A stretch of 39,933 nt of DNA, taken from assembly GCA_947460235.1 (NCBI GenBank), contig CANHGK010000021.1, positions 1 to 39,933 on the forward strand. The letters run 5' to 3'. This document shows, piece after piece, positions 1 to 39,933 of the stretch (positions are counted from its first letter, which is position 1; every line of letters starts with the position of its first letter). The notes under the pieces are model-generated. The model was not told the origin of the DNA, made no database searches, and was given only the letters and a program-made list of their open reading frames with translations. The DNA comes from Paenibacillaceae bacterium. Lineage in GTDB: Bacteria; Bacillota; Bacilli; Paenibacillales; CANHGK01. A program made the translations under genes and the position numbers.

Positions 1-2
1 AT

Positions 3-671
3 CCGCGTTATGTGATCAACCGCATTTCTAGTGTGCTGATCAAACATAATAAATCGTGTATTAATGCATTGGATATTCTGAAAGGCCTCAAAGAAGGCTT
101 GGATCAGCATGCGTCGATTGCCAAAGATGAAAAAGAACGACTACTTCAACTCATTACCCTCGCTCGTCAAGAGTATGATTTAAAAGCCAAAAATGAAGTG
201 CAACGCGCATTCGTGTTTTCTTTCGAGGAGTCGGCACATTCGCTACTCAATAATTATTTGGATAATGTTGAAGCATACTGCTCTGGTTTTAAAATGAAAG
301 ATCCATTAACCGATGAGCCGCGTGATCCAGACGAAAAATTAATGCGTTCGATTGAGGAACAAATTGGCGTAACTGAAAATCAAAAGCGCGCCTTCCGCGA
401 AGAGATTTTGATCCGAATATCTAACTATGCACGCAAAGGCAAACCGTTTGATTATCATTCACATGAACGCTTAAAAGAAGCCATTGAGAAAAAATTGTTT
501 ACCGATTTGAAAGATGTCGTTAAAATCACCACGTCAAGTAAAAATCCAGACGAACAACAAGTGAAACGCATGAACGAAGTCAGCAAACGCCTGATCGAAC
601 ACCATGGATATTGCGCGATTTGTGCGAATGAACTCATGCAATACGTTGGTAGCCTGCTTAACCGCACCTAG
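3..671 (+). CDS. prkA: PrkA serine protein kinase, C-terminal part (5' end outside window)
   Basis: Open from the window edge, reading PRYVINRISSVLIKHNKSCI and ending with YVGSLLNRT, which matches from memory the C-terminal third of PrkA, the roughly 630-residue AAA+/kinase-like protein made early in sporulation and in stationary phase of Bacilli. About 222 residues are present; the ATP-binding AAA+ part lies upstream of the window. The first in-frame GTG at position 12 is not a start: the family alignment continues straight through it to the edge. The stretch around DVVKITTSSKNPDEQQVKR is a strongly conserved family segment. It is followed after 19 bases by yhbH and then spoVR, the usual prkA-yhbH-spoVR order, so the three very likely form one sporulation-associated transcription unit. 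Confidence 0.93.
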   Translation, partial: PRYVINRISSVLIKHNKSCINALDILKGLKEGLDQHASIAKDEKERLLQLITLARQEYDLKAKNEVQRAFVFSFEESAHSLLNNYLDNVEAYCSGFKMKDPLTDEPRDPDEKLMRSIEEQIGVTENQKRAFREEILIRISNYARKGKPFDYHSHERLKEAIEKKLFTDLKDVVKITTSSKNPDEQQVKRMNEVSKRLIEHHGYCAICANELMQYVGSLLNRT

Positions 672-690
672 ATAACAGGGGGCGAGGACC

Positions 691-1905
691 ATGGATTCTA
701 AAGAAAATGATTTGATGTTTACGTTGACGCATGACGATTGGTCGTTGCACCGAAAGGGTGAATTGGATCAAGAACGTCATAAACGAAAAGTAAAGGAAGC
801 GATTCAAAAACAAATGTCCGATCTTATCCAGGACGATTCGATTTTGACTGCGCAGAATGGACAAGTCGTCAAAGTTCCGATCAAAAGTCTAGACGAACCT
901 AGATTTCGATATAATCATAACAATCCGAATCAACCGCATATCGGTCAAGGTAGTGGGGACACGCAGGTTGGTGATGTTATTGGTAAAGCGCCACCGGATC
1001 AACAAGGACAAGGCCAGGGACAAGCCAATAAAGCAGGGAATGCCGCGGGCGAAGATGTATTCGAGGCGGAAATGAGCTTGGAGGAATTAAGTAATATTGT
1101 TTTTGATGGCTGGGAATTGCCAAGGCTTAAACCGCGAACCCGGCGAGTTTTGACGACGGACGATATTCGTTTTAATGACATTCGCCGTAAAGGCATGATG
1201 AGCAACGTTGATAAACGCCGAACGCTCATTGAGGCGATCAAACGACAGGCGATGGATCAATATTTGCATCATGAGCAAGCGCAAGGCACATTTAAGCTTG
1301 GTCCGATATCGAGCGATGACCTTCGCTTCAAAACATGGGATGTAATTCAAAAGCCATTTGCCTCGGCGACGGTGCTGGCGATGATGGATACATCGGGCTC
1401 GATGGGAACTTTTGAGAAACGAATTGCTCGAACGTTTTTTTATTGGATGGTCCGATTTTTGCGTACAAAATATTCGCATGTGACGATTCGTTTTCTTGCA
1501 CATCATACCGAGGCGAAAGAGGTGACCGAAGAGCAATTTTTCTTTAAGGGAGAAAGCGGTGGAACGCGCGTTTCGTCCGTTTATCAATTAGCGAACGACA
1601 TCGTGCAACGTGATTATTCGAATGAAGATGATAATATTTATGCGTTTCATTTCTCTGACGGTGATAACTATGATTCAGATAATACAATGACGGTCAAATA
1701 TGCGAGCGATTTGCTTGATCGGATCAATATGCTTGGTTACGGTGAAATACATCAACATTCTCGTACGTCTGGCCTATGGGATGCGATGAGTTCAATCCGC
1801 CACGAAGGTTATTATTATTCGTTATTGCGCGATCCTGCCGACGTGTACCGAACGCTGAAAGAGTTTTTTATGCCAAAAGATAAAGATAAAGCTTCAAGTG
1901 CTTGA
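691..1905 (+). CDS. yhbH: YhbH-family sporulation protein with VWA-like domain
   Basis: 404 residues, close to the roughly 390 of Bacillus YhbH (DUF444). ATG start with a GGGGGCGAGG ribosome site just upstream. The N-terminal half has a Gly/Gln/Asn-rich linker (about residues 95-120). The C-terminal half is von Willebrand A-like, with a metal-site motif DTSGSMG beginning at Asp233 and a later FSDGDNYDSDN stretch. DUF444 proteins travel with prkA and spoVR across bacteria, and the B. subtilis gene is linked to sporulation; its biochemical role is not settled. Middle gene of the prkA-yhbH-spoVR set, 35 bases before spoVR. Confidence 0.93.
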   Translation: MDSKENDLMFTLTHDDWSLHRKGELDQERHKRKVKEAIQKQMSDLIQDDSILTAQNGQVVKVPIKSLDEPRFRYNHNNPNQPHIGQGSGDTQVGDVIGKAPPDQQGQGQGQANKAGNAAGEDVFEAEMSLEELSNIVFDGWELPRLKPRTRRVLTTDDIRFNDIRRKGMMSNVDKRRTLIEAIKRQAMDQYLHHEQAQGTFKLGPISSDDLRFKTWDVIQKPFASATVLAMMDTSGSMGTFEKRIARTFFYWMVRFLRTKYSHVTIRFLAHHTEAKEVTEEQFFFKGESGGTRVSSVYQLANDIVQRDYSNEDDNIYAFHFSDGDNYDSDNTMTVKYASDLLDRINMLGYGEIHQHSRTSGLWDAMSSIRHEGYYYSLLRDPADVYRTLKEFFMPKDKDKASSA

Positions 1906-1940
1906 CGATCATGACCTCGCGCTGAAAGGGGGACGAGCAG

Positions 1941-3188
1941 ATGCATGCTAAAGAATATGAACGCTTGTCCCGGTCGATCGAAGAAATCACTGGTATTGCG
2001 AAATCGATGGGACTCGATTATTTTCCGATGCGTTACGAAGTTTGTCCAGCGGAAGTCCTTTATTCGATCGGGGCTTATGGAATGCCTGCTCGGTTTGCGC
2101 ATTGGAGTTTTGGCAAAGCGTATCACCGGATGAAATTAGAGTATGACTATGGATTAAGTAAGATTTATGAACTCGTGATTAATTCGAATCCGTGTTATGC
2201 GTTTTTGCTTGATCATAATTCGCTCATTCAAAATAAAATCATCGTTGCCCATGTACTTGGGCATAGTGATTTTTTCAAAAATAATGCGATGTTCAGTGCG
2301 ACAGACCGAAGTATGTTGGACCGAATGTCGACGTTCGCTGATCGTTTTCATCTTTTTGAACATGAATTCGGTGAAAAAGTTGTCGAAGAAACGTTAGATG
2401 CAGCGCTTGCGATTCAAGAACATATCGATCCACATCACCGTTTTGGACGGATGCAAGGATTTGCCGAGGCAGATGGATTAATGAAAGATGTCGTCAGTTT
2501 TATCGCAACGAACAGTCGCAAGCTCGCGGATTGGCAACGAGAAGTGCTATGGATGATTCGTGAGGAAATGTTATATTTTTGGCCGCAAATGGAGACAAAA
2601 ATTATGAATGAGGGCTGGGCGTCTTATTGGCACACGACCTTGATGCATGAACTCGATTTGGACGAATCGGATACGATCGAATTTGCAAAAATGAATGCGG
2701 CGGTGTTACAACCAGCACGCGGGGGGATCAATCCCTATTATGTTGGAATCAAAATGTTTGAGGAACTTGAGCGTAGGCACGGACGCGATGCGATTTTTGA
2801 GATTCGTGAGATGGAAAATGATGTTTCATTTTTGCGGAATCATCTCGATCAAGGAATGGTAGAAGCAATGGATTTATTTTTGTTTCAGCGCGAAGGGGAG
2901 TACTACAAGGTTTCCTCAAAACAAGCAGCTCAAGTGCGGGATTTACTTATTGCGCAACGCACGAACGGCGGGTTTCCATATATTGGCGCTCTTGACGGTG
3001 ATTATCGAGGTCGTGGTGAATTGCTTCTTCGGCATCGATTTGAGGGCATGGAATTGGACCGAAAGTACGTGCAAATGACCTTGCCTCATTTGTACAAGTT
3101 GTGGGGAAAACCAGTCCATTTACAGACACAGGTGAACGGAAGGATATTAACATATGAATTTGATGGGAAAGAGATGAAAGTTGCATAA
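1941..3188 (+). CDS. spoVR: SpoVR-family stage V sporulation protein
   Basis: 415 residues beginning MHAKEYERLSRSIEEI, with an AAAGGGGG ribosome site. Family hallmarks are MRYEVCPAEVLYSIGAYGMP, RFAHWSFGKAYHRMKLEYD, LSKIYELVINSNPCYAFLLD, the HVLGHSDFF segment and NEGWASYWHTTLMHELDL. SpoVR is implicated in spore cortex formation in B. subtilis; its reaction is unknown. It is somewhat shorter than the B. subtilis protein (about 470 residues, from memory), with N-terminal and core motifs intact. Last gene of the trio; a terminator-like hairpin shared with the convergent mapA follows at once. Confidence 0.94.
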   Translation: MHAKEYERLSRSIEEITGIAKSMGLDYFPMRYEVCPAEVLYSIGAYGMPARFAHWSFGKAYHRMKLEYDYGLSKIYELVINSNPCYAFLLDHNSLIQNKIIVAHVLGHSDFFKNNAMFSATDRSMLDRMSTFADRFHLFEHEFGEKVVEETLDAALAIQEHIDPHHRFGRMQGFAEADGLMKDVVSFIATNSRKLADWQREVLWMIREEMLYFWPQMETKIMNEGWASYWHTTLMHELDLDESDTIEFAKMNAAVLQPARGGINPYYVGIKMFEELERRHGRDAIFEIREMENDVSFLRNHLDQGMVEAMDLFLFQREGEYYKVSSKQAAQVRDLLIAQRTNGGFPYIGALDGDYRGRGELLLRHRFEGMELDRKYVQMTLPHLYKLWGKPVHLQTQVNGRILTYEFDGKEMKVA

Positions 3189-3205
3189 CGATTCGAAAAC
3201 GAAAA

Positions 3206-3277
3206 AAACCGTTTTCCCGTGCGTACTCATCTACCAAAGTAAATTGGTGGATGGTTGACTCTCGGGAAAAACGGTTT
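3206..3277. terminator. Two-way terminator between spoVR and mapA
   Basis: The outer stem AAACCGTTTTCCCG (3206-3219) pairs with CGGGAAAAACGGTTT (3263-3277), with one bulged A. An inner stem CATCTACCA/TGGTGGATG (3229-3237 with 3246-3254) includes one G-U pair. T-runs follow on both strands (3275-3284 on plus, 3208-3202 on minus). It sits between two convergent genes, directly beside the mapA stop codon. Confidence 0.85.
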
Positions 3278-3282
3278 ATTTT

Positions 3283-5580
3283 TTATACGGTTGTTTTTTG
3301 TTTTGCAGGAATTTCGATTCGTTTGCCGGACAAAATGACTTGCACTGCATGATCGGATTCATTCGTAATGTGCGTTGAATTTGCCCCCACTTGAACATTC
3401 AACAATGCCCCGCGGAACATTACTTTGAAGGAGAATGATTTCCACTCTTCAGGAATGAACGGATTAAATGATAACGTTGAACTTTCAATTTTAAGACCAG
3501 CGAAACCTTTAATGACCGACATCCATGTACCGGCCATTGACGTAATGTGTAGGCCGTCTTCCGTGTCATTATTATAATTATCTAAGTCAAGACGTGAAGT
3601 GCGTAAATACATCTCGTATGCTTTTTCATTGTAGCCGAGTTCACATGCAAGAATCGAGTGAACGCAAGGGGATAATGATGATTCGTGAACCGTCATTGGC
3701 TCGTAAAAGTCAAAATTACGTTTCTTCGTTTCTAGATCATAACGATCACCTAAAAAGAACAACCCTTGAAGCACGTCCGCTTGTTTGATAAAGCAGGAAC
3801 GCAAAATGCGGTCCCAAGACCATTTTTGGTTGAGCGGTAATTGTGATGGATCAAGATCTTTGACCTGAATCAATTCTTTATCTAGGAAACCATCTTGTTG
3901 TAAGTAAACGCCGAGTTCTTCGTCATATGGAAAGTACATATTGTCGATGATATGTTGCCATTTGCTTAACTCGGTTTGCGTGATGCCAAGTTGTTTTTCC
4001 CATATCGTATAAGCACCAGGTTCGTTTGTTTTTAAGAAATTAACCAATTCGAGCGCATATTCAAGTGTCCACGTCGCAACGCGGTTTGTGTACCAGTTGT
4101 TATTGACATTGTTTTCGTATTCATTCGGTCCAGTAACACCGAGCATGACATATTGCCCTTTGCGAGCTGCCCAGTGTACTCGATCTTCCCAGAACCGAGC
4201 AATTTCGTATACCGTTTCAATCGCAAATTCGCTAATGACCGATGTGTCACCCGTGTAACGAACATAATCAAGAACCGCGTATGCAATCGCTCCGTTACGG
4301 TGGATTTCTTCGAAAGTGATTTCCCACTCGTTATGGCATTCTTCGCCGTTCATGGTGACCATTGGGTACAATGCACCTTTTGTAAAACCAAGTTTTTTTG
4401 CGTTTTCTTTTGCACGCTCGAGTTGATTGTGACGGTATACGAGCAATTGACGTGCAATTTTTTGATCTGCAGTACTAAGGTAAAATGGCAAACAATATGC
4501 TTCGGTGTCCCAGTATGTGGAACCGCCATATTTTTCTCCAGTAAAACCTTTGGGTCCGATATTTAAACGGGAATCTTCTCCGTTATACGTTTGGTGCATG
4601 TGGAAAATGTTAAATCGAATGCCTTGTTGTGCGGCAACATCACCGTCGACAATAATATCCGATTCGTTCCATTTATTCGCCCAAACGGCAATGTGTGCAG
4701 CGAGTAACGTGTCAAATCCACGTTCGAAAGCGTTATTAAGTAATTCCGTTGCCACGGAAACAAGTGACGCTTCGTTATGATCGCGTGATGTAACATTTGA
4801 TACGATTTTTTCAATGACCGTTGTTTGATTCGCTTTTGCAGATACAGTAACGGTGTGGCCGACGAATTTCGTTTTATTTTCAATAATAGGTGATAAAGAT
4901 AGTGGTTGTCCGGATTGCGTGATTTGGAATTTCATCGCGGATGTGTAAACAAATCCAGTTTTACGTGTACGGATTGTCAACGTTGCGAGATCAGCAGTGT
5001 TTGAAGAATCAACCGCGTCCCAGAATTTCTCATCGTAGTTGGAATCTTTATTTTTGATGTCACCATCAAGGTAAGGATTGATCGTAAGTTCAGCATCGCC
5101 GTTTAAGACGGTAATCGCGTATCGAATCGCTCCGATTTCTTTGTCTGCATACGAGCAAATGCGAATCGCATCCACTTTCACTTGTTTCCCATTCGCAAGC
5201 GATGCCGTGAAAGAACGAGTAAGCGTTCCTTCTTTCATATTAAGAACACGCGAAAAAGAACCGATTTCTGCGTTCGCTAAATCCAACGCTTCGCCATCGA
5301 TATTGATGTTAATTCCAATCCAGTTTGTGGAATTTAATACTTTTGCAAAATATTCAGGGTAACCGTTTTTCCACCAACCAACACGCGTTTTGTCGGGATA
5401 ATAGACACCAGCCATATAACTGCCTTGAAGTGTTTTGCCGCTGTATTGTTCCTCGAAATTAGCTCTTTGGCCCATGTAGCCGTTTCCGATGCTACAAATG
5501 GATTCAGAAATTTCGTGGTAATGCGCATCAAAGCTATTCTCAATGATGTTCCACTCATCGAATTGGTAGTACTGTTTCAC
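3283..5580 (-). CDS. mapA: GH65 glycoside phosphorylase, probably maltose phosphorylase
   Basis: 765 residues, the full length of GH65 phosphorylases. GTG start; AAAGGAG lies 8 bases upstream. The proposed general acid is Glu487 in GPNEYEN (residues 484-490), at the same number as I recall for Lactobacillus brevis maltose phosphorylase. The loop HNE at residues 416-418 within ECHNEWEITFEEIHRN matches the HNE specificity loop described for maltose phosphorylases rather than the trehalose or kojibiose versions. The expected reaction is maltose plus phosphate giving glucose and beta-glucose-1-phosphate, in the cytoplasm; no signal peptide is seen. pgmB lies 53 bases upstream on the same strand and would consume the product. 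Other disaccharide specificity cannot be excluded from sequence alone. Confidence 0.9.
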   Translation of the reverse strand: MKQYYQFDEWNIIENSFDAHYHEISESICSIGNGYMGQRANFEEQYSGKTLQGSYMAGVYYPDKTRVGWWKNGYPEYFAKVLNSTNWIGININIDGEALDLANAEIGSFSRVLNMKEGTLTRSFTASLANGKQVKVDAIRICSYADKEIGAIRYAITVLNGDAELTINPYLDGDIKNKDSNYDEKFWDAVDSSNTADLATLTIRTRKTGFVYTSAMKFQITQSGQPLSLSPIIENKTKFVGHTVTVSAKANQTTVIEKIVSNVTSRDHNEASLVSVATELLNNAFERGFDTLLAAHIAVWANKWNESDIIVDGDVAAQQGIRFNIFHMHQTYNGEDSRLNIGPKGFTGEKYGGSTYWDTEAYCLPFYLSTADQKIARQLLVYRHNQLERAKENAKKLGFTKGALYPMVTMNGEECHNEWEITFEEIHRNGAIAYAVLDYVRYTGDTSVISEFAIETVYEIARFWEDRVHWAARKGQYVMLGVTGPNEYENNVNNNWYTNRVATWTLEYALELVNFLKTNEPGAYTIWEKQLGITQTELSKWQHIIDNMYFPYDEELGVYLQQDGFLDKELIQVKDLDPSQLPLNQKWSWDRILRSCFIKQADVLQGLFFLGDRYDLETKKRNFDFYEPMTVHESSLSPCVHSILACELGYNEKAYEMYLRTSRLDLDNYNNDTEDGLHITSMAGTWMSVIKGFAGLKIESSTLSFNPFIPEEWKSFSFKVMFRGALLNVQVGANSTHITNESDHAVQVILSGKRIEIPAKQKTTV

Positions 5581-5633
5581 TGGTCATTCTCCTTTGATAT
5601 TTTATATTTAGTCATTCGAAAGTTAGTTCAAAA

Positions 5634-6293
5634 TTAGTTTGATTCACCCAAAGCAATTAACCGTTCCAATGACATTTCGGTCATCGCCGAGATGACGATT
5701 GTTGCTTGGCCGAGGTGTTCAGATGAACCCATGCCAACACTGCGCATCCCTGCGCGGGTTGCCGCTTCGATGCCGGATTCTGCATCTTCAAACACAACAC
5801 AATCTTCTGGATTCAAGCCTAGCGCCTTTGCGCCAAGTAAAAAAACTTCTGGATCTGGCTTCGCTTGAGACGTGTGATTACCATCTACGATGGCATCGAA
5901 TGATTGAACCATCCCAACGTTTTTCAAAATCATCATCGCATTTTTACTTGCAGATCCGAGTGCGGTTTTGATCCCCGCTGCACGAATCGCCGCGAAAAAC
6001 GATTTCACACCTGGTAGAATCTCTCGCTCGTCCATTGTTGAAATGGATTCCACATACCACACGTTTTTTTTGGCAGCAAGCTGTTCTTTGGTCGCTTCGT
6101 CAAGCGATAGACCGCCGATTTCTAGCAAAATTTCAAGTGAGCGCACACGACTTACGCCTTTTAAACGTTCATTATCCTGTTCAGTGAAATCAAATCCGAG
6201 TTCATTAGCCAAACGTTTCCAAGCCAAATAATGATATTTGGCGGTATCGACGATGACTCCGTCTAGATCAAATAAGCATGCTTTGACAGCCAC
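5634..6293 (-). CDS. pgmB: Beta-phosphoglucomutase, HAD superfamily
   Basis: 219 residues from a GTG start at 6293; GGAGG lies 8 bases upstream of it. A longer reading from TTG at 6308 would include the ribosome site itself and is rejected. Motif I is FDLDGVIVD with nucleophile Asp9 and acid/base Asp11. Motif II is in ALGSASKNA and motif IV in CVVFEDAESGIEAA. The cap-domain text VSRVRSLEILLE is typical of beta-phosphoglucomutases. It converts beta-glucose-1-phosphate to glucose-6-phosphate. Upstream partner of mapA in a two-gene maltose module. Confidence 0.93.
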   Translation of the reverse strand: MAVKACLFDLDGVIVDTAKYHYLAWKRLANELGFDFTEQDNERLKGVSRVRSLEILLEIGGLSLDEATKEQLAAKKNVWYVESISTMDEREILPGVKSFFAAIRAAGIKTALGSASKNAMMILKNVGMVQSFDAIVDGNHTSQAKPDPEVFLLGAKALGLNPEDCVVFEDAESGIEAATRAGMRSVGMGSSEHLGQATIVISAMTEMSLERLIALGESN

Positions 6294-6317
6294 AGGGAGA
6301 TCCTCCAATCGTAAATT

Positions 6318-6334
6318 AGAACGTTCTCATCATA
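6318..6334 (-). promoter_or_regulatory. Possible pgmB-mapA promoter region with a 10-bp palindrome
   Basis: Upstream of pgmB on the minus strand there is a good -10 hexamer TATGAT (6334-6329) but only a weak -35 (TTAATA, 16 bases away). Immediately downstream, around the expected transcription start, lies the perfect palindrome AGAACGTTCT (6318-6327), a possible repressor site. No regulator gene is next to it, so the binding protein is unknown. It could be chance. Confidence 0.4.
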
Positions 6335-6364
6335 CCATAATCGATTATATTATTAACTCTTTTA

Positions 6365-6994
6365 CTAGCGAGTTGCTTCATTTGCAAGTCTTTGTAATGG
6401 TGCTAGCACAGCTAGTGTTTCTGAAATGTGTTGTTCCCAAATTTGGCTTGACAGTTGATCACATGTTTGTGCATCAAGGTGTAAACCGACGAGAAGTTCA
6501 GCTTTTTTTACCGTATGCAGTCTGCTAACCATTCGTTCAAGTTCAATCGAATTCATCTCAGAATGTCCAATCGTATTCGGTTTTCCGTGGTCGTCGCTCC
6601 AGCGAAATGTAGCAGGAATTGTGGATTGAATGGATTCGAGTTCTCTTAAAAACGCATCACTAATCATCGATTTTCCTGGGCATTCATAAATGACTGCAAG
6701 TTGCAAAAAGGCATGTGTCCTCCATAATCCAAATTGCAAATGGGGAAGTGCCTTGTATCCGCGTTTTGCAGTGGACCATGCGACCCATGTATCCTTTGGT
6801 GGATTTACAGAGCGGCGAGCGTGCTTGGCAACATGTACGAAAACATCTTGTCTTGTTAATTCTGACCAGATCGGTGCGATTTGAGCGCCAATTTGATGCA
6901 ATTTCGGCCGAACCGTTTCGATGATTGCGCTCATTCTTGGTTCGAGACCTTCGACATCGAAAACTTCGAAGTCTGCTTGTTTTAATTGAATCAT
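6365..6994 (-). CDS. yktB: YktB-like DUF1054 (UPF0637) protein
   Basis: 209 residues from the ATG at 6994; GAGGAG lies 6 bases upstream. Extension to 7039 is rejected because it would run through the ribosome site. Matches from memory the B. subtilis YktB family: VFVHVAKHARRSVNPP, DTWVAWSTAKRGYKALPHLQ, FGLWRTHAFLQLAVIYE and VKKAELLVGLHL are near-identical family blocks. The function of DUF1054 is not known. Soluble, with no membrane segment. It has its own candidate promoter and could read through into pgmB, 71 bases downstream; no terminator is visible between them. Confidence 0.92.
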   Translation of the reverse strand: MIQLKQADFEVFDVEGLEPRMSAIIETVRPKLHQIGAQIAPIWSELTRQDVFVHVAKHARRSVNPPKDTWVAWSTAKRGYKALPHLQFGLWRTHAFLQLAVIYECPGKSMISDAFLRELESIQSTIPATFRWSDDHGKPNTIGHSEMNSIELERMVSRLHTVKKAELLVGLHLDAQTCDQLSSQIWEQHISETLAVLAPLQRLANEATR

Positions 6995-7029
6995 AGTAAA
7001 CTCCTCAAAAATAAAAATATGCCACAATA

Positions 7030-7057
7030 AATATACCATAATCCGTTATTCAATCAA
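7030..7057 (-). promoter_or_regulatory. Candidate vegetative promoter for yktB
   Basis: On the minus strand, TTGATT (7057-7052), a 16-base spacer and TATATT (7035-7030), placing transcription start near 7023, about 20 bases before the ribosome site of yktB. Confidence 0.5.
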
Positions 7058-7183
7058 TAAATCAGGAAAATTATAAGAATTCAAAAAGGAAATTCGTTTG
7101 CAGTGTCGAATTGCAAGTTTGTCAGGCGAAAAGTGCCAATCGATGCACCAAACACCGCCCATTCACAAAGGAGGCATTTCAAC

Positions 7184-8143
7184 ATGAGTTCGATTACAAA
7201 AGATGATCTCCAGGTAATCAAAAACGTTCGTACGGCAATCGAAACCTGCATCATCGGAAAAAAACAAGAGGTAACTTTACTTTTGACTTCCATGATTGCG
7301 AACGGTCACGTACTAATTGAGGACGTACCGGGTACTGGAAAAACGATGATGGTCAAAGCATTAGCAAAAGCAATCCAAGGTGATTTCCATCGGATTCAAT
7401 GTAATCCAGACTTACTTCCAACGGATATAACTGGGGTTTCAATTTTCCATCCGAAAAAAGAAGCATTCGAATTTAAACCAGGTCCAGTAATGACGAATAT
7501 TCTTCTAATCGATGAGATCAACCGTGCCACGCCAAAAACGCAATCCGCGTTACTTGAGGCGATGGAAGAACGCGCAATTTCCATCGACGGTATTACTCAT
7601 CCGTTACCAGATCCTTTTTTCTTGCTTGCAACGCAAAATCCAATTGACTTTGAAGGAACATATGTGTTACCAGAGGCCCAATTAGACCGTTTTATGATGA
7701 AGTTTTCTGTAGGTTATCCAGACGCAGTAACTGAGCGCCAAGTTTTGACGATGCAAGCTCATGAACATCCAGTAAACAAATTGAAACCGGTTACGACCGT
7801 TGATAAAATCGCTGATCTTCAAACAAAAGTGAAAGACGTATTTCTTGAAAACAGCATTATTGAGTACATCGTAAACGTGACACGCAAAACGCGTGAACAC
7901 CCAGCAGCGAACCTAGGAGCATCTCCTCGTGCTGCCGTATCATTTATGAATGCGGTAAAAGCATATGCGTTTATTTGTGAGCGCGACTATGTGGTTCCTG
8001 ATGATGTGAAATTTTTAGCACCATTCGTTCTCGGTCACCGGATTATGTTCAAATCAGAAGCTCGTTTGGAAGGCGTAACCATCCCATCCTTCTTCCAATC
8101 GGTATTCCTTGAAGTGAGCGTTCCGATTCTATCGAGGAAGTGA
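7184..8143 (+). CDS. MoxR-family AAA+ ATPase
   Basis: 319 residues from ATG 7184, preceded by AAAGGAGG. The longer reading from 7103 is unsupported. Walker A is VPGTGKTMM with Lys53. Walker B is LLIDEINRATPKTQ with Asp110 and Glu111. Sensor-type text LATQNPIDFEGTYVLPEAQL and the C-terminal ASPRAAVSFM are typical of the MoxR group. These AAA+ proteins act as chaperones for VWA or DUF58 partners; here the DUF58 partner begins 7 bases later. First gene of the moxR-DUF58-transglutaminase operon. Confidence 0.93.
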   Translation: MSSITKDDLQVIKNVRTAIETCIIGKKQEVTLLLTSMIANGHVLIEDVPGTGKTMMVKALAKAIQGDFHRIQCNPDLLPTDITGVSIFHPKKEAFEFKPGPVMTNILLIDEINRATPKTQSALLEAMEERAISIDGITHPLPDPFFLLATQNPIDFEGTYVLPEAQLDRFMMKFSVGYPDAVTERQVLTMQAHEHPVNKLKPVTTVDKIADLQTKVKDVFLENSIIEYIVNVTRKTREHPAANLGASPRAAVSFMNAVKAYAFICERDYVVPDDVKFLAPFVLGHRIMFKSEARLEGVTIPSFFQSVFLEVSVPILSRK

Positions 8144-8149
8144 TGACTC

Positions 8150-9424
8150 ATGGCAGAACCAACAACTGCTAAACTTGGCGGAGAAGCGACATTAACCGAA
8201 GATGATCGCAAGCGATATAATAGTAAAATACGTACCCTCGCCATTTTATTCATGGTCACGCTGTTGTTTTTCACATTCCAAGGTGGAAAATTAGCGTTCT
8301 TCCTATTTATTATGTCAGTTAGTTTGTGTGCGTATTTGATTTTGGTTGTTTGGAAAAATGGGATTCGCTCACTTAAAGGAAAGCGAATGCTCAATAATAA
8401 CGTAAGTGGGAGTAGTATCGTGTTGGCAGGCTCAACGAATACGATGAAAATCGATGTTCGGATGGACCGGACATGGTTTGTACCATATGTTATTTTGCGT
8501 GATCGTTTAACTCGCTCATCTGGTGAATCCGAAGTGATTGAGACCTCCGTAATTCCGGAGAAAAACAAACGCGGCGAAGCAACGTATGATATACGTATTC
8601 CCAAGCGTGGTAACTATATATATGAAGAAACTGAGTGCATCACACATGATACGTTTGGATTTTTTGAATTCAAAACCGTAGTCAACATGCCGTTTGCGTT
8701 AAAGGTTTTGCCACCGACAGTGTTTTTTCGTGAGTGGGTTGCGTTCGACCAAATGTTTCGGGGAAAATTTAACGCGAATAATCTGGCGCGTAATTTACGC
8801 GAAACCACGACAATCAACGGTGTTCGTGACTATAACGTAGGGGACCCTTTTTCACGAATTCACTGGAACTCAACCGCTCGGACTGGGCAATTGCGTTCGA
8901 AAGAGTATGAGAAAGAGGCAATGACCAAAGTTTGGATCGTACTCGACCGTCATTATGATTCGTATAACTCAGAAGATGAGTTTGAAATGGCAGTTTCGAT
9001 TTGTGCTTCTTTAATAGAATACTTCCGGAAAAAAGATATTGAGTACGGATTGTTCTCTATCGGAAAAGACACGAATCATATGAAACCACACAAATCATCT
9101 GAACATCACAAAAAAATGTCTCAACATTTCATCGACGTTGAAGCGGATGCCCCATTTCCGATTACGGAAGCGCTTAAAGATGGTACGATGTTTGAAAAAG
9201 GTTGTTTCGTCATTGTGATCAGTGCGCTAAGAGATGAACAAATGCTTGGGAAACTCGGTTGGGTTCAATCACGACGCATTTTGTTCGGATACTTATGGTT
9301 ATGTGAATATGAAACGTATCAAGAAGATGAAGAGTGGGTTAAGCGTCTTAGAAACCTTGGTTATCTCGGCTACACCATACACGAGTTGGCTGAATTGCCG
9401 ACCCTTTTGGAGGCGAGAATATGA
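8150..9424 (+). CDS. DUF58 membrane protein, partner of MoxR
   Basis: 424 residues. Two hydrophobic segments lie near residues 28-43 and 47-67. A cytoplasm-or-surface domain follows, and then the DUF58 signature DYNVGDPFSRIHWNSTAR (about residues 226-243). After it comes a VWA-like fold region, KVWIVLDRHYDSYNS. The ribosome site GAGGAAG overlaps the moxR stop. DUF58 proteins are regularly encoded between a MoxR ATPase and a transglutaminase-like membrane protein, as here; the complex's substrate is unknown. The stop codon overlaps the next start (ATGA). Confidence 0.92.
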   Translation: MAEPTTAKLGGEATLTEDDRKRYNSKIRTLAILFMVTLLFFTFQGGKLAFFLFIMSVSLCAYLILVVWKNGIRSLKGKRMLNNNVSGSSIVLAGSTNTMKIDVRMDRTWFVPYVILRDRLTRSSGESEVIETSVIPEKNKRGEATYDIRIPKRGNYIYEETECITHDTFGFFEFKTVVNMPFALKVLPPTVFFREWVAFDQMFRGKFNANNLARNLRETTTINGVRDYNVGDPFSRIHWNSTARTGQLRSKEYEKEAMTKVWIVLDRHYDSYNSEDEFEMAVSICASLIEYFRKKDIEYGLFSIGKDTNHMKPHKSSEHHKKMSQHFIDVEADAPFPITEALKDGTMFEKGCFVIVISALRDEQMLGKLGWVQSRRILFGYLWLCEYETYQEDEEWVKRLRNLGYLGYTIHELAELPTLLEARI

Positions 9425-11688
9425 GTCAATTACTTAACAACTGGCAGCGCCGCGTGATGGTTATCGCAATCGGAATTTTGCTGTTTCAAGTTGTGTATTT
9501 GATCGATCAAAAAGTGTTGGACCCAGGATTAACATCATTCTTAAAATGGTTTGTTGTTTTAACGGCGATCGGTGAGTTTGTGATGTCGTATCCTACGATT
9601 ATCAATCGGGCAGTCATTCAAATCCCGTTTTGGATCATAAACTTTTTCGCAACTGTCGTTTACACGCCAAGTGTTGAGGGGATTCAACAAAAATCGGTTC
9701 TTTTCTATCTCGATCTCATTCAAAACATGGGAAATGCGGATTCCGCTTTCTTACATATTAATACGTTGTGGTATGGGATTGCGTTAATGATCGTATTTTG
9801 GTTGCTATCAAGTCTATTAAATAGCAAAACAAGAATTCTAGTAATAAGTTTGATTTTCATTTTATCGTTTGCGATTCTAGATTCGTATACAAGATTAAAT
9901 TTAGATCGTGAACTGTCAATGATCGTATTTAGTTGTCTAGTTCTTGTCATGATGCAACATTATTCAAAGTTGATGGAAGAACAAGAGCGTATTTGGCAAT
10001 TTTTATCGAACAATCCAACGCGTGTATTGTTATCGTTAGTAGTCATTTCTGTTTTGATTTTTGCTGCCGATCGTTTTACGTGGGAAACAGAACCGTTGTT
10101 ACCTGACCCATATACGATGTGGCAAGATTTCAAAAATAAAGTTAATGGAACTGGCGGCGGCGGCGCAGGGGCAGGGGCCGGCGGGAATAAAACCCCGCAA
10201 GAAGCAACTGCTAACTACGGATTTGAGGAATATAAATTAGGTGATGGTTTCAATTTTGACGCCACTCCAATTCTTCAAGTTAAAACGAGCTACAAACAGT
10301 ATTTACGTGGACAGACGAAATCGGTTTATAACGGTAAAGGCTGGGAATCCAGTAACAAAGAGAAGAATACGACAATGGCAAAATTGACTCCGGATGTGAC
10401 ACTTGGACCTTATGACTGGGTCAATGTAAAATCGGTTAAAGCTGTCGATGATACTCAAGTTGTTACATTGGTTGAAGATTTGCAATATCCGGTCTATTTT
10501 GGAGCGTATCCGATCAAAAAAGTGTTGGATGCAGACAATTCAGCTGAAAAAGTAGAACGTGTAGCTACCTGGTCACAATATAACGAAGAAGTTCGTTTTA
10601 ATGTGAAAGGAAATATTGCATATCCAAAATCGTATACAATACTTTCTCAACCGCCAATTATCGATGAAGATTTACTCAAGAAAGTTACGCCTGAGTTCTT
10701 AGACTTCGAGAAAGTGAAATCAAACAAATGGCTTAAAGATTATCTTGTGGTTCCCGATACATTACCTGACCGAGTGAAGAAAAAGGCGGAAGAGGTAACT
10801 AAAGGAAAAACATCGATCTATGAAAAATCGAAAGCGATCGAACAGTACTTGTATACCAATTTTAAGTATAATAATCACCCGGATGTAAAAAAGGCGATTA
10901 GCAAAGATTTTGTTGATTCATTCCTTTTTGAAATCAAGGAAGGTTATTGTGATTATTACTCAACGGCTATGGTAATGATGGCGCGTTCCATTGGGATTCC
11001 TGCACGCTGGGTTCAAGGGTATACAGAAGGTATGGGTACAAATTCACAAGCTGCAGGCGCTCCAGGAGCCGCGGGAGCAACAACATCGAATGCATCTGCA
11101 GGTGAGGAAGACACATACACGATTCGCAACTCGGATTCACATTCCTGGGCTGAAATTTTCTTTGAAGGTTATGGATGGGTTTCGTTCGAACCAACTGCTG
11201 GTTTTGTAATGCCACAACTTAGCACTGCGAAAAAAGTAGAGGCGAAACAACAACTAGCGGTGAATACGCAAACAACGAAACAAGATCAAGAATCAAAAGT
11301 ATGGAAAGAAATTAAACAAATTCTTTTCTACACATTTATGACGATTTTGTTCGGTGGCGGTGCTGTATTCTTCTGGAAACGTCGTGCGATTTTATTCTTC
11401 CTAAAAGTATTTTTCAAAAGTCGAAATCTTAAGACGGTCAATCAAAAAGTTATTTTTGAATTCGAAAAATTACTTTATTATGCAAGCATGAGTGGTTTCT
11501 ATCATACTAATACAGAGACCATTAGAGAAATTACTCGCGAGTGGATTTCTCAAAAATCGTATTTAAAACAAGATATGGATATCTTGATGTCTTTGTTTGA
11601 GCGAGCTTGTTATTCTACTGATAATTTAATGGCAGAAGATCTAAACTTAGCAGCACAAACGGTCGATAAATTCCGTAAGGGAATTTAA
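9421..11688 (+). CDS. Membrane transglutaminase-like protein (TgpA type)
   Basis: 755 residues; the start overlaps the DUF58 stop by 4 bases, with GGAGG upstream. About six hydrophobic segments fill the first 220 residues. Then comes a Gly/Ala linker (GTGGGGAGAGAGG, near residue 245), an extracytoplasmic domain, a further membrane segment near 632-652 and a cytoplasmic tail of the DUF4129 kind. The papain-like core is recognisable: Cys510 in EGYCDYYSTAMVMMARSIGI, His574 in SDSHSWAEIFF, and the acidic position as Glu in GWVSFEPTAGF. A Gly/Ala/Ser/Thr-rich insertion of about 25 residues separates the Cys and His motifs. Likely acts on proteins or wall components outside the membrane; the reaction (crosslinking or proteolysis) cannot be told. 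Confidence 0.9.
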   Translation: MSQLLNNWQRRVMVIAIGILLFQVVYLIDQKVLDPGLTSFLKWFVVLTAIGEFVMSYPTIINRAVIQIPFWIINFFATVVYTPSVEGIQQKSVLFYLDLIQNMGNADSAFLHINTLWYGIALMIVFWLLSSLLNSKTRILVISLIFILSFAILDSYTRLNLDRELSMIVFSCLVLVMMQHYSKLMEEQERIWQFLSNNPTRVLLSLVVISVLIFAADRFTWETEPLLPDPYTMWQDFKNKVNGTGGGGAGAGAGGNKTPQEATANYGFEEYKLGDGFNFDATPILQVKTSYKQYLRGQTKSVYNGKGWESSNKEKNTTMAKLTPDVTLGPYDWVNVKSVKAVDDTQVVTLVEDLQYPVYFGAYPIKKVLDADNSAEKVERVATWSQYNEEVRFNVKGNIAYPKSYTILSQPPIIDEDLLKKVTPEFLDFEKVKSNKWLKDYLVVPDTLPDRVKKKAEEVTKGKTSIYEKSKAIEQYLYTNFKYNNHPDVKKAISKDFVDSFLFEIKEGYCDYYSTAMVMMARSIGIPARWVQGYTEGMGTNSQAAGAPGAAGATTSNASAGEEDTYTIRNSDSHSWAEIFFEGYGWVSFEPTAGFVMPQLSTAKKVEAKQQLAVNTQTTKQDQESKVWKEIKQILFYTFMTILFGGGAVFFWKRRAILFFLKVFFKSRNLKTVNQKVIFEFEKLLYYASMSGFYHTNTETIREITREWISQKSYLKQDMDILMSLFERACYSTDNLMAEDLNLAAQTVDKFRKGI

Positions 11689-11733
11689 TCCGTTAAATGA
11701 GACGCACATATTCACATAAGGAGGGATCTAACG

Positions 11734-13011
11734 ATGTGGCGTAAGCCTGTTGCGGTGATTTTCCGAGTGTGGGTGTGTGCGTTTTTTGTTTCTTCGTTAT
11801 TTACATCGGTTTTCGATGGATTTGCAATGGCAGCAAAAACGTATCCTAAAATTAAAGCCGAAGTTCGAACAGATACAACAATGGAACGCAGTGGTCAGCA
11901 AATCCCATTACAAGATCCACCTTTATTGTATAAAGATAAGTTTTATATCTCGGTAAAGTCACTTGATTCAATTCTCAATACGTATACCGTTTGGAATAAA
12001 AAGAGAAATGTACTTGAGGTTATGGAAAGCACCCCACAACCGTTAAGTAACAATACTGGAGCAAGTGGTAGCAAACCGAAATCTACACCAAAACCTGATG
12101 CAAATTCTTCCGGTTCGAAACCCAATGCAAGTTCGAATGGTTCAAATCAAAGTGCAAATAACAATGTTATAAAATTAAAATCGACACCTACCCCGCGTGG
12201 TTTTAAAGCTTCTTCAACGCCTTTTGTCGTGAGAGTAACACCGACGCCGGTTGCGTTTTTGTTTTTGACCCCTACACCATTTAATAACGTTAGTAACGAG
12301 AATAGTAATTCATCTGGTACAAACGGTAACAGTAACGGTAATAATAACGGTGGCAGTAACGGTGGCAATAACGGTGGCAATGTGAAAGGAAATTCGAGTG
12401 GTGGAAATGGCCAAGTGATCGTTACACCTACACCTAAATTTCCAAAAATAAACAACACGCCGCGTCCGACACCGAAACGGAATGTCGCACCAGTGACGAT
12501 AGGCTCACCTGCACCGATTGCACCTACACGTTTGGTGAATTACTCCATAGAATATATGGGGAACAAATACGATGTTGTCGCTAATTTGTATAAGGATAGT
12601 TTGTATTTCCGTTATCGGGATTTATTGAAAATGGATGTTGATTGGTCAGGTGTTCCAATTTTTAAGGAACCGTTGACGAATGAAGATTTTATTATGAGGG
12701 AAGAATTAGTAAACCGCTTATTGGAGACACCGATGGTATTGTTGTTGAAAACACCTGTTTTAACTGGAATAGATGATCCAGATAAACGAAATTGCTTGAA
12801 TGCATTCATCGGGAATGGAAGTAAATTTGGAGTTGGACTGTCGGATTCGTCATCGCCGATTTTGTGGGTTTCTCCTACAAGTGTAGAAAATGAATATAAA
12901 GCGATTTCTCAAAACGGCGTTACTGGAAAAATCACCGAATATGGCGTGAAATTAATGAAATCAGACACTGGATATACTGCTTCAACCACCACGATTAAGT
13001 CATTAAATTAA
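11734..13011 (+). CDS. Secreted protein: N-terminal beta domain, long TPTP/NG linker, unknown C-terminal domain
   Basis: 425 residues; ATG with AAGGAGGG 8 bases upstream. Residues 1-34 form a signal peptide ending FAMAA. Residues 40-95 resemble a copper-amine-oxidase-N-like domain (DPPLLYKDKFYISVKSLDSI), a fold common in exported Bacilli proteins; this is inference. Residues 97-265 are low complexity: Ser/Asn/Gly runs, repeated TPTP, and three tandem NGG(S/N) units. Residues 267-425 form a globular domain (YSIEYMGNKYDVVANLYKD onward) that I do not recognise. It has one Cys outside the signal and no cell-wall sorting motif. It follows the moxR-DUF58-transglutaminase genes by 45 bases without a visible terminator, so it may be exported cargo or a partner of that system. 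Confidence 0.8.
   Translation: MWRKPVAVIFRVWVCAFFVSSLFTSVFDGFAMAAKTYPKIKAEVRTDTTMERSGQQIPLQDPPLLYKDKFYISVKSLDSILNTYTVWNKKRNVLEVMESTPQPLSNNTGASGSKPKSTPKPDANSSGSKPNASSNGSNQSANNNVIKLKSTPTPRGFKASSTPFVVRVTPTPVAFLFLTPTPFNNVSNENSNSSGTNGNSNGNNNGGSNGGNNGGNVKGNSSGGNGQVIVTPTPKFPKINNTPRPTPKRNVAPVTIGSPAPIAPTRLVNYSIEYMGNKYDVVANLYKDSLYFRYRDLLKMDVDWSGVPIFKEPLTNEDFIMREELVNRLLETPMVLLLKTPVLTGIDDPDKRNCLNAFIGNGSKFGVGLSDSSSPILWVSPTSVENEYKAISQNGVTGKITEYGVKLMKSDTGYTASTTTIKSLN
12346..12381 (+). repeat. Three tandem 12-bp repeats in linker coding sequence
   Basis: Units AACGGTGGCAGT, AACGGTGGCAAT and AACGGTGGCAAT are in frame and encode Asn-Gly-Gly-Ser/Asn. Degenerate AACGGTAAC-type copies precede them from about 12322. 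Such tracts can expand or shrink by slippage without shifting the frame. Confidence 0.85.
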
Positions 13012-13069
13012 TTCGAAAATCCGTCTAGTAGAAATGCAAAATTATCATTATATCCCAATCGTATTATCG

Positions 13070-13098
13070 TTGTCAAATGAACTAATTGTGTTTAAACT
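13070..13098 (+). promoter_or_regulatory. Candidate vegetative promoter for the 199-residue protein
   Basis: TTGTCA (13070-13075), a 17-base spacer and TAAACT (13093-13098). Transcription would start near 13105, about 25 bases before the GTG start. Confidence 0.6.
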
Positions 13099-13129
13099 AT
13101 AGGTATGGAGAGATATAGGGGGGATCACC

Positions 13130-13729
13130 GTGAAACCACAACGTTATGAAGTGGAATACTGCAACCTTGAACTGAGGTTTGAACGGAGGATTATCCACGA
13201 CTTCATGCGTCATCTTGCTCATGAGGGATTTTCGATGTATTGGAGTGAGGATGACCACCGCATTGAGTTGCAAGTGCGCGCCGAGCAGGGAGGCGTGAAG
13301 TTGCATTTTACGAGAATTGGTGATCGTTTCAAAATCGTTGGTGATTATTTACTAACCGATGATAAGTTATCCCGGATGATGGAAAAATTAATTGAAGACA
13401 CCCGAGGACATGCTGTCGTGAAACGATTCAATGATCAACAGATTTTAATTGAAAATATCATGTTTGGTGAAATCATTCGACTCGTTGAAATCCGAGGTGT
13501 TGAACACAAAGTGATCTTTCAGAAAAAACCGTTGGTTACTCGTGAAGAAATGGTGGAAGCCTTCAAAAACAAACGTGCGCTCGAACGTATCCCAGTCCTC
13601 AAAATGGAAATGGATTATGAGTTAATGGTATTGCATGATGCGATGAAAAATCACGATAAACGAGCAGTTCGCGCAAGTAAACAGAAATTGCGTCAATTGA
13701 GACAGGAGATGTTATGGTTAGAAGTATGA
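13130..13729 (+). CDS. Uncharacterised 199-residue protein
   Basis: GTG start with AGGGGGGAT a few bases upstream and its own promoter. Soluble, charged, with no signal or membrane segment. The N-terminal part alternates strands and helices (VEYCNLELRFERRIIHDFMR). The C-terminal third, from about residue 140, is strongly helical and basic (KRAVRASKQKLRQLRQEM) and may form a coiled coil. I have a weak impression of similarity to a roughly 200-residue uncharacterised family found in Paenibacillaceae, but cannot name a domain. Followed by a terminator-like hairpin, so it is probably monocistronic. Function unknown. Confidence 0.8.
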   Translation: MKPQRYEVEYCNLELRFERRIIHDFMRHLAHEGFSMYWSEDDHRIELQVRAEQGGVKLHFTRIGDRFKIVGDYLLTDDKLSRMMEKLIEDTRGHAVVKRFNDQQILIENIMFGEIIRLVEIRGVEHKVIFQKKPLVTREEMVEAFKNKRALERIPVLKMEMDYELMVLHDAMKNHDKRAVRASKQKLRQLRQEMLWLEV

Positions 13730-13755
13730 TTGTAAGCGCTTGCCTTTCCAACTCT

Positions 13756-13816
13756 AAACCCGCAAAAGCATTCTAACGGCAATTTTTATTCGCCAAATGA
13801 AGCTAATTGCGGGTTT
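13756..13816 (+). terminator. Terminator-like hairpin with a long loop
   Basis: AAACCCGCAA (13756-13765) pairs perfectly with TTGCGGGTTT (13807-13816), followed by TTTGTTTATT. The loop is 41 bases. A smaller hairpin GCAATT/AATTGC (13779-13784 with 13805-13810) competes for part of the distal arm. Confidence 0.6.
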
Positions 13817-13831
13817 TTGTTTATTAAAACC

Positions 13832-13859
13832 TTTACAAAATCCGAAAAAACATTATAAG
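13832..13859 (+). promoter_or_regulatory. Candidate promoter for the amidase gene
   Basis: TTTACA (13832-13837), a 16-base spacer and TATAAG (13854-13859), with a start near 13866. This lies inside the longest open reading frame and so argues for the downstream ATG at 13917 as the real start. Confidence 0.55.
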
Positions 13860-13916
13860 ATGACAATAGCGCACAACTTCCGACAACTTTTGCAGAGAGA
13901 GATGGTGACCCAAGAT

Positions 13917-15368
13917 ATGAAGCGCTACTTAATTAGTATGTTAATTATCATCATTTTTTTTACGATGGAGCTAAATGTAAGCGCTATCCAAATTTCCAAA
14001 TCTTCAAACCATTCTAAAACATCTACAATACATAGCGTCCAAGTCAATGGAAATCGTTTACTTGTTCAAGCGGATAATCAAATCAAACCAAGTATTATGC
14101 GGTTGAAACAACCAGAACGCTTGGTATTAACCTTTACTAATGCACAGTTAGAATTAAACGTGAATCATGCTGAGTTTTCATTAGATAATCATCCATTAAT
14201 TCGCAAAGTACGTTATGCCAATTTTTCGAATGAGCCACCGATGGTTCGAGTTGTTGCTGATTTAGAAGGAAATATTCCATTCGAATTAAAATCAGATCAA
14301 CCAGATTCAGTGATTGTTTCGTTGGATTCCATCAAATCTGCAGTTGATGTCGGAGAAGCAACAACGGATGATCCAATTGATTCGATTACTACAGCAGCTC
14401 CAACTGCAATCCCTTCGGCGACTCCAAACTTGACGCCGGAACCAATTTCTAAATTAGACGATCCCACACCAACACCAGAACAAAAAAGTGAAAACAAATT
14501 GATAGATGCTCAAATGAATGATTCCACACTTGAGTTATCATTCGATCAGGCGGTTTCTGTAACGAAAGATAATTCTACTATTGATACCGGATTAAATGTA
14601 ACGTATACGTTTAATACGACATTGTTTGATCATAAACAAATTACGATTCTCGAAAATGGATTGGTTCGATTGGTTCGCTGGAAAGGTGTAAAAAATGCAT
14701 CGTGGAAGATGACAGATACAGGTGGTTTTTTACAACTTTCATTGACATTGGATCCCGGTTACACTGCTTTTTTGACCGCGGATAAGGATCAAAAGACGAT
14801 TGGGATTCAAGCCAAAATTGTTCGTGCGAAAGTCGTTATTGATGCAGGTCATGGCGGATTTGATGTTGGTGCCACAAGTATAAGAAAACATTATGAGAAA
14901 GATCTAACGTTAAGTGTAGCTGAAATGGTTCGAGATGAATTATTAAAACATTCATCGATTGAACCAATCTTGACGCGTTCTGATGATCGTTTTATTACAT
15001 TGGAGAAGCGTGCTCAATTCGCAGCCCAAATGAATGCAGATTTATTTATTTCTATCCACGGAAATAGTAACATTAAAAGTTCCGTTCGTGGAACGGAAAC
15101 GTATTTTTTTAAAAAAGACAGCCAAGAACTTGCACAGGTCATGCACAAGCATGTTTTGAAAGCAACGCAATTACCAGATCGCAAAGTAAAAACCGCAAAA
15201 TATTTTGTGTTAAGGAATAATACAGTTCCGGCAACTTTATTGGAACTTGGCTACCTATCGAATGGCGTCGATGAAGCAAAATTGATGCGCGTAAGTATAA
15301 AAAGACAGATTGCAATCGAGATTGCTGCAGGGATTGAAGAATACGTAAACACAAAGCTTGCTCCTTAA
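13917..15368 (+). CDS. N-acetylmuramoyl-L-alanine amidase with AMIN-like domains
   Basis: 483 residues from the ATG at 13917. It is chosen because it begins a signal peptide (MKRYLISMLIIIIFFTMELN), lies downstream of a promoter and has GGTGA 8 bases upstream; extension to 13797 would start inside a terminator. After the signal comes an AMIN-like beta domain (about 35-130), a Thr/Pro linker with DPTPTP (about 147-190), a second AMIN-like region (about 200-300) and Amidase_3 (306-480). Zinc and catalytic residues are present: His312 (DAGHGG), Glu327 (HYEKDL), His381 (SIHGN) and Glu443 (LELGYLSN). It should cut the amide between muramic acid and the stem peptide. AMIN domains usually target the cell wall or envelope complexes. 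Confidence 0.93.
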   Translation: MKRYLISMLIIIIFFTMELNVSAIQISKSSNHSKTSTIHSVQVNGNRLLVQADNQIKPSIMRLKQPERLVLTFTNAQLELNVNHAEFSLDNHPLIRKVRYANFSNEPPMVRVVADLEGNIPFELKSDQPDSVIVSLDSIKSAVDVGEATTDDPIDSITTAAPTAIPSATPNLTPEPISKLDDPTPTPEQKSENKLIDAQMNDSTLELSFDQAVSVTKDNSTIDTGLNVTYTFNTTLFDHKQITILENGLVRLVRWKGVKNASWKMTDTGGFLQLSLTLDPGYTAFLTADKDQKTIGIQAKIVRAKVVIDAGHGGFDVGATSIRKHYEKDLTLSVAEMVRDELLKHSSIEPILTRSDDRFITLEKRAQFAAQMNADLFISIHGNSNIKSSVRGTETYFFKKDSQELAQVMHKHVLKATQLPDRKVKTAKYFVLRNNTVPATLLELGYLSNGVDEAKLMRVSIKRQIAIEIAAGIEEYVNTKLAP

Positions 15369-15384
15369 ATGGACAAGCTTTTTT
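15353..15384 (+). terminator. Rho-independent terminator after the amidase gene
   Basis: AAAGCTTG (15353-15360) pairs with CAAGCTTT (15374-15381), loop 13, followed by TTTTTT. The proximal arm and loop overlap the last codons and the stop of the amidase gene. Confidence 0.75.
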
Positions 15385-15398
15385 ACTTTGTTTATAAT
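15370..15398 (+). promoter_or_regulatory. Candidate promoter for the SLH-like gene
   Basis: TGGACA (15370-15375), a 17-base spacer and a consensus TATAAT (15393-15398). The -35 overlaps the loop and distal arm of the amidase terminator. Confidence 0.6.
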
Positions 15399-15447
15399 TT
15401 TACCCAAGCAACATAAAGAAAGTCATGAATGGTGAGGAGAAAAGATC

Positions 15448-17283
15448 ATGGGAATCATCAAATTACGTAAAATAATTGGTTTGTTCATTTTCTTGTTTAG
15501 TTTTTCGTGCATATCCATATTTTTTTCATCACAGGTTCAAGCTAGCCCACAAAATTCCAAGCTGATTCCAACCATGTTTAATGACTTGTCAGATCAGGAT
15601 CAAGCATATTCATCCGTATGGAAACTGTTAACTCAGGGTGTATTACGAAATGAATCAAATTTATCGTTTGATGCAGGTAAGGCGGTCACGAAGCAAGAGG
15701 CGATTATGCTTGCGATTCGATGGTCTGGTTTGGAAGACGAAGCGAAAAAACGGTCCTCTTCCGTTGTATTACCGTTTGAGGTTTCTCCTGCGACGAAACC
15801 ATACGTCATACTTGCATTTGAAAAAAATTTCATTACTTTTTCTGAAGAAATGCAACAACAAGATAGCAAGAAAACATTAAAAACATGGGGACAAACAGCA
15901 GTTACTTATGAATGGTTTGCGTTATTAATGGATCGAATTTGCGGGAAAAATTATACGAGTCCAACTAAGGTAGATGCATCAATAAGTAAATCCATTGTCG
16001 ACTTCGATTCCATTCGAACACTTAATAAAAATTCAGTGGCGAAATTCGTGCATTCAGGCGTAATTACGTTGGGTGATTCGAAAAAGTTTAATCCGACAAA
16101 ATTGCTCTCTCGTGCTCAATTAAGTATTTGGTTTGATCGATTGGAGTGGGTGGATAAACGATATTTGGCACAAGGTAATTTGGGCACATTTCAATCGCTT
16201 TCCAAGCAAACAATGACGGTAATGATGCCAGATCGCACGTCGAAAACGTTCACCGTCAGTCAATCTGTTAAGGCTTTCGGGAATGAAGCGACGAGTGGAT
16301 CGGTGTTGCTTTCTTCATTGAAACCAGGTGATGTACTGGAGTGGTCGCTAGTTAATCAGGAAGTATTGTTTTTGCGCAAAACAACCGATAAACGACTTGC
16401 TTTGGATCCATCCATTGTACCAATTGTGAATGCGACACCAATTCCTTCAGCAAAAATCAGTCCATCGCCTAGTCCAACGTTACTTCCGAAAGCGACCTCG
16501 AACATTGTTCGTTCGACGCCAATAACGACTGCAACGCCTATGGCAAGTGTAACCCCAGCACCAACGCAAGGATCAAACGCTACAGGTGCAAAAAATGGTA
16601 CGTTTGGATATAGCGGGATTATTACGCAGATTGACCTTTCCAAACGTGTCATCACAATTAATTCGGATACAAAATCTTCGGTGGTACAATTGTCCATTGC
16701 AACGAAGGTGACCGTACTTGATGGTCAAACGGTTCTTTCGGGCATGGAAGCATTACATGTAGGAGATTGGATATTTACGCAAGGTACAGATGCAAAAGTA
16801 ACATCGATTACATTATTGAAAGCGAATCGATTGCGTTCGGAACAAGGTTCAATTGAACAAATATATAAAGAACAATTGATTATCGTAAGGAATGGAACGT
16901 CCTTTACGGCATATCAAGTATCTAAAACAACAGAAATCACGTCATCAGGCAAAGCGTCACTTGGGGTATCTGAATTATTACCTGGTGACGAAATCAAAGT
17001 TGATGCAATTGATGATGCGCTTCAAAAAGTAACGTTATTGAAACGTACATTTATGATGTCATTACTCGTTATCCATTTTGATGCGCCTACGATGATTTTA
17101 ACGGTGATGGATTCAGAAAATCGCCCTTATGCGATTAAGGTTTCTAAGGACGCGTTATATTATGGGGATCAAGCGGTTTCGGTGTTGACTTCCGATCAAT
17201 TGGTACAAGCGTTAACCCGCGGTAAACAATTGGAAGTGTCGTTAAAAGATCAACTGATTGTTTCATTGAGGTTATCGAAATGA
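15448..17283 (+). CDS. Secreted SLH-like protein with TP linker and repeated beta domains
   Basis: 611 residues; ATG with GAGGAG upstream. The signal peptide ends SSQVQA (cleavage after about 32). Residues 43-95 (FNDLSDQDQAYSSVWKLLTQ onward) and 185-235 (KFVHSGVITLGDSKKFNP, then RAQLSIWFDRL) resemble two S-layer-homology repeats, which bind secondary wall polymer; the match is imperfect. Two or three repeated small beta domains follow, each with a V/T-rich strand pattern and a 'LxxGD' turn (LKPGDVLEW, LHVGDWIFT, LLPGDEIKV). A Pro/Thr/Ser linker (328-380, TPIPS, TPAPT) separates the first from the others. It shares this linker style with the two preceding secreted proteins. Exact function unknown; likely wall-anchored. 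The stop overlaps the nth start (ATGA). Confidence 0.82.
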   Translation: MGIIKLRKIIGLFIFLFSFSCISIFFSSQVQASPQNSKLIPTMFNDLSDQDQAYSSVWKLLTQGVLRNESNLSFDAGKAVTKQEAIMLAIRWSGLEDEAKKRSSSVVLPFEVSPATKPYVILAFEKNFITFSEEMQQQDSKKTLKTWGQTAVTYEWFALLMDRICGKNYTSPTKVDASISKSIVDFDSIRTLNKNSVAKFVHSGVITLGDSKKFNPTKLLSRAQLSIWFDRLEWVDKRYLAQGNLGTFQSLSKQTMTVMMPDRTSKTFTVSQSVKAFGNEATSGSVLLSSLKPGDVLEWSLVNQEVLFLRKTTDKRLALDPSIVPIVNATPIPSAKISPSPSPTLLPKATSNIVRSTPITTATPMASVTPAPTQGSNATGAKNGTFGYSGIITQIDLSKRVITINSDTKSSVVQLSIATKVTVLDGQTVLSGMEALHVGDWIFTQGTDAKVTSITLLKANRLRSEQGSIEQIYKEQLIIVRNGTSFTAYQVSKTTEITSSGKASLGVSELLPGDEIKVDAIDDALQKVTLLKRTFMMSLLVIHFDAPTMILTVMDSENRPYAIKVSKDALYYGDQAVSVLTSDQLVQALTRGKQLEVSLKDQLIVSLRLSK

Positions 17284-17957
17284 CGTTGAAAAAATCACAA
17301 ATAAATGAAATAATTGACGCCTTTCAAATCATGTTTCCGGACGCATTTTGTGAATTAAAGCATTCAAATCCGTTTGAGTTAGTGATCGCGGTATTGTTGT
17401 CTGCACAGTGCACTGATGTTATGGTAAACAAAGTGACGGCTACGTTATTTCAGAAATACAAGACGCCGGAAGATTATCTTGCAGTTGAGATTGAAACGCT
17501 TATGGAAGATATCAAACAAATTGGCCTCTTTCGAAATAAAGCGAAACATATTCAGCAATTATGTCATCAGTTATTGCAAAATTACGATGGCGTCGTACCC
17601 TCCACACGGGAAGAACTTGTAACATTAGCGGGTGTCGGCCGAAAGACAGCAAATGTTGTGATTTCTACAGCATTTGGTGTTCCGGCATTTGCCGTGGATA
17701 CTCATGTCGAGCGCGTTGCGAAAAGGCTCGGACTTGCGAAAATTGATGATGATGTCATGCGCGTGGAAACGAAGGTGATGAAGTTGTTTCCGGAATCCAT
17801 GTGGACGGCGTTGCATCATCAAATGATTTTTTTTGGACGATATCATTGCAAGGCCCAGAAACCTGGGTGCGATGTATGTCCGCTTCTGCATCTGTGTAAA
17901 GAAGGCAAGCAGCGGATGGGAATTCCGCTTCGAAAACGTAAAAATGTACAACCGTAA
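17280..17957 (+). CDS. nth: Endonuclease III (DNA glycosylase/AP lyase)
   Basis: 225 residues, usual size. The helix-hairpin-helix LAGVGRKTANVV carries the catalytic Lys122, and Asp140 lies in AVDTHVERVAKRLG; these correspond to Lys120 and Asp138 of E. coli Nth. The 4Fe-4S ligands are in CKAQKPGCDVCPLLHLC (C-x6-C-x2-C-x5-C). It removes oxidised pyrimidines in base-excision repair. Translationally coupled to the SLH-like gene by a 4-base overlap, an unusual partner; in B. subtilis nth sits beside dnaD. A terminator overlaps its stop codon. Confidence 0.96.
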   Translation: MTLKKSQINEIIDAFQIMFPDAFCELKHSNPFELVIAVLLSAQCTDVMVNKVTATLFQKYKTPEDYLAVEIETLMEDIKQIGLFRNKAKHIQQLCHQLLQNYDGVVPSTREELVTLAGVGRKTANVVISTAFGVPAFAVDTHVERVAKRLGLAKIDDDVMRVETKVMKLFPESMWTALHHQMIFFGRYHCKAQKPGCDVCPLLHLCKEGKQRMGIPLRKRKNVQP

Positions 17958-17987
17958 TTTAGCGAATATGCTGAATTGCGGTTTTTT
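17950..17987 (+). terminator. Rho-independent terminator after nth
   Basis: AACCGTAATTTAGC (17950-17963) pairs with GCTGAATTGCGGTT (17970-17983) using two G-U pairs, with a loop of 6, followed by a T-run (17982-17987). It overlaps the nth stop codon and lies just before the dynA ribosome site. Confidence 0.8.
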
Positions 17988-18006
17988 CGTAAAGGTGGTA
18001 GAGCGT

Positions 18007-21000
18007 GTGGATCGGGAAGCATGGTTACAAGAGGCTATAGAATTAAGACAACATGGTGATGAACTTGCAGCGCGACAACTCGAACGTCTTGTGCAACCGG
18101 GACGGGAAGAAGAAATGCACTTGTTATTTTGCGGACATTTTTCTGCGGGTAAGTCGACGGTGTTGAATCGGTTAACAGGTGTAGACAGGTTACCTTCTAG
18201 CCCGATCCCAACATCGGCGAATGCAGTCGCGCTGCATAATACTGACGGTCCTGGAATTGCACAAGCGCTGCGTTTGAACGGTGAATGGGAAATGCTTGAT
18301 TTTGCGGATCTGAACGCATCGTGTCGTGATGGTGCAACGTATTCAGAAGTCGTAATTGCAGACCCGCTTGTTACGTGGTCGCCGAGCATTGTGTTTTGGG
18401 ATACGCCAGGTATGGATTCGACAGACGCCGCTCATGAACGGATTACAAAGGAATATGCACCCCTCGCGGATGTTGTGATTTATATTTGTGACTATCAACA
18501 CGTTCTTGCGGAGACGAATCGTCAATTTTTGATTGAGATGTCAAGGCTCGGGAAACCACTTGTATTAATGATTAATCAAATGGATAAACATGACGATGCT
18601 GAATTGTCTCGGGAAACATTTCGCACACAAATCGAACACTCGTTAATCCTTTGGCGAGTTGAACCAAAGGCGATTTTTTATATTAGCGCTCGTCTCGAGA
18701 ATGTCCCGGGGAATGAATGGGATGCCATGGAAACATTTTTTAATGAACTTGCAAATTCCGAAGGTTCTAGAAACTGGTTAGCAGAATCGAGAAAAGCAAT
18801 TCATAACGGAATTATTCATGCGGCGATGGAGCGCAGTCTTGCATCCGCAGAAGCTACCCGCGAACAAAAGTGGTTGGATGCAGCTGAATTGTTTGATTAT
18901 CCAAATCGTGAAGGATTTGTGGAACATGTTGAATTGACGCTAAAGCGATTTGAACAGCGGAAATCCGGATTTGCGAAAGCGTTAGATTTAACGGAAGAAG
19001 GATTACGGAAACAGTGGAATCGTATTTTGCAAGATGCGAGAATATTGCCTGCACAAACAAGGGAATTGCTTGTTCAAGTCATGGAAAGTGGGCGAGCAGG
19101 ATTTCGCGTGGGGTTGTTTTCTTCGAAAGTTAAAATAACCAAAGAACGTGAACGACGCGGATTATTTTTCGCGAATGAATGGCGGAATCAATTACAGATC
19201 CATTTGCGTGGTCCTATCGCAGATTGGGCGATTCGATATGAGCAAGATATGGTCACCGTTTTACCTGGATGGCATGGTCGTGATTTGATCGACGCGCTGA
19301 TGTCTTCTGTAGAACAAGCACTTGATCGTTCGGATTGGGCATGGATTGATCCTTTGATGCCGAAAAGCCAATTGTTTACCGACGAGTTTTTTATGACGTG
19401 TTCAAATCAATTGCAAGAGACGTTGAGACAACGGATGCGTATCGTCATGACGGATTGGATGGAACTTTGTAGACCAACTTGGCGACTTGCGCTCAATCAA
19501 CTTGAAATGGAAAATATAACATTCGAAGAAGCGAGTCAGCAAATGCTTGGTTGGTGGGAAGCGATGAACATATGGGAGCAACATGTAGAAACTCAGCGTA
19601 TCCGATGGAATGCTTATTTTGTTCCGCTGAATGAGCAACATGAACTATCCATATGGACAATGCTTAACAAAGATATTTCTGAACAATTACATTTACTCCG
19701 ATATCAAGATGTATCCATTCACTCAAATGACACGAACAATGAGGAAGTGTTCCATTCGAAGTCGGCTCAACACTCGTTTTGGGGGTCGAATGAAGAAGCG
19801 AAACAAGCGAATTGGTGGAGCGAAGCAGAACAATGGAATGATCGATTCGCACAAATCGGTGATCGATTTACAAATGTTATTCAATCAACCGAACTCGTAC
19901 GAGGGAGACTGCGTGCACTTCGTAAAAGTGAATTGATTTTAGCGGTATTTGGTGCGTTTAGTTGCGGAAAGTCAACGATGATAAATGCATTATTAGGTGA
20001 TATGTTTTTGCCTGTATCACCGCATCCAACGACAGCAGCGATTATTTCGATTCGCAAACGGGAGGAAGGAATAGACGAAGATACGATTATTGTATCGTGG
20101 AAATCTAGAGCGGTTATGGAGGAGTCCATACGCGATAGTGCGCATCTGATTGGACTTCAGCGTGATTTATCGATTGAGAAAATATTCAAAGAAGCTGCGG
20201 AGATCCGTGCGGATTCTTTGCCTTCCGCGGCGGAAACACGCAGGGCCTATTTACTTGCGGTTCGGGAAGGCTGGAAGCAATGGTCACAGCATTTTGGAGA
20301 AGAACATAGATACCCGATCCACCAATTAAGACAATTTGCGGCGGAAGAGACGTGTTCGTGTTTTGTGCAGGCGATAGCTGTTCATCTCAAAACAGATTTC
20401 TCGGATGCAGGAATGGTCATTGTTGATACGCCAGGTGCCGATTCGGTATTTGCGAGACATACTGAACTAGCCTATGACATGTCTAAGCGTGCGGATGGAA
20501 TTTTCTATGTATGTTCCTATCAGCATGCGTTTACGAAATCGGATCGACGGTTTTTAATGCAACTCGCGCAAACGGTGAAAGTTGGCCAAGACTTGCGTGA
20601 GCGTACAATTCCAGTTTATTTTTTGCTGAACGCGGTTGATTTGGCTGAAAATCAAAAAGAGCTGGATTTGGTCATGGAGCATTTGCGTAAAGAACTCAAG
20701 TCGTGCGGTTTTGATCACCCAGATCTATTTGCCGTGTCTGCGCGAAATCAGTTGCGAAGTGGAGATGAACCAGGTTTTTTAAATTGGACCGAACATGTTC
20801 GTGAACATGTGCATCAACGCAGGCACGAAAAATTAGAACAATTTTTGTTTCACGATATGTTTAAGGCGCTGCATGGATTGGATGTATCATTGCAACGTCA
20901 ACGTTCCATGAATAGTGACCGTAATAAAACGCTAAAGAAATGGCAAATAATCGCGGATGAATGGCGCAGTGATTTGGAACAATTATCAGATGAGCGCCGA

Positions 21001-21720
21001 AAAGCAAACATCGTGCGGGAAGTCGAAGAGTTGCTATATTATATCCAGCAAAGATTACGTTTTTCACGCCGGGAATGGTTCCGTGAAGAAATGAATCCTT
21101 CTGTGTTCGCAATGAACAAGCAAACGAAAACTGTCTATTCGTTGGCGATTCGTGCGTTTAATGATCGGATAAACCGGGCATGGCATGATGAGTTAATCAT
21201 GACTCAAATTCGATTGGAACATCTTTTTTTTAAGGCAATTCAAGGCAAGGTCCATGAAGAACAACAAATTAGGCGTACTCGCGGTCCGTCAGGACCTGAA
21301 GCGGTGGATGTGCCTGACGAAAAAATGGTGCTAAGCAGGCTTGATGTTCCGCATTTTTCGGTTGCTCTTTCGGATGATTTTGGGTTGTCATCATTCAAAA
21401 ATGCCAAGTCTTTTTTTGAAGAAGGTGGCAGAACAAAGGTGCTCGAGCAAATGGAGGTACAATCGGATATCCTATGGGAAGCGGCGCTTCTGAAATTGAC
21501 CAGTTCATGGAGGGCGCAAGTGTCAAAACAATTTGACGATGGACTCATGAATATTGCTGCATTTTGGATGGATGAGTTATCGGAACAAACGCAATTTTTG
21601 GCACAGCCTGTTCAAGAAGAGTCAGATCTTTTTCAACGTGAGCGAGCGGCAAAAGCATTAAATGACGAATTATATCAATTAGCAATCCATTGCAATTTTC
21701 ATCCAGTACGATTAAGCTGA
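18007..21720 (+). CDS. dynA: DynA-type bacterial dynamin with two GTPase domains
   Basis: 1237 residues from GTG 18007 (AAAGGTGG upstream). A reading from 17833 would pass through nth and its terminator. Two dynamin-like halves are fused, as in B. subtilis DynA (about 1190 residues). Half 1 has P-loop GHFSAGKST (43-51), DTPGMDS (Asp132) and NQMD (190-193). Half 2 has P-loop GAFSCGKST (649-657), DTPGADS (Asp807) and NAVD (875-878). Long charged helical stretches follow each GTPase domain. DynA tethers and fuses membranes and helps protect against membrane damage and phage lysis in Bacillus. No transmembrane helix is seen; peripheral membrane association is expected. The SGNH hydrolase gene follows after 41 bases with no terminator. 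Confidence 0.93.
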   Translation: MDREAWLQEAIELRQHGDELAARQLERLVQPGREEEMHLLFCGHFSAGKSTVLNRLTGVDRLPSSPIPTSANAVALHNTDGPGIAQALRLNGEWEMLDFADLNASCRDGATYSEVVIADPLVTWSPSIVFWDTPGMDSTDAAHERITKEYAPLADVVIYICDYQHVLAETNRQFLIEMSRLGKPLVLMINQMDKHDDAELSRETFRTQIEHSLILWRVEPKAIFYISARLENVPGNEWDAMETFFNELANSEGSRNWLAESRKAIHNGIIHAAMERSLASAEATREQKWLDAAELFDYPNREGFVEHVELTLKRFEQRKSGFAKALDLTEEGLRKQWNRILQDARILPAQTRELLVQVMESGRAGFRVGLFSSKVKITKERERRGLFFANEWRNQLQIHLRGPIADWAIRYEQDMVTVLPGWHGRDLIDALMSSVEQALDRSDWAWIDPLMPKSQLFTDEFFMTCSNQLQETLRQRMRIVMTDWMELCRPTWRLALNQLEMENITFEEASQQMLGWWEAMNIWEQHVETQRIRWNAYFVPLNEQHELSIWTMLNKDISEQLHLLRYQDVSIHSNDTNNEEVFHSKSAQHSFWGSNEEAKQANWWSEAEQWNDRFAQIGDRFTNVIQSTELVRGRLRALRKSELILAVFGAFSCGKSTMINALLGDMFLPVSPHPTTAAIISIRKREEGIDEDTIIVSWKSRAVMEESIRDSAHLIGLQRDLSIEKIFKEAAEIRADSLPSAAETRRAYLLAVREGWKQWSQHFGEEHRYPIHQLRQFAAEETCSCFVQAIAVHLKTDFSDAGMVIVDTPGADSVFARHTELAYDMSKRADGIFYVCSYQHAFTKSDRRFLMQLAQTVKVGQDLRERTIPVYFLLNAVDLAENQKELDLVMEHLRKELKSCGFDHPDLFAVSARNQLRSGDEPGFLNWTEHVREHVHQRRHEKLEQFLFHDMFKALHGLDVSLQRQRSMNSDRNKTLKKWQIIADEWRSDLEQLSDERRKANIVREVEELLYYIQQRLRFSRREWFREEMNPSVFAMNKQTKTVYSLAIRAFNDRINRAWHDELIMTQIRLEHLFFKAIQGKVHEEQQIRRTRGPSGPEAVDVPDEKMVLSRLDVPHFSVALSDDFGLSSFKNAKSFFEEGGRTKVLEQMEVQSDILWEAALLKLTSSWRAQVSKQFDDGLMNIAAFWMDELSEQTQFLAQPVQEESDLFQRERAAKALNDELYQLAIHCNFHPVRLS

Positions 21721-21761
21721 ACATATGTTTGCATTTTGAAAAGTAGAGTGGAGGTACTGCC

Positions 21762-22547
21762 TTGTCAGCAAACCGTTTATGGTATGTGTTTGGAACGTTA
21801 GGACTGCTCAGTACAATCTTTTTTATTGTTGGCTTCGGACTTGGTGTGCGCGATGTGCTCTTTCCGCAAGCGAATCAAACGGAACTTGCCGCGAAACCAC
21901 ATAGCATAGAGCAACCTTCTGGGTCTTCTGATGGTGTATTTCGAATTGTTGCATTTGGCGATTCGCTAACAAAAGGCTTCGGTGATGAGACAATTAAAGG
22001 CTATGTTGGCAATGTGAAAGAGAAATTGATTAAGTCAACCAACAAAGATGTGCGTGTGAATAATTTTGCGGTCAACGGATATACAAGCAGTAAGCTTTTG
22101 TCCGATTTAATGGATCATTCAGGTTCATTAAAGGCGGCCGAAGGTGCTGATGTAGTGATGTTTACAATCGGTGGAAACGATTTGTATAGACAAGGGAAAG
22201 ATAAAATTGATCCCAAACTATATGCCGAGCGTAGCGGGAAAGCAAAGAAGCAATTGCAGTCGATTATGAAGATTTTTTCAGAAAACAATCCCAAATCGTT
22301 GATTGTTTATGTTGGATTATATAATCCGTTTGTCGACAAAAACGAACGTGAGGCATTTGATCAAGCGGTTACGGACTGGAACGCGGACGCTGCCCATTAT
22401 GCGGCGACGCTGCCGAATGTCCTTGTCGTGAATGTTGCGGACTTGTTCGCGCGAAAGACGAATTCGTATTTGTATATTGATCAATACCATCCGAACGCAC
22501 TTGGATATGAACGTATGGCAACTCGTGTTGCACAAGTTTTGGAATAG
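21762..22547 (+). CDS. Membrane-anchored SGNH/GDSL hydrolase
   Basis: 261 residues; TTG start with GTGGAGGT upstream. An N-terminal hydrophobic segment (about 6-30, LWYVFGTLGLLSTIFFIVGF) anchors or exports it. The catalytic set is complete: Ser68 in FGDSLTKGFGD, Gly-Asn139 in TIGGNDLYR, and Asp240/His243 in DQYHPNALGY. Resembles Bacillus YpmR-type lipase/acylhydrolases. The substrate could be a lipid, or an acyl or acetyl group on a wall polymer. It sits between dynA and an ABC exporter with close spacing, suggesting a membrane or envelope role. Confidence 0.9.
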   Translation: MSANRLWYVFGTLGLLSTIFFIVGFGLGVRDVLFPQANQTELAAKPHSIEQPSGSSDGVFRIVAFGDSLTKGFGDETIKGYVGNVKEKLIKSTNKDVRVNNFAVNGYTSSKLLSDLMDHSGSLKAAEGADVVMFTIGGNDLYRQGKDKIDPKLYAERSGKAKKQLQSIMKIFSENNPKSLIVYVGLYNPFVDKNEREAFDQAVTDWNADAAHYAATLPNVLVVNVADLFARKTNSYLYIDQYHPNALGYERMATRVAQVLE

Positions 22548-22559
22548 GGGGCAGTTCGT

Positions 22560-23498
22560 ATGGGACAATCAAATGATATAACACTTTCTGTCCGTAATTT
22601 GCGTAAAACAATCGGTCGTCGCGAGATTATCCGCGGCGTGGAATTTGATGTCCGCAGAGGGGAAGTTTTCGGTTTTTTGGGACCGAATGGATCAGGGAAA
22701 ACGACGACGATTCGTATGCTTGTCGGCTTAATTAAGCCATCCTCTGGTTCAATTCTTATTGCTGGTCATGACGTGCAGAAGGACATGGTTAAAGCATTGT
22801 CTGAGGTAGGGTGTATCGTAGAAAATCCAGAAATGTATCCTTATTTAACGGGTATGGAAAATCTTGAACATTTTGCGAGGATGTTACCCAATATATCTGC
22901 GGCACGAATTCAAGCTTGTGTAGACCGAGTTGGGTTAACGAACCGTATCTATGACCTAGTAAAAACGTATTCCCTTGGGATGAAGCAGCGGCTAGGCATT
23001 GCGCAGGCACTACTTAGTCAGCCGAGTTTAATGATTTTGGATGAACCGACAAATGGCTTGGATCCCCAAGGAATTCGAGATTTGCGGGATTTTATCCATC
23101 AGTTAGCAAGTGAGGGCATGAGCGTATTTATTTCAAGTCATTTACTTAGTGAAGTGCAATTGATGTGTACTACCGTGGCGATTCTTAATCATGGGATTGT
23201 CATCAAAACAGGAACTGTAAATGAACTTGTCAAGGAAGCGGAGTCCTATGTCGTTTGGACATTACAAAATGTAAATGCTGCGAAAAACTTGTTGATCTCA
23301 TTAGATATACCGAATGCACCGAGTGCCAAAGTGGATGATACGTTACGAACGCTGGCGATTCAAATGACGGATGAGACAATTCCAACGGTTGTGAAGCGGT
23401 TTGTTGAGGCTGGTATTGAGATCATCGGCATCCGCCGTAATGCTGCCACATTAGAAGATTTATTCCTAGAATTAACGGAGGGCGATTCCATTGACTAA
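22560..23498 (+). CDS. ABC transporter ATP-binding protein
   Basis: 312 residues; ATG after a G-rich site (AGGGGG). Walker A GPNGSGKTTT (41-50, Lys47), signature SLGMKQR (138-144) and Walker B LMILDEPTNG (Asp161, Glu162), followed by the His-switch segment SSHLLSE. The C-terminal extension of about 90 residues is typical of the BcrA/CcmA-like group serving ABC-2 permeases, including peptide-antibiotic resistance pumps. It overlaps the permease gene by 8 bases, so the two form one transporter. Confidence 0.93.
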   Translation: MGQSNDITLSVRNLRKTIGRREIIRGVEFDVRRGEVFGFLGPNGSGKTTTIRMLVGLIKPSSGSILIAGHDVQKDMVKALSEVGCIVENPEMYPYLTGMENLEHFARMLPNISAARIQACVDRVGLTNRIYDLVKTYSLGMKQRLGIAQALLSQPSLMILDEPTNGLDPQGIRDLRDFIHQLASEGMSVFISSHLLSEVQLMCTTVAILNHGIVIKTGTVNELVKEAESYVVWTLQNVNAAKNLLISLDIPNAPSAKVDDTLRTLAIQMTDETIPTVVKRFVEAGIEIIGIRRNAATLEDLFLELTEGDSID

Positions 23499-24483
23499 CA
23501 TATATCCGTTAATAAAGAATGAGACGATTAAAATATTAAAAAAACGAAGTTTTCTTGTGATTATGATCATTTTGGCAGTGATCATTCCAATTGCTACGTA
23601 CGCCCAAATGCGCATTGCTGAAAATATGGTCAAACAAACTGGAACGAGTGACTGGCATGTTAAAGTGCAAAGTGATATTACGGATGCTCGTGCGCGGTTA
23701 AGCAGTTCACGGATGCCTGAAGAATATAAGAAGTACGTGCAAGTACAAATCGAAGTCAAACAATATCATTTGGATATGGACATCGACCCGGATGCACCAA
23801 CCGGGGTTAATTTTGCTCGTCGATTTATGGAAAATGCTTCATCTTTGTTATTGCCTCTACTCGTTATCATCGTTGCATCGGATTTGGTCTCATCCGAAAA
23901 TGCACTTGGTACGATAAAATTATTATTAGCGCGTCCGGTTATGAGATGGCGGATTTTGTTAAGTAAATACGTATCGCTTATTTTCCTCGTTTCACTTGTG
24001 ATTTTAGCTGCTGGTATTCTAGCTTATTTGATTTCTGGTTTTGTCTTTGGATTTTCAGGTTGGACGCTACCGGTATTGACGGGTTTCCAACTGAGTGGTA
24101 CGAATGTGAGTACTGAAAATGTGCATACCGTATCTTACGCATATTATTTATGGATGGAATATGGACTTGCTTGGTTTTCATCACTCACAATTGCAACGAT
24201 GTCTTTTCTCATAAGTACGCTTGTGCGAAGCACAGCATTTTCGATGGGAATCATGCTCGCATCCACGATATTCGGAACGATTTTGGCAAATATGGTGTCT
24301 TCATGGGAGTCAGCGAAATATTTGTTCATGGTGAATTCGGATTTAACTGCTTATTTGGCTGGAAAACCTTCACCGATTGATGGTATGGATTTAAGTTTTT
24401 CGATATGGACATTAACGATCTGGGCGGGCGCTGCATTACTTGTTGCGTTTACCGTATTTACCCGCAAAGACATGTTAAATTGA
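23491..24483 (+). CDS. ABC-2 type permease subunit
   Basis: 330 residues; TTG start with CGGAGGG 8 bases upstream, overlapping the ATPase gene. Hydrophobic segments lie near residues 18-38, 113-132, 155-187, 232-282 (two or three spans) and 306-325. A large extracytoplasmic loop separates the first two, the ABC-2 layout seen in BcrB/YhgE-like permeases. Cargo unknown. It is the membrane partner of the preceding ATPase; parE follows after 13 bases. Confidence 0.88.
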   Translation: MTNIYPLIKNETIKILKKRSFLVIMIILAVIIPIATYAQMRIAENMVKQTGTSDWHVKVQSDITDARARLSSSRMPEEYKKYVQVQIEVKQYHLDMDIDPDAPTGVNFARRFMENASSLLLPLLVIIVASDLVSSENALGTIKLLLARPVMRWRILLSKYVSLIFLVSLVILAAGILAYLISGFVFGFSGWTLPVLTGFQLSGTNVSTENVHTVSYAYYLWMEYGLAWFSSLTIATMSFLISTLVRSTAFSMGIMLASTIFGTILANMVSSWESAKYLFMVNSDLTAYLAGKPSPIDGMDLSFSIWTLTIWAGAALLVAFTVFTRKDMLN

Positions 24484-24496
24484 ACGGAGGATGGGC

Positions 24497-26449
24497 ATGG
24501 CCGGCAAAAAGCAATCATCAACGAACAATTACCGCGACGAAGACATACAAGTGTTGGAAGGGTTAGTAGCGGTACGCAAACGTCCGGGTATGTACATTGG
24601 CAGTACGGGAAGTTCCGGTTTACATCATTTAATTTGGGAAATCGTTGATAATGCAGTGGATGAACATCTTGCCAAGTTTGCAACTAAAATTGATGTAACG
24701 ATTCATAAAGATCAATCGATAACAGTGACTGATAATGGGAGGGGAATTCCAACAGGGATGCACCCTTCTGGTGTGCCTACAATTCAAGTCGTGTTTACCG
24801 TACTTCACGCTGGCGGTAAGTTTGGTGGCAATGGATACAAAAAATCAGGAGGTTTGCATGGTGTTGGGGCATCAGTAACAAATGCACTCTCCGAGTGGTT
24901 GAAAGTTGCAGTACACCGTGATGGACACATCTATGAAATGCGGTTTGAATCGTGGACAGAACGCTCTGGAATTGAGCATGTTGGTGAGGCCGCGACGAAA
25001 CTCCGTAAAACCGGTCAATCACAAATGACGGGAACGACGGTTTCGTTTTTACCAGATAAAAAAGTGTTCGGTCAATTTCATATCCAGGCGGATACCGTTG
25101 CGGAGCGACTTCAAGAAATTGCATTTTTGAATGCAGGACTTACGATGACGCTTAAAGATGAACGGACTGATTTTAGTGAGTCGTATTCTTATAACGGCGG
25201 CGCCAAAGAGTTTGTTAAGTATCTAAACGAAGATAAAACGACATTGAACGATATTGTACATATTCAAGGAGAAAAAGAAGATATCGAAGTAGAAGTCGCA
25301 TTTCAGTTTCACGATGGTTTTACGGAAACGATCGCTTCATTCGTAAACACGATTCCGACGCGCGGCGGTGGAACACATGAGACGGGTTTTAAGGCCGCAT
25401 ATACACGTGTGATGAACGAATATGCACGCCGTAATGGGTTGTTGAAAGAAAAAGAAAAAAATCTTGAAGGTTCTGATTTGCGCGAAGGTATGATGTGCGT
25501 TCTGAACATTAAGATGGGCGAAGTCGAGTTCGTCGGTCAAACGAAAGATCAATTAGGCAGCTCAAATGCGCGAAGTGTTGTTGATGCGATTACGACGGAT
25601 AAGTTAACTGTTTATTTGGACGAACATCCCGATGAATCTCAAATGTTACTTAAAAAAGCAGTGCTTGCCTTTAAGGCGCGTGAAGCTGCCCGAAAAGCGC
25701 GTGAAGATGCGCGAAATGGCAAAAAAGGACGCGGCGAAGGTGCGATGTTGCACGGGAAGTTAACGCCGGCACAGTCCAAAGATGCACGTCGCAATGAATT
25801 GTTTATTGTCGAAGGAGATTCTGCGGGTGGATCGGCAAAGCAAGGACGAGATTCGCGAGTCCAGGCAATTTTGCCGCTAAAAGGGAAACCGATGAATCCA
25901 GAGAAAGCAAAACTTGGAGATATCCTTAAGAACGACGAATACCGTGCAATCATTCATTCAATAGGCGCAGGAATTGCAAATGAATTTGATGTGGAAGATT
26001 GTTTGTACAGCAAAATTATTTTGATGACCGATGCCGATATGGACGGTGCTCACATCCAAGTGTTACTACTTACATTCTTTTATCGGTATATGAAGCCGCT
26101 TATCGACGAAGGTCGTGTGTATATCGCACAACCGCCACTATACAAAATTAATTTTAAGGGCGGAAAAAATGCTGAATCGAAATATGCTTGGACGGAAGAG
26201 CAGTTGCAAGTAGCATTAAAGCAAAGTAAGAAACATGCAGAAGTACAGCGGTTTAAAGGACTTGGAGAAATGAATCCGGATCAATTGTGGGAAACGACCA
26301 TGAATCCAGAAACACGTTCGCTAATGCAAGTCATTATTGAGGATGCCGCGAAGACGGAACGTAGGGTGACAACGTTGATGGGCGATCAAGTCGACCCACG
26401 TAAACGCTGGATTATGGATCACGTCGATTTTACCGAAGTGACAGAATAA
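24497..26449 (+). CDS. parE: DNA topoisomerase IV subunit B
   Basis: 650 residues from ATG 24497, 6 bases after CGGAGG; the ATG at 24491 directly abuts the ribosome site and is less likely. GHKL ATPase motifs: EIVDNAVDEHLA, TVTDNGRGIPTGMHP and GGLHGVGASVTNALS. Toprim motifs: ELFIVEGDSAGGSAKQGRD and MTDADMDGAHI. The length and adjacency to parC, away from dnaN-recF, indicate ParE rather than GyrB. It supplies ATP-driven strand passage for chromosome decatenation. Confidence 0.95.
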   Translation: MAGKKQSSTNNYRDEDIQVLEGLVAVRKRPGMYIGSTGSSGLHHLIWEIVDNAVDEHLAKFATKIDVTIHKDQSITVTDNGRGIPTGMHPSGVPTIQVVFTVLHAGGKFGGNGYKKSGGLHGVGASVTNALSEWLKVAVHRDGHIYEMRFESWTERSGIEHVGEAATKLRKTGQSQMTGTTVSFLPDKKVFGQFHIQADTVAERLQEIAFLNAGLTMTLKDERTDFSESYSYNGGAKEFVKYLNEDKTTLNDIVHIQGEKEDIEVEVAFQFHDGFTETIASFVNTIPTRGGGTHETGFKAAYTRVMNEYARRNGLLKEKEKNLEGSDLREGMMCVLNIKMGEVEFVGQTKDQLGSSNARSVVDAITTDKLTVYLDEHPDESQMLLKKAVLAFKAREAARKAREDARNGKKGRGEGAMLHGKLTPAQSKDARRNELFIVEGDSAGGSAKQGRDSRVQAILPLKGKPMNPEKAKLGDILKNDEYRAIIHSIGAGIANEFDVEDCLYSKIILMTDADMDGAHIQVLLLTFFYRYMKPLIDEGRVYIAQPPLYKINFKGGKNAESKYAWTEEQLQVALKQSKKHAEVQRFKGLGEMNPDQLWETTMNPETRSLMQVIIEDAAKTERRVTTLMGDQVDPRKRWIMDHVDFTEVTE

Positions 26450-26484
26450 AGATTTTATCGGTTACGGAGGAAGGATGAACGGGT

Positions 26485-28947
26485 ATGCAACAATCTGATG
26501 CAAAAGAACAATTTATCCCAGCGAACTTGGAAGAAGTCGTTGGTGACCGATTTGGTAAATATTCGAAATATATCATTCAAGATCGTGCCATACCTGACGT
26601 TCGCGACGGATTAAAACCAGTCCAACGTCGGATTATGTACTCCATGTATGAGTCGGGAAATACATCCGATAAGCCATATCGTAAGTCCGCCAAAACGGTC
26701 GGGGATGTCATGGGTAATTTTCACCCACATGGTGACTCTTCGATCTATGAAGGGATGGTACGGATGGCGCAGCCATGGAAAATGGCGCACACGCTAATTG
26801 ATGGTCACGGTAACTGGGGCTCAATTGATGATGACCCGCCAGCAGCGATGCGTTATACCGAGGCACGGTTAAGTCCACTGTCACTCGAATTGCTTCGAGA
26901 TATCGACAAACGCACTGTCTCTTTCCGTGAAAATTTTGATAATACGACGCAAGAACCAACGGTATTGCCTGCGCGTTATCCGAATTTATTGGTTAACGGT
27001 GCGAGCGGGATTTCGGCAGGGTTTGCAACGGAAATTCCACCTCATAATCTTGGTGAAGTGATTGACGCGACGCTTTTATTACTCAAGAAGCCTCAAACAT
27101 CACTTGAAGAGTTAACAAAGATCGTCAAGGGTCCAGATTTCCCGACAGGTGGTATTTTAATTGGAATTGACGGCGCAATGGACGCGTATCGTACTGGAAA
27201 AGGAAAGTTAACAATTCGTGCAAAAACAGAAATTGAATCACTCAAGGTGGGTCGTCAGCAATTGGTGATTCACGAAATTCCATATCAAGTCGTCAAATCT
27301 AGATTAGTTCAGGAAATAGAATTGATCCGTTATGAACGCCGCGTAGAAGGCATCCAAGAGGTGCGAGATGAGAGCGGACGTAATGGAATGCGCATCGTCG
27401 TAGAATTCAAAAAAGATGCAGACGTGCAACACATTTTCAATTACTTGCTGAAAAAGACGAATCTTCAAGTTACTTATTCCGTTAACATGGTAGCGATTGT
27501 CAACAAAGCGCCGCGACAAATTGGGTTGAAGATTGCGTTAGAAGCATATATTGAACATCAAAAAGATGTGGTCACAAAACGTACAAAATATGACCTCGAA
27601 AAATTGCTTGATCGCATGCATGTTTTAGAAGGACTTGCGATTGCACTTGTGAATTTAGATGAATTAATCGCGTTAATTAAATCATCTAAAAACCGCGCAG
27701 ATGCTGGTGAGCGGATGATGCAACGTTTTGGTTTTACTGAACGGCAAGCAGATGCAATTTTGACATTGCAATTGTATCGCCTAACAAATTTAGAGATTGT
27801 TTCTATCCAGAAAGAACTTGATGAATCTCAAAAACGCAAAGCACAACTTCAATCCATTTTGGATAGCGATATGAAACTTATTCAAGTGATTGGCGATGAA
27901 CTTAGCGCTGTACGCAAATCGTATGCAATCAGTCGCCGTACTGCGATCGAAACAGTTGTCGAAGAAATTAAAATCGATAAAACAAAATTGATTCCTGCGG
28001 AAGATGTTTATGTTTCCGTTTCGTCATCTGGTTATGTAAAACGTAGTAGTTTGCTTTCTTTCCAACGCTCAGGTGCAACCTTGAAAGAGAGTGGTGTTCG
28101 GGAAGGGGATCAAATTCGTTCGGTTTGGCCAATGAATACACTAGACGTACTTCTTGTATTCACGAATCGAGGAAATTATTTTGCGGTTCCGATTCATTCA
28201 CTTCCAGATGCAAAATGGAAAGAACCTGGCACACCGATCGTCAATCTAATTTCTCTTGCCAAGGAAGAGCGTATTGTCCAATATGTTCCGATTCGAGCAA
28301 TTGAAGTCGCCGAAAAACAAATGCAACTTATGTTCATTACTTCTGGTGGACAAGTTAAACGAACAAATATTCAAGAATACGAAACGCAGCGAACAAATCC
28401 AATCGTTGCGATCAAATTATCTGATACGGATCAATTGGTGATGGTCAGTCCAATTAGGCCGCTCGAATCATCTCAGCAATTGTTGATGGTAAGCAGCACC
28501 GGTATGGTTATTCGTTTTGCAGAATCGGAAGTCAGTGAAATGGGCCGTGTTGCTGGCGGGGTTCGTGGTATCGCGCTAAAGGATCAAGATACGATCATTT
28601 TTGCGGATCGTATCGACGGGGATGAAGGAGAATTATTGTTCTTGACGGATGAAGCCTTTGTCAAAACATCTTTGTTATCTGATTTCCCACCGCAAGGTCG
28701 TGCCGGAAAAGGACTTGTTGCAATGAAATGGCAAGTTGATTTGTTATCTGGGTCTAATGGCAATCGGATCGTTCAAGCATTTTTTGTCAAACAACCTTAT
28801 AATGTGCAGGCAATCAGTGAAAAAGGTGCAATTGTAGTGTTTTCGACCGAACGTGCTCAAATCGATCCGCGCGTAGCCCCAGGGCAAAAGTTGAAAGATT
28901 GGCCGTCAAAAGAAAAAGTGATCGATGCCTATCGCTTAATGTTTTAA
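26485..28947 (+). CDS. parC: DNA topoisomerase IV subunit A
   Basis: 820 residues; ATG with AAGGA 9 bases upstream. The DNA-cleaving tyrosine is Tyr124 in [11 protein letters not shown]. The quinolone-determining stretch [15 protein letters not shown] keeps Ser85 and Glu89, the positions equivalent to Ser80/Glu84 of S. aureus GrlA, so no classic resistance change is visible. The C-terminal beta-pinwheel has degenerate blades ([25 protein letters not shown]) and no QRRGGRG GyrA box, supporting ParC. Partner of ParE, 35 bases upstream. A strong hairpin ends the unit. Confidence 0.95.
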
Positions 28948-28951
28948 AAAT

Positions 28952-29014
28952 AAAAAACGGATGATTACATTTGGAGTACGCGACGTACGATTCCAATGTA
29001 ATATCCGTTTTTTT
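28952..29014. terminator. Long two-way terminator between parC and the redoxin gene
   Basis: Three stacked stem segments: AAAAAACGGAT (28952-28962) with ATCCGTTTTTT (29003-29013), ATTACATTTGGA (28964-28975) with TCCAATGTAAT (28992-29002), and GTACG (28976-28980) with CGTAC (28984-28988). The loop is three bases, with only small bulges. A-runs and T-runs flank both sides, suiting the convergent genes on either strand. Confidence 0.9.
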
Positions 29015-29020
29015 GTTAAC

Positions 29021-29578
29021 TTATGCTTTCCACTTGATATTGCAACCGAGGCTTGCACGTTGTTCTTTGGAAACGGCAAGTCCGCTTAACAATGCATCAA
29101 GTGCAGCGCGTATATCCTTGCCCGTCACAGGAATTTCATTTCCAGGTCGTGAATCGTCTAGTTGACCGCGATATGCAAGCTTATTTGCATCGTCATAAAT
29201 AAAGAAGTCAGGTGTGCATGCCGCATCATATGATTTGGCAACATCTTGCGATTCATCATATAAATATGGGAATGCAAGATTAGTCTGTTCGGCAAGGATT
29301 TTCATTTCTTCTGGTGAATCTGCTGGATATTGCACTGCGTCATTGGAACTGATCGCAATGATTGAAATTCCTTTTGCGGTGTATTCATTGCCAAGTGAAA
29401 CGAGTTCATCCCAAACATGTTTCACAAACGGGCAATGATTACAGATAAACATAATAAGTGTTGCTTTTGGCGTGGTTTGCTCAGGAAACACAAATGTGTT
29501 GCCGCTTCGTACGTCTGGCAATGAAAATGCGGGGGCAGTCGTACCAAGTTGTACCATCGTTGATGGTGTGCGTGCCAT
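29021..29578 (-). CDS. Thioredoxin-fold redoxin (AhpC/TSA family)
   Basis: 185 residues from ATG 29578 with AAGGAG upstream; the longer reading to 29665 would pass through the ribosome site and the regulatory palindrome. Begins MARTPSTMVQLGTTAPAFSL. The redox motif CNHC lies in FICNHCPFVKHVWDEL, followed by ISIIAISSNDAVQYPADSPE and CTPDFFIYD (the conserved cis-Pro region). This is the redoxin group often annotated as thioredoxin family protein. No signal peptide, so cytoplasmic. Probable thiol reductase or peroxidase; the substrate is unknown. Stands alone on the minus strand with a divergent neighbour and a palindromic candidate operator. Confidence 0.9.
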   Translation of the reverse strand: MARTPSTMVQLGTTAPAFSLPDVRSGNTFVFPEQTTPKATLIMFICNHCPFVKHVWDELVSLGNEYTAKGISIIAISSNDAVQYPADSPEEMKILAEQTNLAFPYLYDESQDVAKSYDAACTPDFFIYDDANKLAYRGQLDDSRPGNEIPVTGKDIRAALDALLSGLAVSKEQRASLGCNIKWKA

Positions 29579-29602
29579 GAAATTCAACTCCTTAATTTTG
29601 AT

Positions 29603-29634
29603 GTACCTTAAGGGTACTATATAAATACAGTACC
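29603..29634. promoter_or_regulatory. Overlapping GTACC palindromes upstream of the redoxin gene
   Basis: A 22-bp inverted repeat (29613-29634) has arms GGTACT and AGTACC and near-symmetric TAT/ATA inside; only one of the paired arm positions and the two central bases break symmetry. A second inverted repeat, GTACC-TTAAG-GGTAC (29603-29617), overlaps it, giving three GTACC-type half-sites. It lies 25-56 bases upstream of the redoxin start, where its promoter should be, and could also affect the divergent gene. The form recalls operators of thiol-sensing MarR/DUF24-type repressors such as YodB; the binding protein is not identified. Confidence 0.55.
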
Positions 29635-29720
29635 TCTCAAGTTCTGTTATTTGTAGTATGCTCAACTAGCCAAATCAACAACATGGCTCACACACAAAAA
29701 CAAAGAGAGGAGGTACGGAG

Positions 29721-30197
29721 TTGAACGACAATATTCCAGAAATAACGGTTACTACATTCGAGTCGTGTATCGTTATTCGTTACGCTTACGAACAATGGAC
29801 TTCTGCGATGGAACGCGATGGATTTATGCGTGCCGAGCAGCTATCCACAAGCAATCACCGAGGACTCGTTATTCCTTACGATTCTCGCACACTAACTGGT
29901 GTAGATGAAGAACGATGGTCATTGTTGAGATATGATTTTCGGATGCATCCTAGCCGATTAATCGATCGTTTGCCACTTCACATTCGCAAATCATCTGAAC
30001 TTCCGTTTGTGTACATCACACGTAGGCCTGAACCAGCATTTTTGGAAGATCCGATCGATGAAGAATTGATCGAAGCGATCGCGAAAAGTGGAAATTTTGA
30101 TTGGATCCTAGTACATCATAGAAAAGGAGGCGCTAACGTTCATGAGCACGCAATGGATCAGTCACTACATGACGGAACGGTATCCTTGGTTATGTGA
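29721..30197 (+). CDS. Uncharacterised 158-residue protein, first gene of the Tad-like locus
   Basis: TTG start with AGAGGAGGT 7 bases upstream, a good translation start. Soluble, no signal or membrane segment. Slightly acidic, with a possible beta-strand/loop ending FDWILVHHRKGG. Its last 18 codons overlap the start of the tadA-like gene by 56 bases, and its coding sequence contains that gene's ribosome site. This suggests translational coupling and perhaps a tail gained by loss of an earlier stop. I do not recognise the family. By position it could be an accessory or localisation factor for the ATPase, but no P-loop is seen, so it is not a standard TadZ. Confidence 0.75.
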   Translation: MNDNIPEITVTTFESCIVIRYAYEQWTSAMERDGFMRAEQLSTSNHRGLVIPYDSRTLTGVDEERWSLLRYDFRMHPSRLIDRLPLHIRKSSELPFVYITRRPEPAFLEDPIDEELIEAIAKSGNFDWILVHHRKGGANVHEHAMDQSLHDGTVSLVM

Positions 30198-31107
30198 AAT
30201 GTTAAAGGATCCTGATGTTAGTGACATTTGGATTAATGGTCCAACTTCAATTTATGCTGAACGAGCCGGTCAAATCGTAGCATGTTCTGAACCTGGAGTT
30301 ACTGTGCAAGCATTAAACGATTTAGCGTATACGCTCGCCGCAAATGCGAATCGTCCGATGAGTGTGCGCGACCCAGTGCTTGAGACAACGTGGACTGACC
30401 ATGCGCGCGTGCAAGCCGTGATCCCTCCACTTGCGAAAGATCACGCGGTGTTTGCATTTCGTAAACCTCGATTTTCAAATGTCACATTACATGATTTGGT
30501 TGCACAAGGAATGTGCAGCGAACCGTTGGCTGAATTTCTTCGACAATCCGTAAAAGAACGCCGAACGATCGTCGTCTGTGGATCTACGGGGTCAGGTAAA
30601 ACGACGGTTATGCAGGCATTACTTCGCGAGGTAAACGATGTAGAGCGTGTCATTGTCCTAGAAGATACAGCCGAACTTGAATTGCCAGAACATTTACAAG
30701 GGGTAAACCTACTTAGTAAACCTTCGCGAGATGATGAACCTGCAATTGAATTGGCAGATTTGGTGCGCGTAGCTTTACGAATGCGACCAGATCGGATTGT
30801 CATTGGTGAAGTTCGAGGGAGAGAAGCGTTCGGGATGGTACAGGCATTAAATACTGGACACGCTGGCGGGATAACGAGTCTGCATGCCAATTCATGTTTG
30901 GATGCGCTACTGAGACTTGAAACGTTACTTATGTTAACCGAAGGATTAACACCAAGTTTTTCACGTAAATTGTTGCAACGGGCGATGGACATATTCGTAT
31001 TTGTGGAACGTTTACCAACTGGTATTCGGAGGATCGCAGATGTTACCGTTCTTCCAAATGTTAAAGATTCAAGATATTCCCTTCAATCGTGGAACGAACC
31101 GAATTGA
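30142..31107 (+). CDS. tadA: CpaF/TadA-type secretion ATPase
   Basis: 321 residues; AAAGGAGG upstream of ATG. Secretion-ATPase motifs in order: N-terminal VSDIWINGPTSIYAERAGQI, Walker A GSTGSGKT (147-154, Lys153), Asp box VIVLEDTAELELP, Walker B RIVIGEVRGREAF and His box AGGITSLHAN. Shorter than many CpaF proteins (about 400-450 residues) because the long N-terminal part is missing. It should power assembly of a Tad/Flp-like pilus from the membrane's inner face. It is followed, with a 68-base overlap, by the platform protein gene. Confidence 0.93.
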   Translation: MSTQWISHYMTERYPWLCEMLKDPDVSDIWINGPTSIYAERAGQIVACSEPGVTVQALNDLAYTLAANANRPMSVRDPVLETTWTDHARVQAVIPPLAKDHAVFAFRKPRFSNVTLHDLVAQGMCSEPLAEFLRQSVKERRTIVVCGSTGSGKTTVMQALLREVNDVERVIVLEDTAELELPEHLQGVNLLSKPSRDDEPAIELADLVRVALRMRPDRIVIGEVRGREAFGMVQALNTGHAGGITSLHANSCLDALLRLETLLMLTEGLTPSFSRKLLQRAMDIFVFVERLPTGIRRIADVTVLPNVKDSRYSLQSWNEPN

Positions 31108-32308
31108 CCGTTATCCATGGCAAAGTTCATTTGTTCAATCTTCGTCGATAATAATTTGTTGTTCGATTGCACTAAGTCTTGCGGGTTGGTGGAGCTTCCG
31201 CTCTTATCAGGGTGCCTTGGCAGGGATGATGATGAGTTTCATCGCCGCGACCATGTATAGGAAGTATCGTCGGCTCCATCTGTTACAACGATGTAATGAA
31301 ACTGCTTTTCAATGGTTAAGTCAATGGTCTGACCGGTATTCAAACCGAGCGTGGAGTGATTTGCATACGATCCAACATATCTTTGAACATGAATCAACCG
31401 ATCGATGGATGAACTATACCATGGTGCGAATGAAACTACTTTTTAATAATGGTAAAGATTGGGACACGATATGGTCTGTATTTAAGGAACATTTTCCATT
31501 TCAAGACATCCATGACTGGATCGAAGCTTGGTTTCATGCAAGGACTCTTGGAACGTCAACACGAATTCAAGATATGACTTCCCAAATCGGATTTCGTATG
31601 ACTGCACAAGAAACGATACGTAGGTTACTATTAAAATCGACGGTTGAATTAATTGTATTGCTTTGTGTTCCTTATGTGTTTTTAATCTTGTATGAATCAA
31701 TCGTCCCTCAGTATGTACAACCTCTTTTTTACACTGCAACTGGTCATCTGTTAATGGCCACCACCTGGATTTTCAGCTTTCTAACGGTTGGTTTTTTAAC
31801 TCAGGGCCAATCCCACTATGAATTATTCCTACCAATTCAAGTCAAATTCCCTCAGCAAAAAAAATGGCAACGTTTCGTTCGTTTCTTCCGTTCAATTTCC
31901 CCAAAATTGTTCAAAAACGTTGCTTCTAATCCTAAAATAGATCGATTGGTATGGCGATCCTCCGAAATTACGACAAAACTCGCCAGCGGTATGCCTTGGA
32001 TGCAAATTTTCCCGCAACAAGGTGTTGTTCCATCACTCACTCCCCATGATGATTGGAGCAATGACCCGTGGTGTCAACTTATTTGGCATGACTGGCGGCA
32101 GTTTGTCCAAAGTGGCGATACAAAACTACTCGCGAACACGCACCGAAATATTCAATCCAAAATAAAACAGTTACTACATCAATCAGAACGGGAGGCGATG
32201 AAACGACAATTGCTCATGATGATCCCGGCCTTACTTTGGCTACTTTGGCTTTGTGTGCTACTCGCGTTCCCGTCCTGGTTACAAATCCAACAAACGTGGA
32301 GGTCATAA
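31040..32308 (+). CDS. Tad-like inner-membrane platform protein (TadB/TadC-like)
   Basis: 422 residues from ATG 31040, which has CGGAGGATC 4-8 bases upstream, inside the end of tadA. Hydrophobic segments: about 37-70 (two spans), 203-255 (two spans) and 390-410. The first half has the TadB pattern of paired N-terminal spans, a helical cytoplasmic T2SSF-like region, then paired spans. The second half is another cytoplasmic helical region closed by one C-terminal span (RQLLMMIPALLWLLWL), like the end of TadC. Sequence identity to known TadB/C is not obvious to me; the call rests on topology and position directly after the ATPase. Unusually Trp-rich. Confidence 0.7.
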   Translation: MLPFFQMLKIQDIPFNRGTNRIDRYPWQSSFVQSSSIIICCSIALSLAGWWSFRSYQGALAGMMMSFIAATMYRKYRRLHLLQRCNETAFQWLSQWSDRYSNRAWSDLHTIQHIFEHESTDRWMNYTMVRMKLLFNNGKDWDTIWSVFKEHFPFQDIHDWIEAWFHARTLGTSTRIQDMTSQIGFRMTAQETIRRLLLKSTVELIVLLCVPYVFLILYESIVPQYVQPLFYTATGHLLMATTWIFSFLTVGFLTQGQSHYELFLPIQVKFPQQKKWQRFVRFFRSISPKLFKNVASNPKIDRLVWRSSEITTKLASGMPWMQIFPQQGVVPSLTPHDDWSNDPWCQLIWHDWRQFVQSGDTKLLANTHRNIQSKIKQLLHQSEREAMKRQLLMMIPALLWLLWLCVLLAFPSWLQIQQTWRS

Positions 32309-32315
32309 CCTTAAA

Positions 32316-32522
32316 ATGAAAAAATATTTACAAAAAATGATAGCTCGTTTCCTTACTGAACAGAAGGGTGTAGGAACGTTAGAATTTTTAATGATATTGA
32401 CCGTTCTCATTTCGATCGCCGTAGTATTTCGTCAGTGGTTATTTTCGTGGATTGGTGATGTGTTAACGCATGTATCTCCGATGACATCTCCAAGTGTTTC
32501 TGTTCTACCAACGCCGAAATAA
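32316..32522 (+). CDS. Flp-like small prepilin
   Basis: 68 residues; ATG 12 bases after GTGGAGGT. Prepilin signature: a basic 18-residue leader ending EQKG, then VGTLEFLMILTVLISIAVVF. A glycine at -1, Glu at +5 (Glu23) and an aromatic at +6 are the pattern of Flp/class III prepilins. The mature protein would be about 50 residues: one hydrophobic helix plus a short Ser/Pro tail. It is likely the main pilus subunit. Absent from the longest-frame view because an in-frame upstream extension runs into the platform gene. Confidence 0.8.
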   Translation: MKKYLQKMIARFLTEQKGVGTLEFLMILTVLISIAVVFRQWLFSWIGDVLTHVSPMTSPSVSVLPTPK

Positions 32523-32532
32523 AGCAAGCAAT

Positions 32533-33090
32533 TTGTCCGGTCGGCAACGAGGCATGTGGTCACTTGAACTTGTACTTTTGCTACCGTTACTGACCGGCAT
32601 TTTGTTTTGGGTTGTTCAAGAAATACGGGTTGACCTTACGAAATGGGGCGGTGTATTTGAAGAAATGAAGCAATTTAGAGAAGTTTTCGTTTGTGATCCG
32701 ATCGGTAGTACTACACGATTCCAATATCCATCTCATGATGCGGTTCTTGATGAGATGCTTAAACGATGGCACGCCAAAACGATCGTGATGATGGTACCTG
32801 GTACTGACCGGCGTAGAGTGATTGATGCGTGGGATGGAAAAGTTGCACATCAAATTTATTTTGGAGAAAAAACGTACAATGCGGACGTTCGTGGTCAATT
32901 AGAAAAAGACAAAGTATTAATACAAAATCATATGGTCAGGCACGTGATTTGGCATTTTTTCGCAAGTATGAAAAGCGCTAGTTTTGGGCCAAATGATGAA
33001 CTTCGTAACGAACTGGTTCGCTCGGGGGTTGGGTGGATGATTTATCCACTACCAAATCAAGCAACACCAGGACCATGTATTTCGCCATGA
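32533..33090 (+). CDS. TadE-like pseudopilin
   Basis: 185 residues if started at TTG 32533; an alternative GTG at 32494 would overlap the pilin gene by 29 bases. Neither has a good ribosome site, so the start is uncertain. TTG is preferred because it gives a 7-residue leader, SGRQRG, similar to the short leaders of the next two proteins. Cleavage after G leaves MWSLELVLLLPLLTGILFWV, with Glu at +5. One membrane helix, then a roughly 150-residue extracytoplasmic domain with a single Cys near the front (VFVCDP) and another near the end. Minor pilin or TadE role inferred. The stop overlaps the next ATG (ATGA). Confidence 0.65.
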   Translation: MSGRQRGMWSLELVLLLPLLTGILFWVVQEIRVDLTKWGGVFEEMKQFREVFVCDPIGSTTRFQYPSHDAVLDEMLKRWHAKTIVMMVPGTDRRRVIDAWDGKVAHQIYFGEKTYNADVRGQLEKDKVLIQNHMVRHVIWHFFASMKSASFGPNDELRNELVRSGVGWMIYPLPNQATPGPCISP

Positions 33091-33755
33091 TCAAGGAACA
33101 AGGAAGTGTTAGCGTACTTTTTATGCTCATCATTAGCGCGTTGTTGGTTGTGCTCACCTCGCTAACGTTTTATGCACAACGTTCAGGTAAGTTTTTTGTA
33201 AGTCAAACGAACCGAAATTTATTACAAATTGATTCGATGCAGCACTGCGACAGTCGTCTTATTTCAGTAAACCTATGTGCATGGGAGTTAGACTCGAACG
33301 TACAATCATTGATCGTACAGTCGATGCCTTTATCACTTCCTGATGTTTTTTTGATGAGGGTGAAATCGACTATGAGTGAAGCGCAATCTATAAATCTTGA
33401 GAATATAATTCTGAAATTAGAACCACTAATACCAATGACGTTCACGTTTCCACAAATTATTTCAAATGCTCAATTGATTTGGTTCTTTTCTGAAACACCG
33501 ATTGGAGATGTATTCATTGATCCTATTGCTTCGGGGATAATAGATGCACTAAATGTTCAAAATTATCATTTGAATTTAGCAAAATTTTCAGCGATTACAA
33601 GTGTTAGCACGGACGACTGCAAAAGATTTAGTATAGCGGCAACATTTTCAGAACACCCCTTGCAACTTATTGAAATCATACAAAAGAAAGTAGAATCATT
33701 TTGTGCGTGCGACTTGCGTACGATGATGTCAGAAACTAGGGTGAGTGCGGATTGA
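33087..33755 (+). CDS. TadG-like membrane protein with short prepilin-type leader
   Basis: 222 residues from ATG 33087, coupled by ATGA to the previous stop; in-frame ATGs at 33075 and 33033 are alternatives. Begins MIKEQGSVSVLFMLIISALL. The GSVxVLF motif is the usual TadG-type beginning, and it lacks Glu at +5. One membrane helix (about 8-30) is followed by a roughly 190-residue external domain with several Cys (HCDSR, NLCAW, DDCKR, FCACD). Domain otherwise unrecognised. The stop overlaps the next TTG start. Confidence 0.65.
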   Translation: MIKEQGSVSVLFMLIISALLVVLTSLTFYAQRSGKFFVSQTNRNLLQIDSMQHCDSRLISVNLCAWELDSNVQSLIVQSMPLSLPDVFLMRVKSTMSEAQSINLENIILKLEPLIPMTFTFPQIISNAQLIWFFSETPIGDVFIDPIASGIIDALNVQNYHLNLAKFSAITSVSTDDCKRFSIAATFSEHPLQLIEIIQKKVESFCACDLRTMMSETRVSAD

Positions 33756-34138
33756 ACAACGAAAAAGGTAGTGTAATTCTAGAAACGGCGATTTGGATCT
33801 TTCCGATGTTGCTGTTGATCGTTGTCATTTCATTATTGATCCAAAGTTGGGGAGTCATTTGGGAAATTCGTATGCACCATCCATACGCAAATCAATTGAA
33901 TCTTTTTACAACACAACAAATTTTAGAATTGACTGAAGATATTAAACAAAAAATTTTTGCGCAATTTAACGTCGGCAAAGCACAAGTGCAAACGATTGTT
34001 GAAATACACTCGGAAAACATGACAATTACTCAGTTTTGTACGATGCGTATTAGCTGGAAAATCGACATTTTTCGAGCGCTTTATCCTCTCCAAGAGTCAT
34101 GGAATATGCCTGTCGTTTGCGCAAATGGACACAAATAA
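33752..34138 (+). CDS. Second TadE-like pseudopilin
   Basis: 128 residues; TTG start overlapping the previous stop (TTGA), with AGGGTGAG upstream. A 6-residue leader MNNEKG precedes SVILETAIWIFPMLLLIVVI, with Glu at +5 and an amphipathic hydrophobic helix, the standard TadE beginning (compare the Pfam TadE motif). The external part is about 95 residues, with two Cys (FCTMR, VVCANG). Last gene of the Tad-like locus. No terminator is obvious before the nrd promoter region. Confidence 0.72.
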   Translation: MNNEKGSVILETAIWIFPMLLLIVVISLLIQSWGVIWEIRMHHPYANQLNLFTTQQILELTEDIKQKIFAQFNVGKAQVQTIVEIHSENMTITQFCTMRISWKIDIFRALYPLQESWNMPVVCANGHK

Positions 34139-34143
34139 TGCCG

Positions 34144-34172
34144 TTGACAACCACTAGATATAGGTGTTATCT
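34144..34172 (+). promoter_or_regulatory. Promoter for nrdAB
   Basis: A consensus TTGACA (34144-34149), a 17-base spacer and TTATCT (34167-34172); read with an 18-base spacer, the -10 is TATCTT with an upstream TG. A 120-base leader precedes nrdA. Confidence 0.65.
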
Positions 34173-34198
34173 TTAGTTCTGCAAACAACATATTGTGT
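34151..34198 (+). promoter_or_regulatory. Pair of NrdR-box-like sites
   Basis: CCACTAGATATAGGTG (34151-34166) lies between the -35 and -10, and AAACAACATATTGTGT (34183-34198) just downstream. Both resemble the NrdR consensus ACACwATATATwGTGT imperfectly. Their spacing of 32 bp puts them on the same DNA face, as in known NrdR box pairs. NrdR is the usual repressor of ribonucleotide reductase genes; no nrdR gene is in the window. Confidence 0.6.
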
Positions 34199-34293
34199 GG
34201 CAAACATTCAGGTGCCTCAATCGGTATCTGGATTTTTAATCTCCGTATCGCTCTAGGACATTGTCGCACAACATATACCAGGGAGGATGCAAG

Positions 34294-36519
34294 ATGGATA
34301 TTATTAAACGCAATGCGCAACGCGAAGAACTGATTTTTTCGAAATTATCAAGAGTAATTCATTTTGGATGTGACGATTACCCAGAGTGTAGTCCACTAGA
34401 TCTCGAAATGGCGCTCTTGCCTCATTTTAAGCACGGGATTACAACAAAGGAAATTCAAAACATCCTTATTCGCGTTGCAGTTGAGAAAACATCCATCGAG
34501 GAACCAAGTTGGCAATACGTTGCGGCAAAATTACTTTCATATGATTTGTATAAAGATGCAGCGTTGTCACGCGACTACGAAGAATTCGGATACGGACCAT
34601 TTTATCCAATGGTTGAAGAATTAACGAAACGTGGATTGTACGGTAAGTACATTATGGATACATATTCAAAAGAAGAAATTGATGAACTCGGCAATTATAT
34701 CAAACCGGAACGTGACTTTTTATTCAACTATATCGGGTTGAAAACCCTTTCAGATCGTTATACGATCAAAACGTTCGAAGGTGAAATTTTTGAATTACCA
34801 CAAGAATTATTTATGGGCGTTGCGATGCACCTTGCATTGAAAGAAGCAGATCGCGTGCAATGGGCGAAAAACTTTTATGATGTGCTCAGCGAATTGAAGA
34901 TGACGGTAGCTACACCGACTCTAGCAAATGCTCGCAAGCCATTCCATCAATTGTCCAGTTGCTTCATTGATACAGTGGCGGATAATTTATGGGGGATCTA
35001 TAATACGGACGCAAACTTTGCGCAAGTCTCCAAACATGGCGGTGGTATGGGGATCTATATCGGGAAAATCCGTAGCCGTGGTTCAAACATTCGTGGATAC
35101 AAAGGTGTTGCCGGTGGTGTCGTTCCGTGGATTAAAAACTATAACAATACTGCAATCGCGGTTGACCAACTTGGTGTTCGAAGTGGTGCAGTTGCCATCT
35201 ACCTTGATATTTGGCACAAAGACGTTCTTGATTTCTTAAGCTTAAAAACAAATAATGGCGACGACCGGATGAAAGCGCACGATATTTTCCCGGGCGTATG
35301 CATTCCTGATATATTCATGAAAGCAGTCAAAGAACGCGGAACATGGTACTTGTTTGATCCGCATGAAGTTCGTGCTGTGATGGGTTATGCGATAGAAGAT
35401 TCATGGGGTGAAGAGTTTGAGCGCCGCTATCAAGCGTGTATTGATCACCCAACATTGACTAAGGAAGAAATTCCTGCAATGGAAATTATGAAAATGATTT
35501 TGAAGAGCACCTTTGAAACAGGTACACCGTTTATTTTCTATCGTGATACGGTAAACCGTTCAAACCCGAACAAACATGCAGGAATGATCTATTGTTCGAA
35601 CTTGTGCACAGAGATTTGTCAAAACATGAGTCCTTCGGAATTGATTCAAACTGTTCACGAAGATGGAGTCATTACTACGAAAGTAAAATCCGGTGATTAT
35701 GTAGTTTGTAACTTATCGTCCTTGAATTTGGGACGGACAAGCACAAAAGAAGATATTGAACGTGTTGTCACATGCCAAATGCGAATGATGGACAACGTCA
35801 TCGATTTGAACTATTATCCAATTCCGCAAGCGGAAATTACGAACAAGAAGTATCGTGCCGTTGGACTTGGCACAAGCGGATATCACCAAATGCTTGCACA
35901 AAGCCAAGTTTCATGGGAATCTGAGGATCACTTGAAAGTTGCAGATGAAGTTTACGAATGGATTAACTTCTGTGCGATCAAAGCATCCATGGAAATCTCA
36001 AAAGAAAAAGGCGCATACCCTGCATTTGAAGGAAGCGAATGGCAAACGGGTGAATACTTCACTTCACGTCATTATGAATCTGATGCTTGGAATGAATTGA
36101 AAGATCAAGTAGCTAAACATGGTGTGCGTAATGCATGGATGTTTGCGATTGCACCAACTGCGTCTACTTCATTAATTGCAGGTTCTACGGCAGGAACTGA
36201 CCCTGTATACAGTAAGTTCTGGGTTGAAGAGAAGAAAAATGCAGTCATTCCGCAAACGGCACCAAACCTTAATAAACAAACGTTCTGGTTCTATAAAGAA
36301 GCACATCACATCGATCAACAATGGAGTATAAAAGCAGCTGGTGTTCGTCAGCGTCATATCGATCAAGCACAATCGTTTAATTTGTACATTACGCCTCAAA
36401 TTTCAGCAAAAGAGTTCTTGAATTTGTATGTCTCTGCGTGGGAAAATGGTGTGAAGACGGTATACTATTGTCGTAACCAAAGCCTTGAAGTGGAAGATTG
36501 CGCAAGCTGTTCCGCATAA
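34294..36519 (+). CDS. nrdA: Class I ribonucleotide reductase, large (alpha) subunit
   Basis: 741 residues from ATG 34294, with AGGGAGG 7 bases upstream. An N-terminal ATP-cone (about 1-90) begins MDIIKRNAQREELIFSKLSR. Active-site residues: Cys223 (QLSSCF), Asn436-Cys438-Glu440 (SNLCTE, matching E. coli 437/439/441) and Cys472 (VVCNLSSLNLG). The C-terminal redox pair is Cys736/Cys739 (CASC). It reduces ribonucleotides to deoxyribonucleotides with NrdB. The full ATP-cone and absence of an adjacent nrdI argue for an NrdAB-like rather than NrdEF (class Ib) enzyme, although Ib is the common type in Bacillus. Subclass assignment is tentative. Confidence 0.93.
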   Translation: MDIIKRNAQREELIFSKLSRVIHFGCDDYPECSPLDLEMALLPHFKHGITTKEIQNILIRVAVEKTSIEEPSWQYVAAKLLSYDLYKDAALSRDYEEFGYGPFYPMVEELTKRGLYGKYIMDTYSKEEIDELGNYIKPERDFLFNYIGLKTLSDRYTIKTFEGEIFELPQELFMGVAMHLALKEADRVQWAKNFYDVLSELKMTVATPTLANARKPFHQLSSCFIDTVADNLWGIYNTDANFAQVSKHGGGMGIYIGKIRSRGSNIRGYKGVAGGVVPWIKNYNNTAIAVDQLGVRSGAVAIYLDIWHKDVLDFLSLKTNNGDDRMKAHDIFPGVCIPDIFMKAVKERGTWYLFDPHEVRAVMGYAIEDSWGEEFERRYQACIDHPTLTKEEIPAMEIMKMILKSTFETGTPFIFYRDTVNRSNPNKHAGMIYCSNLCTEICQNMSPSELIQTVHEDGVITTKVKSGDYVVCNLSSLNLGRTSTKEDIERVVTCQMRMMDNVIDLNYYPIPQAEITNKKYRAVGLGTSGYHQMLAQSQVSWESEDHLKVADEVYEWINFCAIKASMEISKEKGAYPAFEGSEWQTGEYFTSRHYESDAWNELKDQVAKHGVRNAWMFAIAPTASTSLIAGSTAGTDPVYSKFWVEEKKNAVIPQTAPNLNKQTFWFYKEAHHIDQQWSIKAAGVRQRHIDQAQSFNLYITPQISAKEFLNLYVSAWENGVKTVYYCRNQSLEVEDCASCSA

Positions 36520-36537
36520 GATCTGGAGGGACTTACA

Positions 36538-37575
36538 TTGGAATTATCGAAAAAGAAATTGTTTAATGAGCACGGAGATCGTGATTGGGGCAAACGTCGC
36601 ATGATCGGTGGTAATACGACAAACTTAATCGAATTAAATAACGTAAAGTATGAATGGGCTACAAAAATGTATCGCCAGATGATGAATAATTTCTGGATTC
36701 CTGAAGAAATTCCGCTCGCACAAGATGCGAAGGACTACAAAAATTTAACTCAGTTCGAACGTCAAAGTTATGACAAAATTATTAGTTTTCTAATTTTTTT
36801 GGATTCACTGCAAACTTCGAATTTACCAAATGTAAATGAATATATTACTGCACCGGAAGTAAACTTGTGCTTAACCGTGCATACATTCCAGGAAGCCGTG
36901 CATAGCCAAAGTTACTCATATATTTTAGATAGTGTATGTTCTGCGGAAGTGCGTGATCGGATTTATAATGAATGGCGTGAGGACAAGCACTTGCTTCGCC
37001 GCAATCGTTTAATTACTGATTTGTATGAGCGATTTATCGATGAACCAACAAGTGAAAACTTAGTGCGTACGATCATGGCGAACTACATCCTAGAAGGAAT
37101 CTATTTCTATAGCGGATTTAGCTTCTTCTATGCACTTGGTCGGATGGGCAAAATGCTTGGGACGGTTTCGGAGATCAAATATATCCAACGTGATGAATTG
37201 ACGCATTTGGCATTGTTTCAAGGCATTTTCCGAGAAATTCGACGTGAGAATCCTGATTTGTTTACCAATGAGTTACTTGCAGATTTGAATACAATGATGC
37301 GAACTGCCGTTGAACACGAAATTACATGGGGTCAATATATTACGAATAATCAAATCAACGGTCTGAGCAATGAGATATTGGACCAATATATTAAGTATTT
37401 ATCCAATGAGCGGATGCGTAAAATCGGTTTAGATGTGTTGTATCCAGAAGTGATAGAACATCCAATGAAATGGGTGGAAAGCTTCAGTAACATGAACTCA
37501 ATGAAAACCGATTTCTTCGAACAAAAAGTTACGAATTACACGAAATCTTCGAACTTAAATTGGGATGACATGTAA
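36538..37575 (+). CDS. nrdB: Class I ribonucleotide reductase, small (beta) subunit
   Basis: 345 residues; TTG start with CTGGAGGG 7 bases upstream. All metal ligands are visible: Asp89 (FLDSLQTSN), Glu119 and His122 (QEAVHSQSY), Glu186 (YILEGIYF), and Glu220 and His223 (RDELTH). The radical tyrosine is Tyr126, at Glu119 plus 7 as in E. coli (115/122), so this is a tyrosyl-radical enzyme, not the Phe variant of Chlamydia. The generator of the tyrosyl radical for the alpha subunit; 18 bases downstream of nrdA. Confidence 0.94.
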   Translation: MELSKKKLFNEHGDRDWGKRRMIGGNTTNLIELNNVKYEWATKMYRQMMNNFWIPEEIPLAQDAKDYKNLTQFERQSYDKIISFLIFLDSLQTSNLPNVNEYITAPEVNLCLTVHTFQEAVHSQSYSYILDSVCSAEVRDRIYNEWREDKHLLRRNRLITDLYERFIDEPTSENLVRTIMANYILEGIYFYSGFSFFYALGRMGKMLGTVSEIKYIQRDELTHLALFQGIFREIRRENPDLFTNELLADLNTMMRTAVEHEITWGQYITNNQINGLSNEILDQYIKYLSNERMRKIGLDVLYPEVIEHPMKWVESFSNMNSMKTDFFEQKVTNYTKSSNLNWDDM

Positions 37576-37599
37576 TTTTGCTTGTTTTCCAGGATGCGG

Positions 37600-37638
37600 A
37601 AAAAGGAAGAGGGCATTAATCCTCTTCCTTTTTTTTAT
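37600..37638 (+). terminator. Strong rho-independent terminator after nrdB
   Basis: AAAAAGGAAGAGG (37600-37612) pairs perfectly with CCTCTTCCTTTTT (37621-37633), loop of 8, followed by further T residues. Confidence 0.9.
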
Positions 37639-37798
37639 ATAAATTTCGATAAAAATCGGTATGAAAGTTAGACGAATGACTAGACGTTTACATAAAAATT
37701 AATTACTATAGAAATGTTGAACAATTTTTAGTGCGTTGTGCAAATGTTTGTTTAGAATATTTAATCGTTTTTATATTTATATTATGAGGTGACCGAGG
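37639..37798 (+). other. AT-rich gap before the GH31 gene
   Basis: About 160 AT-rich bases with no credible gene. A weak promoter-like pair, TTGTGC (37736-37741) and TATTTA (37758-37763) with 16 bases between, is the best candidate for the downstream gene. No cre site or palindromic operator stood out. Confidence 0.35.
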
Positions 37799-39933
37799 TT
37801 GCAAACCAGCGAAACGATACATCCCGATAAAAACCCCAAAAAAATAAAGCAATCGGTTCAAACGACCGGAGATTTCGTCTCAGGTAAGATTGACTCGAAT
37901 GTTTATATTGCTGCGGGTCAGCATGCACTCCTCGCTCTTCATTGGATCACTTCTTCGATCGTTCGTGTGAAATTAAGTTTTCGTACGGTAATTGATTGGA
38001 ATACAACTATCGCCGTTCAGAAACAAGGAAATTATCAAGGTGAGTTACACGTTACAGAGTCATCAGATCGTGTCGTAATTGCGAGCGGTTCGATTACAGC
38101 AATTATTTATAAGTCACCAATGACAGTAGAGTTTTATCGTGCAGACGGTTCGCTTGTTTGGGGAACCGATGAATGGTCATGGGATTCCAAAGGTACGTTA
38201 ACATGTAGCGGTCCGCTTACGGGTCAAACACAAATTTATGGGATGGGCGAAACTACTGGCTTTTTAAACAAACGCGGCGAGCGATATACGATGTGGAACT
38301 CTGACGTATATTCACCGCATGTTGCTCAAATGGAAAGCTTATATTTATCTGTTCCTTTTATGATTATGTTTGAAAATGGTAACGCAAGTGGTGTGTATTT
38401 GGATAATCCAGGAAAAGTTTCGTTTGACTTCCGTGCACGTACGGATGGGTTTATCGTTCAGGCACCAACTGGTGATTTTGATTTTTACATCATGGCCGGT
38501 CAAGGATTGCCGGAAGTATTAAATGATTACACATTACTTACAGGCCGGATGGCAATGCCACCGAAATGGTCGATTGGCTATCATCAGTCTCGTTACAGTT
38601 ATATGAACCAAGAAGAAGTGATCAATATTGCGAAGCAATTCCGTGAGCGCAATATTCCTTGTGATGTCATTTATCTCGACATTCATTACATGGATGAATA
38701 CCGTGTATTCACATTCGATAAATTTCGATTCCCTGCACCAGATCAATTAGTCAACACACTAAAAGAAATGGGGATTCGTGTAATTCCAATTGTTGATCCG
38801 GGTGTAAAAAAGGACCCTAAATATACGGTCTACCAACAAGGAATTAAGAAAGATTATTTTTGCCGCAAAATTGAAGGTGAAATCTTCTATGGTAGCGTTT
38901 GGCCGGGCGAGTGCGCATTCCCTGATTTCAGTAATCCACAAGTAGCAACATGGTGGGCTAATATGCATCAGTTCTATTTGGATTTGGGCATGGAAGGCAT
39001 TTGGAATGATATGAATGAACCAGCTGTATTTAATGAATCCAAAACAATGGATTTAGATGTACTTCATGATAACGAGGGAACACCGAGAACACATGAAGAA
39101 ATTCATAATATGTTTGGTTTGTATATGACGCGTGCAACTTATGATGGTTTGAAACGTTTATTGAACGGTAAACGACCATTTTTATTAACACGTGCGGGTT
39201 ATTCCGGAATTCAACGGTATGGTTCGGTTTGGACGGGGGATAATCGTAGTTTCTGGGAGCATTTAGCCTTGGCTTCTCCTATGTTGTTAAACATGGGGCT
39301 TTCAGGAGTTGCATTCTCGGGTACAGATATTGGTGGATTTGCGCATCACGCGACTGGTGAGTTGTTAGCGCGTTGGACACAAATTGGCGCATTATCACCT
39401 TTTTGTCGTAATCACAGTGCAATAGATACCGTCAACCAAGAACCATGGGCATTTGGTGATGAAATCGAACGGATTTGCAAAAAATACATTGAACTCCGTT
39501 ACCAGTGGATGCCGATGATCTATACGTTATTCGAGGAAAGCGCACGTACAGGTGCACCGATTTTGCGTCCACTTGTATGGGAATTTCCGCATGACACAAA
39601 AACGTATCAAATTAGCGATCAATGGTTATTAGGTAGTTCAATCATGGTTGCTCCGATTGACCGTCCGAATACGGAACATAGAATTGTCTATTTACCTGAA
39701 GGAACATGGTATGATTATTGGACAGGGGAAGCAATTCAAGGTGGCAAGTATATTATGGTTCATGCGCCGCTTGATACATTGCCTATCATGATTCGCGCAG
39801 GTTCGATGTTGGTGGAAGACGCTGTGAAATTGCATATCGATGCAACGGTTACTGAACCGCTGAAGATTAATATCTATGTTGATCCCGCAACAGGTAAAGC
39901 GGAAGGTACGTTATATGAAGATGACGGATCAAC
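37799..39933 (+). CDS. GH31 alpha-glucosidase (3' end outside window)
   Basis: About 711 residues are visible from a TTG start with GAGGTGA 6 bases upstream; roughly the last 70-100 residues are probably missing. There is no signal peptide, so it is likely cytoplasmic. The N-terminal beta domain has GQTQIYGMGETTGFLNKRG. The catalytic barrel carries the nucleophile Asp404 in GIWNDMNEPAVF and acid/base Asp481 in VWTGDNRSFW, plus the substrate-site text FSGTDIGGFAHH. The expected role is release of glucose from the non-reducing ends of maltose or maltodextrin. It complements the pgmB-mapA maltose module at the other end of the window. It does not appear as a closed reading frame because the window ends first. 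Confidence 0.93.
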   Translation, partial: MQTSETIHPDKNPKKIKQSVQTTGDFVSGKIDSNVYIAAGQHALLALHWITSSIVRVKLSFRTVIDWNTTIAVQKQGNYQGELHVTESSDRVVIASGSITAIIYKSPMTVEFYRADGSLVWGTDEWSWDSKGTLTCSGPLTGQTQIYGMGETTGFLNKRGERYTMWNSDVYSPHVAQMESLYLSVPFMIMFENGNASGVYLDNPGKVSFDFRARTDGFIVQAPTGDFDFYIMAGQGLPEVLNDYTLLTGRMAMPPKWSIGYHQSRYSYMNQEEVINIAKQFRERNIPCDVIYLDIHYMDEYRVFTFDKFRFPAPDQLVNTLKEMGIRVIPIVDPGVKKDPKYTVYQQGIKKDYFCRKIEGEIFYGSVWPGECAFPDFSNPQVATWWANMHQFYLDLGMEGIWNDMNEPAVFNESKTMDLDVLHDNEGTPRTHEEIHNMFGLYMTRATYDGLKRLLNGKRPFLLTRAGYSGIQRYGSVWTGDNRSFWEHLALASPMLLNMGLSGVAFSGTDIGGFAHHATGELLARWTQIGALSPFCRNHSAIDTVNQEPWAFGDEIERICKKYIELRYQWMPMIYTLFEESARTGAPILRPLVWEFPHDTKTYQISDQWLLGSSIMVAPIDRPNTEHRIVYLPEGTWYDYWTGEAIQGGKYIMVHAPLDTLPIMIRAGSMLVEDAVKLHIDATVTEPLKINIYVDPATGKAEGTLYEDDGS

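Follow-up and report, generated by a model that had tools for sequence, protein, structure and literature searches.

Micrococcus luteus makes Flp pili that are required for transformation (PMC4322843), and TadC is missing from some actinobacterial Tad systems (PMC6668835). Among Bacilli, we compared 46 Tad regions, which are a sample of the class and not a census: 18 regions around platform matches in genomes of the same order as our bacterium, 20 from further Bacilli and 8 picked for an apparent lack of TadV. Sixteen of the 18 same-order regions share one operon layout, TadZ-TadA-TadB-TadC-Flp-TadE-like-TadG-like-TadF-like-TadV, with small variations. TadZ is present in 14 of these 16 operons, and a Ser/Thr-kinase-like gene often lies upstream. 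L040 and L044 represent another Tad type. All 18 regions contain TadV and two platform genes.

We analyzed a stretch of 39,933 nucleotides from a Paenibacillaceae bacterium, referred to here as the window. Reading its ORFs reveals seven open, overlapping frames on the plus strand at 29721-34138, as a first-pass annotation had reported. Their products are a TadA/CpaF ATPase, a platform protein, a prepilin of Flp1-like type, three pilin-like proteins with leaders and a protein designated gene 1. The coding score is higher in the native frame than in two shifted frames for each of the seven. The features are as follows.

29721..30197, plus strand: gene 1, 158 aa, probable TadZ remnant (position and weak TadZ match)
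30142..31107, plus strand: tadA/cpaF, 321 aa, NTD2 and ATPase domain only (T2SSE, TIGR03819)
31040..32308, plus strand: platform protein, 422 aa from ATG 31040 (435 aa from TTG 31001), TadB-like part and extension
32316..32522, plus strand: Flp1-like prepilin, 68 aa, MKKYLQKMIARFLTEQKG^VGTLEFLMI... (Pfam PF16982)
32494..33090, plus strand: gene 5, TadE-like pseudopilin, up to 198 aa, leader ...RQRG^MWSLELVLLLP
33033..33755, plus strand: gene 6, TadG-like minor pilin, up to 240 aa, KEQG^SVSVLFMLI
33752..34138, plus strand: gene 7, TadF/TadE-like minor pilin, 128 aa, leader NEKG^SVILETAIWIFPML
34206..34243, plus strand: possible intrinsic terminator 3' of the operon, weak (consensus scan; 11-pair stem, T tail)

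Judging from the overlaps, a single transcript for the seven ORFs is plausible. Promoter and terminator scans of the locus region gave signals no stronger than chance, and the count of terminators in the region was no higher than in shuffles. Gene names read from translations place parE/parC-like genes and a thioredoxin-like gene on one side of the locus and nrdA/nrdB-like genes on the other. Elsewhere in the window, a very large ORF at 17833-21720 (1295 aa) contains two GTPase-type P-loop halves and resembles a bacterial dynamin in tandem form; because the listed start overlaps an upstream endonuclease III-like gene, the actual start probably lies further downstream. Three adjacent secreted-looking proteins with Thr-Pro-rich linkers (TPTP runs) are encoded at 11734-17283.

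The gene order in the window is that of the same-order loci, with smaller parts. Together with the homology of TadA, the TadB-like part of the platform protein, Flp and gene 5, this order upheld the proposal of a reduced Gram-positive Tad/Flp locus. The combined compression of the locus is what is unusual. We favor, as the likely account, descent of the locus from its order's Tad/Flp operon by compression, leaving a minimal assembly machine whose prepilins would be matured by PilD.

The pilin genes tie the locus to the Flp family. The small prepilin matches Pfam PF16982 (Flp1_like) above the cut-off (E 9.1e-12) and the same-order Flp profile with E 2.7e-19. It probably begins at ATG 32316, which has GGAGG upstream and is better than the listed start. 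Its class III leader, EQKG^VGTLE, fits the G^xxxxE pattern of small Flp prepilins, and position +6 carries Phe in place of Tyr, a substitution also present in Gram-positive Flp-like pilins (PMC3244431). The three proteins that follow resemble TadE/F/G-like minor pilins, gene 5 through its C-terminal domain and genes 6 and 7 through leader and TM segment only. Gene 5 has a class III leader (RQRG^MWSLE) and shares homology over its C-terminal 74 aa with the gene 5 proteins of same-order loci (hhalign 98.3%, E 2e-14), which are mostly open frames of 226-415 aa. Gene 6 matches its family in the leader and TM segment (E 7.7e-6), with the remainder unmatched; its leader, KEQG^SVSVL, has no Glu at +5, as is also the case in its relatives, which are TadG-like proteins of 563-789 aa. 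Gene 7 has a class III leader (NEKG^SVILE) and matches its family, with open frames of 181-390 aa, in the leader and TM segment only (E 7e-5).

The ATPase is recognizably TadA but lacks its N-terminal portion. It matches Pfam T2SSE (E 1.2e-39), NCBIfam TIGR03819 (E 2.3e-67; 227.6 bits, under the curated cut-off of 373 bits) and the same-order TadA profile (E 1.6e-69). The alignment to the last of these begins at column 70 of 408; the domains designated NTD0 and NTD1 in CpaF (PMC11300603) are therefore absent. The initial description of a "short" TadA/CpaF ATPase was correct as far as it went, but it overlooked this loss of the N-terminal domain. The open frame of 331 aa is the shortest among the matches listed, compared with a minimum of 377 aa in the 46 regions when L034 and L036 are set aside. 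Those two regions, from genomes of one genus (G066 and G022), have TadA as a fragment of 135-143 aa (L034:5357-5761, L036:5530-5958) with TadB to TadV present and no TadZ match; both genomes have a full-length TadA match on another contig. In C. crescentus, deleting NTD0 and NTD1 of CpaF abolished pilus function, a result that carries an expression caveat and for which the authors urge caution, and hinge mutations beside NTD1 likewise abolished function (PMC11300603). The machine in the window either functions without NTD1 or builds no classical dynamic pilus.

TadA retains the Walker A motif GSTGSGKTT, the Walker B region RPDRIVIGEVRG, the Asp box LEDTAEL and the His box GHAGGITSLHAN. It is nevertheless very divergent, differing at 31 of 88 near-invariant columns, which, like the C. 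crescentus deletion, counts against our preferred explanation. A contig search with TadA returned an Azohydromonas locus (34% identity) as the sole match, and the window's TadA and TadB proteins could not be placed in trees because of their long branch. The long TadA branch and the altered columns would be expected if the locus were a decaying remnant, its faster divergence and gene shrinkage marking a loss of function. The codon scores of most locus genes, which fall below those of the window's reference genes, and the absence of TadV and of the greater part of TadZ point the same way. Random loss should leave stops and frameshifts, however, whereas all seven ORFs are open and tightly overlapping, carry in-frame coding signal and preserve the ATPase motifs and leaders. 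We consider decay quite unlikely.

Gene 1 had been called unknown, and it indeed matches no family in Pfam or NCBIfam. This label missed its position: gene 1 lies directly upstream of TadA, the place of TadZ in same-order relatives. It starts at TTG 29721 with GGAGG upstream. When gene 1 was compared with TadZ from 16 same-order loci (hhalign), residues 63-148 gave a weak match (E 0.001, probability 20%) that none of 150 shuffles equaled. Gene 1 is a probable TadZ remnant from which the receiver and P-loop parts would be gone.

The platform protein probably begins at ATG 31040, where GGAGG upstream favors this start over the listed TTG 31001. It has no match in Pfam. Residues 35-258 of the 435-aa form match TadB of same-order genomes (hhalign probability 97.7%, E 1.3e-12), and the sequence beyond about residue 258 forms a C-terminal extension of about 170 aa that ends in a TM helix. 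The best match of this extension is the TadC C-terminus, which is not significant, with 6 of 150 shuffles scoring as high (hhalign). The extension found no match in 81 genomes or in a class-wide search of 399 genomes; apart from the window's own, none of the open frames matched in the class-wide platform search exceeded 358 aa. Single-sequence structure predictions (pLDDT 43 for the platform protein and 39 for gene 1) were too poor for fold searches. A search of the genome for a further non-T4P platform gene returned none, and each of the 46 other Bacilli loci has a pair of separate platform genes, both of which match best as TadB in the case of L096 and L118. The platform protein is a probable TadB-TadC fusion. 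The earlier view that the locus has one platform protein held for the gene count, but it overlooked the TadB identity and the extension in TadC's place. Tad/Flp systems typically pair TadB with TadC, and the locus instead has one chain of 422-435 aa; we keep it in the Tad family as a variant because published variants have TadB and TadC fused or TadC missing.

A seven-gene layout with an ATPase, a platform protein and several small prepilins is also what a competence comG operon would present. The ATPase scores 227.6 bits against TIGR03819 versus 73 bits against the ComGA model (cut-off 300), the pilin is Flp1-like and the platform protein matches TadB. These family scores rule out a comG identity, to which we assign almost no likelihood.

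The first-pass annotation had named a complete tad operon elsewhere as evidence that would count against its reading, and none was found. The T2SSE search identified four ATPases in the genome (two PilB, one PilT and one TadA) and no second TadA; the three others sit in T4P loci. One of these loci, L030:6836-12018 (G000:C5, about 37800-43000), is a second PilB-PilC cluster followed by apparent PilM/N/O genes. It has no obvious prepilin or peptidase and is distinct from the PilB-PilT-PilC-PilD cluster on C3.

TadV, full-length TadZ and a separate TadC are all absent from the locus and its immediate neighbors, as originally stated. The accompanying phrase "no maturation peptidase" applies to the locus but not to the genome (2.72 Mb, 99.2% complete), which encodes one intact A24 peptidase. 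This enzyme (C3:147963-148568, 286-aa open frame) is PilD-type with PF06750, retains the motifs CPHC/CRYC (CxxC), TDLRTMLIPD and GMGLGD (GxGD), and lies in a T4P cluster with PilB, PilT, PilC and pilins. An A24/PF01478 search found no TadV anywhere in the genome, although a TadV too divergent for PF01478 could escape such a search, here as in the other Bacilli genomes. Where Tad/Flp systems are expected to have TadV, the only A24 enzyme here is PilD-type. In the published Tad model, tadV may lie apart from the locus, and the final version rejects pilD as a substitute (PMC6668835); exchange of prepilin peptidases between systems has also been reported (PMC6668835). Flp is handled in P. aeruginosa by the short peptidase FppA, according to a citation in PMC12075869. 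The use of FppA by P. aeruginosa and of a TadV-type enzyme by M. luteus counts against acceptance of Flp by a PilD, which is putative here.

The missing peptidase had been given too much weight, since the genome encodes an A24 enzyme and several other Bacilli Tad loci also lack TadV. In a class-wide A24 search, at least 10 other TadA-positive Bacilli genomes had just one A24 match, PilD/ComC-like in size, with open frames of 251-262 aa (G086, G109, G112, G140, G158, G218, G258, G334, G342 and G431). We opened the Tad loci in eight of these ten (all but G158 and G258) and found TadV in none (L109-L111, L113-L120). Across the 20 further Bacilli regions, TadV lies within 16 and just outside 2 more (G132, G089); G129 encodes a TadV-size A24 enzyme elsewhere in its genome, and in G109 the sole enzyme is a PilD that belongs to a T4P cluster. 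We infer that PilD serves TadV-less Tad loci in Bacilli, where peptidase sharing may be common.

The gene content suggests how such a machine could work. Flp and the three pilin-like minor subunits would enter the membrane via Sec, and their class III leaders would be cleaved by the PilD-type enzyme from the T4P cluster, the sole prepilin peptidase of the genome. A TadA hexamer composed of NTD2 and the ATPase domain would power the single TadBC-like platform protein, which would raise mature Flp into a thin filament primed and tipped by the TadE/F/G-like proteins. We infer that the locus builds a real Flp filament. Adhesion is the most likely role of the predicted pilus, and DNA uptake is possible. 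A pseudopilus for secretion or DNA uptake, in place of an adhesive surface pilus, would agree with the ComEC encoded in the genome and with the use of the M. luteus Flp system in transformation (PMC4322843). No separate comG ATPase is seen among the four T2SSE enzymes (two PilB, one PilT and TadA), which would also agree with this reading. However, the T4P with its retraction ATPase is a simpler candidate for DNA uptake, and reading the ORFs of the window revealed no competence gene. We regard a pseudopilus as unlikely.

The favored reading, a compressed Tad/Flp operon, leads to a more specific proposal that we put forward tentatively, with some doubt: a Tad machine with an NTD1-less motor, a one-chain TadBC, at most a vestigial TadZ and PilD-dependent prepilins, in which Tad and T4P share one peptidase. 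The locus hints at how few parts a Tad machine might get by with, namely NTD2 and the ATPase domain, a single platform chain, one pilin and three minor pilins. It offers a natural setting in which to ask if NTD1, TadZ and separate TadB and TadC can be dispensed with. With the TadV-less Tad loci of Bacilli genomes that have a lone PilD/ComC-size peptidase, the idea that Tad and other type IV filaments share a peptidase can be put to a direct test.

The window shares its gene order, Flp1-like pilin, gene 5 C-terminal domain and TadE/F/G-like leaders with the same-order Tad/Flp operons (e.g. L031-L033, L035, L038, L039, L041, L043, L045, L047, L048). Unlike the window, these operons have a full TadZ (368-436 aa), a TadA of 392-460 aa, separate TadB and TadC, a TadG-like protein of 563-779 aa (all sizes are of open frames) and TadV inside the locus. 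The TadV-less Bacilli loci (e.g. L113-L120) resemble the window in that only an A24 of PilD/ComC size was detected in the genome, but they have a TadA of 450-466 aa, TadZ and two separate platform genes. Micrococcus luteus differs in being an Actinobacterium that carries another tad cluster and, elsewhere, a peptidase of TadV type, and the role of its tad-2 in transformation is demonstrated (PMC4322843). As is probable for the window, tad-2 encodes TadB and TadC in one ORF; like the window it has no tadV in the locus, and M. luteus is without TadZ and has a Flp prepilin of 77 aa (PMC4322843). Every reduction in the window thus has a precedent except, so far as we found, the loss of NTD1.
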